From Tetragenococcus halophilus subsp. halophilus DSM 20339 (lineage in GTDB: Bacteria; Bacillota; Bacilli; Lactobacillales; Enterococcaceae), in contig NZ_PXYA01000003.1 in NCBI RefSeq assembly GCF_003841405.1, positions 1 through 64,000 of the forward strand: a DNA stretch of 64,000 bases, read 5' to 3'. Under the pieces are notes generated by a model. It saw only the letters and a list, made by a program, of their open reading frames with translations, did not search any database and had not been told where the DNA came from. Below, piece after piece: positions 1 through 64,000 of this stretch (positions are counted from its first letter, which is position 1; each line of letters starts with the position of its first letter). Position numbers and translations under genes: made by a program.

Positions 1-696
1 CTTGGCGTTCTATTTACCTCATTGCACCACTATTGATTATCCTGTTGACCGTTTTACTTACATTTAAAATGCCAAAAGATCCAGTTAAAAATGCCACACT
101 TTCTTATATGGATTCATTGAAAAGTATCCCTTTATTAATAAAAAACAAAGAGTCCTTTGTGAAGCAGCTGTTTCCGGATTTTTTATGTTCGGAACTTTTT
201 CAATCTTTGGTCTACGCTAATTTTTTATATTAGTAGTCCTATTTACAATTGGGGAACTTTTGAAGCAGGAATACTTGCTATTTTTGGTTTAGCCGGAGCT
301 GTAGCAGCACCACTTGTCGGAAAACTATCCGATCAATACGCACAACGAACGATCGTGTGGATGGGAATTATCATGCAGACAGTTAGCTTTATTATTCTAC
401 ACTTTTTTGCTGCGCATATTCTTCCGTTAATTCTATCTATTATTTTATTAGATATCGGCAATCAATTTGGTCAAGTAGCTAACCAAACTCGAGTACAGAA
501 TTTAGGAGAACAAGTCAGCAATCGTAACAACACTGTGTTCATGTTTTCTTATTTTATAGGAGGCGCACTTGGTTCTTTCCTAGGAACAACAATGTGGGGA
601 CAAGCTGGTTGGGTTGGCGTCACTTTGACCGCTCTATCTTTTCAATTATTAGCGATGATTTTCCACTTTGTTGTTTTTAAAAAGCAAGATCAGTGA
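1..696 (+). pseudogene. MFS transporter remnant, frameshifted and cut by window edge
   Basis: The reading begins at the window edge (WRSIYLIAPLLIILL...), so the 5' part lies outside. The first frame runs to about residue 50 beyond the edge and then the hydrophobic MFS-like reading moves to a second frame near 180 (FMFGTFSIFG) and a third frame near 212, which continues unbroken to the stop at 696 (GLAGAVAAPLVGKLSDQYAQR, the cytoplasmic MFS loop motif, then several membrane helices). At least one and probably two single-base indels are needed to restore it. It would have been a drug/proton antiporter of the major facilitator superfamily; the substrate cannot be inferred. Confidence 0.75.
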
Positions 697-799
697 GCTT
701 TATTGGAGCAGATTCAACAGCGTTTTCTGCTTCCTTTGAGTGATCAGAATAGGTTTAACATTAGTTTTTGCTTTCTTTGTGCTATTCATAAAGTTAAAA

Positions 800-843
800 A
801 ACCAAGCGTTTCTTTCAGCAACTGAAGAAACGCTTGGCTTTTA
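800..843. terminator. Bidirectional hairpin terminator
   Basis: Arms CCAAGCGTTTCTTTCAG and CTGAAGAAACGCTTGG pair with one bulged base around a CAA loop. A-run upstream and T-run downstream make it suitable for both the converging MFS remnant and the pepC remnant. Confidence 0.85.
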
Positions 844-864
844 ATTTTTATTCTAAATCAGTTT

Positions 865-2172
865 TTACGCCAATGCGCCCATAGGATCCCACGGTGCTAA
901 AACAGTTGGCTCTTTTTCGTAAGCTTTTAATTGTTCAGCAGTCAATAGATCTTTTCTGACAACGATTTGATAAGTGTATTCGTCCATCCAAGCATCGCTT
1001 GCTACAAAGAAACCTTTATCGCCGACTTTATCGCCCCAGCTGTTTTCAACTTTCATTTCGTAGATTTGTCATCGACAATATCTACGCCGGTTAATACCAT
1101 TGCATGGGTCATTAAACTTTCACCATAGTCTAAACGCTGTGCTTTTGTAGTCGTAAAGTCAACATCAATAACTCGTTCATGTCATAAGTATCAAGTGACA
1201 TGATACCGTTTTGTCTATTCGAAGATTGACCTACATCACAACCAAACAAACAGATTCACCTTGTTCTAATTGTGCATCGCTAATTTTTAAAGGTATCCAT
1301 ATCAAGATTTAAATACTTCACTTGTTTGCCACCTACGACATTACCTAGCATTTCTACTGTGTAAGATTGATTATAAGGTTTGTCATCTGTCGGTGCGTTG
1401 ATAATAGGAACATAGTTATTTAAATCTACTCCTACGTATTTATCATAAAAAGACTTCGGTGTTAATCACGATCAATATGGTATTCCTATTTTCATCACGA
1501 TATTCAAAAGCAAAAGTAGTCGGCGGTGTGCCAATGAGATAGCTAAAAATATTATACACTTCTTGTAGCATATCTCTCTGCTAGCTTGAATATCATTGCA
1601 GAAGCACATCAGCTACTAATTGACGTAAAGTTGCTGCATCTTTGCGAAGTTTTTGTTCAATAATTATTCAAGTCACGAGAGTTCGAAGAATTACTACTTT
1701 CAGGCATCGCTGCTTTAGGACAACACCATACTTATTAAAAAGTGAAACATCATATCCACTGTCCACCATCTTGTTGAGGTGTTCTAACAAAAGGCTACCC
1801 TACGACTTGTTACTTCTTGGTCTGCTGTCGCTAAAATGTTTTCATAAAATAATTGGACTTTTCATACTTATCCAAAAATTCGTATAATTTTGGGATAATT
1901 CAAAGTCTTTAAATCAAAATTATCTAAAATCTTATGACGAAAAGTATTAAGCGCTGCAAACATCCAGCAACGACCTGATTGTTTTTGATTAGATACATTT
2001 CCTGTTTTTAAATCAATTGAAAATACAGGTACATTATGCTTTGAGCCACGATATTTTCCGCTGAATTGGTAATACCATTTTTAACTACAGCATTTTGTGC
2101 TACTTGTTGCTTATCATTTTCTTTAAATTCTGCAGCAAATTTTGCTGTTAATTCATTTGTTATTTCAGCCAT
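865..2172 (-). pseudogene. pepC: Aminopeptidase C (C1B cysteine peptidase), multiply frameshifted
   Basis: PepC is a cytosolic bleomycin-hydrolase-type cysteine aminopeptidase of about 440 residues that trims casein- or soy-derived peptides. The ATG at 2172 follows AAAGGAGATG, and the N-terminus reads MAEITNELTAKFAAEF. The catalytic cysteine block SGRCWMFAALNTFRHKIL is visible near 1925-1975, the histidine block SLMTHAMVLTGV near 1100, and the asparagine block VENSWGDKVGDKGFF followed by the family ending VLAPWDPMGALA at 865-1056. These blocks lie in different frames. One lesion is clear just upstream of 1056, where AAATGAAAGTT needs one more G to read KWKVENSWG. Several other indels separate the remaining blocks, so no active enzyme can be made. 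Confidence 0.9.
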
Positions 2173-2235
2173 TCTTTCATCTCCTTTTAAAACTTACTTA
2201 TTTATTCTACTCTTTCCCTTTAGTAAAGACAACTA

Positions 2236-3251
2236 CTATCCGTTGTAGGTTGGTTTAGTCTTGTTCTTATTTCCCAAAAAGTAACGTTCAATTTTATTAT
2301 AAACTTTTCCTACAGGTTCACTTGCAAGTACAGTAGTCAGTAAAATACTGGCTAGGGCTAATACGATAAAACCAGGAAAACCTAAATGGATATTTTCTAA
2401 ATCAAAAGCGCGCATTCCTCTGATAAAGAAACCATGTAAGAGATAAGCAATTAGTGTATATTTCCTTCTTTAGTGTAACTAGTTTCTCTAGTCGGTACCA
2501 AAGAAAAGAAAGCCAACATGCCAATAATGGCTAACATAAAGGTAACAATACGCACTAAAAAGCCCATTCTGGGAAATTTAAGAAATCATCATAAGGCTTT
2601 GAACCAAAGAACATATATTTATTTACTTCATTCAAGTAATTCACTAAAGCATAAATAATGACAAAACCAACTGCAAATAGTTTTTTATATTTAAAGTTTT
2701 TAAACCAATCGAAAAAACCTTTGGGAAGATAATAACCAATAATAAAAAACGGCAAGAAAACAGCCGTACGCTGTAAAGTCAACTCACGACCAATAAATGG
2801 CGTATAGCCGACAAGTAAACTAATTAATATGCTGATTGTGATACCAGCCGTTGGACGTATTCTTCTGAAAAAATATAAAGAAATTTGCCAAAAAAAAGAA
2901 CTGATCAAAAACCACAGTGACCAATTGGGAACGTCAAGTTGAAAAGTAAAGTGCTCCTCTGCTCCTGATAAACGATTAAAAAGCGAATATAACCATTGAA
3001 AGAATATATAAGGTACAATAAACTTTGAAAATTCGTTGCAACAGGCGCTTTTTTTGTGGATCAAACGATTTTGCAAAAAAACCTGAAATGAAAATAAAAG
3101 CCGGCATATGAAAAGCAAAAATCGTATAATATAAATCATGATTCCATTGTTCATTTTCAATAAACGGTTGCATCATATGCCCAAAAACCACTAAGATCAT
3201 TAATAAAAATTTGGCATTGTCAAAATAAGGATCCCGTTTTTTCTCTGCCAT
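2236..3251 (-). pseudogene. Acyltransferase-3 family membrane protein, frameshifted
   Basis: The N-terminus [25 protein letters not shown] and the following [16 protein letters not shown] are typical of fucose-4-O-acetylase-like/acyltransferase-3 proteins, which are roughly ten-helix membrane enzymes that O-acetylate surface glycans. The reading changes frame near 3030 ([16 protein letters not shown] continues in the next frame), near 2560 after FLNFPEWAF, and again near 2462 (YTLIAYLLHGFFIRG). It ends at the TAG at 2236. Three indels inactivate it. A TTG start at 3260 is possible; the ATG at 3251 is preferred. RBS is weak. Confidence 0.8.
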
Positions 3252-3371
3252 ATAACTCAATCACCAACTTCTCTACAAACTATTTGTTATTATACCTGAA
3301 GATTATTGCAATTCAGTTGCATTTTTATGAAAAAACATCAAAAATTTTAACGATAAATTAAATAAAACTAA

Positions 3372-3406
3372 AAAAACAGCGTCCAAAATCCTAGGCGCTG
3401 TTTGTT
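3372..3406 (-). terminator. Terminator of tRNA-Asn
   Basis: On the minus strand AAACAGCG and CGCTGTTT form a stem followed by TTTTTAG immediately downstream of the tRNA. Confidence 0.75.
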
Positions 3407-3411
3407 AAATA

Positions 3412-3485
3412 CTCCGGCAGTAGGACTCGAACCTACGACATCATGATTAACAGTCATGCGCTACTACCAACTGAGCTATGCCGGA
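3412..3485 (-). tRNA. tRNA-Asn (GUU anticodon)
   Basis: A 74-nt cloverleaf is visible: acceptor TCCGGCA/TGCCGGA, D arm AGCTCAGTTGGTAGTAGC, anticodon loop CTGTTAA giving GTT, T arm GGTTCGAGTCC, and G as discriminator. CCA is not encoded. An identical copy lies at 44611-44684 next to 5S rRNA. Confidence 0.97.
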
Positions 3486-3604
3486 ATGATAGAAGTCTAA
3501 ACATCTTTAACAAAAACAAGAAACAGGAGTAAAACAGTTTCGAATTAAATTACCTCTTTCATTCTTCCTGTTTTACTTCTGATTATTTATTTAAAACAAA
3601 AAAA

Positions 3605-3905
3605 CTAGATCTTACGAGAGAGAGTCTTAACTTTATTGTAGACATCTACGTAAATTTCACCATTATCTCCATCAGTTGAGCTTTCTTCAAGATTCCATCC
3701 AGCAAGATTAGCTATCGATTGTATCGTAAGAAACTTCCGTAATACCTGCCCCAGGCTCAATCCCTGTAATTGTATAATCCACTTCCTCACTATAATTAAC
3801 ATCACCTTGAGCCTCAGTAGCATTTTCTGTCTCTCCATTATCACAAGCAGCTAGTAAAAAAATAGGCGATAGCCCAAAAATCAATGATTTTTTTAATTTA
3901 TTCAC
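3605..3905 (-). pseudogene. Lipoprotein remnant resembling a glycine-betaine binding protein
   Basis: A GTG start at 3905 gives the signal peptide NKLKKSLIFGLSPIFLLAAC with a lipobox, then about 45 residues ending in ITGIEPGAGITEV. The next frame continues ANLAGWNLEESST to the stop at 3605. In OpuAC/GbuC-type substrate-binding lipoproteins (about 290 residues) these blocks are separated by much longer stretches, so I read this as an internally deleted and frameshifted remnant. The family assignment rests on the GIEPGAGI and W-LEESST motifs and is moderate. Confidence 0.5.
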
Positions 3906-3958
3906 AAAACACAACACCTTTCCGATTGTTATTTGTTACTATTTTTTTAAACAAAATA

Positions 3959-4120
3959 TTACATTTTTAGGACTTCTTTATCATCAGATCCATCGGGTTT
4001 AGCATCATAACCCCTTGTGTTAGCGATAACAAAACTTTCAAAAACAATTGTCTTACTGAAGCCATTTTTAATTTTAGTGGATCCGAACTTTTTGCTTTCA
4101 CCACCCCCATCAACTAAGTA
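3959..4120 (-). pseudogene. 3' fragment of an unidentified gene cut by an IS
   Basis: A frame open from the IS end at 4120 to the stop at 3959 reads LVDGGGESKKFGSTKIKNG... and ends DGSDDKEVLKM. I do not recognise the family. Its apparent start lies inside the terminal repeat of the IS, so the true 5' part is missing, or the frame is spurious. Confidence 0.3.
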
Positions 4121-5688
4121 ACTAAAACTTGAAAGTTCAAAAATACAGTTCATCCCTTGATAAATAAACGTTTTTTTATACAAAAATAGCATGAACCACT
4201 CAAATCCTGGTATAATAGAATCAACGAAAAACCACTAACCAAGGAGTGTTCATGCCATGTCAATTATAACACAAACAACGCCAAACTCAGAAAAAATTTC
4301 TACCTCTGTGTCTGATTTTTTTCATCAGTTCCATGTAGCTTCTGCTCTTAAAAAATCGAATGCCGTGCACAGGAAGGGTTTCTCCGTTTCTGTTATTTTT
4401 TCGTTCCTATTAGCTTCGATCTTTACCAACGGTTCTACCTATCGGTTTTACCAAAAGCAAAAGGAACAGCTATCATTTTCAGATAAAACATTTCGCAACG
4501 TTTTGAATGATCCGCACATTCATTGGCAAAAATTACTGATCTTAGTGGCTAAATCCGTCATTACTTTCCTACGTCCATTGACGGATGATGCCCGAAAGAC
4601 CACGTTTATCGTGGATGACTCCATGTATTCTCGCTTGAATGCGAAAAAAGTGGAATGTGCCGCTTTACAATACGACCATGCCAAGAAAAAATATTTCAAA
4701 GGATTTCGTTATTTACAATTAGGCTGGAGTGATGGCAATAGCTTTGTCCCTGTTGCTTTTTCGTTGCTCTCCGGGAAAAGAAAGCTCCAATCTGATCTTG
4801 ATATCGGGGATCAACGCACGAATAGGGGGAAACGTAAAGCTCAAGCGCTTCGTAAAGGTACGGAAGTGACACTGGAACTGCTTCGATCGGCTTTGAACCA
4901 AGGGATCCATGCGGATTATGTCTTATTCGATACTTGGTTTTCCAGTCCCAAAATGTTCCAACAGATCCGTGACCTGAAATGCCACTGCGTAGCGATGGTT
5001 AAACGTAGTCAAAAGATCTACTACCGTTATCAAGGCCAAAAGATGGATGTCAAAGAAATCTTCAAACGAAACAAGAAACGCCGCGGTCGTTCTCGCTATC
5101 TTTTGAGTGTCCAAGTAGAAGCTGTCGTAGAAGGGAAAATCCTTCCATTAAGTTGGTATATATTCGCAATCGCAATAAACGAAACGACTATTTGGTCTTA
5201 GCTTCGACCGATATCGATCTGACCGAAGACGAGATCATTCAGCTCTATGCTAGACGCTGGTCGGTGGAAGTCTACTTCAAGATGTGCAAACAATACTTAA
5301 AATTAGCCAAGTACCAAGGGATTTCTTATGACGGGATCTTTGCGCATACGACACTGGTAGCTATCGGTTATATGATCCTAGCGGTGCAAGAACGTGAAAG
5401 TAAAGACGACCGAACGCTTGGCGAGTTATTTTATCTTCTCATTGATGAGCTTTCCGAGCTTTCTGTATCGGAAGCCATTCTGCAATTACTCGTTTTATTC
5501 CAAGAAGCTTTTGCGGATGAATATGTTTTGGATGAAGCCGTATTAAATAACATTATCGAACAGTTCCTTGAAAAACTACCTTCCTCTATACAAAAACAGC
5601 TCAAGCAAGCAGGTTGAAGTTAATTTTGTGCATAAGATGCTTAGTATACCAAGGGATACGTATCGAAAAGTAGGTTTCAAGTTTTAGT
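4121..5688 (+). mobile_element. IS4-family insertion sequence, copy 1
   Basis: Terminal inverted repeats begin ACTAAAACTTGAAA at 4121 and end TTTCAAGTTTTAGT at 5688. The 5-bp sequence AAGTA is duplicated on both sides (4116-4120 and 5689-5693). Length 1568 bp, nearly the same as copy 2 at 12774-14343. Its transposase is frameshifted. Confidence 0.9.
4257..5617 (+). pseudogene. IS4-family DDE transposase, frameshifted
   Basis: The frame runs from ATG 4257 and breaks near 5145, where one base is missing relative to copy 2 (ATCCTTCCATTAAG here against GTTTTTCCTATTAAG). The downstream frame continues from about 5153 to 5617 and carries the IS4 signature YARRWSVEVYFKMCK, i.e. Y-(2)-R-(3)-E-(6)-K. 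The catalytic aspartates are in IVDDSMY and FDTWFSS. Without frameshifting the product lacks the catalytic glutamate, so this copy is probably mobile only in trans. Confidence 0.9.
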
Positions 5689-5716
5689 AAGTAATATAAA
5701 TCTTTTATATTACTTA
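5688..5716. repeat. AT-rich perfect hairpin interrupted by the IS
   Basis: Arms TAAGTAATATAAA and TTTATATTACTTA pair perfectly around TCT. If the IS and one target duplication are removed, the arm extends to 15 bp (ACTAAGTAATATAAA), so the IS entered the stem of a pre-existing palindrome. Confidence 0.7.
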
Positions 5717-5913
5717 GTATAATTTCAAAAGTTTTGAAAGTTTCAAATTTGCAGTGCCACAATAATGCGCCATTTTCGCATTCACATACTATTCAACTTA
5801 ACACAAAGACTAAATATAAGCAAAATACCGTTGTGTAGCTTTATTTTTTTACCGAAAATTAGTAGAATGAATAAGTAAAATGAACAAAAAGTTGTTAGAT
5901 AAAGGAGTAAATA

Positions 5914-6444
5914 ATGGTTACATTAAAAACAATTGAACACTCAGATTACCAAACGGTAGACAGTTTAATTCGCAAAGCATTTACAAATACTGAAGAAGGT
6001 TACGGAAATGAAGCAGAACTAGCCGCTAATTTACGAAAAGATGCCACTTACCAAAATTATCTCGAAATAGTTGCTTTAAAAGATAATACTATTGTCGGTC
6101 ATGGACTTTTAAGTGAAGTAGATGTTTATGAAGATAGTAATCTTCTTAGCACAGGACTCTGCCTAGCGCCACTTGCTGTTCTACCAGAAATGCAAAAACA
6201 AGGAATCGGTGCTATGTTGTTAGAAGAACTAGAAATACGAGCTAAAAAAGAAAATTATCCTTTTATCAGTATCTTAGGTCATCCAGCATATTATTCAAAA
6301 TTTGGTTATCAATTAGCCAGTCATTTTAATATACAAGCGCCTTTTCCTGTTCCTGATGATGCCTACTTTGTTAAAGAATTATATCCGGCCAGCTTAAAAA
6401 ATGTACAAGGGACAATTTGTTATTTAGATGCATTTAACGAATAG
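5914..6444 (+). CDS. GNAT family N-acetyltransferase (YhbS-like)
   Basis: The 176-residue protein has the GNAT fold: an N-terminal strand-helix region (TIEHSDYQTVDSLIRKAF), the acetyl-CoA binding motif A LAPLAVLPEMQKQGIGAMLLEELE at about residues 89-112, and LGHPAYYSKFGYQLAS near 126-141, typical of YhbS-type predicted acetyltransferases. It would transfer acetyl from acetyl-CoA to an amine; the substrate is unknown. RBS AAAGGAG lies 7 nt before ATG. A second GNAT gene follows after 30 nt, so the two are probably co-transcribed up to the terminator at 6962. Confidence 0.88.
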   Translation: MVTLKTIEHSDYQTVDSLIRKAFTNTEEGYGNEAELAANLRKDATYQNYLEIVALKDNTIVGHGLLSEVDVYEDSNLLSTGLCLAPLAVLPEMQKQGIGAMLLEELEIRAKKENYPFISILGHPAYYSKFGYQLASHFNIQAPFPVPDDAYFVKELYPASLKNVQGTICYLDAFNE

Positions 6445-6474
6445 TGTTTACGATAGATAGTGGAGGTGGCGAAA

Positions 6475-6957
6475 ATGGCAATTAAAATCATATCTGCCTA
6501 TGATTATCCCTATGAAATAAAAAAATTATTTAACGAATATACGAATATGTTAATCACGCAAGATAAACAAATAAATAACTATTTAGCAATGCAAAATTAT
6601 AGTGATGAACTAGAAAATTTAGAAAAGAAATATGGTTTGCCTGATGGTCGCTTATACTTAGCTTACTATAACAGCAAACTAGCTGGTTGTATTGGTTTGA
6701 AAAAGTTGGACAACCACTATTGTGAAATAAAACGATTCTATGTTCGTCCCGCATTTAGAAGGAAACATATCGGCACACATTTAATGGATACAATTATTGA
6801 AGAAAGTCGCCAAATTGGTTATCAACATATATTGTTGGATACTTTGCCTCACTTAAAAGCAGCAATTGTTAATTATAAAAAGCATGGCTTTTATGAAATA
6901 GAAAGTTATAATGATAATCCAATAGGAAATTCTATTTATATGCAACTTGATTTATAG
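6475..6957 (+). CDS. GNAT family N-acetyltransferase
   Basis: A 160-residue acetyltransferase with motif A RFYVRPAFRRKHIGTHLMDTIIEE at about residues 84-107 and a C-terminal LDTLPHLKAAIVNYKKHGFYEI block. The start is set at the ATG at 6475 because GGAGGTGG lies 5 nt upstream; an in-frame GTG at 6460 lacks an RBS. It is the second gene after another GNAT gene and ends just before a strong terminator. The substrate cannot be predicted. Confidence 0.88.
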   Translation: MAIKIISAYDYPYEIKKLFNEYTNMLITQDKQINNYLAMQNYSDELENLEKKYGLPDGRLYLAYYNSKLAGCIGLKKLDNHYCEIKRFYVRPAFRRKHIGTHLMDTIIEESRQIGYQHILLDTLPHLKAAIVNYKKHGFYEIESYNDNPIGNSIYMQLDL

Positions 6958-6961
6958 ATAA

Positions 6962-7003
6962 AAAATTAGCCAGACAACATGCTGTCTGGCTAATTTTTTA
7001 TTT
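6962..7003. terminator. Bidirectional terminator
   Basis: Arms AAAATTAGCCAGACA and TGTCTGGCTAATTTT (perfect 15 bp) around ACATGC, followed by TTTATTT. It serves the GNAT pair and the converging cfa gene. Confidence 0.92.
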
Positions 7004-7029
7004 GTTTAGATTTTAATACCACATCTATC

Positions 7030-8211
7030 TTACGAATTTTTGTACATATATTCTCTAGTCATTGGTAGACCGTAACCACTTGTGCCGTTGACCAATAGAT
7101 ATTGCATAACATCAATATTACCTGCTTCAAAAGAAGCTGCACAAGCTTGTAGATACAATGACCACATACGTGAGAACGGTTCGCCATATCGATCGACAAC
7201 CGTATCAATATGTTCTAAATAATTTTGATACCAAATTTCAAGTGTTTTTTGATAATGACGTCTTAATGGTTCAAGATCTGTCAATTGTAAACCTGCGTTC
7301 ATAATATTTGTCAAGTTTTCGGCAACATTTGGGATATATCCACCTGGAAAGATATATTTAGAAAGAAATGGATCACTACCTACGCCCTCATGCTGACCAG
7401 TAATACCATGAATCAACGCACGGCCATTAGGAACAAGTAGTTTTTGCACTTGTTCAAAGTACTTAGGTAAGTTTTCTTTGCCTACGTGTTCAAACATACC
7501 AATAGATGTTGCGTAGTCAAATTTTTCTTCAACTTCACGATAATCTTCTAAATAAACGTCCACTTGACCTTCTAGGCCTCTAGTTTTAATTTCTTCTTTA
7601 ACTTGGTCATATTGTTCTTGACTTAAGGTAATCCCAGTAGCTTTAAGTCCAAATTCTTCAGCTGCCATAAAAAGTACAGAGCCCCAGCCACAACCAATAT
7701 CTACTAAAGTTTTTCCGCGTTCCGGGTTTAATTTTGTTAAAACATGACGTACTTTATTTTTTTGCGCTTGTTCAAGCGTATCATTTTCATCTTTAAAGTA
7801 AGCACAAGAATAAGTCATCGTTTTATCTAACCACAGACGATAAAAATCATTACCGATATCATAATGACTTTGCACATCTTCTTTGGAATTTTTTTCTGAA
7901 TGAGAAATTTTAGGTAAGAACTTCAAAAATCCACTGTTATCTGTTACAAAGCTGTTTACACTTCGATAAGCAGAAGCAACGAGTTCTTGTAGGTCACCCT
8001 TCACCTCAATATCACCGTTCATGTACGCTTCACCTAAAGTTAATGTAGGAAGTGAAGTTAGCTCTTTAATAGGGATCGCCTTTTTTAATTGGATCACAGT
8101 CTCAGGCGTGCCTTCGCCATAAACTTCGCTTGTTCCGTCCCAGTACTCTACCTTTACTGGAATATCAAAAGCATGACCTAAAAGCTTATCATACGTTTTC
8201 TTTTCTAACAT
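7030..8211 (-). CDS. cfa: Cyclopropane-fatty-acyl-phospholipid synthase
   Basis: A 393-residue SAM-dependent enzyme that adds a methylene group across cis double bonds of membrane phospholipid acyl chains, a modification linked to acid and osmotic stress tolerance. Visible: N-terminal Cfa domain, SHYDIGNDFYRLWLDKTMTYSCAYF near residue 115, the SAM motif LVDIGCGWGSVLFMAAEEFG near 170, and YIFPGGYIPNVAE near 285. The ATG at 8211 is chosen because AAGGTGGAG precedes it; upstream in-frame codons enter IS sequence. An IS ends 57 bp upstream of the start, so the native upstream promoter region has been largely replaced. Confidence 0.95.
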   Translation of the reverse strand: MLEKKTYDKLLGHAFDIPVKVEYWDGTSEVYGEGTPETVIQLKKAIPIKELTSLPTLTLGEAYMNGDIEVKGDLQELVASAYRSVNSFVTDNSGFLKFLPKISHSEKNSKEDVQSHYDIGNDFYRLWLDKTMTYSCAYFKDENDTLEQAQKNKVRHVLTKLNPERGKTLVDIGCGWGSVLFMAAEEFGLKATGITLSQEQYDQVKEEIKTRGLEGQVDVYLEDYREVEEKFDYATSIGMFEHVGKENLPKYFEQVQKLLVPNGRALIHGITGQHEGVGSDPFLSKYIFPGGYIPNVAENLTNIMNAGLQLTDLEPLRRHYQKTLEIWYQNYLEHIDTVVDRYGEPFSRMWSLYLQACAASFEAGNIDVMQYLLVNGTSGYGLPMTREYMYKNS

Positions 8212-8267
8212 TAAAAACACTCCACCTTTAAAATTTGTATTCTTGTTCTGCAAGTGTATACTTATAT

Positions 8268-9790
8268 ACTCAAGTTTCGCATACCCAAAATGATGATGTC
8301 CCTTTGATAGAACAACGCTGATAGTAAAATAATGGTTCGCTTGACTTTTGTTCAAAGGATACAAAAAGAACTCCTTTTGTTTTATAATGGATTTAACGAC
8401 AAATCTAAAAACAAGGAGTTCTTGCTCTTATGATACACTTAAAAAACATCAAAAATCAATTACCAAATGAAATGAACGCAATTTTTTCTGAACTGAACGT
8501 CCTGAAATGTTTACGACAAACCTCTATTTGTAAGCAAAAAGGCTATTCTCCCGCCATTATTTTTACTTTTCTTTTCAGTTTAGTGTTTAAGGGCAAGACC
8601 TTGAACCAAGTCCTCAGCGGACGTGAAGCAGATCAATATATGAAGAAAGATACCGTTTACCGTTTGATGAACGATCCGCACAATAATTGGCGTAGCTTTC
8701 TGCTTCGTTTTAGTGCTTCTGTGATCGAAAAGATCCATCGATTAACAGATCCAAGTACCCATCTACGTACGCTTGTTTTGGATGACTCAACGTTCTATCG
8801 AAATCGAAGTCAGAAAGTGCCTGGTTTGGCGCGCCTTTGGGATCATGCTTTACAAAAAGGTTATAAAGGCTATCGCATGCTAACTTTAGGCTTTTCTGAT
8901 GGGTACTCTTTTATTCCTATTGATTTTGGATTGCTTTCAGGCAAAAACCAAGTCAATCAAAAACAAGCGGAAAGTGATCAAAGAACGAGTGGGGCAAAAC
9001 GCTTCAAAGAAGCCCAACGATCTATGCCTGATGTGGCCATTGAGATGGTGCAAAGAGCCCTTGATCAAGGCGTTTACGCCAGTCATGTGTTAATGGATAA
9101 ATGGTTTACCTCTCCTAAAATGATCGATCGTTTGCATGATTTAGGCATCCATACCCTAGGTATGGCAAAAAATGGCAAGACCCAATATTTTTATCAAAGA
9201 CGTTTATATAAATTAAGCGAACTCTACCAAAAGTCAATAAAGGAATACTGTCAAGAAGCCATCATTTCCTCTATTATTGTTCAGCCAAGCAGCGGGAAGA
9301 CCCCCGTCAAAATCGTTTTTGTCAAAAATCGGAATAACCAAAGTGCTTGGTTAGCCCTTATGACAGATGACCTGACTTTGTCATCCCAAGAAATCGTGAA
9401 GACGTACTCGGTTCGCTGGGACATAGAAACGTTCTTTAAAGTTTCCAAATCTCTCCTTCATTTGTCACAAGAAACCCAAACGCGCAATTATCAAGCCTTG
9501 ATTTGTCATACCACCATTGTGTTCACGCGCTACATCTTATTAAGTTGGCAACAACGCTGTGCCAATGACGAGCGGACCTTAGGCGGCTTATTTTATGAAC
9601 TTGCTGACCAAATAAAAGAACTTGACTGGTCGGTGGCTTTATTAGAACTAATGGACATTTTGCAAGCAGTCAGTGAAAAAGCGAGTCATAAACTACAAGA
9701 CTTCATTGAAAGTCAACTGCAGCTCTGGATCGATACGCTGCCCAATTATATCAAGGCTTATCTACCGAATTTGGTGTGCGAAACTTGAGT
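8268..9790 (+). mobile_element. IS4-family insertion sequence, second type
   Basis: Inverted repeats ACTCAAGTTTCGCA at 8268 and TGCGAAACTTGAGT ending at 9790; length 1523 bp. The flanks (TATAT on the left, GATAA on the right) do not match, so no target duplication is present. The right end cuts an ArsR-type gene, while the left end lies 57 bp from cfa. Confidence 0.88.
8430..9788 (+). CDS. IS4-family DDE transposase
   Basis: An intact 452-residue transposase. The DDE residues fall in LVLDDSTFYRN, LMDKWFTSPKM and the IS4 signature YSVRWDIETFFKVSK (Y-(2)-R-(3)-E-(6)-K). It shares this architecture with the transposases at 4257 and 12910 but is a distinct sequence with its own terminal repeats. 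AAGGAG lies about 11 nt before the ATG. Apparently functional. Confidence 0.93.
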   Translation: MIHLKNIKNQLPNEMNAIFSELNVLKCLRQTSICKQKGYSPAIIFTFLFSLVFKGKTLNQVLSGREADQYMKKDTVYRLMNDPHNNWRSFLLRFSASVIEKIHRLTDPSTHLRTLVLDDSTFYRNRSQKVPGLARLWDHALQKGYKGYRMLTLGFSDGYSFIPIDFGLLSGKNQVNQKQAESDQRTSGAKRFKEAQRSMPDVAIEMVQRALDQGVYASHVLMDKWFTSPKMIDRLHDLGIHTLGMAKNGKTQYFYQRRLYKLSELYQKSIKEYCQEAIISSIIVQPSSGKTPVKIVFVKNRNNQSAWLALMTDDLTLSSQEIVKTYSVRWDIETFFKVSKSLLHLSQETQTRNYQALICHTTIVFTRYILLSWQQRCANDERTLGGLFYELADQIKELDWSVALLELMDILQAVSEKASHKLQDFIESQLQLWIDTLPNYIKAYLPNLVCET

Positions 9791-9926
9791 GATAAGAAAC
9801 AGTAGCAGCTGTCATATCAAAATGACGGGAGATCTCTCCAGCCGATAAACGCCCATCTTTTAACATTTGTAGAATTTCTCTTCTCACAGGATCCGAAAGC
9901 GCCTTAAAACTAGCTTCAAAACTCAT
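9791..9926 (-). pseudogene. ArsR/SdpR-like repressor truncated by IS
   Basis: From the ATG at 9926 (GGAG 8 nt upstream) the frame reads MSFEASFKALSDPVRREILQMLKDGRLSAGEISRHFDMTAATVSYH, the winged-helix N-terminus of an SdpR-type ArsR repressor of about 90 residues. It then enters the IS at 9790. About half the protein, including the wing and the dimer helix, is missing and is not found at the other end of the IS. Confidence 0.88.
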
Positions 9927-9958
9927 TTGTTTAGCTCCAATCAACTATTTAGAAAAAT

Positions 9959-10009
9959 ATCTAATTAGATTCTTTTCTAAAGAGTAACTTTAATTTATCG
10001 CTTTGTCAA
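9959..10009 (-). promoter_or_regulatory. Promoter and palindromic operator of the truncated ArsR gene
   Basis: On the minus strand TTGACA (10004-10009), a 17-bp spacer and TACTCT (9981-9986) form a sigma-A promoter. The 12-bp palindrome ATCTAATTAGAT at 9959-9970 lies just downstream and is a plausible autorepression site. It is still present although the repressor is broken. Confidence 0.65.
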
Positions 10010-10124
10010 TCTATTCCCTTAAAAAATAAATAGAAGTTCATAAAAAATCCGAGTACGTTTGAATCTGTTAAAGACCCAAAAAGCGTTTGCTCTGATTGAT
10101 TAAAAAGTATAAAATACAGTTTAT

Positions 10125-11512
10125 ATCACTAGTGGTGCATTAATATAATCAGAATATTCAGATTTTAACTTTTTCTAAAAAATGACAAAAAATCAAATGC
10201 TTACGCAAGGGATGACTTTTCCAGAAAAAATTTTTTCATTATTTATCTGAATACTGTTGCAACGACGACAAATGCTATTTCGTCACGTAGGAACGAGTAA
10301 TACCCACAATTCTTCAAAAGGTTGAAAAAGCAGATGTTTTAATAGGCGCTTGATTTGGAACGGGGATTTCTTACTTCCTGTCTCTACTTTGAGTAAATAC
10401 GTCAATAGACTGGCAATCATGGCGAGAATGATTTGATTGCTTACCCCTTTTTCACTGTATGAAAATAGCTTTTTAATCGTCATATGTTGCTTGATATGCT
10501 TAAAAAATAGTTCAATTTGCCATCTCGCTTTGTACATGTCGGCCACTTCTTGGGCGGTCACATCAAAACGGTTGGTGACAAAGCGTAATTGTTTTCCTTT
10601 TTCATCCTGAATCGTGACCAAGCGAAACGGGAAGTGAAATAAACCTGAGTGCCTAACACTACCATTTGGTCACGCAAAATGTTTTTACTCTGAGAAGGTT
10701 CATAAGTTTCTAGGACATGAACTTTGGCATTTTTCTTCACTCTTGTGACGAAAAAGTAGCCGTCAGCTTCCATCTCGTCCAGTCGCTCGTAATCAATATA
10801 GCCACGATCAAAGATATAGGTCGCTTCCGGTTGATTGACAAAAACTTCTAAGTGATTGTCATCATGTTCAACCGCATTCGTGACTTCAAACTGATCCGGA
10901 TACAAGTGTTCTTTATCCATAAAACAGAGTTTTAAGTGCAGTTTGATCCCTGCTTTGGTTGAGCGAAAGTCTGCCCAAGGGTACCGAGTGGTATTTAACG
11001 AAAAAGTGGAAGAATCCACGAGATAGAGTGCGTTTCGTTTGGTCACCGGTATTTTTGACCGTGTTTTTTCCAGTAACTGCGCGAAAATCGCCCACAAAAT
11101 TTCGTCATCCATCTGGGCGAGCTCACGGGAAAGCTGCGAATGACTAATGGCATCTAACGTCATGGTCTGTTGTAGATCAGGCGAAACAAACGCTGTATCT
11201 ATTTCACGTAAACTTTCGCACTCATTGTCGATGCCATAGAGAAACACTTTCAAAAAGTGTTCAAAATCAAACTTTTTATGATACTTGTCGGCTTGAGAAA
11301 TTTTCTCACGAATAGAAAAAGGTAATTTTTTTAAAATAATATTCGAAAACCATTTATTAAAAGCTGAAATTGTTTTATACTTATCCATGTGTTTGTCCTT
11401 TGTATTGGTCTTGGATAAGTCATCCAAGACCAGTATAAAGGATTTTTTTATGGATGGAAATAGTGTGAAACATAATGAGTGAATTTAAAATGTTTCATGC
11501 ACCACTAGTGAT
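10125..11512 (-). mobile_element. IS4-family insertion sequence, third type
   Basis: 16-bp inverted repeats ATCACTAGTGGTGCAT at 10125-10140 and its inverse ending at 11512; length 1388 bp. I see no convincing target duplication. The transposase inside is frameshifted. Confidence 0.85.
10283..11427 (-). pseudogene. IS4-family transposase (third type), frameshifted
   Basis: The first frame (start 11427, or MDKYKTISAFNKWFS a little downstream) carries LYLVDSSTFSLN and TYIFDRGYIDYE, the two catalytic aspartates. The frame changes near 10615, after FTSRFAWS versus VTIQDEKGKQLRFV. The second frame holds YKARWQIELFFKHIKQ, the Y-(2)-R-(3)-E-(6)-K signature, and ends at 10283. One indel separates the catalytic halves. 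Confidence 0.88.
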
Positions 11513-11766
11513 TTAAAATATATTTTTCTATCCTATCCAAATAAACAATTCTCTAGCTCGATCACAGTAGGTGTTACTCTACTATTTTTAGCTATCCCTT
11601 TAGATTTCCACTAACTTAAATAGAAAAAGCTTTGGTTGCTATATTTTATTAACTAGGTCATTGGGGCATTTAATATTCGTAAAGCATACTTCTTTTAAAA
11701 ATAGTTCATACAACATTTATTAATTGACGCTTATATTATGTCAAACAAGTTACGTGTTATAGCTAC

Positions 11767-12186
11767 TCATTTCAGCAGTGGTAAGCTCCCTGTTAATTTA
11801 TTGATTATTTTTTTAGGCCCATACAAGCCAATGCCCATGTATTGTAAATCCGTAGCTTTCACTTGTTGAAACCTATCCATATATTCCTCATAGGTTTTAC
11901 AAGATTGAGCAAGATTAGTGAAGTCTACCGTTTCAATATTTTTATAATCTTTTTGATAAAGTCTATTACGTAAGTCAAAAAGGCTTTCTCTATTTGATTT
12001 TAAAATTGGAACAGGAATGTAGATAATCCCTGAGTGTAAAAACTGGTCGCCATCAAGAGTGTCAGGACCTATTAATTCTGGATGTTTTTTTCCTAAACTC
12101 ATTCCTAAAATGGCTGCAGTATTCGCAACTAGCCCTAAACTTAAAGCATCATCAATCAAAATAACACATTTATTTTCAGTTGACAT
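11767..12186 (-). CDS. DUF2000 family protein
   Basis: 139 residues beginning STENKCVILIDDALSLGLVANTAAILGMSLGKK and ending YGPKKIINKLTGSLPLLK, the pattern of DUF2000, a small cytosolic family of unknown reaction. RBS GGGAGGAAAG precedes the ATG. It starts 11 nt after the stop of the AraC regulator gene, so it was the second gene of that operon. The IS at 12774-14343 now lies between it and the native operon promoter, so its expression may depend on the IS. Confidence 0.85.
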   Translation of the reverse strand: MSTENKCVILIDDALSLGLVANTAAILGMSLGKKHPELIGPDTLDGDQFLHSGIIYIPVPILKSNRESLFDLRNRLYQKDYKNIETVDFTNLAQSCKTYEEYMDRFQQVKATDLQYMGIGLYGPKKIINKLTGSLPLLK

Positions 12187-12773
12187 ATCTTTCCTCCCTA
12201 TTGTTTAAAAATACCTTGGTATTGTTTCGGAGTGATACCAATGAGTGATTTAAATACACGAGTAAAGTGACTCTGGTCAGAAAATCCCACTTTTAAACTA
12301 ATAGAAAGTAACTCTTTATCGTTAGATAACAATTCTTTAGCTTCCTTTATTCGAATTGTCTGTAAATACTGATAAGGGGCAACACCAAAATATTTAGTAA
12401 AATAGCGAATAAGCGTGTATTTATTAAGATGACATCGCCTACTTAACTCTTCTAATGACACAGTAGAAGCGAAATTTTTTTCTAAATAGCTTTTAGCAAG
12501 AAGCAAATTTTCTTTTGAAGCTTCACTAAAAGCAATTTCCTCTATTTTAATATCGGCGGCATGGGCGATCAAAGCGTCGATAAAAAAATAAAGAAGTTCT
12601 TCTCTATTCAAACCATCTTTATTTTCCAATATCAATTGGTGTAAGATCAAAAAGAGTTCATCGATTTTAGGTAATTTCAAAATAGGCTTGGTAAATTTAA
12701 CAAGTTCCTCTTTGCCTGTTATCGTTGTGATGATTTCTCTCATACGTTCAATTGAAATATTTATTGCTCGATA

Positions 12774-14343
12774 ACTAAAACTTGAAAGTTCAAAAATACA
12801 GTTCATCCCTTGATAAATAAACGTTTTTTGATACAAAAATAGCATGAACGACTCAAAACTTGGTATAATAGAATTACCAAAAAACCACTAACCAAGGAGT
12901 GTTCATGCCATGTCAATTATAACACAAAAAACGTCAAATTCAGAAAAAATTTCCAACTCTGTGAGTGATTTTTTTCATCGATTCCATGTGGCTTCTGCGT
13001 TGAAAAAGGCAAACGCAGTCCATAAAAGGGGTTTTTCGGTTCCTGTTATTTTTTCGTTTTTATTGGCCTCGATCTTTACCAACGGTTCTACCTATCGGTT
13101 TTACCAAAAGCAGAAGGAACAGTTGCCTTTTTCGGATAAGACCTTTCGCAATGTCTTGAATGATCCGCACATTCATTGGCAAAAATTACTGATCTTAGTG
13201 GCTAAATCCGTCATTACTTTCCTACGTCCATTGACGGATGATGCCCGAAAGACCACGTTTATCGTGGATGACTCCATGTATACCCGCTCGAATGCGAAAA
13301 AAGTGGCGTGTGCCGCTTTACAATACGACCATGCCAAGAAAAAATATTTCAAAGGATTTCGTTATTTACAATTAGGCTGGAGTGATGGCAATAGCTTTGT
13401 CCCTGTTGCTTTTTCGTTGCTCTCCGGGAAAAGAAAGCTCCAATCTGATCTTGATATCGGGGATCAACGCACGAATAGGGGGAAACGTAAAGCTCAAGCG
13501 CTTCGTAAAGGCACGGAAGTGACACTGGAACTGCTTCGATCGGCTTTGAACCAAGGGATCTCTGCAGATTATGTTTTATTTGACACCTGGTTTTCCAGTC
13601 CCAAAATGTTCCAACAGGTCCGTGACCTGAAATGCCACTGCGTAGCGATGGTTAAACGTAGTCAAAAGATCTACTATCGTTATCAAGGCCAAAAGATGGA
13701 TGTCAAAGAAATCTTCAAACGAAATAAAAAGCGCCGCGGTCGTTCTCGCTATCTTTTGAGTGTCCAAGTAGAAGCTGTCGTAGAAGGGGAAGTTTTTCCT
13801 ATTAAGTTGGTATATATTCGCAATCGCAATAAACGAAACGACTATTTGGTCTTAGCTTCGACCGATATCGATCTAACCGAAGACGAAATCATCCAGCTCT
13901 ATGCTAGACGCTGGTCGGTGGAAGTCTACTTCAAGATGTGCAAACAATACTTAAAATTAGCCAAGTACCAAGGGATTTCTTATGACGGGATCTTTGCGCA
14001 TACGACACTGGTAGCTATCGGTTATATGATCCTAGCGGTGCAAGAACGTGAAAGTAAAGACGACCGAACGCTTGGCGAGTTATTTTATCTTCTCATTGAT
14101 GAGCTTTCCGAGCTTTCTGTATCGGAAGCCATTTTGCAATTACTCGTTTTATTCCAAGAAGCTTTTGCGGATGAATATGTTTTGGATGAAGCCGTATTAA
14201 ATAACATTATCGAACAGTTCCTTGAAAAACTACCTTTCTCCATGCAAAAACAGCTCAAGCAAGCAGGTTGAAGTTAACTTTTGTGCATAAGATGCTTGGT
14301 ATACCAAGGGATACGTATCGAAAAATAGGTTTCAAGTTTTAGT
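12774..14343 (+). mobile_element. IS4-family insertion sequence, copy 2 (intact)
   Basis: Ends ACTAAAACTTGAAA at 12774 and TTTCAAGTTTTAGT at 14343, with the direct repeat CGATA at 12769-12773 and 14344-14348. Length 1570 bp. The target is an AraC regulator gene. Large internal stretches are nearly identical to copy 1 at 4121, implying a recent common source. Confidence 0.95.
12910..14271 (+). CDS. IS4-family DDE transposase
   Basis: A full-length 453-residue transposase. DDE residues: IVDDSMYTRS, LFDTWFSSPKM and YARRWSVEVYFKMCK (IS4 Y-(2)-R-(3)-E-(6)-K signature). AAGGAGTG lies upstream of the ATG. This is the intact version of the broken transposase at 4257-5617 and may supply both copies in trans. 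Confidence 0.95.
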   Translation: MSIITQKTSNSEKISNSVSDFFHRFHVASALKKANAVHKRGFSVPVIFSFLLASIFTNGSTYRFYQKQKEQLPFSDKTFRNVLNDPHIHWQKLLILVAKSVITFLRPLTDDARKTTFIVDDSMYTRSNAKKVACAALQYDHAKKKYFKGFRYLQLGWSDGNSFVPVAFSLLSGKRKLQSDLDIGDQRTNRGKRKAQALRKGTEVTLELLRSALNQGISADYVLFDTWFSSPKMFQQVRDLKCHCVAMVKRSQKIYYRYQGQKMDVKEIFKRNKKRRGRSRYLLSVQVEAVVEGEVFPIKLVYIRNRNKRNDYLVLASTDIDLTEDEIIQLYARRWSVEVYFKMCKQYLKLAKYQGISYDGIFAHTTLVAIGYMILAVQERESKDDRTLGELFYLLIDELSELSVSEAILQLLVLFQEAFADEYVLDEAVLNNIIEQFLEKLPFSMQKQLKQAG

Positions 14344-14716
14344 CGATAAGTTAAATCCAACGCCTCAACTTGTGTACATCCATGGCTATCAAAAGGATTA
14401 AACAACAGAAAGTCTCCTGGATTTACCTCATATTCCAACGTATTGCATGTTAAATTTCGTTTTCCTTTTTCGACAAAACCAATGACATAATAGTCATGAA
14501 AATGATTCGGAAAACTTTGAGAGACACCTTCAAAATAATACCCTTCTAGCTTTAACTGCTTGTCAAAATAAATTTCTCGAAAGTCTTTACTCATGTGATT
14601 TTGCTACCTCGCTTTTAAATTATCATAGCTACTGCTTTTTTTCTTGAATGATATTGACAATTACAATAAATATGAAAAAGAAGTATCAATTATTTTGGGA
14701 AGTCTCCCTTAACTTG

Positions 14717-15577
14717 CTATTTATCCATAGTTTCTACTTTACCAAGTTTTGTCAATTCTTTTACTACCTCAGGATTATGATGGTCCATAAATAGCGTTTG
14801 ATGATTATCTAGTTGAGCTAATTGCTCTAGTTCTATTTCTGTTAATTGAAAATCAAAAATCGAAAAATTCTCTACCATTCGTTCTGGATGTACTGTTTTA
14901 GGAATAACCACAACACCTAACTGAGTCAAGTAGCGAAGGGTTACCTGAGCTGCTGTTTTATGATATTTCTGTCCGATAGTTGACAGAAGCTTATGGTTAA
15001 ATAAATCATTCTTCCCTTCGGCTAAGGGGCTCCACGCTTCGGGTGTAATATCATATTCTGTCATTATTTTTCTAAGTTCTTTTTGTTGGTAAAAAGGATG
15101 TAGTTTCACTTGATTAATCGCAGGTGTAACTGTAGAAAATTCCGCTAAATCCACAAGTCGATCACTATAAAAATTACTTACACCGATCACTCTTATTTTG
15201 CCTTGTTGATAGTATTCAGTCAGTGCCTGATAGGTCCCATAATAATCATTTAATGCTTGATGAATCAATACTAAGTCAAGGTAATCCGTCTGCAAATTTT
15301 CTAAAGATTTTTCAAGCGACAATTTCGTTTTTTCATAACCCGCATTAGACACCCAAACTTTGGTTGTCAGAAAAATATCTTCTCTTGCAACTGCGCTTTG
15401 TGCAATAGCTTGCCCGACGGCTTGTTCATTTAAATACGCTTGTGCTGTATCGATTAACCGATAACCAACCTCTAAAGCCTTAGATACACATTGTTCGCAT
15501 TCTTTTTCTTCAATTTGATAGACACCGTAACCTAACATAGGCATTTTTACCCCATTATTTAATCGAATATATTCCAT
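14717..15577 (-). CDS. Aldo/keto reductase
   Basis: A 286-residue NADPH-dependent reductase of the AKR5/2,5-diketogluconate reductase-like group that reduces aldehydes or ketones to alcohols. The catalytic tetrad is visible: Asp43 (RLIDTAQAY), Tyr48, Lys73 (LTTKVW) and His106 (VLIHQ); the cofactor segment VVVIPKTVHPERMVENF is near residue 230. It is divergent from a MerR regulator across a 105-bp gap with a MerR-type promoter, suggesting induction by an electrophile such as a reactive aldehyde. Confidence 0.93.
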   Translation of the reverse strand: MEYIRLNNGVKMPMLGYGVYQIEEKECEQCVSKALEVGYRLIDTAQAYLNEQAVGQAIAQSAVAREDIFLTTKVWVSNAGYEKTKLSLEKSLENLQTDYLDLVLIHQALNDYYGTYQALTEYYQQGKIRVIGVSNFYSDRLVDLAEFSTVTPAINQVKLHPFYQQKELRKIMTEYDITPEAWSPLAEGKNDLFNHKLLSTIGQKYHKTAAQVTLRYLTQLGVVVIPKTVHPERMVENFSIFDFQLTEIELEQLAQLDNHQTLFMDHHNPEVVKELTKLGKVETMDK

Positions 15578-15611
15578 AATCCATCTTCCCTTCTAAAATT
15601 GATGATTTACA

Positions 15612-15651
15612 ATTTTAGTGTAATGCTTTAGAGTAACTCTAAAGCAAGCGT
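15612..15651 (-). promoter_or_regulatory. MerR-type promoter of the aldo/keto reductase
   Basis: On the minus strand TTGCTT, a 19-bp spacer and TACACT form the stretched promoter characteristic of MerR activation. The spacer holds a near-complete palindrome, GCTTTAGAGT and its exact inverse around one base (15625-15645). Confidence 0.8.
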
Positions 15652-15682
15652 TTATAAAAAATATTTTGGAGGGTGATGATTA

Positions 15683-16126
15683 GTGCTCTATAGTGTGCAA
15701 GAAGTTGCGGATATCCTAAATATGAATGTTCACACCATTCGTTATTATACGAACCAAGAATTGATTCCTAATCTCAAAAGAGACTCACACGGCTATCGAA
15801 AATTTAATGAAGAATCTATCAATTGGTTGATTATTATCTACTATTTACGCCAATGTCAGATGACCATCCGTCAGATTCGTCATTATATTTCATTATGCCT
15901 AAAGGGAAATCCGACGATCACAGAACGATATAAAATTATCACAAGCTTACGAGAAAAAACAAAGCAACAAATATCTGACGCAGAAACGCGCTTGAATTTT
16001 CTAAATGAAAAACTGACACAATTTGACCAAATTCTTAATGGAGAAATAACTGATGAACTCAACCCTATCTATTGGACAAATAAAAAAGAACAATTTATAA
16101 AAGAACGATTGGAAGAAAAACAATAA
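15683..16126 (+). CDS. MerR family transcriptional regulator
   Basis: 147 residues: N-terminal MerR HTH (YSVQEVADILNMNVHTIRYYTNQELIPNLKRDSHGYRKF, residues 3-41), a second helical unit to about 75, then a dimerisation coiled coil (TSLREKTKQQISDAETRLNFLNEKL). There are no metal-binding cysteines, so it is of the organic-ligand or aldehyde-sensing kind. The GTG start at 15683 follows GGAGGGTG. It is divergent from the aldo/keto reductase and probably activates it and controls itself from the shared palindrome. Confidence 0.9.
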   Translation: MLYSVQEVADILNMNVHTIRYYTNQELIPNLKRDSHGYRKFNEESINWLIIIYYLRQCQMTIRQIRHYISLCLKGNPTITERYKIITSLREKTKQQISDAETRLNFLNEKLTQFDQILNGEITDELNPIYWTNKKEQFIKERLEEKQ

Positions 16127-16139
16127 AAAACACACGAGT

Positions 16140-16206
16140 TGATTTGAGCCAACCTCCAAAGTTAGATTTTAAGTCTAGCTTCTGAGAATTGGCTCAAATT
16201 TTTTCC
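16140..16206. terminator. Hairpin between converging regulators
   Basis: GATTTGAGCCAA pairs with TTGGCTCAAATT across a 36-base loop, followed by TTTT. It probably ends merR and the converging arsR gene. Confidence 0.6.
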
Positions 16207-16898
16207 TATTCTTTTTCTGCAGGCTTAAATCCAAACTCAGCGACAAAGCCCTGATATCCTTGAGGCGTAACCCTCACAGAACGATGAATCGTCCCTTCTT
16301 CCAACCACTGCAAAGTAAGTAATTTTTTCGTTAACTGTAAAGCAAAGGGCCCCGCAATATGAAACTTGCGTTCAGTCCAGTCAACATGATAAGGAATCGT
16401 TTGTGTTAAAAACTTTTTTGTAGATGTTAGACCAAATTCTTGGGTCCACACATACCCCTTCTGCGTTAATAAAGCGGAATTTCCTAAATCTTTAATATAA
16501 CCTAAATTGTTCATCGCCTTGGTTAACTGAATTCCCAGATTTCCTGCTAGATGACCATAGCAAGTTCGTGCATAAGAGAGCGCCCTTTTATCTAAAGAAT
16601 CTCTCATCGAACAAACTTCAATCTCAGGGGAAAGCGCAAGCATTCCTTCCACTACTTCTGCGACTTTTGGATTAGCAATATAATAATAACGATACTTCCC
16701 TGATTTCTGTTGGTTAAGAAACCCCGCCTTCATTAATTTTGCTAGGTGCTCACTTGTTGTTTGGGGAGATACTTTGACCATCTTAGCAATTTCACCTGCA
16801 GGTAAGGCTTTGCCATCGCTTAAAGCCACGAGTATCGCCATACGCGTCGGATGGCCAAATAGAGCACTAGTGCTATAAAAGTTCTTATAAATAGACAT
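16206..16898 (-). CDS. ArsR-family regulator with long C-terminal domain
   Basis: 230 residues. The winged helix lies at residues 7-80 (FGHPTRMAILVALSDGKALPAGEIAKMVKVSPQTTSEHLAKLMKAG). The remaining 150 residues include EVCSMRDSLDKRALSYARTCYGHLAGNLG, a pattern shared by the larger ArsR/HTH_20 regulators rather than the small metal sensors. Two cysteines (CSM, TCYG) are present but form no classical ArsR metal motif. It is divergent from a DHA2 pump and is likely its local repressor. Confidence 0.88.
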   Translation of the reverse strand: MSIYKNFYSTSALFGHPTRMAILVALSDGKALPAGEIAKMVKVSPQTTSEHLAKLMKAGFLNQQKSGKYRYYYIANPKVAEVVEGMLALSPEIEVCSMRDSLDKRALSYARTCYGHLAGNLGIQLTKAMNNLGYIKDLGNSALLTQKGYVWTQEFGLTSTKKFLTQTIPYHVDWTERKFHIAGPFALQLTKKLLTLQWLEEGTIHRSVRVTPQGYQGFVAEFGFKPAEKE

Positions 16899-16933
16899 AC
16901 TCTCCCTCCTTGCCTTTTTTTAAGTATAGCATT

Positions 16934-16962
16934 TATATCATTCGGCGGAGGACGAAATATAT
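16934..16962. promoter_or_regulatory. Imperfect inverted repeat in the arsR/MFS gap
   Basis: ATATCATTCG and CGAAATATAT are inverted with two mismatches around GCGGAGGA. It sits between the divergent starts and is a candidate repressor operator. Confidence 0.4.
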
Positions 16963-17000
16963 CTTTGTTATAGTCAAATAATAGCAAAGGAGATGTTTTT

Positions 17001-18374
17001 ATGAATGAGAAAATTACGAATGGCAAAAAGCCACAACTCAGTCACGCCCTGACTTTTGTTGCTTGTATGGGAATGTTTTTATCCACCTTAGATACAGGGA
17101 TTATGAACGTAGCACTGCCCTTTTTCACCCAATTTTTTAACACGCATGAGAATATTGCCGCAATGAGTGTTGTAGGTTACACAGTCAGCTTAGCCGCCGT
17201 TATTATGCCTTTAGGCAGTCTAAGCGATCGAATAGGCAAATTGAAAATTTCATTTTTCGGCTTTTTGTTATTTGGCATAAGTTCACTGTTATGCGGTTTA
17301 GCACCCAATATCCTATTTCTAATTATTTTTAGAGTTTTTCAAGGCATTGGAGCTGCTGCCTTACAAGCGACTTCCTCTGCTTTGATTACTTCTTATGTAA
17401 AAAAAGAACAACTTAATAAAGCCTTAGGTACGTTGGGCATTGCCATTGGGTTAGGTCCTGTTTTAGGTCCATCTATCGGCGGAATGTTTCTATCCTTAGG
17501 TGCCTGGCAATGGATTTTTTGGATCAATATTCCTTTAGTTTTAGTAACTTTATTTGTTAATCTCTTTTTATTAAAACAAATAAAAAGCTCCCCAGTTAAA
17601 ATCAATTCTTTCGATTATAAAGGAACCAGTTTATGCTTAACTGCCATTGTTTTGTTGCTTAGCGGATTAAATTTCATCGTTGAACCAAGTCAACTAGCCT
17701 TAGGAACAATCTTTATTCTGGGTGCAATGATTGTTTTCATTATGCTGATTAAAGTGGAACAAAAGCAAGAAAATCCGCTTTTTCATTTACAAGATTATCG
17801 GAAAAGTAAAATCGCTTTAGACTTACTGGAAACAGCGCTTCTAGGGTTTGCGACTTCAATGATATTTTTGTTACCACCTTTTTTACTCGAACAACTTTTA
17901 CACATTAGTTCAGGAAAGACCGGCTTGTATGTATTAGGAGCGCCTATCGGATTGGTTGTATTTTCTAAAATCAGCGGAAATCTAAATGATGGAACAAAAC
18001 ATCAGCAATTTGTCAGAATTGGCTTATGGACAATGTTTATTTCTTTTATATTGTTAGCACTCACTTCAAAGTTATGGACGCCTATTTTAGTCACTTCTTT
18101 GTTATTTATATATGGTGCAGGCGCTGGATTCTTTCAACCAGCCAATATTGCGCTTATCATGCAGTCATCTTCGCAAAAAATGCAAAGTGAGGCCGGTTCT
18201 TTACAACGGATGATTCAAAATATCGGAATCGCCATAAGCACCACCGTGGGCTCAGGCATTTTGATTCTGCCATTTTCATTAAGGACAAATCTGACGATCG
18301 GATGGGGGTTAACTACTAGCTTATTATTCATCACTCTTTTTACCCATTTGTTTATTAAAAGAGCCAAAAAATAA
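17001..18374 (+). CDS. MFS drug-efflux transporter, DHA2 type
   Basis: A 457-residue, about 14-helix transporter of the EmrB/QacA group that exports toxic compounds in exchange for protons. Visible: FLSTLDTGIMNVALPFF (motif D1), LGSLSDRIGKLK (motif A), and GIAIGLGPVLGPSIGGMFLSLGAWQWIFWINIP (motif C and the DHA2 W-R/Q-W-I-F-x-I-N-x-P block). RBS AAAGGAG lies 8 nt before the ATG. Divergent from the ArsR-type regulator. Substrate unknown. Confidence 0.92.
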   Translation: MNEKITNGKKPQLSHALTFVACMGMFLSTLDTGIMNVALPFFTQFFNTHENIAAMSVVGYTVSLAAVIMPLGSLSDRIGKLKISFFGFLLFGISSLLCGLAPNILFLIIFRVFQGIGAAALQATSSALITSYVKKEQLNKALGTLGIAIGLGPVLGPSIGGMFLSLGAWQWIFWINIPLVLVTLFVNLFLLKQIKSSPVKINSFDYKGTSLCLTAIVLLLSGLNFIVEPSQLALGTIFILGAMIVFIMLIKVEQKQENPLFHLQDYRKSKIALDLLETALLGFATSMIFLLPPFLLEQLLHISSGKTGLYVLGAPIGLVVFSKISGNLNDGTKHQQFVRIGLWTMFISFILLALTSKLWTPILVTSLLFIYGAGAGFFQPANIALIMQSSSQKMQSEAGSLQRMIQNIGIAISTTVGSGILILPFSLRTNLTIGWGLTTSLLFITLFTHLFIKRAKK

Positions 18375-18501
18375 GTAAGGAAGAGCTTCTCGCAAAAGCT
18401 TTTAAAATAAATTTATCCCGAATACCAAGAATAAAAGGAATGTACAACAAAAAAGTGAAGTTAGGACTGTTTTGACATGTTCAACTTCCTTTTACTATTC
18501 A

Positions 18502-18699
18502 TTAAACTTTTATCATATAAAAACTATCTTCAATTAATGCGAATAGTTCACCAACACTTACTTCACTCAGTAAAATTGTAACCCAATACTTTTTATCCAT
18601 AAGATAGGCCGGTAGAAACTCATCTTTCATCACTAAAAGTTCAAGAAACGCTGAATTCAATTTAATATCTGTGATACCTAATTCTTCTTTTCCTTTCAA
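18502..18699 (-). pseudogene. C-terminal fragment of an MmcQ/YjbR-like protein
   Basis: 65 residues matching the end of the MmcQ/YjbR family: KLNSAFLELLVMKDEFLPAYLMDKKYWVTILLSEVSVGELFALIEDSFYMI. Full members are about 115 residues with a CyaY-like fold. The N-terminal half is not found upstream in any frame, so this is read as a truncated remnant, although an ATG at 18699 exists. Confidence 0.6.
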
Positions 18700-18844
18700 T
18701 CACAAATTTTGCACCTGTTTATTTGACCACTCTGATTGTAAATAACATAGGAGGAAAAAACATTATTCTAACATAACTAATCCTTGTAAAGGGCGCTTAT
18801 TATTTTGTGAACTATATGAGTTTAATTAGGTCTGAAGATAAAGA

Positions 18845-18866
18845 AAAACGGTCTTAATCAGACCGC
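18845..18866 (-). terminator. Terminator of the DJ-1/PfpI gene
   Basis: On the minus strand CGGTCT pairs with AGACCG around GATTA, followed by TTTTTC. Confidence 0.7.
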
Positions 18867-18870
18867 AAAG

Positions 18871-19461
18871 CTACGAGAACGGATCTCCATATTTTTCAAC
18901 ATACCCATAATAGCCCATTTTATATAAATCAATTGTCTTCGTGATTTCTTTTGGTTCATCAAAACGAACCGCTTCTAAACACAGTTGGCTAAATTCTAAC
19001 GGCGCAGTACCATTAGCTGTGATCAAGTTGCGGTCCCTTACCGCTTGCTCTTCACAAAAATCAGCCGCATTCGTATAACTTTCAAAATCTGTCCATAAAA
19101 ATTGAGTGTTGCCTGTATGTTTGTATCCCTCTAAAAGGCCATTTTGTGCTAGAAAATCTACTGCCCCGCATATAGCACTAACAATATTTCCTTGTTTTAA
19201 ATGATAAGTAACCAGTTTTACTATGCTTGAATTTGTAATTTCCCATGAATTACCACCTATTAAAACCAAAAGATCAATGTTTTGCGGAATATTTTCTATT
19301 AAGTAGTCTACATCTACTTGAAATCCACCAATGGAAGTAACTTTAGGTTTGATTGAAGCCGTCTTAACATTCCAAGTTGTATCACTGTTAAGTATACTAG
19401 CAATATATGAGGGTTCCCAATCAGCATATTCATCTAATAAAAATACTATGGCTTGTTTCAT
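18871..19461 (-). CDS. DJ-1/PfpI family protein
   Basis: 196 residues with the class-I glutamine-amidotransferase-like fold. The nucleophile elbow is VSAICGAVDFLA (Cys98) and the conserved acid is Glu16 in YADWEPSYI. Members act as glyoxalase III, deglycase-like or stress chaperones, or are proteases by old annotation; the exact activity cannot be told from sequence. It is a single gene with its own terminator. Confidence 0.88.
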   Translation of the reverse strand: MKQAIVFLLDEYADWEPSYIASILNSDTTWNVKTASIKPKVTSIGGFQVDVDYLIENIPQNIDLLVLIGGNSWEITNSSIVKLVTYHLKQGNIVSAICGAVDFLAQNGLLEGYKHTGNTQFLWTDFESYTNAADFCEEQAVRDRNLITANGTAPLEFSQLCLEAVRFDEPKEITKTIDLYKMGYYGYVEKYGDPFS

Positions 19462-19576
19462 TAAACAATCGCCTCCGTTCCTTTATGTGAATAGTTTACC
19501 ATTAAAAGAATAAATGACCAACTTATGCTCATTTTTTAAATTATTTAAAGTGTAACTCTAGTGAATCTCACACTTT

Positions 19577-19653
19577 TAAGAAAGTTTTTATAGTTACAAA
19601 CGCTTAATACAACAACTGCAAGAATAAATAAATTAGTGAGTAAGCTTTTCAAA
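19577..19653 (-). pseudogene. Remnant of a small membrane protein paralog
   Basis: On the minus strand TTG AAA AGC... reads MKSLLTNLFILAVVVLSVCNYKNFLK, clearly related to the first 20 residues of the small membrane protein at 26444-26632 (MKKLFTNSFTLAVILLIAFR), with matching nucleotide sequence (ACTGCAAGA, AATTAGTGA). The relation stops after about 16 codons. Confidence 0.45.
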
Positions 19654-19734
19654 AGCCTTCCCTCGATCGCAATAAATATCCAGCTTAGTGGACTGTAGCA
19701 ATTATTTTTGTTATACGTGTTAAAGTTTCATTTC

Positions 19735-19776
19735 TTGATAACCATCAATTTCTTTTTCGTTTTTTTTAGCTACACT
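19735..19776 (+). promoter_or_regulatory. FNR/FLP box and promoter of the metal ATPase
   Basis: TTGATaaccATCAA (19735-19748) is a perfect FNR-type box. A -10 hexamer TACACT lies at 19771-19776, placing the box centre about 41.5 bp before the expected start site, the class-II activator position. There is no good -35, as expected for activator-dependent promoters. Confidence 0.82.
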
Positions 19777-19805
19777 GTAGTTGTTCAAAGAAAGGAGATG
19801 TAAAA

Positions 19806-21665
19806 ATGAAGCTACAACAGTGGATTATGCAGCATAAGAATCATTTGACATTGATTAATGGTCTATTGATTCTTTTGGCTGGTGTTTCAAAATTTTTATT
19901 CACATGGATATTCGGTTATCAGCTTGCCATGCTGATTGCTTCTGTGATTGGTATGCTACCAATTTTTCTACAAGCTTATCAAGCATTAAGGGTAAAAGTT
20001 ATCAGTATCGATTTATTAGTGAGTGTCGCCATTTTAGGCGCACTATTGATTGGTGAATATAATGAGTCAGCTATTGTCGCCTTTTTGTTTTTGTTTGGTA
20101 GTTTTTTAGAACAAAAAACGCTAGAGAAAACACGGACAGCCATTCACTCTTTAACTCAAATGGCCCCTAAAAGTGCGCTAAAGATCACAGACAATGGTCG
20201 CACAGAATCGGTTGACATTGATGATATTGATAAAGGAGATCATTTGTTAGTAAAAACAGACGCTCAAGTTCCTGTGGACGGTGTTATTGATGAAGGCGAG
20301 GGTTATTTAAATGAAGCCAGTGTAACCGGTGAATCGCAGCAAAGAAAAAAAGAAAAAGGCGACGATGTTTTTGCTGGAACTTTTTTAGATAATGGCACCT
20401 TAAAAATTGTCACAAAAAGAGTTGGCGAAGATACTACTTTTGGAAAGATTATCGAATTAGTGGAAGAAGCACAAGATAGTAAATCGAATGCAGAACGTTT
20501 TATCGATAAATTTGCCAAATATTACACACCAGCGGTCCTACTCTTAGCTTTTATTGTCGGGATTTTTTCTCAAGATGTTCGCTTAGCCATCACCATTTTA
20601 GTTTTAGGTTGTCCAGGCGCTTTAGTGATCGGTGTTCCTGTTTCAAATGTCGCAGGAATTGGAAGTGGTGCCAAAAGCGGCATTTTAATCAAAGGGGGCG
20701 AAGTGATCGACAAATTTAGCAAAGTAGATACTTTTGTCTTTGACAAAACAGGGACTTTAACCATGGGGAAACCCAGTGTGGCTGCCGTCAAAAATTATAC
20801 TGATAATTTCACTGAAAGCTTAAAAATCACTGCTAGCATTGAAAGAGAGTCCGATCATCCATTAGGTCAGGCAATTGTCGATTATGCGAACGTTTCTAGT
20901 TATGTTTCTGTTGAGCAAACCAACGTGGTTAAAGGTCAAGGTATTATAGCAACTTTATCCGATAAGAAGGTGTTGATTGGAAACCAGTCATTAATGGTAG
21001 ATCACCATGTCCCCCTCTCCAAATCTATCAAAAAAGACATTCATCAACTGCAATCTACGGGACATTCTTTAGTGATGGTTGCAATGAATGGTCGACTATC
21101 CTTATTAATAGGCATTAAAGATCAAATTCGGCCCGGTGCAAAAGAAACTCTTGCCCATTTAAAACAAACGGGCGTCAAAGAGCTCATCATGTTAACCGGC
21201 GACAACCAAGAGACTGCAGAAAATATTGCCCAAGAGCTAGGGATCACCAAAGTCTACGGCAACCTACTGCCAGAAAACAAGGCGGATTATATTCGTCAGT
21301 TACAAAAAGAGGGGCATCAAGTTGCTTTTGTCGGTGATGGCGTAAATGATAGTCCCTCCCTTGCTTTAAGTGATGTGGGAATAGCCATGGGCGGCGGAAC
21401 AGAAGTTGCAATTGAGACCTCTGATGTTGTTTTGATACAATCAAATTTCGAAAGAATCGCCAAAGCTTACCATCTTACGAAAAAAATCGCCCTTAACATG
21501 CAAGAAAATATTATGATTGCACTTGCCACTGTCTTATTGCTGCTTATTGGTTTAATTTTCGGCTATATTTATATGGCAAGTGGGATGTTTGTTCACGAAC
21601 TAAGTATTTTGATTGTCATTTTTAATGGGATGAGGCTCTTACTCGGTACGAAGAAAAAAGCATAA
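19806..21665 (+). CDS. P1B-type heavy-metal translocating ATPase with CPG motif
   Basis: A 619-residue membrane pump. Seen in order: four N-terminal helices with no HMA domain, actuator NEASVTGES (about 175), the transmembrane metal motif LVLGCPGALVIG (Cys269-Pro-Gly), phosphorylation site FDKTGTLT (Asp313), ERESDHPLGQAI (the HP motif of metal ATPases), LTGDNQE and GDGVNDSPSLALSDVG. The usual CPC, CPH or SPC is CPG here, so the metal cannot be assigned from subgroup rules; export of Zn, Fe or Cu are all possible. A stand-alone HMA protein is encoded just downstream. RBS AAAGGAG; FNR box upstream. Confidence 0.93.
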   Translation: MKLQQWIMQHKNHLTLINGLLILLAGVSKFLFTWIFGYQLAMLIASVIGMLPIFLQAYQALRVKVISIDLLVSVAILGALLIGEYNESAIVAFLFLFGSFLEQKTLEKTRTAIHSLTQMAPKSALKITDNGRTESVDIDDIDKGDHLLVKTDAQVPVDGVIDEGEGYLNEASVTGESQQRKKEKGDDVFAGTFLDNGTLKIVTKRVGEDTTFGKIIELVEEAQDSKSNAERFIDKFAKYYTPAVLLLAFIVGIFSQDVRLAITILVLGCPGALVIGVPVSNVAGIGSGAKSGILIKGGEVIDKFSKVDTFVFDKTGTLTMGKPSVAAVKNYTDNFTESLKITASIERESDHPLGQAIVDYANVSSYVSVEQTNVVKGQGIIATLSDKKVLIGNQSLMVDHHVPLSKSIKKDIHQLQSTGHSLVMVAMNGRLSLLIGIKDQIRPGAKETLAHLKQTGVKELIMLTGDNQETAENIAQELGITKVYGNLLPENKADYIRQLQKEGHQVAFVGDGVNDSPSLALSDVGIAMGGGTEVAIETSDVVLIQSNFERIAKAYHLTKKIALNMQENIMIALATVLLLLIGLIFGYIYMASGMFVHELSILIVIFNGMRLLLGTKKKA

Positions 21666-21668
21666 AAA

Positions 21669-21710
21669 TTGATAGCTATCAATTTTTTCTCTGACAATCT
21701 ATTTTAAACT
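21669..21710 (+). promoter_or_regulatory. FNR/FLP box and promoter of the HMA-ferritin-flp operon
   Basis: TTGATagctATCAA (21669-21682) with a -10 hexamer TAAACT at 21705-21710. The box-to-hexamer distance is identical to that at 19735, giving a class-II arrangement. It follows the ATPase stop by 4 nt. Confidence 0.82.
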
Positions 21711-21742
21711 AGCAATAGAAATAAAAAAGGAGGAATTTTATT

Positions 21743-21973
21743 ATGGAAAAAGTCATTCTTCAATTAGGAACATTAACTTGTCCTTCATGTATGCAAAAAA
21801 TAGAACAAGCAGTGAAAAAGGAAAACGGTGTAGAAAAAGTGAAGGTATTATTCAATGCAAGTAAGGTCAAAGTGGAGATCAATCCAGCTCTCACAAATGC
21901 CGAAGCGCTCAAAAAGACCATCGAAAAAGTCGGCTATAAAGTAGAAAACACAAAAACAAAGGAGCTTTCTTAA
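21743..21973 (+). CDS. HMA-domain metal-binding protein (metallochaperone)
   Basis: A 76-residue single-domain protein with the beta-alpha-beta-beta-alpha-beta HMA fold and the metal loop TLTCPSCMQKI (Cys13, Cys16). CopZ-like proteins hand a soft metal to P1B ATPases; here it may serve the ATPase that lacks its own HMA domain. RBS AAAGGAGG. The stop overlaps the next start by one base (TAATG), so translation is coupled to the ferritin-like gene. Confidence 0.92.
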   Translation: MEKVILQLGTLTCPSCMQKIEQAVKKENGVEKVKVLFNASKVKVEINPALTNAEALKKTIEKVGYKVENTKTKELS

Positions 21974-22515
21974 TGAGTCCAAAAGAAAAATATCAAGAAG
22001 AATTAAAACAAAGTGAAATCGATCATCATACACCAACTGCCGGTGCTTTGGTCGGTCACATCCTATCCAATCTTGTCATCCAACAAAACAAGTTAAGACA
22101 GCTGCTTTACTATGTAAAAGGCAGTGAACAAACTTTTGTGCAAGAAGTATTCTCTACAATCATCGACCAGGAAAGTCAATTATTTGACGAATTGAACCAT
22201 TTGATGTTAGATGAGGGAGAAGTGATCCCCACAACGACCGAAGAATTTACTCAATATAGTATGTTGGAAGAAAGCGGCCGTCTAAAATATGAACCAGTCA
22301 ATGATCGATTGATGGAAACTGTTCAAGACTTTGCTACGCAGCTGTTGTTCATTACTCGAGGAATTACCCTAGCAGAAAATGAAAATAAATGGGGGATCGC
22401 AGATTTCTTGAAAAAGTTAAATACTTGGATAAAACATCAAATCTTTGTCATCCAAAGTTATTTAGGGCATGAAGTCACTGAAGGTTTGGAAGAAGACGAA
22501 GATGACGACGAATAA
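21973..22515 (+). CDS. Ferritin/Dps-like protein with acidic tail
   Basis: 180 residues, mostly helical, with a pattern like a divergent Dps/ferritin four-helix bundle: GALVGHILSNLVIQQNKLRQLLYYVKGSEQTFVQEVFSTIIDQESQLFDELNHLML, then DEGEVIPTTTEEF, as in Dps after helix B, and a C-terminal helix pair. The canonical Dps ferroxidase pattern H-W...G...H is not preserved (YYVKGSE). The tail EEDEDDDE is strongly acidic and could bind metal. Function is inferred from fold resemblance and neighbours. Confidence 0.65.
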   Translation: MSPKEKYQEELKQSEIDHHTPTAGALVGHILSNLVIQQNKLRQLLYYVKGSEQTFVQEVFSTIIDQESQLFDELNHLMLDEGEVIPTTTEEFTQYSMLEESGRLKYEPVNDRLMETVQDFATQLLFITRGITLAENENKWGIADFLKKLNTWIKHQIFVIQSYLGHEVTEGLEEDEDDDE

Positions 22516-22527
22516 AAGAGGTTGATT

Positions 22528-23190
22528 ATGAGTCAAAAAGAACATTTATGTGTCACCTTAGTTCCCTTATTTAATCATTTGGATTGGGAAGATCAAAAAA
22601 AGATTCACCAGCTTGTTCGACATATTCCCTTTAAAAAAGGAGAAACCATTCTTTCTCCTTATGACGATCCACAGCTTGTAATTGTCGCCCGAGGTCTCTT
22701 AAAAGTTTATCAGCTTTCCCCCAGCGGCAAAGAACAATTGCTACGAGTAGTGGAACCTGGTGGCTATGAAGGAGAAAATGCCATATTTGGCGTTGAGAAT
22801 AGCAATCTTTTTGGTGAAGCTTTGCAAAATACAGAAGTCTGTCTATTAAAACAAAGTGACTTCCAAGCGCTTTTAACAGATTATCCGCAATTAAGTTTAA
22901 AACTTTTAACCATTAATGCCCAAAAAAATGCCAAAGTTGAAGAGCAGACTCAATTTCTCACGATGGAAAAAATTGAAGAACGGCTGGCTACCTATCTCTT
23001 AGATTTAGCGAAAGCTGAAGAAAGTTCTCAAGTAAAAATTCCTATGAAGATGAAAGAATTGGCTGCTTTTCTTGGAACCACCCCGGAAACATTATCGCGC
23101 AAATTAAAATCCTTGGAACGCGCACAATTGATTAAAAGAGAAAAACAAACCATTCAGCTTCTTGATTACGAAGGTTTAGAAGAAATTTAA
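22528..23190 (+). CDS. flp: Crp/Fnr-family regulator, FLP type
   Basis: 220 residues: cyclic-nucleotide-binding-like beta barrel (HIPFKKGETILSP... GLLKVYQLSPSGKEQLLRVVEPGGYEGENAIFG), long dimer helix, and a C-terminal winged helix with recognition helix TTPETLSRKLKSLE, which carries the E-x-x-S-R contacts of FNR. There are only two cysteines, Cys8 and Cys105. This matches FLP of Lactobacillus casei and FlpA/FlpB of Lactococcus, which switch by an intramolecular disulfide instead of an Fe-S cluster. The ATG at 22528 is preferred over the in-frame TTG at 22522. It ends the HMA-ferritin operon. Confidence 0.9.
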   Translation: MSQKEHLCVTLVPLFNHLDWEDQKKIHQLVRHIPFKKGETILSPYDDPQLVIVARGLLKVYQLSPSGKEQLLRVVEPGGYEGENAIFGVENSNLFGEALQNTEVCLLKQSDFQALLTDYPQLSLKLLTINAQKNAKVEEQTQFLTMEKIEERLATYLLDLAKAEESSQVKIPMKMKELAAFLGTTPETLSRKLKSLERAQLIKREKQTIQLLDYEGLEEI

Positions 23191-23317
23191 CGCATGAACT
23201 AGGATGAACATGCTTTTAAGTACAGAGGAAAAAGCTATTTTTTTAAATAAATAAGTCAATGAATTCTTCAAAAAAGGATTGTAATTTTATATAAAATCGT
23301 TTAAAATATTTATTAGA

Positions 23318-23332
23318 TTATAATAATTATAA
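23318..23332. promoter_or_regulatory. PerR box upstream of dps
   Basis: TTATAATAATTATAA is an exact match to the PerR consensus TTATAATNATTATAA, and the symmetry extends three more bases on each side. It contains TATAAT, so the repressor would cover the -10 region. Confidence 0.8.
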
Positions 23333-23426
23333 TCTGTCTTTCTTATCTTTATTAAAGGAGCGTGATTCTAGGAAATATTTCTTTGATTTATAGATCGCAG
23401 GTTAGGCGGAAGTCGTAAAGAATAGT

Positions 23427-23441
23427 TGATAACTATTATCA
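23427..23441. promoter_or_regulatory. Fur-like inverted repeat upstream of dps
   Basis: TGATAACTATTATCA matches the 7-1-7 Fur box TGATAATNATTATCA with one mismatch, 45 bp before the dps start. With flanking bases it reads TTGATAA-CTA-TTATCAA. The spacing differs from an FNR box. Confidence 0.55.
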
Positions 23442-23485
23442 ATTAGATGGTGTGTTTAATTTACAAAAAAGAGGAGGCATTTTCA

Positions 23486-23956
23486 ATGAAATTTGAAAAG
23501 ACAAAAGAAACATTAAACCAATTAGTAGCAGATTTAAGTCAGTTCGCGGCTGTTATCCATCAAACCCACTGGTACATGCGTGGACCAGAATTCTTAACAT
23601 TACATCCAATGATGGATGATTATATGGATGAAATTAACGATCAATTAGATGAAATTGCAGAACGTTTGGTTGCCTTAGATGGCTCGCCTTATTCCACCCT
23701 ACAAGAATTTGCGGATCACACTGGCATCAAAGATGAAGTTGGTACTTGGGATCGTTCGATGAGCGAACGATTAGAAACTTTGGTATCTGGCTATCGCTAT
23801 TTAGCAGACCTTTATCAAAAGGGAATTGAAATTTCTGGCGAAGAAGGCGATGATTCCACACAAGATATCTTTATTGCTTACAAAAGAGATATCGAAAAAA
23901 ATATATGGATGATTCAAGCTGAACTTGGCCATGCGCCAAATAATGACCCAGCATAG
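23486..23956 (+). CDS. dps: Dps-family ferritin, DNA protection during starvation
   Basis: A 156-residue dodecameric mini-ferritin that oxidises Fe(II) with peroxide and stores iron. The inter-subunit ferroxidase residues are visible in VIHQTHWYMRGPEFLTLHPMMDDYMDEINDQLDEIAERLVALDG (His and Asp/Glu at about 29-70). The ATG at 23486 follows GAGGAGG; upstream in-frame codons have no RBS. A perfect PerR box and a Fur-like box precede it, and a metal/redox operon lies upstream on the same strand. Confidence 0.95.
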   Translation: MKFEKTKETLNQLVADLSQFAAVIHQTHWYMRGPEFLTLHPMMDDYMDEINDQLDEIAERLVALDGSPYSTLQEFADHTGIKDEVGTWDRSMSERLETLVSGYRYLADLYQKGIEISGEEGDDSTQDIFIAYKRDIEKNIWMIQAELGHAPNNDPA

Positions 23957-24102
23957 AAAATTCACTTGTGTAAACATTCTCTGATTCGCTGTTAAAAAAA
24001 CAAAACGAACCTTCCTTTTCTATCAGTGAAGAAGAAGATAATCACAATTTATCGTAAAAAATAAACTTGAAAAATGAAAATTCATTTTATGCTTTATCAT
24101 TT

Positions 24103-24152
24103 CTAGCACTGGTCGCAAGAAACCATTTCTTGGGCACCAATGCTAGTTTTTT
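24103..24152. terminator. Long hairpin terminator after dps
   Basis: CTAGCACTGGTCGCAAGAAA pairs with TTTCTTGGGCACCAATGCTAG with two mismatches and one bulge around CCA, followed by TTTTTTA. Confidence 0.85.
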
Positions 24153-24250
24153 ATTTTTTGAGAAAATATAAAATAATTTGCTTGAAAGCTCGTAGAATAA
24201 AGCTACTAATAGTTAACCAAGCAGCTAGACACTTTGGCAAAGTCTCTTTT

Positions 24251-25075
24251 TTAATCTATAAGTCCTTTTATCTCATCTACCAATTGTCCATTACCAAGAA
24301 ATTGAGCTGTAGTTAATACATTCAAAAGCTCTTCTTCTCCCTTTATCTCATCTAGATATAAAAAAGTAACCTTTGCTTCATAGTATTTTGCTAGAAGTCG
24401 AAAACCGTCCATCGTAATTTCGATAGTTAAGTTATTCAATAACCTTAGATTTTTGATTGCGTTAGTTACATCCCCTTCTATAATCATACGATCAATACAA
24501 TTACTTAATGCCATAGCAAAAATAAAATCGCTATTACGATAAAATGTGTACCTATTCTGCGCTTTTAATACTTCTTGCAATAAAATAATCATTAAGGAAT
24601 AAGGCAACACATAACAATTATTCGCAAAAAATCTTATATCACTTAATGTCCATGAAGATAAATTAGAGAAATAGTTCACTACACTTTCCAATTCTTCCTT
24701 ATTGGGTTCTAATTGATTGTTATAACTTCTTAAAAGACGGTAACTGGCTAATTGTATTCTTTCAATTCCAATGGCGTCGTCTTCAGCATGCTGTACATTT
24801 TCTTCAAATTCTACTAGATTATTTGCATTCCAAGCTTTACTGATCCGATAGCTATAATAATCATCTTTTTGTGGCTTATAGCCATTTCTTATCCATTGGA
24901 ATTCATCCATTGTGATCATAAGATTAGAAAGCACTTGGTTAAATTTATCGACAGCTAAAATACGCTCGCCATTTTCAAATTTAATCGCATTGGTCTTTGA
25001 ACAAACGTCGATATACACTGATTTTAATGGTAGCCCCTTGTTTAAACGAATAGTTTTTATTGTCTCCCCGTACAA
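24251..25075 (-). CDS. Rgg/GadR/MutR-family regulator
   Basis: 274 residues: N-terminal Xre-like HTH (IKTIRLNKGLPLKSVYIDVCSKTNAIKFENGER, residues 6-38) then an all-helical peptide-sensing domain of TPR-like repeats as in Rgg/MutR. The start is TTG at 25075 with GAGGAAG 8 nt upstream; the second Rgg at 33042 also starts MYG. It is divergent from an MFS gene with an 18-bp palindrome between them. No short hydrophobic peptide gene is evident in the gap. Confidence 0.9.
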   Translation of the reverse strand: MYGETIKTIRLNKGLPLKSVYIDVCSKTNAIKFENGERILAVDKFNQVLSNLMITMDEFQWIRNGYKPQKDDYYSYRISKAWNANNLVEFEENVQHAEDDAIGIERIQLASYRLLRSYNNQLEPNKEELESVVNYFSNLSSWTLSDIRFFANNCYVLPYSLMIILLQEVLKAQNRYTFYRNSDFIFAMALSNCIDRMIIEGDVTNAIKNLRLLNNLTIEITMDGFRLLAKYYEAKVTFLYLDEIKGEEELLNVLTTAQFLGNGQLVDEIKGLID

Positions 25076-25095
25076 AAAGCTTACTTCCTCTCTTT

Positions 25096-25113
25096 AGTAA
25101 ACTAAAGTTTACT
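25096..25113. promoter_or_regulatory. Palindromic operator between rgg and MFS
   Basis: AGTAAACT and AGTTTACT are perfect inverted arms around AA, placed between the divergent starts and next to CATTATACACT, a likely -10 for the MFS gene. Confidence 0.7.
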
Positions 25114-25168
25114 TTTCGATCATTATACACTACTTTCCTTCATAATTTCCCTACAAAGGAGGAAAATT

Positions 25169-26395
25169 ATGCTTACTTTTTTAAAAAATAACCCTATATT
25201 TTCAAAAATTGCCGGTATTAGCCTATTTTCAAAAGTAGGAGATCGTTTATTTTATACGGCAATGCTAACGACTGCTGCTTCGTTACCTAATGGAAACACA
25301 GCTGTCATGATGGTCTCTATTTCAGAAACTTTACCCATCTTGTTGAGTTTTTTTCTGGGTACACTAGCTGACAAAAAGAAAAGAAAAATCCATCTTCTTA
25401 TTCAAAATTCTTTCGTCCGAACGGTGATGTATCTATCTATTGGTTTGTTATTCAACTATCCACATACATTATTTTTGCTTTTTTTAATGGCTTCTTTCAA
25501 CTTTATCTCTGACCTAGCAGGAAACTACTCCTCAGCTTTGGTTACTCCATTTACCAAAAATTTAGTTAAAGCTGAAGATATGGAACAAGCACAAGGAATA
25601 ATCAGTATGACTACACAATTAATTAATGTACTCGCAACTTTTGCAGGTGCAACGCTTTTATCATTTTTTTATAGAAGTACCTTAGCATATATTAATGCTT
25701 CGGTTTTCTTTATCGTAGGAATAGGATATTTTTTCATATATCCTGAGTTGAGTGCTGTAGAAAAAAAGATAACTGTGAACAATAATGAAAATACATTACC
25801 TACAATCAAAAAAAATTTCAAATTATTACTTCATAACAAGTCCATTTTAAATAATCTTTTCCAACTTTCTTTACTAAATGGTTTTTTCGGGGGTTTGACT
25901 CCAATTTTCGTTCTTTTTATCCAGACAAATCAATCTTTAATGTTTATTCCCAGTCCGATAAAAATTTCTTTGTTATCAGCTTTAATTACTGTTGCTATGG
26001 TATTTGGCAATGCTTTAAACACTAAATTATTTCTCAATGTTTCAATAGGAAAATTAAATAATATTGCTAGTTCATTTATTAGTTTAGGAGGAATTGCCTT
26101 GCTTTTAAATAATTTCTATCTAGTTTTTGTCAGTGCAGGCGTTGTTTCTTTCTTATTAGGTATCGTTTCCCCCAGATTTTCTGCTAAAATTATAAATAAA
26201 TATCCCACAGAACACTTAGGTGGCATCGTTACTACTGTAAATTCTCTCTTAGTTTTAACGCCTCCTATGACAAGCTTCATTTTCCCCATTTTGACAAATG
26301 TCAGCCTAAATTTTTCTTATTTTGGCTTCATTCTTTATAGTATAATTTTATTAGTATTGAGTTTTGTTATCTTGAAACATAAAAAAACAAGCTAG
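25169..26395 (+). CDS. MFS transporter paired with Rgg
   Basis: 408 residues with about 12 helices. Visible: SLFSKVGDRLFYTAMLTTAA in helix 1, motif A FLGTLADKKKRKIH at the 2-3 loop, and a long central loop before residue 225. Exporters of this kind beside Rgg regulators often move a peptide or drug, but no substrate can be named. RBS AAAGGAGG. The stop codon lies inside the stem of its terminator. Confidence 0.88.
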   Translation: MLTFLKNNPIFSKIAGISLFSKVGDRLFYTAMLTTAASLPNGNTAVMMVSISETLPILLSFFLGTLADKKKRKIHLLIQNSFVRTVMYLSIGLLFNYPHTLFLLFLMASFNFISDLAGNYSSALVTPFTKNLVKAEDMEQAQGIISMTTQLINVLATFAGATLLSFFYRSTLAYINASVFFIVGIGYFFIYPELSAVEKKITVNNNENTLPTIKKNFKLLLHNKSILNNLFQLSLLNGFFGGLTPIFVLFIQTNQSLMFIPSPIKISLLSALITVAMVFGNALNTKLFLNVSIGKLNNIASSFISLGGIALLLNNFYLVFVSAGVVSFLLGIVSPRFSAKIINKYPTEHLGGIVTTVNSLLVLTPPMTSFIFPILTNVSLNFSYFGFILYSIILLVLSFVILKHKKTS

Positions 26396-26425
26396 AAACG
26401 CTTCTAATAAACGTTTCTAACTTTA
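26388..26425 (+). terminator. Terminator of the MFS gene
   Basis: TAGAAACG pairs with CGTTTCTA, followed by ACTTTATTTG; the arm includes the TAG stop codon. Confidence 0.6.
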
Positions 26426-26443
26426 TTTGTAACAGCTACCAAA

Positions 26444-26632
26444 TCATGAAGATTTTTTATGCCTATAAATGTTTTTAATTACCTGAATGATTCCCCAGAT
26501 AACTAGTAGAGGAAGTACGACTAGGATCAAGAAATTTCCATCTTCCTTCCAGTCAATAAAATACAAACAAATACGAAAAGCTATTAATAAAATAACTGCA
26601 AGAGTAAATGAATTAGTGAATAGCTTTTTCAC
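26444..26632 (-). CDS. Small two-helix membrane protein
   Basis: 62 residues with two hydrophobic spans (SFTLAVILLIAFRICLYFI and FLILVVLPLLVIWGIIQVI) and a basic tail RHKKSS. A GTG at 26632 with GGGGAG 6 nt upstream is preferred to the ATG at 26638, which is too close to the RBS. Family not recognised. A truncated relative is visible at 19577-19653. Confidence 0.65.
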   Translation of the reverse strand: MKKLFTNSFTLAVILLIAFRICLYFIDWKEDGNFLILVVLPLLVIWGIIQVIKNIYRHKKSS

Positions 26633-26781
26633 AAGCATCTCCCCTTATTGTGATATGTTTCTATTTGAATATACTATAACACTTTATTAAAAACTATTTA
26701 AGGTAAAATAACTTATACTATGGACAACGAAAAAAGGGGGGATAGTTCTTTTACCCTTTTTCGTCATTAATTTTATACAAG

Positions 26782-28071
26782 TTAAATATCTTTTGTAGGC
26801 GAGTACCCATTATTTTCCACAATCATTGGCGTAGAGTCTTTACCATTGGCGACAATTTCACCGTCTATTGTAAAAGTTTCAACCATGTCGCCGTCTATAT
26901 GATAGCTACTTACCGTATCCCCGTTTGTTACTATGTTGTTATCCACATGGAGTTGTTTAATTCTACCACCCTCTTGTATATTAATACCATCCGCGGCTAG
27001 ATCGACAAGAACACCCTTAACTAGAGTTTCTCCAAGTGTACCATATGTCTCAACGCTATTTTCAACGGTTATTTTCCCAATAGCTCTACTAATTTGAATC
27101 CCGATTGAACCATTCCCGTGAGTCATAATTGAATGAAAGGTTGCATTTTCAATTGTCCCATCATATTGATTGAAGCCACGTGCGCCAAGACCAAATGTTT
27201 CAATTTTATCTTTGGCTTTAAAATTATGGACAATACCGAAATTGACAAAACCAATGCCGTTTGGACCATAAGAAAGAATAGGTGCTTTAACTAACCAATC
27301 AATAACTACACCCCACACATCTAATACCATATCATTCGTTCCGTAAGTGACAATATTTTCTTGACTAACAATCTGTTTAGCTTTTGCACCTGTTAATATA
27401 AAAATAGCACCTGTGATTAAATTAGGTTGTCCTTGAGGGATCATCCCATTTGTATAGACTGCTTTAGTTGTCAATCTGTTAACCAGTACACTACCACCTT
27501 CTTCATTAAATCCAGCGATAAAAATACCAGAACCAATAACCGGCGCCCCTGCTCTTCCAACCGAAATATCTTCTAAGTTTGCTTCAATTTTACTATCCGG
27601 ATGACTATTATAATTATAGATAGTTAGAGCACCCTGATAAACATTAGCACCATATTTATGTGGTTGCTCAGAAAATTTACGACTATCACTAGCAACAATA
27701 TCAACATTTTCAGCTATTATTTTTGCTTTTAAAGTATTTTCTCGAGTGATTAGTTGGATTTGCCCTGTAACAGTTAAACGATTTAACGTAATTTCTCCTA
27801 AATCCTTTTGAATAGATTGGATAAAAATTGCACGGTTGGTTGGAACAGTTTGTATGATCAGATTGGATAAAGTGTTATTTCCTGTTAAAGCAAAACCATC
27901 ACTATGAGTAAAACTCAGAAAGATAGTAGCTTCGGAGGTGCCTATCAATTGCATTCCTTCTGGAAGTATGATTGAACTATCAAAAGTCATAGAGTTTTGT
28001 AATTCTAAAGTAGATGATTGATTTTGTTTAACTGCTGTTAGTAATTCAGATGAAGTGTAAATTTTTTTCAT
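26782..28071 (-). CDS. Putative parallel beta-helix protein
   Basis: 429 residues without a signal peptide or membrane span. The sequence is a long series of short beta-strand turns (ITLNRLTVTGQIQLITREN, AKIIAENVDIVASDS, IENATFHSIMTHGNGSIGI, ITVENSVETYGTLGE), as in right-handed beta-helix or pectin-lyase-like folds. No catalytic motif is recognised. It is the last gene of a TetR-MFS operon, 25 nt after the MFS stop; similar trios occur in lactic acid bacteria by my recollection, but the role is unknown. Confidence 0.75.
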   Translation of the reverse strand: MKKIYTSSELLTAVKQNQSSTLELQNSMTFDSSIILPEGMQLIGTSEATIFLSFTHSDGFALTGNNTLSNLIIQTVPTNRAIFIQSIQKDLGEITLNRLTVTGQIQLITRENTLKAKIIAENVDIVASDSRKFSEQPHKYGANVYQGALTIYNYNSHPDSKIEANLEDISVGRAGAPVIGSGIFIAGFNEEGGSVLVNRLTTKAVYTNGMIPQGQPNLITGAIFILTGAKAKQIVSQENIVTYGTNDMVLDVWGVVIDWLVKAPILSYGPNGIGFVNFGIVHNFKAKDKIETFGLGARGFNQYDGTIENATFHSIMTHGNGSIGIQISRAIGKITVENSVETYGTLGETLVKGVLVDLAADGINIQEGGRIKQLHVDNNIVTNGDTVSSYHIDGDMVETFTIDGEIVANGKDSTPMIVENNGYSPTKDI

Positions 28072-28096
28072 TTGATATCTCTTCTCGTAAAATTTT

Positions 28097-29492
28097 TTAT
28101 TGATTTTTTCCTTTTTCGATCTTATCTGTATTTTTGCTAACTAGTGTGCACAATAAAAAGATAACCGCAATAACGGCCATAGCTATTGTCGTGTAAGGAG
28201 CAATAGCTGCTTTAGCAACAATCACGCCTAATAAGGAAGTCCCGACAACACCCCCTGTTTGTCTAGCTACATTCACTAAACTGCTTGATACATTTTGATA
28301 ATTTACCGGAGCATTATTTAAAACTAAAGCTGTCATTGATGGCGCCGACAGCCCCGTACCAAAACTCAAGAAAATAAAGCCCAGAACCGCAATAACGTAA
28401 TGGATATTTACTGTATAATAGAGTAAGATTACGCTACCAATAAATGAGAAAAACATTCCTTTATACAAGACATTTTGCGGTGTATATTTTAGCAATAGCT
28501 TGCCAGCAATCGAGTAGGACGTAAATGCACCGACCAAAGTAAGAGGGAGTAACAGTAGTCCGGTCTCTAACGCTGAATTTTTTAATGTTTGCTGGAAAAC
28601 AAGTGTAAAGACAAAAAGCATTCCATATAGACCAAAATTATAAACAAAACTAGCAAAAAGGCCGTTATCTACTACATTATTAGCTAAAAGCTTGGGTGGA
28701 AATAAATTTGTTTTATTTGTAGAATGAGCAACTTTTCTTTCAGAAAGTAGTAATAAGACTAAAATAACGGCAGCTGTAAGATAGCCCCAAATAGAATTTT
28801 GTGTGATGCCAGTATTACTAATTTGGATTGTTGTATAAATAAAAGTGGCTAGTCCCAATATTGCAGCAATTTGTGAAAGCATCGAATAGCTTTTTTTACT
28901 CCTAGAAATCTGTTGTTCAATAACAAAATAAAAGGAAATGATTCCTACTAATAGGCAAATGGGAATGTTGATATAAAATACCGCTCGCCAGTTAAACAAA
29001 CTGATCAATCCACCACCAACTAAAGGACCCGCAGCAAAGCCAACACCCGAAACGCCTGACCAAATACTTAAAGCATACCCACGCTGTTTGCTATCTGGAT
29101 ATTGACTACTAATCAGAGATAACCCAGTCACAGCTAACAAACTTGCGCCAATTCCTTGAAATATTCGCATAAAAATTAAAAATTTCGCTGTCATTGTTAA
29201 AGCACAAGCTAAAGAAGAAAAACCAAAGATGACAAGTCCTAATAAAAAAGTAAATTCCCCCCCCAAAGCGACTTGCAAAAATTCCAGCAGGTAATAAACC
29301 TACCGCAAATACTAAGGTGTATGCATTCAATATCCACAAAAAATCGGTAGCTAAAGCAGAAAAAGCGGTCTTAATTTCAGGCAAGGCAACATTTAATACA
29401 TTAGCATCAAGCACAACCAATGCTGAGCCGATACAAAGCCCAATTAAAGTCCAATTACTTGAGGTTTTCTGGAATTTATTTGTTTTTTTCAC
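28097..29492 (-). pseudogene. DHA2-type MFS pump, frameshifted at a G8 tract
   Basis: GTG at 29492 (AGGAGG 6 nt upstream) starts KKTNKFQKTSSNWTLIGLCIGSALVVLDANVLNVALPEI, a 14-helix EmrB/QacA-type exporter. At the G8 tract (29256-29263, C8 on the plus strand) the frame breaks after ASRFGGG, and the correct reading FTFLLGLVIFGFSSLACALTMTAKF continues in the next frame to 28097. One base more or less in the tract restores about 465 residues. This could be a contingency locus, a decayed gene or a sequencing error. Confidence 0.85.
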
Positions 29493-29507
29493 ATTAGCCC
29501 TCCTTTT

Positions 29508-29525
29508 TTGTACCAATCAGTGCAA
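29508..29525. promoter_or_regulatory. TetR operator at the MFS gene
   Basis: TTGTACCAATCAGTGCAA: inverted halves TTGTAC and GTGCAA. It shares 15 of 18 bases with the site at 30186 upstream of tetR. Confidence 0.75.
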
Positions 29526-29567
29526 AATGATATTAAAAAAATAACGTTTGATAAAACCAGAACGTTA

Positions 29568-30149
29568 TTACAAACTATAAATGACGCTTTCAACCATATG
29601 TTCAACGTCAGATCGAGCCATATCAGCTTTTGCCATGACATTAATACTATGGTTCAAATTTAAAAATAAAAACGCTTGTGCCTTTATATCCACTGATGAT
29701 GTAATCTCTCCTTTTCGTTTACCTTTTTCTAATAAATCGAAAAATAATTTTTCTAGTTCTGTAAACTGATCTTGAACTAAAGCGTCTACTTCAGACTCTA
29801 AATCCTCAGGCAATGAAATATCTTCCATAGCTGTGTTTGTTATTAGACACCCTAAGGGCGAATCGTAAGCAGCTGAAATCCGTTGTCGAAAGTACTCTCT
29901 CAAACCCTCTTTTGTACTACTTGCATTCAATAAAATCTCTTTACGAAAAGCCGTTTTTTGACGATAATACGCCACACATTCAGTAAATAAATTCGCTTTA
30001 TCTTTAAAAGTATTGTATAAACTGGAGCGACTAATACCTGTAGCTTGTAATAAATCTTGTAAACTAGTCTTTTCATAACCTTGCTTCCAAAACACTAGCA
30101 TAGCTTTATCTAGAATTTCTTCCTGATTAAAAACAACAGAGCGTGTCAT
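29568..30149 (-). CDS. TetR-family repressor
   Basis: 193 residues: N-terminal HTH ILDKAMLVFWKQGYEKTSLQDLLQATGISRSSLYNTFKDKANLF (residues 12-55) and a helical ligand domain with PLGCLITNTAMED, as in the AcrR/YxaF-like subgroup. It precedes the MFS and beta-helix genes on the same strand. Matching operators lie 37 bp before its own start and at the MFS start, so it likely represses both. Confidence 0.92.
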   Translation of the reverse strand: MTRSVVFNQEEILDKAMLVFWKQGYEKTSLQDLLQATGISRSSLYNTFKDKANLFTECVAYYRQKTAFRKEILLNASSTKEGLREYFRQRISAAYDSPLGCLITNTAMEDISLPEDLESEVDALVQDQFTELEKLFFDLLEKGKRKGEITSSVDIKAQAFLFLNLNHSINVMAKADMARSDVEHMVESVIYSL

Positions 30150-30185
30150 ATAAATTCCTCCTAATCATAAACGAGTATACATCAA

Positions 30186-30203
30186 TTGTACCGATTAGTC
30201 CAA
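30186..30203. promoter_or_regulatory. TetR operator at its own promoter
   Basis: TTGTACCGATTAGTCCAA with half sites TTGTAC and GTCCAA. Same layout as 29508-29525. Confidence 0.75.
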
Positions 30204-30356
30204 TAAAATTTAATTCATTTCTTTCATGTTGTAAACAACAATAACTTTATATAGTGAATCACACTTCTTCGAAACATTTTTTTATAAAAATTTTCTTGGA
30301 AAAATTATTCACATAGGTTTTAGGAAACTTTAATAGAAATTGGGTATATAACATCA

Positions 30357-30385
30357 TTGACTTATACATGCATTGCAGGTATAAT
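30357..30385 (+). promoter_or_regulatory. Strong sigma-A promoter of higBA
   Basis: TTGACT, a 17-bp spacer and TATAAT, 29 bp before the higB start. Confidence 0.85.
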
Positions 30386-30413
30386 AAAACTAAACTTAAC
30401 TAGAGGAAAGAGT

Positions 30414-30704
30414 ATGATAAAGAGTTTTGCAGATAAGGAAACAGAAAAAGTATATGAACAAAAGTTTTCAAAGAAATTACCGCAATCTATACAAAAAGTG
30501 GCTTTGCGCAAATTGTTGATGATTGATAATGCAACAAGTGTTAATGATTTAAGAATTCCACCAGCAAACCATCTAGAGCAATTAACAGGGCGTCGACAAG
30601 GACAGTATAGCATTAAAATTAATGCTCAATATCGAATATGTTTTTCGATAGAAAATCAAAACGATTTTAATCATGTTGAAATTGTGGATTATCATCGTGG
30701 ATAG
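30414..30704 (+). CDS. higB: HigB-type toxin (RelE superfamily)
   Basis: 96 residues: MIKSFADKETEKVYEQKFSKKLPQSIQKVALRKLLMIDNA... HLEQLTGRRQGQYSIKINAQYRICF...VEIVDYHRG, the HigB/GraT mRNA endonuclease pattern, with a terminal His-Arg and the basic RRQGQYSIKIN strand. It would cleave ribosome-bound mRNA unless bound by HigA. The ATG at 30414 follows AGAGGAAAG. Toxin-first order with its antitoxin 11 nt downstream is usual for HigBA. Confidence 0.93.
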   Translation: MIKSFADKETEKVYEQKFSKKLPQSIQKVALRKLLMIDNATSVNDLRIPPANHLEQLTGRRQGQYSIKINAQYRICFSIENQNDFNHVEIVDYHRG

Positions 30705-30715
30705 GAGGAATAATT

Positions 30716-31009
30716 ATGAACGAAATTCCAACACCAAAAATTAGTGAAATTTTAAGAGAAGAATTTATGGATCCATTGAATCTTTCAGCATATTCATTAG
30801 CTAAGCATATTAATGTTCCTATATCAAGAATTCAAGATATTTTACATGATCGTCGACAAATAACTGTGGATACATCTGTCAGATTAGGAAGGTTTTTTGG
30901 TATCTCTGATCGTTACTTTTTGAACTTGCAAAACGATATTGATATTCGTAATGCAGAAAAAAATAACGGAGACGAATATGGACAAATAAAACAATATCAA
31001 TTGAACTAA
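30716..31009 (+). CDS. higA: HigA-type antitoxin (Xre)
   Basis: 97 residues with an Xre HTH: ISEILREEFMDPLNLSAYSLAKHINVPISRIQDILHDRRQITVDTSVRLGRFFGISDRYFLNLQ, the VapI/HigA signature. It neutralises HigB and represses the operon. RBS GGAGGA. Followed by a strong terminator. The module looks complete, unlike the other toxin-antitoxin remnants downstream. Confidence 0.93.
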   Translation: MNEIPTPKISEILREEFMDPLNLSAYSLAKHINVPISRIQDILHDRRQITVDTSVRLGRFFGISDRYFLNLQNDIDIRNAEKNNGDEYGQIKQYQLN

Positions 31010-31017
31010 GCTAATTT

Positions 31018-31062
31018 AAAAAGGTGCTACCATAAATTAAAATGGTAGCACCTTTTCTTTTT
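31018..31062. terminator. Terminator after higBA
   Basis: AAAAGGTGCTACCAT and ATGGTAGCACCTTTT pair perfectly, followed by CTTTTTTAAT. Confidence 0.92.
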
Positions 31063-31075
31063 TAATAATAGTTTC

Positions 31076-31318
31076 TCATTTTGTTACCAGAGACTTGTAT
31101 AACTCATCATGCTTTTGTACAGATTTAGCCATAATCATTTCTAACCCTTTTTGTTGTTCATCTTTTTCTTCTTTCTTAACAAGAATTTCTTTTAATTGAG
31201 CTTTATCAACATAAACTGTATCAATTTTCTTTGCTTTAATACTTTCTAATAATTCTCTGGGCAAAGTAGCTACAACTGAATGCCCGATTTCTCTCAATTT
31301 CCTTTTTCGAATTGTCAC
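31076..31318 (-). CDS. Orphan AbrB-like antitoxin (copy A)
   Basis: About 80 residues from the GTG at 31318 (AAGGTGG upstream): IRKRKLREIGHSVVATLPRELLESIKAKKIDTVYVDKAQLKEIL, a SpoVT/AbrB swapped-hairpin antitoxin, then a charged C-terminal tail that in copy B (34635-34877) precedes a Doc toxin. Here the expected doc gene stops after five codons (ATG AGA AAC TAT TAT TAA). The antitoxin therefore survives without its partner and could still neutralise the Doc of copy B. Confidence 0.75.
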   Translation of the reverse strand: MTIRKRKLREIGHSVVATLPRELLESIKAKKIDTVYVDKAQLKEILVKKEEKDEQQKGLEMIMAKSVQKHDELYKSLVTK

Positions 31319-31339
31319 TTGTTTTACCACCTTGTATAT

Positions 31340-31555
31340 TATGTTAAAAGAAAGCATCGATAAATTCACTGGATTCTTGTTCTCGTTCTCTAATTTCACC
31401 TAAAACACCAGTTTCTTCCAAATATAAAGTTTCTTGGAGCGCACGCTAATCTTCTAAAATTATCAAAACAGCATGATTTTCGTTTTGTTCACTTCTTTTA
31501 ATAAACAATAAAAATTTTTACGCGCTGAACTATGACTCATCGGTGCGTGTACCAT
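31340..31555 (-). pseudogene. Degenerate Phd/YefM-type antitoxin (copy A)
   Basis: The start reads MVHAPMSHSSARKNFYCLLKEVN, parallel to the copy at 35048-35311, but an internal deletion and a stop follow within 30 codons. Further nucleotide matches continue to 31340. The intergenic sequence beyond 31555 also resembles that of copy B, so the duplication covered a whole module. Confidence 0.7.
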
Positions 31556-31719
31556 GAATTACTCTCTCTTCTCCTATAGTTAAAACAGTCTTCAAACCTA
31601 TAACTCAATATAAAATACTTAATTACATACATCAATTAAAAGTTTTGAACATTCAAATTATTGGCGTACTTTCTAGATATATTTAATGAAAATACTAAAA
31701 GGTGAAACCATTCCTCTAT

Positions 31720-32944
31720 TCAAGTTGAATCATAGAATGAAGGGTGAACACTTTCTGCTTTTTTCTGTCTAGAAAAATATAATAAAGGTGAACCTAATAG
31801 TGTAATGATTCCTAGCATACAAAAAATAATTATATGATTATTCCATCCTAGATAACTTACCAATACACCTCCAATTATAGGTCCCATGGTCGAGCCTATT
31901 TTTGTTAATTCAGCTAGGCTAAAAAACAAGGCTTTATTATTTTCATTAGCTAGTTGATCCACTGTATAATCCAATCGAGAACCTAATAACAGTTCCCCAA
32001 ACGAGTAAAATAGGGTAAAAGTTATCAATGCCAGGTAGTTAGGAAATAAGTTAACTATAAATAGGCAACTGGAAAATAAAAGATTACTAACAGCCAAAAT
32101 ACAGTTGGACTGGATCGTTCGTGTCAAATGAATGATAGGAAATTGAAAAATAATAATGGCTAACGCGCTAAGCGACAATAGCGAACTATAAGTTTCCACC
32201 CCATTTTCACCTAACCGAGATAAATATTGAGAGATTGTTGAATTAAATAAAGAATAACCAAAATAGGAAAATGATACTCCTACTATTAACAAAATTAAAC
32301 GAAAGAAATTCTTTTTTTGGTTAAAATACTTTTTTTCATAATGGATGGAACAATAAATCGTTTTGTTTACCATTGGTTATAACCGTAGATTTTCTTAAAA
32401 ATAGATTCATTAAACCAACAAGAATATATATGAACCCCAAAATAATATAGGGTTTGATCGTATATTTAAACCCTAGAAAAACACTTAACAGCGGGCCTAT
32501 GACTGCTCCAACATTGATTGCAGCATAGCGTAGGTTAAAAATAAATAGTTTTGATTGTGTAACCGCGTACTGACTTAACGCTTTTTTACAAGCTGGCTCA
32601 TAAATGACATAGCTTAACCCGCTTAAACCATTTAATATAAGAAACCCAATAAAAAAATTAGTATAAGCAAATAAAATAAATACAATTCCCCAAATTATTG
32701 GGACAATTATCAGTACTTTTTTTATTTGACAGTAATCAATAATTTTTCCGACAAATAAAGAAAAAATTACACCTACAAATGGCTGAATGCCTATTACATA
32801 GCCGATTTGTGTCGAAGAGAGCTTCACAACATTATCAAGGTAAATCGCTAAAAAAGGAATACTCATGAACATTGCTGTTCTGGTAAGTAGAGTCCCTAAT
32901 AATAAAATAATTGCTGAATTTGAAACATTTTTCATTACACTCAC
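31720..32944 (-). pseudogene. MFS transporter divergent from Rgg, split by frameshift
   Basis: The first half (to about 32336) has six helices, MKNVSNSAIILLLGTLLTRTAMFMSIPFLAIYLDNVV... with motif A FVGKIIDYCQIKK. The second half (to 31720) has the other six, starting YFNQKKNFFRLILLIVGVSFSYFGYSLF. They lie in different frames and overlap at 32336-32373, in the central cytoplasmic loop. No RBS precedes the ATG of the second half, so this is more likely a frameshift than a natural two-gene transporter. Confidence 0.8.
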
Positions 32945-33010
32945 GTTCTTTCATCTATAGTTTTTAATAAAATAAATTTTAAAACAACGTTGTCAAAATA
33001 GTTTTAATTT

Positions 33011-33024
33011 GTTAGTATACTGAC
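33011..33024. promoter_or_regulatory. Palindrome in the rgg2/MFS gap
   Basis: GTTAGTATACTGAC is a 14-bp near-perfect palindrome containing TATACT, a likely -10 of the rgg gene. TTGTCA/TGACAA halves also flank the area. Confidence 0.5.
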
Positions 33025-33041
33025 AAAAAGGGAAGGGTTAG

Positions 33042-33836
33042 ATGTATGGCAAAGTAATGCAACTGGTCAGAAAGTCTAAAGGGATATCACAAAATGAGCT
33101 TGCTACAGGTGTTATGTCTCGCTCTAACTTGTCCAACTTTGAAAATGAACAATACATTCCTGCCTTTGATAAAGTTATATTATTATTATCTAAACTTAAC
33201 ATCACTGTAGAAGAATATCTTTCTTTATCAAAACAAACCGACATACAATATCAGTTTTTATACCAAGAGTTAGTGAAAACAGAAAACTATGGAACACGTG
33301 ATGAATTAATCAATATTAATACTCAAATTTCCTATTTTAAGCTAAAATCTCCTAAATATTATGAACTTTACTTGCTTTCGCAATATGTTTTAATCTTATA
33401 TCAGTTACCTTGCGTGATTAGTTTAAAAGAAATTAAGGATTATATAAAACCCCTATTATTTGAAAGCGAGCAATGGTTCAACCATGAATTGAGGCTCTAT
33501 AATAATTTTTTGTTTTTATTCGATTATTCAGAAAACTATACACTTTATAACAAAGTATTAAGAAAACTAAGTACTGAAGATTGCCCTTCTATCTCAGAAA
33601 GATATAAAGTACACTTATCCATAAATTTTGGCATTCAATTACTGGAATATAATCAGGAAAAAGAAGCGAAGAAAATATTAGCATTCGCAAAAGAAGAAGC
33701 ACGAAAAGAAAAACTCATCATACAAGAACTCTTTATCGATTTTCTTCTTTCAGAATTTACGAAAAATCATGATATTAAATTGGCTAGAACTAAATGGAAA
33801 ACTTACTCAACTAGTTTAGGACTTTTAAAACAATAG
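33042..33836 (+). CDS. Rgg/GadR/MutR-family regulator (second)
   Basis: 264 residues: Xre HTH MYGKVMQLVRKSKGISQNELATGVMSRSNLSNFENEQYIPAFDKVILLL, then helical repeats ending EEARKEKLIIQELFIDFLLSEF. Family members bind secreted short peptides in the helical domain. Like the Rgg at 24251 it is divergent from an MFS gene, here a broken one. No clear signalling-peptide gene was found in the flanks. RBS GGAAGGG. Confidence 0.88.
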   Translation: MYGKVMQLVRKSKGISQNELATGVMSRSNLSNFENEQYIPAFDKVILLLSKLNITVEEYLSLSKQTDIQYQFLYQELVKTENYGTRDELININTQISYFKLKSPKYYELYLLSQYVLILYQLPCVISLKEIKDYIKPLLFESEQWFNHELRLYNNFLFLFDYSENYTLYNKVLRKLSTEDCPSISERYKVHLSINFGIQLLEYNQEKEAKKILAFAKEEARKEKLIIQELFIDFLLSEFTKNHDIKLARTKWKTYSTSLGLLKQ

Positions 33837-34146
33837 AGTAACGAATGTTTATGCTTTTCCGTTAAGAAAAGAACAAATAAAGTATCTATATCCCCAGTAC
33901 TATATCTCGATTTATTTTCTCTTCGCTCGTTTAAAGCTGGAAATTTGAGTAATTCCTTTATAATTTTCAAAAGTAATTAAGCTCTTAGTATAAGACATAA
34001 CGGTAAATACCAACCAAAGAACTTCCTTTACAAGCTCTATAGCCTCACTATAGTTAATTAAAGACAATCATCCTGTTACAAGAAAGTAAGAGTAAGGTTG
34101 CGCAACAATCTAAAGAATTCTCCTTAAGTTTCACATAAAGATAAAT
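33837..34146. other. Non-coding stretch after rgg2
   Basis: About 310 bp of AT-rich sequence with no recognisable gene. The only structure seen is at its right edge, where the attachment-like repeat at 34147 begins. Confidence 0.5.
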
Positions 34147-34233
34147 TTGACACATTTTGGACACAAAAAAGCGATAAACACTCATAAAAATCAATGTTTA
34201 TCGCTTATAATTGAAAGCATCTGCTGGACCTTA
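34147..34233 (+). repeat. Degenerate element-end repeat with terminator
   Basis: TTTGACACATTTTGGACACA, a hairpin (AAGCGATAAACA with TGTTTATCGCTT) and ATTGAAAGCATCTGCTGGACC parallel 36290-36375, which leads into the 44-bp att repeat. The att part here is degraded (TCTGCTGGACC against TCTGCCGGACT). It is probably the trace of an older integration end. The hairpin also terminates doc on the other strand. Confidence 0.55.
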
Positions 34234-34638
34234 TTTTATAATTTTCGATTTTATTACCTTCGATACATGCCCTTTTAAATTTTCAAAATCATCTGTTTCA
34301 TAAGTAGCTATATCAATAACTAATTGTATGCCTTCCTCCAATTCAAATTGAACTTCATATCCATTAAATTGTAAAAACGAATCGATCGCCATAATTGCCG
34401 TTCTTTTATTTGCATTAAAAAAAGGATGCCTTTTGACTATATTAATCATTAAAATAGCAGCTTTTTCTTCCATTGCAGGATATAATTCTTGATTAAATAT
34501 ATTCTGCGAAGGTTGATGAACAGCCATTTCTAAAGCAGTCAAATCCTTGATGCCCATTTGTTCTTCAGGAGAATAGTTTGTTATTTGAAAAGCATTCATT
34601 TTAGATATATCTTCCACTGTTAAATAATAGATGCTCAT
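34231..34638 (-). CDS. doc: Doc-type toxin (Fic fold)
   Basis: 135 residues with the Fic/Doc motif HPFFNANKRTAIMAIDSFLQFNGY (residues 69-92; core H-P-F-x-N-A-N-K-R). Doc kinases phosphorylate EF-Tu and stop translation. The ATG overlaps the end of the AbrB-like antitoxin by 4 nt (ATGA), so the pair is coupled. The usual partner is Phd; here the adjacent antitoxin is AbrB-like and a Phd/YefM-like gene upstream is broken. Confidence 0.92.
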   Translation of the reverse strand: MSIYYLTVEDISKMNAFQITNYSPEEQMGIKDLTALEMAVHQPSQNIFNQELYPAMEEKAAILMINIVKRHPFFNANKRTAIMAIDSFLQFNGYEVQFELEEGIQLVIDIATYETDDFENLKGHVSKVIKSKIIK

Positions 34639-34877
34639 TTTGTTACCAGAGACTTGTATAACTCATCATGCTTTTGTACAGATTTAGCCATAACCATTTC
34701 TAATCTTTTTTGATGTTCATCTTTTTCTTCTTTCTTAACAAGAATTTCTTTTAATTTATCTTCATCAACATAAACTGTATCAGTTTCCTTTGCTCCAATG
34801 CTTTCTAATAAGTCTTTGGATAAAGTAACTACAACTGAATTCCCGATTTTTCTCAATTTTCTTTCTCGAATTGCCAC
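34635..34877 (-). CDS. AbrB-like antitoxin (copy B) of doc
   Basis: 80 residues from the GTG at 34877 (AAAGGTGG 8 nt upstream): AIRERKLRKIGNSVVVTLSKDLLESIGAKETDTVYVDEDKLKEILVKK, a SpoVT/AbrB DNA-binding hairpin, followed by a charged helix ending AKSVQKHDELYKSLVTK, which likely wraps the toxin. Its stop overlaps doc. A near twin without a toxin lies at 31076-31318. Confidence 0.85.
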   Translation of the reverse strand: MAIRERKLRKIGNSVVVTLSKDLLESIGAKETDTVYVDEDKLKEILVKKEEKDEHQKRLEMVMAKSVQKHDELYKSLVTK

Positions 34878-35047
34878 TTGCTTTACCACCTTTCGTATAT
34901 CTGGTATATCCAATATATCAAGAAAAAGTTAATTAAGCAATTTTTTAGATTAATACATTATTGGTAATACAACTATTATGTTAGAAGGTGGTATCGGTTA
35001 TTTTGCTGTTATTGATAAATGGTGCGATATTGGCGGTTATTTCTGAC

Positions 35048-35311
35048 TCAAAGCTTCTTCCAGTCGATATCGTTGGCATCGATAAATTCACTAGGCTCTT
35101 GTTCTCTTTCTCGAATTCTACCTAAAATTCCAGTTTTTTCTAAATACAAAGTTTCTTGGATCGCGCGCCAATCTTCTAAACTCATCAGAACAGCATGATT
35201 TTTATTTTGTTCATCTACAATCTCAATTTCCTTATGATTCTCATTCACTTCTTTTAATAAACGATAAAACTTTTTACGCGCTTAATTAGCGTTTATTGGT
35301 GTTTGTTCCAT
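35048..35311 (-). pseudogene. Phd/YefM-type antitoxin with nonsense codon (copy B)
   Basis: From the ATG at 35311 the frame reads MEQTPINAN, then TAA (35282-35284), then ARKKFYRLLKEVNENHKEIEIVDEQNKNHAVLMSLEDWRAIQETLYLEKTG..., a YefM/Phd antitoxin of 87 codons. Copy A has TCA (Ser) at that place, so a single C-to-A change made the stop. Re-initiation at a later GTG would give 66 residues lacking the DNA-binding N-terminus. No YoeB/Txe toxin follows. Confidence 0.8.
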
Positions 35312-35463
35312 AGGCTACTTTTCTTCTTCTCCTATAATTAAAATAGTCATCAAATCTGTAATTAATTACAAAGTATTTAATACCATACGTCAATTGAAAG
35401 TTTTAATATTTCAAATTCTTAACGTGTTTTATAACCATTTTTTATAATGATTCTTACTCGAGG

Positions 35464-35703
35464 TCATTCATCTAATTCACTTCCCGTAGTGAAAAATCTT
35501 TGGGATAATTCGTCATCGTCATCAACAAATTCTTCTTCTCCCACATCAGCAAAATAATCTCCAATTTTAGGAATAAGCGAGATTGTTCCATCTTTTTCTT
35601 GTGTAATGTAAAATTCTTGTCCTTCAACAATATTAAATTTTTTAGATAATGTGACTGTAACTACGTCGCCCTGCTTTCTAGCTTTTACTTTATCCATTTT
35701 CAT
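35464..35703 (-). CDS. MazE/PemI-like (AbrB fold) antitoxin without toxin
   Basis: 79 residues: KVKARKQGDVVTVTLSKKFNIVEGQEFYITQEKDGTISLIPKI, an AbrB/MazE DNA-binding hairpin, then an acidic tail FADVGEEEFVDDDDELSQRFFTTGSELDE of the kind that blocks MazF. The stop overlaps an ATG (GAATGA) that opens only MTSSKNHYKKWL before a stop, possibly the stub of a lost mazF. Otherwise orphaned. Confidence 0.72.
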   Translation of the reverse strand: MKMDKVKARKQGDVVTVTLSKKFNIVEGQEFYITQEKDGTISLIPKIGDYFADVGEEEFVDDDDELSQRFFTTGSELDE

Positions 35704-35753
35704 GGGGTTTCGGATCCTTCCAATATGCTTATTTAATTATATAAAAAATTATC

Positions 35754-35819
35754 TCAAAACAAATGCATATCATTCTTAAATTCTTCGAGTGCTTTTTTGT
35801 CAAAACTTCAAATATACAT
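35754..35819 (-). pseudogene. RelE-type toxin stub
   Basis: An ATG overlapping the antitoxin stop (TAATG) reads MYI-stop-SFDKKALEEFKNDMHLF-stop. The SFDKKALEEFK block resembles the start of RelE toxins (family pattern ...F-S/D-K-K-A-L-K-x-L-K). A nonsense codon at position 4 and loss of the rest leave only a stub. Confidence 0.5.
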
Positions 35820-36034
35820 TAGTTAGAAAATACTTCTTTCAACACGTCTTTGCGAGAAACGCGTTCATTATGCTCATTCAAAATGTTAATACCTACTTCA
35901 TAATTTTGCGAATCTTCAACCTGTTCTAAAATCGTTTTGCGCATAAATTCAGAAACACTCATTCCTTCAAAAGCAGCCATAGCTTTCACTTTTTTATATG
36001 CTTCTTCAGGCACACACACTGTGGTAATAGGCAT
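35819..36034 (-). CDS. RelB-like ribbon-helix-helix antitoxin, orphan
   Basis: 71 residues: PITTVCVPEEAYKKVKAMAAFEGMSVSEFMRKTILEQVEDSQNYEVGINILNEHNERVSRKDVLKEVF, an N-terminal RHH DNA-binding motif with a C-terminal toxin-binding tail. RBS GAGGGAG. The following toxin is reduced to a stub, so this antitoxin now stands alone. Confidence 0.78.
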   Translation of the reverse strand: MPITTVCVPEEAYKKVKAMAAFEGMSVSEFMRKTILEQVEDSQNYEVGINILNEHNERVSRKDVLKEVFSN

Positions 36035-36227
36035 AGAATCAACTCCCTCTAACTTATATAACCATCATAGCACAAATGAATACGTTTGCATTTTTGATCG
36101 AGATTAAGTTCTATATAATTATCATTTTTCATAACAAATTTAATTCGAAAGAACAGTTCATTTAATAAAGTTAAAATGATTTTTAGTAACTGCGTTCTTT
36201 CATAGAAACAAGTTGTAGCCCTCAAAA

Positions 36228-36320
36228 TAACTTTTCATGAACTACGTCAGACCTAATACTACTCTAATACTTGAAATAAAAAGCATTTGACACATTTTCG
36301 GCACAAAAAAAGAGATAAAC
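36228..36320 (+). pseudogene. Remnant of a tyrosine integrase 3' end
   Basis: AACTTTTCATGAACTACGTC...ACTCTAATACTTGAAAT matches the HELRHTQATLMLEM codons of the integrase at 41681-41735 with changes and stops. After a large deletion the sequence continues TTTGACACATTTTCGGCACA and a hairpin up to the left att repeat. It points to an earlier integrase gene at this same site. Confidence 0.55.
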
Positions 36321-36352
36321 ACTATCAAACCAATGTTTATCCCTTACCATTG

Positions 36353-36396
36353 AAGCCGTCTGCCGGACTCGAACCGGCGACCCCCACCTTACCATG
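36353..36396 (+). repeat. attL: 44-bp duplicate of the tRNA-Thr 3' end
   Basis: The 44 bases from AAGCCGTCTGCCGGACTCGA to CTTACCATG are identical and in the same orientation as 41964-42007 in tRNA-Thr. Here they continue into unrelated sequence, so this is the displaced left attachment site. Confidence 0.93.
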
Positions 36397-36640
36397 AAAA
36401 TTCCTGAAAAATATAAGGGATATTTAGCACCATAAGAGCTGTTAAATCAGTATTTTAAAAATTTAAACAAACATAAAACACATATAATGACACGAAATCG
36501 TCCCTTTTTCGTCCCAAAAAAGAGAATAGCTACATACAATTTATTTAAAACAGAAAACCGTTTTTGTTCCCATACATTTATATACGAAATTAGTTTAACC
36601 GTTAAGATTGAAATCAATTTAGCCTGTCTTTTCAAAAAAA

Positions 36641-36721
36641 GCTGTCAGAATGCGCGACGTACGAAGTGAAAGTCGCGTATTCTGACAAGCTTTGATTGGC
36701 GTGGCGTAAGCCGCGCCAATC
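36641..36721. other. Two GC-rich hairpins next to oriT, possible single-strand origin
   Basis: 36641-36690: TGTCAGAATGCGCGAC pairs with GTCGCGTATTCTGACA over 16 bp. 36694-36721: GATTGGCGTGGC pairs with GCCGCGCCAATC around GTAA. Each has a single G-T wobble. Their GC content stands out from the AT-rich surroundings. Stem-loops of this kind beside an oriT could act as a single-strand origin or in relaxase binding. Confidence 0.5.
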
Positions 36722-36723
36722 AT

Positions 36724-36751
36724 CTACCCCCTCTCTCTAACAGGGGGGTAG
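36724..36751. other. Putative oriT of ICEBs1/Tn916 (NicK/MobT) type
   Basis: CTACCCCC and GGGGGTAG form an inverted repeat around TCTCTCTAACAG. The right part CTAACAGGGGGGT is, as I recall, the same as in the ICEBs1 oriT core, where the MobT-family relaxase NicK nicks. No relaxase gene is present in the element. Confidence 0.7.
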
Positions 36752-36824
36752 AAAAACACGGAAAACTGGAAATAAGGTACAATAAACGTTGGTATAGTAG
36801 TCTTTATTAAAAAACAAAGGATGT

Positions 36825-36858
36825 CAACTTTTTTCGAATAGTTGACATCCTTTATATG
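36825..36858. terminator. Terminator after the MerR gene
   Basis: AAAGGATGTCAACT and AGTTGACATCCTTT pair around TTTTTCGAAT, with A/T runs on both sides. About 50 bp beyond the merR stop. Confidence 0.85.
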
Positions 36859-36907
36859 TATATTTTCCATTAGATTTTTACACACATAAGTCCAATTAAT
36901 AATAGAT

Positions 36908-37662
36908 TTATTCTAAATGTTTCTCCTTTTTAACAAAATACCTAAGAGCATCTGATAAAAATTCATTAAATTTCTCTCCATATTTTGATAAATAATCTTT
37001 GGCTTGCTGATTATTTCTATATAACAAAGCAATTTCTGAAATCCCTTGGTTGTTCAATGAATTACCGTAACTTTTAAATAATAATTGAGCAAATTTCGCT
37101 GTTATCTTTTGTACTCTATTATCTTTTGTACTCTATTATCTTTGTATGGCATTGTTTGAAATTTTGCCAATTGTTGGAAATATTCATCAAAATGTATTTC
37201 CTTACTATAATTCCTTAGATAATCCAATGTTTGAGGTTCAGAGAGATCTAAATTCCATATATCATTTATTTTATCTTTAAACGGATTCTTTTCTATAAAT
37301 ACTTGTCGAATTGCTTCATCTTCAATTGTTTTATGTTCATCATAAGATTGGATGAGTTCCCTAACCTGATGTAATTGATTCTGTATATCACCCATTTGTC
37401 TTTTCAAAAGAGCCTCTTGTCGAATAAGAGAGTCCTCCAAGCTTTTATTTTCCTTATTATTCACTTGCGTTATTATATTTTCCAAAGATAATCCCATATT
37501 TTTCATAAGAATAATTTCATTTATTTTGATTAAGTCTTCTGCAGAATACATTCTGTGCCCATTATTATCCCTCGTTGGAGTAAGCAATTCAATTTCATCG
37601 TAATATTGTAATGTTCGTACTGTCAGTCCAGTTAACTCTGAAAATTTTTTTATTTTAAACAT
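36908..37662 (-). pseudogene. MerR regulator with TipAS-like domain, broken by a 17-bp duplication
   Basis: N-terminal MerR HTH FKIKKFSELTGLTVRTLQYYDEIELLTPTRDNNGHRMYSAEDLIKINEIILMKNMGLS, a coiled coil, and a C-terminal domain like TipAS/Mta sensors. A 17-bp tandem duplication of TGTACTCTATTATCTTT (37110-37126 and 37127-37143) shifts the frame after NRVQKI. With one copy removed the reading continues TAKFAQLLFKSYGNSLNNQGISEIALLYRNNQQAKDYLSKYGEKFNEFLSDALRYF to 36908, completing the sensor. The present product keeps the DNA-binding and dimer parts but loses about 65 residues of sensor. Confidence 0.85.
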
Positions 37663-37667
37663 ATCTC

Positions 37668-37698
37668 TTGCCCCTCACGTTACGTTATACCTTATAGT
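37668..37698 (+). promoter_or_regulatory. MerR-type promoter of the Hsp33-like gene
   Basis: TTGCCC (37668-37673), a 19-bp spacer and TATAGT (37693-37698). The spacer holds TCACGT-T-ACGTTA, an inverted repeat with one mismatch. The 19-bp spacing is the hallmark of MerR-activated promoters. Confidence 0.78.
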
Positions 37699-37744
37699 AA
37701 TCTTATCATATTGCATGAGAATATGACAAACGAGGAGGATATAT

Positions 37745-38557
37745 ATGAAAAATCAAGTCAAGAAATACGTAATAGAAAATAAACAAATACGTATCTATTT
37801 ATTAAAAGGAACCCAAATCTATACAAAAGTAAACGAATTAAATTTAGATAATTTTTCAAAAGAATACTTTACCGACGCTTTAAATATTACAGCGCTATTA
37901 AATGCATTAGATACGAGTAACCAGCGGACTTCATTTACTTTTCTGTCCTCTCAAGGGATGAATAAACTTTCTACAGAATCTTTTTCTAATCATAATATTA
38001 CTGGAACAGCAGAGATATTAGATAATAACGATACTCTCAAAGGAGGAACCTTACAAAGTGTGACTTCGAGTGACGAACAACTGGGAACTTCTCATACTTC
38101 TCACTCACTGTTATATTTTGATGATTTATATCAAAATATAGAAGATTATTACACACAAAGCGAGCAGCTTCCCACCTATGTTTTTCCTTTATCAAGTAGA
38201 AAGAACCCAGAAAATATTGTCCTACTTATACAACCCTTACCTTTTGCTAATCAGAAAGTAATAACGAATGTATTGGATACGACATCGTCAATAAAATCAG
38301 CTATGGCTCATGATACTTTCGAAAATGTTATTGACCAATTATCTTCGTTGTTTTCCAATTGGACTTTTTTAGAAAGTGTGGACATTGATTATAGCTGTAG
38401 CTGTTCAAAAGATATGTTTCTAGGACTAATCTTTTCTTTATCACGAGAAGAACTGGACGAAATATTTTCAAACAATGAAGTCCTAGAAGCGCATTGTCCC
38501 TTATGCGGAAAAAAATATACATTTACATCCGAAGAAATTGCTAAGTATTTACAATAG
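37745..38557 (+). CDS. Hsp33-like redox-regulated chaperone (divergent)
   Basis: 270 residues. The C-terminal zinc switch is clear: YSCSCSKDMFLGLIFSLSREELDEIFSNNEVLEAHCPLCGKKYTFTSEEIAKYL, with the C-x-C and C-x-x-C pairs of Hsp33. The N-terminal substrate domain is recognisable in outline (VKKYVIENKQIRIYLL...) but diverged, and the protein is slightly shorter than HslO. Hsp33 is activated by HOCl- or peroxide-type oxidation, releases zinc and holds unfolding proteins. It is divergent from a TipAS-type MerR gene on a mobile element, suggesting inducible stress cargo. Confidence 0.85.
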   Translation: MKNQVKKYVIENKQIRIYLLKGTQIYTKVNELNLDNFSKEYFTDALNITALLNALDTSNQRTSFTFLSSQGMNKLSTESFSNHNITGTAEILDNNDTLKGGTLQSVTSSDEQLGTSHTSHSLLYFDDLYQNIEDYYTQSEQLPTYVFPLSSRKNPENIVLLIQPLPFANQKVITNVLDTTSSIKSAMAHDTFENVIDQLSSLFSNWTFLESVDIDYSCSCSKDMFLGLIFSLSREELDEIFSNNEVLEAHCPLCGKKYTFTSEEIAKYLQ

Positions 38558-38650
38558 GGAAAGGAGTACACACTGATGACTTCTTTATAGCATTTTATGA
38601 AGATAAATAAACATTTGGCGTATTATTAAAAAGTTAGAGTCATTATTAAA

Positions 38651-38676
38651 CCCCCCTTGTCATTCCGACAGGGGGG
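38651..38676. terminator. Hairpin between the Hsp33-like gene and the converging TAC operon
   Basis: CCCCCCTTGTC pairs with GACAGGGGGG (one bulge) around ATTCC. Reading on the minus strand it is followed by TTTAAT. Confidence 0.7.
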
Positions 38677-38682
38677 CTATTC

Positions 38683-39078
38683 TCAATTGTTCTCCATTTG
38701 TTCAATAAAACTTTGCGCGTTAATATTAAGAGATATCGGTTGGTCAAAAGCTTTGCTTGATATATCATATACCAATTTGACAATGTCTTTGGTAACTATA
38801 TCTATCATTTCTTGTACTTTTTTATTTCTTACATCAAAATCCCCGAACTCATCACTTATAGTGAAATAAGCGGTATCTTCTATATAAAACATACAACTTC
38901 CATTTTCTCTATTTGACAATTTAAAATTCATAGTCAATCTAGCGCTATTTTCATTATCTTCGTTTATCTCAGGAATTAATGAAGCTTCATACGTTAATCC
39001 TTTTTCAAAAGGATGCGGAGCGAATTCTAGTTTACCAAGGCTAAACCTTTCGAATTCATAGTCTCTTTTCTGTCCCAA
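38683..39078 (-). CDS. SecB-like chaperone of a putative TAC system
   Basis: 131 residues. The pattern follows SecB: FERFSLGKLEFAPHPF (SecB: IYTKDISFEAP), alternating strands ARLTMNFKLSNRENGSCMFYIEDTAYFTIS, then a helix region VTKDIVKLVYDISSKAFDQPISLNINAQSFIEQM, parallel to the SecB ending (FPYARECI...FPQLNLAPVNFDALF). The TTG at 39078 has GAGGAGG 7 nt upstream and lies inside the preceding antitoxin gene, so the two are coupled. SecB is unusual in Firmicutes, but SecB-like proteins occur as chaperones in toxin-antitoxin-chaperone modules such as M. tuberculosis Rv1957. Confidence 0.68.
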   Translation of the reverse strand: MGQKRDYEFERFSLGKLEFAPHPFEKGLTYEASLIPEINEDNENSARLTMNFKLSNRENGSCMFYIEDTAYFTISDEFGDFDVRNKKVQEMIDIVTKDIVKLVYDISSKAFDQPISLNINAQSFIEQMENN

Positions 39079-39434
39079 CTTTGTTCCTCCTCAGGCCATT
39101 TATAACCTGCACTTGTTCTTATTTCGCCAGTTAAAACAAAATCTTTTAGCTCAGACCCAATATAGTTCCTAAAAGCAATCTTTTTTTTAGCGCTATTTAT
39201 AAGCTGATTATATTCATCGATTGTTTTATTTAACTCACCAAATTCAAAATCTAAATATTCTTTTTCCGTTACTCCTATCATACTTGAAAATTCTTCAACG
39301 GATAAATTATTTTCAGTACGTAATTTTAATAACTCAGTAGAAAGATCATATTGGGGTGAATGAACTTTTTCGTATATCTGAGGCTGTTTTTTTTGTAGAA
39401 GTTTATCCAGTATATTTAATTGCATGTTCCTCAT
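39027..39434 (-). CDS. Xre-type antitoxin with C-terminal extension (putative TAC)
   Basis: About 135 residues from the ATG at 39434 (GGAGGGGGG upstream; the ATG at 39425 is an alternative). HTH: ELLKLRTENNLSVEEFSSMIGVTEKEYLDFEFGELNKTIDEYNQL, residues 30-75. It continues with an aromatic, low-complexity tail TSAGYKWPEEEQSWDRKETMNSKGLALVN, which resembles in character the chaperone-addiction (ChAD) tails that make TAC antitoxins depend on SecB-like partners. It overlaps the toxin gene by 32 nt and the chaperone gene by 52 nt. Confidence 0.65.
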   Translation of the reverse strand: MRNMQLNILDKLLQKKQPQIYEKVHSPQYDLSTELLKLRTENNLSVEEFSSMIGVTEKEYLDFEFGELNKTIDEYNQLINSAKKKIAFRNYIGSELKDFVLTGEIRTSAGYKWPEEEQSWDRKETMNSKGLALVN

Positions 39435-39915
39435 CCCCCCTCCAAAGTTCTTCATTATCATTTATATAAACATCATTTCTAATAAAATCGGTTTTGTTAC
39501 CAGCAAAATTGGTTGTATCAGTAATTTTTATTCCATTTTGTTTTGTAAACCCATATGTCATTATAATAGACTGAAAAGTTTTATCATACACAAAAAAGAT
39601 AATTCTTTGATGCTCATAAGAATCATCCATTCTAATTTCAAAACTATAAAAATGATTATTTAAAACTTTAACAATTTCTGATCTTTGTAAAGCTCCCATT
39701 CTATTTTTTAATGATAGTTCTATTGGTAACTTCGCTACGCTGCCATCTGAGTTACACAACTTATTATTTTTTATGATAAATCTATTCTTTAAATTTTTTA
39801 TTATTTGTACAAAGTTATTAGCTAAATGCGGGTCTTCTAATAGATAATTTTCAATATAATCACTGGCTATTAAAAGGTTGCACAAAGTATCATTAACAAT
39901 AGACTGAATCTCCAT
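39403..39915 (-). CDS. Putative toxin of a TAC system (HigB/Gp49-like tail)
   Basis: 170 residues of unrecognised overall family. The second half, SEIVKVLNNHFYSFEIRMDDSYEHQRIIFFVYDKTFQSIIMTYGFTKQNGIKI, has the strand order and the R-I-I-F-F...MTYGFTK pattern of phage Gp49/HigB-like RelE-fold toxins; the N-terminal 75 residues are helical and novel to me. It is the first gene of a three-gene overlapping operon in the order toxin, Xre antitoxin, SecB-like chaperone. RBS AAGGTG precedes the ATG. Confidence 0.5.
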   Translation of the reverse strand: MEIQSIVNDTLCNLLIASDYIENYLLEDPHLANNFVQIIKNLKNRFIIKNNKLCNSDGSVAKLPIELSLKNRMGALQRSEIVKVLNNHFYSFEIRMDDSYEHQRIIFFVYDKTFQSIIMTYGFTKQNGIKITDTTNFAGNKTDFIRNDVYINDNEELWRGDEEHAIKYTG

Positions 39916-39973
39916 AAATTCACCTTATATAAACTTAATAAATAAACCGCTAACTATTCTTCCTTATATAAGC

Positions 39974-40002
39974 AGAATAACACAACAAATTTTGTTATTC
40001 AA
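39974..40002 (-). promoter_or_regulatory. Promoter and operator of the TAC operon
   Basis: On the minus strand TTGAAT (39997-40002), a 17-bp spacer and TATTCT (39974-39979). An inverted repeat AATAACA and TGTTATT (39976-39999) covers the promoter, fitting autoregulation by the Xre antitoxin. Confidence 0.68.
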
Positions 40003-40071
40003 TTCGAAAGAGCCTACAAATTCATATCTTTACAGTTTATTATAAAAAAACGCCATAATTAAACAAAAAAA

Positions 40072-40297
40072 TCCAAAGTTGCAACAAATCCACTTTTTAA
40101 ATTGGGACTTAGAATGAAGAGACGTTTTTTCTGCTTTTTCCATTTGTCAGATATGCTAAATAACTATTTATTTGAGATCTTTTCTACTAATTCATAAAGT
40201 TAACATTCTCAATAAACAAAAAAGTTTAACAAAATTTCCAAAAAATGCAACAAAATCCCCTTTCGAGTCGGGACTTAGTATGAAAGGAGGTTTTCTC
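40072..40297 (+). repeat. Two diverged 62-bp direct repeats
   Basis: Copies at 40072-40133 and 40236-40297 share TCCAAA...TGCAACA-AATCC-CTTT and GGGACTTAG-ATGAA followed by a TTTTCT tract. They lie between the divergent TAC and DUF771/int transcription units. They may be iterons, recombination-protein sites or leader RNA elements. Confidence 0.6.
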
Positions 40298-40424
40298 CTA
40301 AATTTAAAGCTATGTAGTTCTTATAGTACCAGTAAATAATAAGTATAGTGCTAATCTTTCACTCACCTGCTCTTTGAAAACTAAATACATAATCAACTCA
40401 AATTTTTTAAATGGAGGATTCATA

Positions 40425-40715
40425 ATGTCTGAAATAGATTTTCTAAATATACAAATCAATGAGGAAGCCTTGGAAAGTCAAATAATCGAACAAATTAAGT
40501 TAAAAATAAAAGCGTTTGATGACAATAAAATTTTTTACGACCTTGACGATTTAGTCACTATCACTTCTTTTTCTAAAGGACATATTATGAATACTTTCTT
40601 CAACGATCCACGTTTTAGACAAATTAGAAGAAGAGTTGGACGCAAATGGGTTTTCCCGGTGCAAGAAACAAATACTTTTCTTAAGCAGTGGATATTAGAA
40701 CAGCCGAACGAATAA
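40425..40715 (+). CDS. DUF771-like HTH protein, candidate excisionase
   Basis: 96 residues: an N-terminal helix, then DLDDLVTITSFSKGHIMNTFFNDPRFRQIRRRVGRKWVFPVQETNTFLKQWILEQP, the MerR/excisionase-like winged helix typical of DUF771 proteins found next to integrases. The ATG at 40425 follows GGAGG; upstream in-frame codons lack an RBS. It is 84 nt before int and may direct excision or regulate int. Confidence 0.75.
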   Translation: MSEIDFLNIQINEEALESQIIEQIKLKIKAFDDNKIFYDLDDLVTITSFSKGHIMNTFFNDPRFRQIRRRVGRKWVFPVQETNTFLKQWILEQPNE

Positions 40716-40799
40716 AAATTGAAAAACAGAGGACAGTTTGGTATGGTAAGCGTGTATGTAGCTGTTCTCTTTCAATTCATTTGAAAGGTTTGAAAGAAA

Positions 40800-41867
40800 A
40801 TGGCAATTGAAAAAATAAAGCATAAAAATATTAAAGCCACCTACCGTTCTAAAGTTTATTTCAAAGGGAAACGGTATCTCGGTGTCCATAGAAAAACAAA
40901 GAAAGAAGCTGAGTTAGATGAGATAAATCAGAAAAAAGAATTTTTAACTGGGGAATATTCAAAAGAAACAAATAAAACATTGGATGATGGGTTTGATGAT
41001 TATATTACTTTAATAGCACCAAAAAATTTGTCCATTAAAGCTCTAAAAATCGCCAAATCAAATTATAAAAATCATATTCAACCTGAACTAGGTCATCGTT
41101 TATTAAACGAATTGAGACCCTTAGAAATACAAAAATTTTTGAATAAAAAGGAACTTAATTTAACCGGTGGCACTGTTATAAAATTTTATACTTTGTTAAA
41201 CCAGATTTATAAAATGATGCTTAGTTGGAATGAATTAAAGGCTAACCCTTTACAGGGTGTTTCTAAACCTAAGATAGAATATAAACCTAAAATGACATTA
41301 ACTAAAGACCAATGTCACCAATTTTTATTGTTTGCAAAAAACTATCAAAGTTATATGGCTTTTTGGTTAGCTTTACAGTTTGGCTTAAGATTAGGAGAAG
41401 CTTTAGGTTTGCAATGGGAAGATGTTGATTTGAAAAATAATGTCCTTTATATCAGACAAGCCTATCACGAAGAGACAAAAGAATTAGGACGCTTAAAAAC
41501 AAAAGCATCTGAGCGTTCAATTCCTCTTTCACAGCAGCAAAGCGAATTCTTAAAGGATTACAAACAAAATCAGTTTCCTCAAAGTACATTAGTTGCTTCT
41601 AATGAAAAAGGTGGCTTTCTAATGAAAAGTAACATCAAGCGCGCAAGAATTCAAATTTGCAAACGTGCTGAAGTTCCTAACGTAACTTTTCATGAACTAC
41701 GTCATACACAGGCTACACTAATGCTTGAAATGAATGAGCATCCTAAAATCGTACAACAAAGACTCGGTCACGTTAAAGTGGAAACAACATTGGATATTTA
41801 CTCCCATGTTCGCCCACAAGTTCATCAAAAATCTGCCCAACGTTTTTCGGATTTTTTTGAAAAATAA
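40800..41867 (+). CDS. int: Tyrosine site-specific integrase
   Basis: 355 residues: N-terminal arm-binding AP2-like domain (KATYRSKVYFKGKRYLGVHRKTKKEAELDE), SAM-like core-binding domain (about 60-150) and the catalytic domain with Arg197 (FGLRLGEALGL), His298/Arg301 (FHELRHTQ), a second histidine in RLGHVKVETT and nucleophile Tyr334 (DIYSHV). It is 97 nt from the 3' end of tRNA-Thr and recombines the 44-bp att core. RBS GAAAGG. Confidence 0.95.
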   Translation: MAIEKIKHKNIKATYRSKVYFKGKRYLGVHRKTKKEAELDEINQKKEFLTGEYSKETNKTLDDGFDDYITLIAPKNLSIKALKIAKSNYKNHIQPELGHRLLNELRPLEIQKFLNKKELNLTGGTVIKFYTLLNQIYKMMLSWNELKANPLQGVSKPKIEYKPKMTLTKDQCHQFLLFAKNYQSYMAFWLALQFGLRLGEALGLQWEDVDLKNNVLYIRQAYHEETKELGRLKTKASERSIPLSQQQSEFLKDYKQNQFPQSTLVASNEKGGFLMKSNIKRARIQICKRAEVPNVTFHELRHTQATLMLEMNEHPKIVQQRLGHVKVETTLDIYSHVRPQVHQKSAQRFSDFFEK

Positions 41868-41927
41868 AAAGTCGTCCCTTTTTCGTCACTTTTTTCCATA
41901 GAGAAATGAATGAATGGCAAAGAAAGT

Positions 41928-41956
41928 AAAAAAAGAACCTTGACATATCAAGGTTC
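41928..41956 (-). terminator. Terminator of tRNA-Thr
   Basis: GAACCTTGA and TCAAGGTTC pair around four bases and are followed on the minus strand by TTTTTTTA. It lies inside the element, so the element brings its own terminator. Confidence 0.8.
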
Positions 41957-41963
41957 CCAAGCC

Positions 41964-42007
41964 AAGCCGTCTGCCGGACTCGAACCGGCGACCCCCACCT
42001 TACCATG
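41964..42007 (+). repeat. attR: 44-bp core within tRNA-Thr
   Basis: Identical to 36353-36396. It covers the tRNA from the 3' end through the anticodon loop. Confidence 0.93.
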
Positions 42008-42037
42008 GTGGTGCTCTACCTGCTGAGCTAAGACGGC
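41965..42037 (-). tRNA. tRNA-Thr (GGU anticodon)
   Basis: 73 nt: acceptor GCCGTCT/AGACGGC, D arm AGCTCAGCAGGTAGAGC, anticodon stem CCACC/GGTGG with loop ATGGTAA giving GGT, T arm CCGGTTCGAGTCCGG. It serves as the attachment site and remains intact after integration. Confidence 0.97.
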
Positions 42038-42120
42038 AGTTATTTAACACAAAATACAGCTTACCGAAAAGAACTGTACTTGTCAACCACATTCCATCTT
42101 TTTTCTACAAAATTGTACCT

Positions 42121-42762
42121 CTATTGAAAAACATCTAGTAAGTCTCTAGGTTTCGCTACTATCTTCTGTGCCCCAGCATTCACTAACTCTTCTTTATCAC
42201 CAAAGCCATAAAGAACGCCAATATTATCAATATTGTTTTCTTTTGCTCCTATTATATCGTGCGCTCGGTCTCCAATCATCACTACAGTAGAAAGTTCTTC
42301 CACTTTTTCTGCTTTTAAAGCGTCATGGATAACTGCTCTTTTTTCAGAACGGATACCGTCTAGGTCTGCTCCATAAATTCCTTCGAAAAATTCCGCAAGC
42401 TCTAAATGATGAATAATTTTCACTGCAAAAAATTCTGGTTTTGATGTAGCGAGAAATAAATCGTATCGCTCAGCTAATTGAGTCAAAACTTCCTGTATAC
42501 CATCATAAAGCGTAACTTGATACATTCCTTCTTTTTTATATAAAGTACGATAATGATCAACCGCTTCTTTGGCTTCTTCTTCTGTCATACCAGTTTTGAT
42601 GAAAGACTCAACTAGAGGTGGACCAATAAATGATTTTAATGTTTTTGAATCGAGAGGATTACGATTCATCTCTTTCATTGCATAGTTAAGCGAGGCAAAG
42701 ATTCCTTGACTTGAATCAATAATCGTCCCATCTAGATCAAATAGAATTTTCTGTTTTTTCAA
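42121..42762 (-). CDS. HAD-family phosphatase (Gph-like)
   Basis: 213 residues with all HAD motifs: LFDLDGTIIDS (Asp9 nucleophile, Asp11), LFLATSKPEF (motif II), a lysine in GIRSEKRAVIHDAL and MIGDRAHDIIGAKENN (motif IV). The cap insertion between residues 15 and 80 fits the phosphoglycolate-phosphatase/5'-nucleotidase-like subgroup; the substrate is uncertain. Monocistronic. Confidence 0.9.
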   Translation of the reverse strand: MKKQKILFDLDGTIIDSSQGIFASLNYAMKEMNRNPLDSKTLKSFIGPPLVESFIKTGMTEEEAKEAVDHYRTLYKKEGMYQVTLYDGIQEVLTQLAERYDLFLATSKPEFFAVKIIHHLELAEFFEGIYGADLDGIRSEKRAVIHDALKAEKVEELSTVVMIGDRAHDIIGAKENNIDNIGVLYGFGDKEELVNAGAQKIVAKPRDLLDVFQ

Positions 42763-42851
42763 AAGTATTTCAACTCCTTTTTGTTATCTTTTATTTTAGC
42801 ATATCATTTTATGTTTTCAATTACGGAACTTTTATCATTCAAATAAAAAAA

Positions 42852-42879
42852 TTCCCTTCATCTTAAAAACTGAAGGGAA
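42852..42879 (-). terminator. Terminator of the alpha/beta hydrolase
   Basis: TTCCCTTCA and TGAAGGGAA pair and on the minus strand lead into TTTTTTTATTT. Confidence 0.85.
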
Positions 42880-42900
42880 GCAAAAATTTATATACTTATA

Positions 42901-43818
42901 TTATAATTTTTCTTGAAAGAAAGGCGTTAAGTCTTTCATAATGGTATCTACGGTTTCCGGCTTATCATAAATATCATAATGGGTGGTTTGTGGTAATATT
43001 TTTAGTTGTTTATCGGTCGTTAAAGCTTTATCGTATAATTCATAAGCTGTACGGTAAGCACCAAAAGTCCCTGGAATTTTACCTGCAAAAATAATTAATG
43101 ATTGATCCAACAACTCGTCTGCCAAATGGGTAGCATCCCAACCTGCTACTTCTCCGATATCTGTTACATGATATCTGTTTGTACGGTTTGGATGAGGAGC
43201 ATGTTCTTCATAATAATCGACAGCTTGAATAATATCGATATCTTCCGTGCCGGCATGTTTCCGTTCTTCATGGGAATTAGGTGAGTATTGCGTAAATGCT
43301 GCTTCAGCTCCCATAGCTTCAGCTTCACGTTGTTTTGCAACCATGTGTAAACTATCTAGCGCTGATTGTGGAGACATGTCACCTTCGCGTGTCAACATGC
43401 CATAATTTGCTCCTGTTAATGAAGCAACGGCTTTAATACGTTTTTCGGTCAATGCAGCATTAACTGCATAGCCACCGCCGCCACAAATACCAGCAATTCC
43501 AATACGATCATTATCAACAACATCTAAAGTATTCAAAAAGTCAATCGCCCATTTTACATCATTTACACGATAATAAGGTACTTCAATATATTCGGGTGCT
43601 TCATGTAATTCTCCTTGATGACTTGCGTCAAATACAAAAGTAGCAAACCCATCTTCTGTTAAACGTTTAGCATAAATACTTGAAGTTTGTTCTTTTACAC
43701 TGCTAATAGGATGCATTATCACAATTGTTGGAAGCGCCCCTTGTACATCATCAGGTGTTCTTAAGATTCCAGTCGTTTTTACTTCTCTTATAGGAAACGT
43801 AAACTTCTGTTCATTCAT
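42901..43818 (-). CDS. Alpha/beta hydrolase (dienelactone-hydrolase/YcjY-like)
   Basis: 305 residues. HPISSVKEQ lies near the oxyanion hole, and the nucleophile elbow is GIAGICGGGGYA, where cysteine replaces the usual serine as in dienelactone hydrolases (G-x-C-x-G). The likely catalytic His is in LPQTTHYDIYD near the end. It would hydrolyse an ester or lactone of unknown identity. Divergent from a TetR regulator with a 28-bp inverted repeat between them, so it is probably repressed and inducible. Confidence 0.87.
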   Translation of the reverse strand: MNEQKFTFPIREVKTTGILRTPDDVQGALPTIVIMHPISSVKEQTSSIYAKRLTEDGFATFVFDASHQGELHEAPEYIEVPYYRVNDVKWAIDFLNTLDVVDNDRIGIAGICGGGGYAVNAALTEKRIKAVASLTGANYGMLTREGDMSPQSALDSLHMVAKQREAEAMGAEAAFTQYSPNSHEERKHAGTEDIDIIQAVDYYEEHAPHPNRTNRYHVTDIGEVAGWDATHLADELLDQSLIIFAGKIPGTFGAYRTAYELYDKALTTDKQLKILPQTTHYDIYDKPETVDTIMKDLTPFFQEKL

Positions 43819-43842
43819 AATATCAACCTCACTCTTTTAATT

Positions 43843-43870
43843 CACTCTAGAGTTTTATAACTCTTAAGTG
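43843..43870. promoter_or_regulatory. Inverted-repeat operator between hydrolase and tetR
   Basis: CACTCTAGAGTT and AACTCTTAAGTG are inverted with 10 of 12 matches around TTAT, next to TATAAT at 43871. Candidate TetR site controlling both divergent genes. Confidence 0.7.
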
Positions 43871-43979
43871 TATAATCAAATAATAACAGTTAAACAATAG
43901 ATTTCAATTCATATCTCAGCAGATATGTGTTTTATTACACAGTCTTTGAAAAATGGGTTGTAAAAAGGACGAGATAATA

Positions 43980-44525
43980 ATGGAAAAAGAAGATTTACGC
44001 GTAAAAAAAACCAAACGTAGCATTGAGGAAAGTTTTATGACGTTATTTTATCACTATAATTTCGAACAGATCACAGTAAAAGGTATTACTGAAGAAGCCG
44101 AGATCGGTCGGAAAACATTTTATCTGCACTATTTAGATAAATATGATTTAGTTGATTCAATTGTAAAAAAGGCATTTACGGAATTAGAAGTGATCTGTGA
44201 AAGAAAAAAGGGGTTAGGACTTAAAAAGGGAAGTGAAATTTGGTTCGATTACTTTAATGAACATCGTTTATTTTTTGAACGTTTATTCAAAATTCCAAAT
44301 TCAAATAGCTATAAAAAACAGTTAAAAGAATTAGTTATTAACCAACTTAAAGAAAACATTGATCAAAAACTTATTGAAGATCAGCAACTAGATTTCCAGC
44401 TTTTTTTGCGTTTTTTCGCCAGTGGTATTATTGAATTTATTGAAATTTATATTTCAGACAACACTTATACAAAAGAAGACTTTGTTAAACAAATTATTCC
44501 TTTACTAAAAGGTATATATAAATAA
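43980..44525 (+). CDS. TetR-family regulator
   Basis: 181 residues: HTH KRSIEESFMTLFYHYNFEQITVKGITEEAEIGRKTFYLHYLDKYDLVDSIV (about 10-60) and a helical C-terminal domain (DUF-type TetR_C in low-GC Gram-positives, with FDYFNEHRLFFERLF). The ATG at 43980 follows AAAAAGGA. Divergent from the hydrolase. Confidence 0.9.
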   Translation: MEKEDLRVKKTKRSIEESFMTLFYHYNFEQITVKGITEEAEIGRKTFYLHYLDKYDLVDSIVKKAFTELEVICERKKGLGLKKGSEIWFDYFNEHRLFFERLFKIPNSNSYKKQLKELVINQLKENIDQKLIEDQQLDFQLFLRFFASGIIEFIEIYISDNTYTKEDFVKQIIPLLKGIYK

Positions 44526-44560
44526 AAAAGTCATAAATTAAAATAATTTTTCCCTAAAAA

Positions 44561-44600
44561 AAGTGGTCAAAGTATTTATGTACTTTGACCACTTTCACTG
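44561..44600. terminator. Bidirectional terminator between tetR and the rRNA operon
   Basis: AAGTGGTCAAAGTA and TACTTTGACCACTT pair perfectly around TTTATG. It ends tetR and, on the minus strand, the rRNA-tRNA-Asn transcript. Confidence 0.9.
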
Positions 44601-44610
44601 TTTTATAAAA

Positions 44611-44684
44611 CTCCGGCAGTAGGACTCGAACCTACGACATCATGATTAACAGTCATGCGCTACTACCAACTGAGCTATGCCGGA
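44611..44684 (-). tRNA. tRNA-Asn (GUU anticodon), rRNA operon copy
   Basis: Identical in all 74 bases to 3412-3485. It starts 6 nt after the 5S rRNA and is the last gene of the rRNA operon. Confidence 0.97.
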
Positions 44685-44690
44685 ATAATG

Positions 44691-44806
44691 CGTGGCGATG
44701 TCCTACTCTCACAAGGGGAAGCCCCTCACTACAATTGGCGCTAAGAAGCTTAACGACTGTGTTCGGCATGGGAACAGGTGTCTCCTTCTTGCCATCATCA
44801 CCACAC
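44691..44806 (-). rRNA. rrf: 5S ribosomal RNA
   Basis: The reverse strand reads TGTGGTGATGATGGC, then CACCTGTTCCCATGCCGAAC and GAGAGTAGGACATCGCCACGC, the conserved 5S landmarks, about 116 nt. Confidence 0.95.
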
Positions 44807-44889
44807 AACTTGACGTTGAGTGAACCTTTTGGTTCCCTCAAAACTGGATGAAAAACAACGTCAATGAACCGAAAACCCACAAACCTTTG

Positions 44890-49588
<4,699 letters not shown>

Positions 49589-49763
49589 ATTTGATCGATC
49601 AACACCGTTGATCGTACTTAGCTCTTCAACTTTTTGCTCGCGTGTTGTTCGCGTTTATTGCTTGGTTGCTTCTTCTTTCAAAGAAGCGCCCGACACATTG
49701 GTTCGTTTGCTTGCTTTGTTCAGTTTTCAAAGGTCTACTGCTTGTTGCCGTAGCAACTTTTAT

Positions 49764-49792
49764 ATCTTATCAATTCGACAAGTGTTTGTCAA
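49764..49792 (-). promoter_or_regulatory. rRNA operon promoter P2
   Basis: Minus strand TTGACA (49787-49792), 17-bp spacer, TAAGAT (49764-49769). Confidence 0.75.
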
Positions 49793-49880
49793 TATCTTTT
49801 TGCAAGTTTGAGACAAAATATTTAATCAAACATGTGGTTAACATTTAAACCACAATAACGTTTAATTTAACGCCTTTGTT

Positions 49881-49909
49881 ATAATATCATTTGTTCTTAA
49901 ACTCGTCAA
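49881..49909 (-). promoter_or_regulatory. rRNA operon promoter P1
   Basis: Minus strand TTGACG (49904-49909), 17-bp spacer, TATTAT (49881-49886), about 117 bp upstream of P2; tandem promoters are usual for rrn operons. Confidence 0.75.
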
Positions 49910-50022
49910 CAACTTTTTTTATTAATAAATCTCAAAAAAATGTATTGGCTTATTAAGCACATCTATTAATATAGCAATTCTTTGAGTAAAAATCAATGAT
50001 AAAAATTAATGAAATGAAGAAA

Positions 50023-50065
50023 AACTTTGAAAACGAACTTTTATGCTCAGTTCATTTTCAAAGTT
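50023..50065 (-). terminator. Terminator after the histidine kinase
   Basis: AACTTTGAAAACGAACT pairs with AGTTCATTTTCAAAGTT (one mismatch) and is followed on the minus strand by TTTTCTTC. Confidence 0.85.
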
Positions 50066-50129
50066 CGTTTATTTGTTATTATTTTCTAAAATTTCCAGAA
50101 AAAACCGAGTAAATAATTCGCCCTTTTAT

Positions 50130-51602
50130 TTAAGCCAAAGGAAGACTTATTTTAAAAACCGTTCCTTGACCTAAACTACTTTCCGCTACAATTGTACCTT
50201 TATAATTATCTAATAATTTTTTAACGATCGATAAACCTAAACCATTTCCACCTTTATCCCTGGCTCTTGCTTTATCCACTCGATAAAAACGATCAAAAAT
50301 TTTATTGAGATTTTCTTGCGTAATACCTTCACCAAAATCTTGTATAGCCAATTCTAATTCTGTTTGGTTACGAGAAATGGAAAGGTGGATTTCTTTGCGT
50401 TGGGTAGAATACTTAATTGCATTATCCATGATAATGATTAAAATTTGTTCGAAATGATCACGATAGATTTTCACTGTTTCTTCTTCATTTAAATCATCAT
50501 CAATTGTAAACATAAATTCTGGATATAACATCTTAAAATTGTTAAAGACTTGGTAGACAATCTCTTTAGCTGAAGAAGTTTCGTTTTTATAATAGATATC
50601 GACTTGTTCCGCACGCGAAAGATCCAGCATCTCTTGAACTAAAGTTTTCATCCTAGCAATTTCTTGTAAACTTGCTTCTATTGATTCTTCTAACACTTCT
50701 GGGTCCTCTTTTCCCCATCGCTGCAACATCTTTAAGTGTCCCTCAATAACAGCAACAGGTGTACGTAATTCATGTGAAACATCCTCAACGAATTGTTCCT
50801 GTTGTTCAGTATAAGAACGCATCCGATCTAGCATATCATTAAATATATCTGATAAGTCCGCCAGTTCATCTTTACTTTTTGGTTCAGGAGCATGAATTGT
50901 TGTTTGAGGGTCTTTTTGAATATTTTCCATTGTATTACGTAGTGTCTTCAATGGTTTTAAAAAATGAGCAGATAATAAATACCCCAGAATACTACTTACA
51001 ACTAAGAACAGAATTTCTAATATAATCAAGGTGATAAGCAAGTGATTTCGAATATCATAAAACGAAGAAATATTATAAAAGGCCTGCGCATAACCTATTT
51101 TTTCTCGCGTATCTTTTGAGTAAACTGGCTGTATCAATAAGAAAGCAGCTTGCCCTTTATTTCTTACAAGTGTAGGCCCTTGAGCGTTTTGTGATTGTAA
51201 GTTTAGCGCAGCTTGACTTGTCCTAAAAACTAGTTTTTCTTGTAGATCATAAACATATAAGCTCAGATTAACTTGTCCAAATTCAGATACATAACTACTC
51301 TTTTCTGGAGTGTCTTTTTCTAAATTACTATTTATATCAGGGAATTCAATTAAATTTTCATAAGAAGTCTGTCTATCTAGTTCCTTATTAGCATCAGCTA
51401 AATGAGAAACGGCCTCATAAGTGGTCTGTTCTGCATCTTCTTGCTCTCTTTCAAACATAAGATTAACCGCTGTTTTATATGTAATAACGGCAAAAGCGGT
51501 AATGACTACAAATATAAAGAAAGAACTTGCAAAAGCCCACTTTAACGTCAAAGAAGGTTTTCTAAGTTCTTTTTTCTTACTATTTTTTCTTTTCACGAGC
51601 AC
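50130..51602 (-). CDS. Sensor histidine kinase, CovS/ArlS-like
   Basis: 490 residues: helix 1 (about 18-40), extracellular domain to about 185, helix 2 ([25 protein letters not shown]), HAMP, HisKA with [18 protein letters not shown] (phospho-His), and HATPase with [10 protein letters not shown] (N box), DFGEGI and [13 protein letters not shown] (G boxes). It pairs with the response regulator whose stop overlaps its start; a GTG at 51596 gives a GTGA overlap as an alternative start. It likely senses envelope or osmotic stress; the stimulus cannot be read from sequence. Confidence 0.93.
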
Positions 51603-52279
51603 ATCACATACCCTGTACCTCGTACTGTTTGTATATAACTTTCTTCATCCGGGAGATCTATCTTATTACGCAAATAACGAATATAAACATCCACAACGTT
51701 TGTTTCGATTTCTGTCTGATATCCCCAAACTTTTTTTAGCAACACGTCTCTTGCTAAAACAACATTTACATTTTCCATTAAAGTTAGTAAAAGTTCGTAT
51801 TCTCGTTTTGTTAGCTCAATAACTTCTGAGCCACGTCTTACGACACGATTTTCTTTTTCTATAACTAAATCACAATAATTAAGCGTCGTCTGTTTGCCAG
51901 AATTTTTGTCTCCTTCAATATCAATGCGACGCAATAAAGCTCGTAACCGTGCCAAAAGTTCCTCAATGGCAAAAGGTTTAACAATATAGTCATCTGCACC
52001 ATGATCTAAACCAGAAACTCGATCGATCACCGAGTCACGAGCAGTCATCATAATAATAGGTGTATTTTTTATTTGACGAACTCTACGACATATTTCTAAG
52101 CCGTTTAACTCGGGTAACATCAAATCAAGCAAAATTGCATCCCAGTCGTTATTTAACGCTGCGTCTAAACCAGTTCTTCCATTATAATGAACCTCGGTAT
52201 CGTAACCTTCATGCTTTAATTCTAATTCAACAAACCGAGCTAAATTTTTCTCGTCTTCAATTATTAGAATACCGCTCAT
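51593..52279 (-). CDS. OmpR-family response regulator, CovR/ArlR-like
   Basis: 228 residues: receiver [23 protein letters not shown] with phospho-acceptor Asp52 ([12 protein letters not shown]), [15 protein letters not shown], and the winged helix [54 protein letters not shown]. Closely similar to streptococcal CovR by recollection. RBS AAGGAG. First gene of a two-gene operon with the kinase. Confidence 0.94.
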
Positions 52280-52330
52280 TAAATTTTATTCTCCTTTTTT
52301 TGGCTTCATTTACTGTATTAACAATAAAAC

Positions 52331-52359
52331 ACTATACAGAGTTTATCATGTCCATACAA
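52331..52359 (-). promoter_or_regulatory. Promoter of the two-component operon
   Basis: Minus strand TTGTAT (52354-52359), 17-bp spacer, TATAGT (52331-52336). Confidence 0.6.
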
Positions 52360-52365
52360 AATAAA

Positions 52366-52410
52366 AAAGAGATTCGTCCGAAAAAAAATTAGAACGGACT
52401 CATCTCTTTC
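52366..52410. terminator. Terminator after gnd
   Basis: AGAGATTCGTCCG pairs with CGGACTCATCTCT (two mismatches) with A- and T-rich flanks on both sides. Confidence 0.75.
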
Positions 52411-52431
52411 TTTTTTTATCGTCATTTTTTC

Positions 52432-53853
52432 TTATTTTTCATCATACCAAGAATAATGGAAAATACCTTCTTTATCTACTCTTTCGTAAGTATGAGCACC
52501 AAAGAAATCCCGTTGTGCTTGAATTAAATTAGCAGGTAATCTTTTCGCACGATAAGAATCAAAATAAGCAATCGCTGAGGAGAATGTTGGTACCGGCACG
52601 CCAGCTTGCACAGCCACGCCTATAACATCTCGCACCGCTTGCTGATATTTTTCCGCAATTTCTTTAAAATAATCATCTAACAACAGATTATCGATATCTG
52701 GATCTTTATCATAAGCATCTGTAATTTTTTGTAGAAATTGTGCACGGATAATACAACCAGCACGCCAAATTTTGGCAATTTCACCAAATGGCAGATTCCA
52801 ATCATACTCATCAGATGCTGCACGCAATTGAGCAAATCCTTGTGCATAACTCATAATTTTGCTGAAATACAACGCTTGGCGAATTTTTTCGAGCAATTCT
52901 TTTTTATCCCCTGTAAAGGAATATTCAGGTGTTTTTTGTAAGATTTCACTTGCTTGTACACGTTCTTGTTTAAAGGCTGAAATATAGCGAGCAAAAACAG
53001 ATTCTGTAATCAAAGGCAGAGGTACACCCAAGTCCAATGAACTTTGACTTGTCCATTTACCAGTACCTTTATTTCCTGCTGAGTCTAAAATCATATCAAC
53101 AATCGGTTGGTCTGAACCTTGGTCATCCTTACGTGTCAAAATATCAGCAGTAATTTCAATTAAGTAACTATCCAGTTCCCCTTGATTCCATTCTGAGAAA
53201 ATATCAGCCATTTCATCAACAGATAATCCTAATACATTTTTCATCAAGTCGTATGATTCAGCAATTAACTGCATATCTCCATACTCAATTCCGTTATGGA
53301 CCATTTTCACATAGTGACCTGCGCCATTAGGACCGATATAAGTAACACATGGTGTACCATCTTCTGCTTTAGCAGCAATTTTTTCTAAAATTGGCGCTAC
53401 TAAATCGTAAGCTTCTTTTTGTCCACCTGGCATGATCGAAGGTCCTTTCAAGGCGCCTTCTTCACCACCGGAAACACCAGTGCCGATAAAGTTAATTCCA
53501 GAGTCCGCTAATTCAGCATTTCTTCGCATCGTATTTTCAAAAAAGGTATTTCCGCCATCGATTAATACATCGCCTTGGTCTAAGTGAGGTAATAGTGATT
53601 GAATCGTTGCATCCGTTCCTTTACCAGCTTTAACCATTAATACAATACGTCGAGGTTTTTCGATTGCATTAACAAATTCTTCTACACTATAGGTAGCTTT
53701 TAAATTTTTATCCGAATTTTCTTCAACAACTGTTTCTGTTTTTGAACCAGTGCGATTATATAACGCAACGGAATATCCGCGACTTTCAATGTTTAAGGCT
53801 AAGTTTTTACCCATCACGGCCATACCGACGACGCCGACTTCTTGTTTTGCCAT
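52432..53853 (-). CDS. gnd: 6-phosphogluconate dehydrogenase, decarboxylating
   Basis: 473 residues, the normal length. It converts 6-phosphogluconate and NADP+ to ribulose-5-phosphate and CO2 in the oxidative pentose phosphate pathway. Seen: Rossmann motif [51 protein letters not shown] (substrate loop), the catalytic lysine in [16 protein letters not shown], and [31 protein letters not shown]. Monocistronic with its own promoter. Confidence 0.97.
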
Positions 53854-53895
53854 TTACAGTCCTCCTAAGATTACTTAAATTAATAAACCATTTAT

Positions 53896-53923
53896 ATTAT
53901 AGCGTAAAAATAGTCTTATTCAA
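53896..53923 (-). promoter_or_regulatory. Promoter of gnd
   Basis: Minus strand TTGAAT (53918-53923), 16-bp spacer, TATAAT (53896-53901), 43 bp before the start. Confidence 0.72.
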
Positions 53924-54013
53924 AGAAAACCACCGAGATTTCATGATTTATTATTTAGTTTTTACTAAAACATTCTTTCTTTTATTAAGTAAGTGACTGT
54001 TTATAAGCTAGTT

Positions 54014-55089
54014 CTAAAGATCGGCCTGTTTCCCCTTTTTTTCTTGCCAAGTAACTTTATTTACCTCTGAAAGTTGAAACTTTCGATTCTGCTGCCAATC
54101 ATTTGGTTCTTGAGCATAAGTCTCAAAATCAATTGACTGGACCAGCCATTCCTCCATATCTTCATCAAATTGTAATGTCACAATGGCATTATGGGAAGAA
54201 TTAGATAGTGTTTCTTCTTGTTTATCTTCTTCTGTTTTTAAATCAACAGACAAGGTATTGTCTGTATATAGATCAAATGTGACGGTGGGCTCATCACTTC
54301 CTTCAACTTTAAGCGATTCGGTATTCATGATAAACTCTTGAAAGGATTGTTCAATCGTTTCAGCGTAAGAACGTAATTCGTCAAAAGTATATTGCAATAA
54401 TGCCTGCGTGTCTTTGTGAGCCGCGTCAAGATTTTCAAAATTTAAATCATTTTGGATTCCCTGATTCATAGATACATAATAAGAAACCACTTGTTTTAGT
54501 AATTGTTCTTGAAAATCTTTACTTTGTACAAAAGATTGTTGTTCATCAAAATCAAAGGTTTGATTTTCACTAATAAGGTTTTCCTTATGTTTTTCTTCTG
54601 ATTTTCCATAGATTGAACTGCTAATACCATAAGAAATTTCATAATTAGCACCAATTAATGGCCCCGCTTTTTCATTCTTATTTTCCACTAAATGGCTTCC
54701 AACTGATAATGTCGCCGTTGTTGTATCTGCTATTTCTAAGTCTACATAACGTGGGTATGGCAAAAATTGTGTGGGTTTCATCCAATCGTCTTGATTTTTA
54801 GGAGTAAAAATTTTCGAATTAGTCACATATTTCTCTATATTCTTTTTTTACTCTCACCCGAAAAATTACCCGCAAAAATCGCAAAAGTCCGTTTATTTAT
54901 TTTCTTTCCATCAGCAAAGCTTGGAACAACTTCTTTAAACTGTTCATAATCTTTTTTCTCAATCGCCTCTGTCAGTATTTTCACCTGATGTTTTGTAGAG
55001 TTTTTCCAGTAGTTCCACCCTAACATGACGATAACAACGCTCAATAGCACAGCAAATATTAAGATGATCTTTTTTATTTTATTGGTCAC
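54014..55089 (-). pseudogene. TcaA-like membrane protein, frameshifted in an A7 tract
   Basis: GTG at 55089 (GGAGG upstream) gives TNKIKKIILIFAVLLSVVIVMLGWNYW, one membrane anchor, then TEAIEKKDYEQFKEVVP and a stop. The tract T7 at 54843-54849 (A7 in the gene) lacks one base; with it the reading continues KKNIEKYVTNSKIFTPKNQDDWMKPTQFLPYPRYVDLEIADTTTATLSVGSHL... to 54014. The PRYVDLEI... GPLIGANYEISY pattern is that of the TcaA family (envelope proteins linked to glycopeptide response). The usual N-terminal zinc ribbon is absent. Confidence 0.75.
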
Positions 55090-56185
55090 CTAATCCTCCC
55101 ATAAAACCAGATATTAACCCTTTATAATCATAATTATCATTTGAATCTGAAGTATCGACTGTCCACGTACCATCTTCTTGCGTTAAATTTATTTTATAAC
55201 CATCTGCAGACATATACTGCGGCTGTTCTACATCTTCCTCGTTAAGTTGTTCTGGAAGCTCCTGCAAAATATATTTTTCGGCATCTTGTTGCGCCTTTTC
55301 ATAATCGTCATATTTCCCTTTGTTTTCGTCAACAAATTTATTCGTAATAGCTTCAAAGTCAATTTTATTAAAATCAATCACTTCTGGTTTTACATAAACA
55401 GATGCATGAGTAGGCGTCAAGGAGGCCATGGTATATTCAACATTTGCTTTTTCCTGATTCGTCTTTTCAAATGCTTCAACTGCTTTTTGTAGCTCACCAT
55501 CTGAAGGAGAGTAAGCATCAAATTCATTTTTTAATTCATCAATAAAACTTTGGTTAAAATCTGCATGTTCTTCTTCAGTATTATTTTCTAATTGTACTTG
55601 CGTATCACTGTCTGAATCTTCTGTATTTTCATCAGCCAAAAATACTTGAGAAATATACTGATCCATCACTTCTTGAACATCTTCTGAAGGATCATTATAA
55701 TCTGATGGATCTAATGCAATTTCCACTTCTTCTGCATCGGCTTCTTCGTCTTGAGAAGCTGTTGGTGCATATTGTAAATTATATTTTTTATCTTTATCTA
55801 CTTTAAATACTACATAACCCGAAGTACTTTTTCCTCCAGATAAGTTTGTTCCTCGAAACATTTCAAAGTCATCATCATCTGTATAGATATCAGCATTAGA
55901 AATCTGATTATCATCACTATCATAAAGCGATAATTCGCTTGCTGATACCTGTAAGGTCTCTTCGGTATTATTCTTAATGCCCACATTTAGAGCTAGATAA
56001 CCTTCTCCATCTTCAACTGTTTCGCCGTCTTGTAAAACATAGTCTCCTTGATTAATTTTAACTGTAGCATCCTCTGTTTTACCTTCGGAATTATCTTCCT
56101 CAGCGTTATTGTCACTCCCACCGCAACCAGCCAACGCTAATGTACTTGCCAACATAACCAACTTAATAACATTTCTTTTCTTCAT
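55079..56185 (-). CDS. Lipoprotein with DUF4352/DUF5105-like domains
   Basis: 368 residues: signal peptide KKRNVIKLVMLASTLALAGC with lipobox LAGC, then GGSDNNAEEDNSEG. Residues 40-145 are an immunoglobulin-like DUF4352-type domain (VGIKNNTEETLQVSASELSLYDSDDNQ), and residues 195-365 a DUF5105/5068-like region ending DGTWTVDTSD. Very acidic, typical of surface proteins. Overlaps the TcaA-like gene by 11 nt, so the two form an envelope operon. Confidence 0.8.
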   Translation of the reverse strand: MKKRNVIKLVMLASTLALAGCGGSDNNAEEDNSEGKTEDATVKINQGDYVLQDGETVEDGEGYLALNVGIKNNTEETLQVSASELSLYDSDDNQISNADIYTDDDDFEMFRGTNLSGGKSTSGYVVFKVDKDKKYNLQYAPTASQDEEADAEEVEIALDPSDYNDPSEDVQEVMDQYISQVFLADENTEDSDSDTQVQLENNTEEEHADFNQSFIDELKNEFDAYSPSDGELQKAVEAFEKTNQEKANVEYTMASLTPTHASVYVKPEVIDFNKIDFEAITNKFVDENKGKYDDYEKAQQDAEKYILQELPEQLNEEDVEQPQYMSADGYKINLTQEDGTWTVDTSDSNDNYDYKGLISGFMGGLGDQ

Positions 56186-56219
56186 ATAAAACAGCCCCCT
56201 AACATAATAAATAAAATAA

Positions 56220-56572
56220 AAACAAACACTTCATTTGTCCTATTATACCTCATTTTTTTATAAAATGTCTACATGTCAGAACACAAACAATAAACGATTG
56301 TATAAAACAGCCACAATTTATTCTTTAAAATAACATTGATGTTTTTATAAAAAAACAAAACGAACAAAATAAATATAAATCATTTTTTATTTATTTTCAG
56401 GGGAATTATCGTTCAATTAAACCATTAACAGGTAAAAATTATAATAATCAAGATGGTAAGTTGCTCTTATGAAAAACATTTCGTTATTTAAAATAAGTTC
56501 GGCAAAATAGCCTAAGGTTAATCGTTTATTTTTATTTCCCCATACTACTTTTTAAAATATCTTTATTGCACA
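56220..56572. other. AT-rich non-coding stretch
   Basis: About 350 bp between the lipoprotein start and the rpmF terminator. It should contain the lipoprotein promoter near its right-hand neighbour, but no clear hexamers or gene are visible to me. GCCTAAGG at 56510 repeats an arm of the terminator. Confidence 0.4.
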
Positions 56573-56608
56573 AAAAACCTTAGGCACCATGGTCAGCCTA
56601 AGGTTTTT
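56573..56608 (-). terminator. Terminator of the yceD-rpmF operon
   Basis: AAAAACCTTAGGC and GCCTAAGGTTTTT pair perfectly around ten bases, 24 bp beyond the rpmF stop. Confidence 0.92.
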
Positions 56609-56631
56609 GCTCATTTTCTATTTAAATGAAT

Positions 56632-56814
56632 CTATGCTTCTTCTTTTGCGGTAACGTCTTTACCATCATAATAGCCACAATTTGCGCATACATGATGACT
56701 TTTTTTCATTTCACCACAATTTGGACATTCGTTCAATCCAGTAATCGTCATTTTGTGATGAGTACGGCGTTTCGCTTTTTTTGACTTCGAAGTTTTTCTA
56801 GCTGGTACTGCCAT
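56632..56814 (-). CDS. rpmF: 50S ribosomal protein L32, zinc-binding form
   Basis: 60 residues: [21 protein letters not shown] and the zinc ribbon [20 protein letters not shown] with all four cysteines (C+ form). RBS AGGAGG. It lies 53 nt after yceD, the usual pairing. Confidence 0.98.
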
Positions 56815-56867
56815 TTACTACACCTCCTTGTAGTGTGATCTATCTATTCAAAGTTTGCTTGAGGTAA

Positions 56868-57437
56868 TTAATCATCTGTGTCATCTTCTTTTAAATCTTC
56901 TAATAATGAAGATAAATCTGCAAGACGAGGATCTGTACTTTTTTCTTTTTCCGCTTCTTTTTGTTTATTGTACTCTTCTTCTGAAATTACAGCCCAATCA
57001 TCGCCCGAAGGCATTGTGCCATATTTTCTTTCTTCTTCAGTGAGCACTTGCACGGGAATTTCAAGTAATATATTATCAGCAACCGAATCACTTAAGTCCA
57101 ATTGCTGGTTTTCTAACAGCAATATCTCTTCAACTGATACTGTTTCATCTAGTTGTGCATACTGCTCTGGTGTCATAAACACTTCATCTACCGAAAAATT
57201 CATTGGTAATTCTACAGGCTCAAGTGAACGAGACGAAGGCAAAGTGATAGTTGTTGTAACTATATAATGTAAAATATAATCTTCTTTTTCTACCACAACC
57301 AAACCCTCAACCTGTACAGGTGCAAGGTCTAAAATTTGTTTGTCTCGAGTCATCAATTCATTTTTAAGGTCAAGTGTTTCATTAAACTGCAGCGGTGTTT
57401 CTTGGTTTTTTCTTAATTCTGCTAAAGACCATTTCAT
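56868..57437 (-). CDS. yceD: DUF177/YceD family protein
   Basis: 189 residues: KWSLAELRKNQETPLQFNETLDLKNELM, VEGLVVVEKEDYILHYIVTTTITLPSSRSLEPVELPMNFSVDEVF, and an acidic tail EDLKEDDTDD. YceD proteins accompany rpmF throughout bacteria and are linked to 23S rRNA accumulation and ribosome assembly. Strong promoter upstream. Confidence 0.93.
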   Translation of the reverse strand: MKWSLAELRKNQETPLQFNETLDLKNELMTRDKQILDLAPVQVEGLVVVEKEDYILHYIVTTTITLPSSRSLEPVELPMNFSVDEVFMTPEQYAQLDETVSVEEILLLENQQLDLSDSVADNILLEIPVQVLTEEERKYGTMPSGDDWAVISEEEYNKQKEAEKEKSTDPRLADLSSLLEDLKEDDTDD

Positions 57438-57464
57438 TTATTTCACCCCTAAGCAACAAGAGCT

Positions 57465-57493
57465 ATTATACAGACGGAAATTATCTTTGTCAA
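57465..57493 (-). promoter_or_regulatory. Consensus promoter of yceD-rpmF
   Basis: Minus strand TTGACA (57488-57493), 17-bp spacer, TATAAT (57465-57470), a perfect sigma-A match. Confidence 0.9.
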
Positions 57494-57591
57494 CGAAATA
57501 TTCGTCACCTGTAAACTCTAAAATGGAAGTAAATATTGCTCTTTTTAGCCGCTATTTACTTACTAATCATAACTAAACAGTTCTATTTTAA

Positions 57592-59358
57592 TTAAACTGC
57601 CATCGTTTCTCCACGGTAAACAATGCCACGACGAGAATCAATTGTTACTAATTCACCATCATTAATAATATTCAAAGCATCTTTAGCACCCACAATGACA
57701 GGTAAGTCTTGGGTTACACCAACAACTGCCGCATGTGAAGTCAAACCACTTTCTTCTACAACTAAAGCAGCTGCTTTTTCAATAGCTGGCATGTATTCTT
57801 TATCTGTTGATGGTACAACTAGAACCATTCCATCTTTAGCTTTAGCCACAGCTTCTTCAGCATTCTTAGCTACAACAGTATTAGCAACTACTGAATGATC
57901 GCCAACGCCTTGGGCTTCAATTAATTTTGAGCCAATCATTTGGATCTTCATAACGTTTGTTGTACCACGTTCGCCCACAGGTACACCAGCAGTAATCAAA
58001 ATCGAATCGCCTTCTTTAGCAAAACCTAATTCCAAGGTTTTCTTTGTTGCTAATTCAAACATATCATCCGTTGTTTCAGGCTTTTCTGTAACTGTTGGAT
58101 AAACGCCCCAGTTTAACATCAGACCGCGTTTAGTATGGTCATCAAAAGTTACAGCCAAAATATCTGCATCTGGACGATATTTTGAAATCATCTTAGCTGT
58201 ATGACCAGATTCAGTCGCAGCTACGATACATTTAACACCCAAATTCTTGGCAGCACGTGCTACAGAAAGACCAATTGTTTCCGTAACATCCGTTTTATCA
58301 AATTGGTTAATTTGGTAAGAACCAAGTTGTAACATTGATTTTTCTGCTTCTACATCAATACGAGCCATAGTGGTAACAGCTTCAACTGGATAGCTTCCAT
58401 TAGCTGATTCGCCAGAAAGCATAGTTGCGTCTGTTCCGTCAAAAACAGCGTTAGCAACGTCAGAAGCTTCTGCACGGGTCGGACGTGGATTTTCTTGCAT
58501 AGATTCTAACATTTGTGTTGCTGTAATAACTGATTTACCTGCAGCATTACATTTTTTAATAATATTTTTTTGCGCCATAGGGACTAATTCAGAAGGAATT
58601 TCAACACCCATGTCGCCTCGGGCAACCATAATACCGTCGGAAACTTTCAGTATTTCATCAATATTATCAATACCTTCTTGAGATTCAATCTTAGGAAAGA
58701 TTTGAACATGAGTCATTCCTGTTTCTTCTAAAATCTCCCGAATATCTAATACGTCTTGTGCTTTACGTACAAAACTTGCTGCAATATAGTTAATATTATG
58801 CTGCAAGCCAAAACGAATATCATCAGCATCTTTATCAGTGATTCCAGGTAAGCTGATAGAAACACCTGGCGCATTCACGCCTTTACGTGAACCCAAAATC
58901 CCAGGGTTTTGCACTTCAGTAACTAGTTCCCGATTGCTTTCATCTTTTTCTAAAATAAGCATGTCAATTAGACCATCATCAAATAACACGTGTCCACCTT
59001 CATGAACATCATCAAAAAGACCTTCATAAGTAACAGAAATTTTGTCTTTTGTACCTTCTAATTCCGCATCCATTGCAATACGTACTCTATCGCCGATCTC
59101 AAAAGGGATCTTACCTGTTTCAGTAGCTTGAGCTGTTGTCCGGATTTCAGCACCTTTTGTATCCAAAAGAATCCCTACGTCTATTCCAGTTCTTTCAACT
59201 GCTTGATGCACTTTATCCATGCGATCTAAATGCTCATCGTGATCACCATGAGAAAAGTTAAAACGAAAAACGTTCGCTCCAGCTTCAATCAATTTTGCGA
59301 TCGTATCTACCGAATTACTAGCAGGTCCTAAGGTACTTACGATTTTTGTTTTTTTCAT
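57592..59358 (-). CDS. pyk: Pyruvate kinase with C-terminal PEP-utiliser domain
   Basis: 588 residues. It transfers phosphate from phosphoenolpyruvate to ADP, the last ATP step of glycolysis. Seen: KIVSTLGPASNSVDTI, FRFNFSHGDHDEH, LLDTKGAEIRT, IFPKIESQEGIDNIDEI (catalytic Lys), MVARGDMGVEIP and the allosteric C domain. The extra domain at about 510-588 (MVLVVPSTDKEYMPAIEKAAALVVEESGLTSHAAVVG) is the swivelling PEP-utiliser module seen in Bacillus-type enzymes. It lies 62 nt after pfkA and is likely co-transcribed with it. Confidence 0.97.
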   Translation of the reverse strand: MKKTKIVSTLGPASNSVDTIAKLIEAGANVFRFNFSHGDHDEHLDRMDKVHQAVERTGIDVGILLDTKGAEIRTTAQATETGKIPFEIGDRVRIAMDAELEGTKDKISVTYEGLFDDVHEGGHVLFDDGLIDMLILEKDESNRELVTEVQNPGILGSRKGVNAPGVSISLPGITDKDADDIRFGLQHNINYIAASFVRKAQDVLDIREILEETGMTHVQIFPKIESQEGIDNIDEILKVSDGIMVARGDMGVEIPSELVPMAQKNIIKKCNAAGKSVITATQMLESMQENPRPTRAEASDVANAVFDGTDATMLSGESANGSYPVEAVTTMARIDVEAEKSMLQLGSYQINQFDKTDVTETIGLSVARAAKNLGVKCIVAATESGHTAKMISKYRPDADILAVTFDDHTKRGLMLNWGVYPTVTEKPETTDDMFELATKKTLELGFAKEGDSILITAGVPVGERGTTNVMKIQMIGSKLIEAQGVGDHSVVANTVVAKNAEEAVAKAKDGMVLVVPSTDKEYMPAIEKAAALVVEESGLTSHAAVVGVTQDLPVIVGAKDALNIINDGELVTIDSRRGIVYRGETMAV

Positions 59359-59420
59359 TAATAATATACTCCTTATTTATTTAAAATAGTATGTCTAATT
59401 TATCTCATCAAAAGAAAATA

Positions 59421-60386
<966 letters not shown>

Positions 60387-60545
60387 CTACTTCACCTCAT
60401 TAATAGTATAATATAGCAAATCCAAATGATTGCTTTTAAAACCTTCAATTCGTTTAATATTCTATCATTAATTAAAGTAAATGTCTTGGTAAAACAAGAA
60501 AAAAACGTGATTTATGAAAATATTTAATGAAAACATTCCAGAAAA

Positions 60546-63500
60546 TTATTTAAATACAACATTTCCTGAGCCTATAATCTCTTCTAAAGAATTCTGCAAA
60601 TCTTTTGTATAAGTCACCCAATTTTTTTCCGGTAATAAGCGAGTTTCTCCGGTTTTTTCGTAGTAAATGATGACAGGGACATTGCCCCTAAATTGTTTAA
60701 TCACAGCATACAAGCTAGCGACAAGTTGTTTTTGATCCGCTGCTGCCGGTATCTTCAAATAAGCTGTTTTATCAGCAATCGTATCAGCTAATGTTTTAGC
60801 TGCAACCACTTGATTAGCAATTACTTGAAGTTGATCGTTATATTTATTTTTTTCCACTTTACCTTCAATATAATAGACCTGATTTTCTACCAGCTGATTC
60901 CTAACTTTACGATACAAGCGCGGAAAGATCGTTACAGAAGTTTCATCCGTTGGGTCGTTTCCTTCTAGAAAGGCCATTTGTTCACCTTTTTTTGTTCGAA
61001 TTTCTCTAACTTCAGTACCATAGATCAACAAATTGACAATGGTATTTTCGACAAATTCAGAAATATCGATTACTTTTTTTCTTTGTTTGATTTTCTCAAA
61101 TTGTTCTACAGGATGTCCAGATAGATAAATTCCTAAATACTGTTCTTCTAAATTTAATTTTTCCTCCAGACTGAAATCAGTAAGTGCTTCATTTTTTAAA
61201 GCCATCATATCTAATAAATCAAGGCTACCTCCACTGTATACTACATTTTGGATTTTACCTTCTAATTGAGAAATTGCTTGTCGGCGATTTTCTTCTAACT
61301 CATCAAATGCTCCTATAGCTATTAAAGGACGGATATTTTCTTCTTTCAACCACTTACTATTATATTGATTCATCCGAGTTAGAAACTGATTTAACGAGGC
61401 GTAATTTCCGTTTTCTCTTCTTTCTGCAAGAATGTCATAAATAAAATCACGACGAATGCCTTTAATACTTCCTAAACCAAAACGAATTTCTTGTAAAGAG
61501 TTCAAATAAAAGGAATACGCACTTTGATTGATCGAAGGATTTAAAACTTTGACACCAGCATTTTTAGCGTCGCTAAGATATTCTTTTAACTTCTTAGGCG
61601 TATGCAAGACTGAACGTAGCAAGGCTTTATAAAAAGGCGCCGGGTAATGAACTTTCAAATAAGCCATTTGAAAAGCGACAAAAGAATAGGCAAAAGCATG
61701 CGAACGATTAAAACCATAATCCGCAAAACGTTCAATATAGTCATAAATTTGATTCGCTTTCTCTTTGCTAAATCCCTTATTTTGTGCGCCTTCAATAAAA
61801 TAGCGGCGCTGCTTATCTAAAACACTTTTTTTCTTTTTACTGATCGCTCGCCGCAAAATATCAGCCTGACCTAAAGTAAACCCAGCCATTTGCGAAGCAA
61901 TTTGCATAATTTGTTCCTGATAAACGATAACACCGTAAGTATTTTCTAATATAGGCGCTAGACTTGAATCTAGGTAATCGATTTTTTCTTGTCCATGTTT
62001 TCTTTTAATAAAGGTATCAATATTTTGCATTGGACCTGGCCGATATAATGCGTTCACTGCTGCGACATCTTCGATTGTTTCAGGAATCAAACGCCGTAAA
62101 ACATTGCGAATACCTGCGGACTCAAATTGAAACACCCCTGTAGTATCTCCTTTTTGAAACAAGCGTAACGTTTTTTTATCATCTAAAGGAATGTCTTTTT
62201 GACTAATATTCTGTTTAGTCATTTTTTGAATACTTTGCAAGGCGTCAGCAATGATCGATAAATTACGTAAGCCTAAAAAGTCAATTTTTAACAGTCCAGT
62301 TTCTTCTACATCATTCATAGTAAATTGGGTTAACCAAATACCTTCAGAGCCTTCTTGTAAGGGAACTAAATCTAATAAGTCTTGATCACTGATCACTACC
62401 CCTGCCGCATGAGTTGAGACATGACGCGGTAGTCCTTCCAGTGTCTTAGCTGCTTGAAATAACTGTTTATTCCGTTCATTCATATTGGCTAATTCTCGCA
62501 GTGCTTTTGACTGAACATAGGCCTCTTCTAGAGTAATTTTCATTTGCTTAGGAATGGCATTAGACCAACGATTTGCTTCGCTTTGAGATAGACCAAAGAC
62601 TCTACAAATATCACGTAAAACCATCTTAGCAGCCATTGTGCCAAAAGTAGCAATTTGCGCAGCATGGTTTTGTCCGTACTTTTGCCTTACATATTGTAAA
62701 ACCTCTCCTCTTTTATTATCAGGTATATCTAAGTCAATATCTGGCATTGTATTACGTTCAGGATTTAGAAAACGTTCGAACAATAAATCATACTTAATTG
62801 GATCCACATCTGTAATGGACAAGACATAAGCAGTTAAAGAACCAGCTGCTGAGCCGCGTCCTGCGCCAGTTACAATTTTATTTTCATGTAAAAAGTCCAT
62901 AACATCCCAAACAATCAGAAAATAATCATCAAAACCCATTCTGTGGATAACTGAAAGCTCATAATCCAAGCGTTCTTGATAACGTGCATCAACTTTTGCA
63001 ACACGTTGAGGAAGTTTTGTTTCACACAGCTCTTTTAAATACTGACTAGCACTTTTATGATCTTTTATAGGATAATGGGGCAATAATTTTTGGTGTAAAG
63101 GAATTTGTGCCTGACAGTTTTTTGCAATCATTTCAGTGTTTTGCAAAGCTTGAGGTGCGTTTGTTTCATACCAAGCTGCTTTTTTTTCGGCTGCTTCTAA
63201 ACTTTTAAAAGCAGTAACTCCTTGCATCTCTTGTTGGAGATTTTCTATTTGTTCCCCTTCTTTAATATGATGCATGACTTTTACTGAAAAAGCTTCCTCT
63301 GGATAAAGTGAATCTATCAATTGATAAGCAGCCGCTTGTACTCCTTGCTGTTGCATCCATTCATTCATTTCATCTGCTAAAGCTTCTTGATAAGCAACAC
63401 CATAAAAGAGCTGATCTTTTCCAATGGTTGCTTGCAACGCAGACACTCTATTTTTAGCTATTTTTTCGTCTTCAAAACGTAATTCAGTTAATTCATTTTC

Positions 63501-63872
63501 AACAGGTAAAATAGCGAATAAGTCGGTTAAGGAAGATCCTTCTAATAAAACTTGTGTCCCGCTCATTTTTTGGCTTGATAAGTGCATAAGCTTTTTGTAT
63601 CCTTGGTTATTTTTTGCAAATAAAAAGATTTCATGCTCTTTTTGAGTTTGTTGGGAGTAATATTCAAGTAACAATCCGATCACCGGATGTATTTGTTCCC
63701 TTTGACAAGCCTTTACAAAGGCTAAAGCACCATAAAGATTATTCCTATCTGTAATTCCTAGATACTTATAGCCCATTTTTTTCGCTAATTGAACATATTG
63801 GGGAATTTTGATCGTACTTTGTAATAAAGAGTAAGATGACAATGCTGTTAAATGTGAAGCGCTCAATTTCAT
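60546..63872 (-). CDS. dnaE: DNA polymerase III alpha subunit, DnaE type
   Basis: 1108 residues: N-terminal PHP domain (LTALSSYSLLQSTIKIPQYVQLAKKMGYKYLGITDRNNLYG), the polymerase palm with GAGRGSAAGSLTAYVL and the catalytic acids in PDIDLDIPD, YGVIVYQEQIMQIA, tandem HhH and a C-terminal OB fold (VNLLIYGTEVREIRTKKGEQMAFLEG). Firmicutes use DnaE beside PolC, mainly for lagging-strand priming. The first PHP histidine motif (HxH) is degenerate, as in many DnaE. The dnaE-pfkA-pyk order is conserved in Lactobacillales. Confidence 0.97.
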   Translation of the reverse strand: MKLSASHLTALSSYSLLQSTIKIPQYVQLAKKMGYKYLGITDRNNLYGALAFVKACQREQIHPVIGLLLEYYSQQTQKEHEIFLFAKNNQGYKKLMHLSSQKMSGTQVLLEGSSLTDLFAILPVENELTELRFEDEKIAKNRVSALQATIGKDQLFYGVAYQEALADEMNEWMQQQGVQAAAYQLIDSLYPEEAFSVKVMHHIKEGEQIENLQQEMQGVTAFKSLEAAEKKAAWYETNAPQALQNTEMIAKNCQAQIPLHQKLLPHYPIKDHKSASQYLKELCETKLPQRVAKVDARYQERLDYELSVIHRMGFDDYFLIVWDVMDFLHENKIVTGAGRGSAAGSLTAYVLSITDVDPIKYDLLFERFLNPERNTMPDIDLDIPDNKRGEVLQYVRQKYGQNHAAQIATFGTMAAKMVLRDICRVFGLSQSEANRWSNAIPKQMKITLEEAYVQSKALRELANMNERNKQLFQAAKTLEGLPRHVSTHAAGVVISDQDLLDLVPLQEGSEGIWLTQFTMNDVEETGLLKIDFLGLRNLSIIADALQSIQKMTKQNISQKDIPLDDKKTLRLFQKGDTTGVFQFESAGIRNVLRRLIPETIEDVAAVNALYRPGPMQNIDTFIKRKHGQEKIDYLDSSLAPILENTYGVIVYQEQIMQIASQMAGFTLGQADILRRAISKKKKSVLDKQRRYFIEGAQNKGFSKEKANQIYDYIERFADYGFNRSHAFAYSFVAFQMAYLKVHYPAPFYKALLRSVLHTPKKLKEYLSDAKNAGVKVLNPSINQSAYSFYLNSLQEIRFGLGSIKGIRRDFIYDILAERRENGNYASLNQFLTRMNQYNSKWLKEENIRPLIAIGAFDELEENRRQAISQLEGKIQNVVYSGGSLDLLDMMALKNEALTDFSLEEKLNLEEQYLGIYLSGHPVEQFEKIKQRKKVIDISEFVENTIVNLLIYGTEVREIRTKKGEQMAFLEGNDPTDETSVTIFPRLYRKVRNQLVENQVYYIEGKVEKNKYNDQLQVIANQVVAAKTLADTIADKTAYLKIPAAADQKQLVASLYAVIKQFRGNVPVIIYYEKTGETRLLPEKNWVTYTKDLQNSLEEIIGSGNVVFK

Positions 63873-63987
63873 GTCTCCCTTAAAAATTATGTAGTAGAAG
63901 CGTAAAGTTGAAATGTTTTCACTTTACAAGTTTTTAAATTATGATAAACTGAAACCGAATATGTAAGTATTGAAAGAAGGTGTAGCA

Positions 63988-64000
63988 ATGCGCTACCTTA
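63988..64000 (+). CDS. Start of a gene running off the window
   Basis: ATG CGC TAC CTT is preceded by GAAAGAAGGTG at a proper distance and lies divergent from dnaE. Only four codons are present, so no function can be given. Confidence 0.4.

Follow-up and report, generated by a model that had tools for sequence, protein, structure and literature searches.

Flp operons in lactic acid bacteria

The closest described systems are the flp operons of Lactococcus lactis. A 1999 study by Gostick reportedly described flpA and flpB operons in this species with the order orfX-orfY-flp, orfX encoding an HMA protein and orfY a Dps protein. The 1998 work of Gostick is likewise said to have described FLP of Lactobacillus casei, an FNR-like protein with a two-Cys layout and a proposed disulfide-based regulatory switch. 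FNR itself recognizes the site TTGAT-N4-ATCAA. On the L. lactis plasmid pA12-4, the genes run ATPase-HMA-Dps-Flp, and the Dps matches MG1363 DpsA (1zs3; E 6.9e-111). A regulon reconstruction for lactic acid bacteria lists an FlpA regulon under metal homeostasis in Lactobacillales (PMC3616900), another report states that flpB has no upstream copy of the motif proposed for FlpA of L. lactis (PMC3547956), and a third presents FF-41.5 as a class-II FNR-dependent promoter (PMC4505428). For Tetragenococcus, the titles and abstract openings of the literature matches listed held nothing relevant. L. lactis already provides an example of the circuit, and a metal-homeostasis regulon of FlpA has been published before.

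The window analyzed here, 64,000 nucleotides from Tetragenococcus halophilus subsp. halophilus DSM 20339, holds what appears to be a Tetragenococcus copy of this lactic-acid-bacterial flp operon. Its forward strand encodes a P1B-type ATPase (619 aa; 19806..21665), a free-standing, chaperone-like HMA domain (76 aa; 21743..21973), a Dps-like protein (180 aa; 21973..22515) and the Crp/Fnr-family regulator Flp (220 aa; 22528..23190). The host is a food-fermentation bacterium. The order HMA (orfX)-Dps (orfY)-flp is found in both the window and pA12-4; the genus differs, and identity to the pA12-4 homologues is 55% for Flp and 39% for the Dps-like protein, while the HMA protein stands at 51% to its L. 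lactis plasmid homologue. As in the FlpA regulon outlined in PMC3616900, the circuit would tie Flp to metal homeostasis genes. Judged from sequence, the two-promoter layout is kept in relatives and extends the known Lactococcus control circuit.

Flp probably acts as a class-II activator of this module, itself included, from two boxes centred near -41.5, with a signal received at Cys8/Cys105 and with metal export and DNA protection as the output. Flp dimers bound to TTGAT-N4-ATCAA near -41.5 would recruit RNA polymerase both at the ATPase promoter and at the HMA-dps-flp promoter, where a -10 exists but no recognizable -35. Because promoter 2 would drive HMA-dps-flp, Flp would activate its own transcription. 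The signal would most likely be oxidation of Cys8/Cys105 or a metal bound there; the HMA protein and ATPase together would serve to export a transition metal, and a ferroxidase-less Dps would protect DNA. This proposal builds on how the genes are arranged, on the conserved boxes and -10 elements, on the co-occurrence of Flp with the ATPase and on the conserved Cys pair; activation, sensing, export and DNA protection are deduced from these. A wider reading falls somewhat short of an even chance: the locus may represent a self-contained, partly plasmid-borne redox/metal module that combines a two-Cys FNR-like activator, a repeated class-II promoter, a distinct CPG/HE-x-S P1B subclass, a free chaperone and a DNA-binding non-ferroxidase Dps, with a mobile form that has a canonical Dps and an identically spaced box per gene.

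The Flp protein and its signal

The flp gene begins with an ATG at 22528, and a direct count verifies that its product has exactly two cysteines, Cys8 and Cys105, as an earlier note on this DNA had stated. Both are kept in 33/33 Flps examined and in 0/26 other Crp/Fnr proteins, and a further alignment shows the pair (one N-terminal, the other where the beta-roll ends) in 27/27 rows. The reader helix, ETLSR in the window protein, follows the pattern E--SR, which is seen in 33/33 Flps and 2/26 other Crp/Fnr proteins; A. fischeri FNR has ETISR at this position. PF00027 and PF13545 score above gathering, indicating a cNMP-binding fold and a Crp-type HTH. In Foldseek, a predicted model (pLDDT 87, pTM 0.58) matched chains of the CRP/FNR type, GlxR and FNR among them (E ~1e-16), with whole-chain TM values of only 0.40-0.59 among the 50 matches listed. 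The two-Cys layout is like that reported for Lactobacillus casei FLP, whose operon and preferred site may differ. The set of four Cys that ligate the cluster in FNR is missing from Flp.

Thiol-redox or metal sensing via Cys8/Cys105 is plausible from this conservation pattern, and Cys conservation cannot separate a disulfide from metal ligation. It is possible, if doubtful, that the circuit is as above but the signal for Flp is a metal ion, or an Fe-S cluster with non-Cys ligands, bound at these residues in place of a disulfide, with export acting as feedback on the exported metal. The heavy-metal ATPase encoded in the operon would suit such a sensor, and Cys105 aligns with the Cys that precedes EIPYE in A. 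fischeri FNR, a cluster ligand there. Against this stand the L. casei FLP precedent, which is reportedly disulfide-based, the presence of just two conserved Cys, and the lack of any invariant or near-invariant His in the 11-row Flp alignment. One report describes L. lactis FlpA as binding an oxygen-labile cluster through non-cysteinyl ligands (PMC5039431), which favors the cluster form. The signal and the metal of Flp are an old question that the two promoters make easy to address.

Promoter geometry in the window and in relatives

Exact matches to TTGAT-N4-ATCAA occur at only two places in the window. Box 1 (TTGATAACCATCAA; 19735..19748) precedes the ATPase gene, and box 2 (TTGATAGCTATCAA; 21669..21682), which starts after a 3-nt gap from the ATPase stop ending at 21665, precedes the HMA, Dps-like and flp genes; both lie on the forward strand and are kept in relatives. 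On the same strand, the predicted -10 hexamers, TACACT of promoter 1 (19771..19776) and TAAACT of promoter 2 (21705..21710), both begin 29.5 bp 3' of the respective box centre, at a conserved offset of 36 from the box start. The pair of boxes with equally spaced -10 elements proposed earlier is therefore present as described. If transcription starts about 7 nt past the -10, the box centre would fall near -41.5, and with their TTGAT/ATCAA half-sites the promoters would resemble E. coli-type FNR class-II promoters. Plasmid pA12-4 has both boxes with identical geometry.

Counts in the window by themselves are modest to weak evidence for the boxes, while conservation in relatives is strong. Exact boxes number 2 against 0.28 expected (at least 2 in 3/100 shuffles), and box plus -10 with at most one mismatch occurs 3 times against 0.63 expected (at least 3 in 5/100 shuffles). 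Among relatives, removal of identical promoters left 39 of 46 sites before module genes. A -10 matching at least 4/6 of TATAAT sits at offset 36 in 37 of these 39 non-redundant boxes, compared with 13/39 at most for the best alternative offset tested; the two without a good -10, at L024 and L078, are both HMA promoters. Base conservation in the promoter group reaches 95% at T36, 100% at A37 and 97% at T41. No recognizable -35 was found in this group, where the best match averaged 2.1/6 against 2.57 in shuffled spacers.

The box plus -10 site, with at most one mismatch, is present in 32/33 loci that have flp in the stretch; the exception, L080 from Alloiococcus, has 2-mismatch sites only. The loci are related, so that neither this count nor the other locus counts are independent. 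L160, L169 and L170 have the site and no flp in the stretch; flp lies elsewhere in the genomes of L160 (G014) and L170 (G011), and the genome of L169 (G057) falls outside the set surveyed for flp. L081 was scored as site-less since its ATPase runs off the contig, although it does carry a box followed by a 5/6 -10. At the 65 loci L086-L150, most of which have CPC-type ATPases, the box plus -10 geometry did not occur. An order-wide scan for the geometry found a match in 194/295 genomes, including sites without gene assignment, and this count is not part of the evidence.

The conserved -10 at the box offset supports the class-II geometry put forward earlier, and together with Cys and reader conservation it argues that the operon-encoded Flp controls both units. 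Positive autoregulation is probable, with the geometry conserved also before the HMA-dps-flp unit. Repression by Flp, or action in both directions, appears unlikely: polymerase could be blocked by a site lying over the -35 region, and sequence alone gives no direction, but near-invariant box to -10 spacing without a recognizable -35 is what class-II activation predicts, whereas repression needs neither. The poorly understood lactococcal-type Flp regulators would here gain a precise, conserved candidate operator and promoter geometry that is directly testable.

Within box 2, TTGATA can also be read as a -35 paired with a GACAAT -10 at 21693-21698 (9/12), in a scan that gave 18 sites against 13.5 expected. 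Past promoter 1, a CopY-like reading of TACACTGTA was rejected, as its spacing misfits the cop box consensus and most of the 39 promoters lack TACACTGTA.

Flp-ATPase co-occurrence and scope of control

Among 41 genomes, 23 have both a CPG-motif ATPase and Flp, one has Flp alone, none has the ATPase alone and 17 have neither. This co-occurrence links Flp to a single ATPase subclade. The Tetragenococcus genome itself carries four module copies with 12 module promoters. Its exact box and spacing pattern occurs at 7 places, six in modules and the seventh within a gene; with at most one mismatch, 41 places match, against 7 in a reversed control. These 41 comprise the 12 module promoters, 24 places within open frames of at least 80 codons and 5 intergenic ones. 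The intergenic places form four sites (C1:247535, C1:365328/365356 on both strands, C1:743981 and C2:427437), and no frame of at least 60 codons starts within 400 bases downstream of any of them. Exact boxes outside modules have a -10 (at least 4/6) in only 2/42 readings (21 sites, both strands), in contrast to 4/4 module boxes surveyed and both window boxes.

A broad Flp regulon in this genome was rejected, the non-module places being genic or lacking a downstream frame. Of the regulon envisaged earlier, control of both units is supported and the scope narrows, because the gene-preceding sites with the geometry are all in module copies. On a Listeria plasmid, FetAB was also discarded as an Flp target, as no box with the geometry precedes the cupin-fetAB genes.

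That the boxes really serve a different Crp/Fnr protein is quite improbable. Besides a Crp/Fnr paralogue at C2:657757 that is more distant, the genome encodes three more Flps, so cross-binding is possible and cross-talk between Flp paralogues may occur, but Flp-ATPase co-occurrence and the near-exclusive reader pattern point to Flp. Least credible of all is the reading of box 2 as an A+T-rich terminator for the ATPase gene and of box 1 as a chance match: a 10-bp A+T-rich hairpin does lie at box 2 (-6.5 kcal/mol, z -1.77, equalled by 14/200 shuffles), but no terminator was called there, in a scan that this stem could not pass because three G-C pairs were required, and both sites keep the fixed -10 offset even where the flanks lack a stem extension; box 2 was therefore rejected as a terminator.

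ATPase, HMA and Dps proteins

The ATPase scores above cut-off for TIGR01525 and TIGR01512 and contains DKTGT, as expected of the P1B type. Its sole Cys, Cys269, lies within the CPG motif, which it shares with all 42 companions of the CPG group; the SPC of P1B-4 is absent. The last helix, M6, has HELS, not the P1B-4 HEGxT; H597, E598 and S600 are invariant across 10 aligned rows, and some relatives have HEGS. Like the P1B-4 Fe(II)/Co(II) exporters PmtA, PfeT, FrvA and CoaT, the window ATPase has an M4 motif and an M6 motif of the HE-x-S type and lacks an N-terminal metal-binding domain; unlike them, it has CPG for SPC and HELS for HEGST. In a tree that took 25/63 CPC ATPases, the CPG ATPases form a group separate from P1B-4 exporters, and the genome also carries an SPC/HEGST ATPase at C2:284676. 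Neither "CPG motif" nor "Cys-Pro-Gly" was found among the literature matches listed, and the CPG subclade is the freshest part of the system.

The HMA protein has a CPSC motif with Cys13 and Cys16. The Dps-like protein, which has an acidic tail, belongs with DpsA-like proteins: its nearest solved relatives are L. lactis DpsA (1zs3) and 1zuj, and it matches 1zs3 at E 2e-31 over residues 4-179. Its ferroxidase ligands are mostly lost. At the five ferroxidase columns, whose positions are those of Listeria Dps, it has L, Q, S, D and H against HH[ED]DE in 6/6 canonical Dps, and thus lacks the two His and three acidic ligands of a ferroxidase centre. Metal storage by the operon "ferritin," as suggested in the earlier note, appears doubtful because this protein lacks ferroxidase ligands and the neighbouring Dps lacks an Flp box; the accompanying "ferritin" cannot safely be assumed to store iron.

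That neighbour, a canonical Dps gene adjoining at 23486, has boxes resembling those of PerR and Fur and no Flp box. One site, at 23318-23332, matches the PerR type exactly, and 23426-23442 was rejected as a third Flp box since it fits a Fur-type 7-1-7 site with one mismatch. In the window, the PerR pattern (at most two mismatches) occurs 4 times against 2.64 expected, about chance, and the Fur pattern 5 times against 1.07 by chance.

A probable flp circuit of a known type in Tetragenococcus

The module opens with a CPG-motif P1B ATPase (19806-21665), followed by an HMA protein (21743-21973), a Dps-like protein (21973-22515) and flp (22528-23190), and a canonical Dps (23486-23956) comes after flp. 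The flp operons of L. lactis were reportedly described by Gostick in 1999, and flp mutants are said to have shown zinc depletion and peroxide sensitivity (Scott, 2000). L. lactis plasmid pA12-4 carries the same ATPase-HMA-Dps-Flp order and both putative Flp boxes, with a Dps that matches MG1363 DpsA (1zs3) at 6.9e-111. These flp operons and the FlpA metal-homeostasis regulon, as reconstructed in the available part of PMC3616900, represent the same kind of circuit, and the window module is a Tetragenococcus example of it. According to the excerpt of PMC3547956, flpB of L. lactis is not preceded by a proposed FlpA motif; the present box, known in L. lactis from pA12-4, may help settle that question.

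Box-to-promoter geometry

Exact TTGAT-N4-ATCAA boxes start at 19735 and 21669. In both cases a -10 hexamer begins 36 bases downstream of that position, which confirms the earlier note's claim of two Flp boxes with the same spacing. The window holds these two against 0.28 expected (at least two in 3 of 100 shuffles) and three box-plus-10 patterns with at most one mismatch against 0.63 expected (at least three in 5 of 100). Therefore, the two window boxes taken alone are suggestive, no more.

For the comparative set, all exact boxes up to 200 bases ahead of a module gene were collected from 113 loci (L021-L053 and L071-L150), with no -10 required. It yielded 46 sites, or 39, from 26 loci, once identical promoters were removed; since the loci are related, counts over them are not independent. 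At offset 36, TATAAT matches at four or more of six positions in 37 of the 39 promoters, while the next best offset between 20 and 59 reaches 13. T36 is conserved in 95%, A37 in 100% and T41 in 97%, and the box tends towards CTTGAT-N4-ATCAATTTTTT with A-rich sequence upstream. No -35 is recognisable in these promoters, the mean best match being 2.1/6 versus 2.57 in shuffled spacers, a rough control. The loci span Tetragenococcus, Enterococcus, Lacticaseibacillus, Companilactobacillus and a Clostridiaceae MAG, and they extend to plasmids from L. lactis, Listeria innocua and Enterococcus faecium. No such site came from L086-L150, a set of 65 loci that mostly hold CPC-type ATPases.

Beginning with the -10 hexamer of the ATPase promoter, the window reads TACACTGTAGTTGT (19771-19784), which, exactly or as a close variant, also appears in several Tetragenococcus loci, L046 and L047.

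Flp as the candidate regulator

Under relaxed rules, 41 loci were checked for sites. Flp is encoded in 33 of these stretches, 32 of them with a site; three of the eight stretches lacking flp have one, and for two of these three the genome encodes flp at another place (G014, G011). Among the 41 genomes covered by both protein searches, 23 have a CPG ATPase and Flp, one has Flp only (G008, 88% complete), none the ATPase only, and 17 neither. Best E-values are at most 2.6e-194 for the ATPase (next genome 1.8e-117) and 1.8e-66 for Flp (next genome 6.7e-28). The DNA side of the earlier interpretation is well supported. The reader motif E--SR, also present in A. fischeri FNR, occurs in 33/33 Flps examined versus 2/26 other Crp/Fnr proteins.

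Cys8 and Cys105 are the sole cysteines of the window Flp, and all 27 Flps of a first sample keep them, even at 33% identity. In a second, overlapping sample (33 examined of 42 Flp matches, window included, and 26 of 40 lower-scoring matches), the pair is found in 33/33 Flps versus 0/26 other Crp/Fnr proteins. Cys105 aligns with the cysteine preceding EIPYE in FNR; a predicted structure would place it in a strand (102-108), with the first helix beginning at Cys8. The part of PMC5039431 available treats it as disputed whether FNR-like proteins of Gram-positive bacteria with two cysteines form a cluster: L. casei Flp possibly needs none for activity, FlpA of L. lactis is described with an oxygen-labile cluster on non-cysteinyl residues, and C129S made no difference in S. 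suis FlpS. Given the conserved pair and this dispute, as far as that excerpt conveys it, a thiol switch through Cys8 and Cys105 appears plausible.

ATPase and Dps-like protein

The ATPase passes heavy-metal P1B models and carries CPG and, in its last helix, HELS; C269, P270, G271, H597, E598 and S600 are invariant among 10 aligned homologues. A tree of 74 ATPases places all 43 CPG rows together, separate from the 4 SPC and 25 CPC rows. Support for the CPG group is 93, where the tool's threshold is 95, and the tree is a quick one with long branches. Additionally, the genome encodes a canonical SPC/HEGST P1B-4 ATPase resembling PmtA/PfeT (L235, contig C2:284676-286391) beside four CPG-type ATPases; the SPC/HEGST kind is described for Fe(II) exporters in the available parts of PMC7012047 and PMC8880997. 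Thus, homology does not reveal the cargo of the CPG clade.

The closest relative of the third gene product is DpsA of L. lactis (1zs3, E 2e-31), and its five ferroxidase columns in the window protein read L, Q, S, D and H. Across 19 Dps-like rows the first His is kept in none and the second in one, while canonical Dps rows show HH[ED]DE in 6/6. The loss of most of these ligands makes metal storage by the protein unlikely, and the storage role that the earlier note gave this 'ferritin' is doubtful.

Upstream of the canonical Dps lie an exact PerR-type box (TTATAATAATTATAA, 23318-23332) and a one-mismatch Fur-type box (23427-23441). They suggest separate peroxide and iron control beside the Flp module.

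Regulon scope and module copies

The 2.6-Mb genome holds a second operon copy, both boxes included, on contig C1 (ATPase 78%, Flp 83%). On C2 are two rearranged copies of another type, with canonical Dps, flp, HMA and ATPase (ATPase 59%, Flp 36-37%); in these, a separate box stands before every gene, and several of the boxes carry one mismatch. Outside the modules there are 21 exact boxes, and over both strands a -10 of at least 4/6 stands at offset 36 in 2 of 42 readings, versus 4/4 module boxes from the scan that covered 18 of the 21. Allowing one mismatch, box plus spacing occurs at 41 places: 12 module promoters, the genome's total, 24 sites inside open frames and five intergenic sites, where no frame of at least 60 codons starts within 400 bases. 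Judged from the genome sequence, the proposed Flp 'regulon' is the module itself.

Elsewhere, an Enterococcus lactis plasmid (L234, 4986-6332) encodes a Flp relative (45%) and then a 558-bp gene, near ribonucleotide reductase genes. A one-mismatch Flp box with TATAAT at the same offset precedes the 558-bp gene, possibly another target of a Flp-type regulator. On Listeria innocua plasmid pLI47-1 (L232, 1405-3325), the Dps-Flp module has a cupin gene upstream of it, along with an ABC transporter for which FetB (iron export) is annotated, and neither has a Flp box of its own. The C2 copies (L052, ~92-106 kb; L053, 113-123 kb) are closely similar mobile-type modules, differently interrupted by transposase- and reverse-transcriptase-like genes, judged by eye. 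Plasmids from Listeria innocua and Enterococcus faecium carry this mobile type too, with the same boxes.
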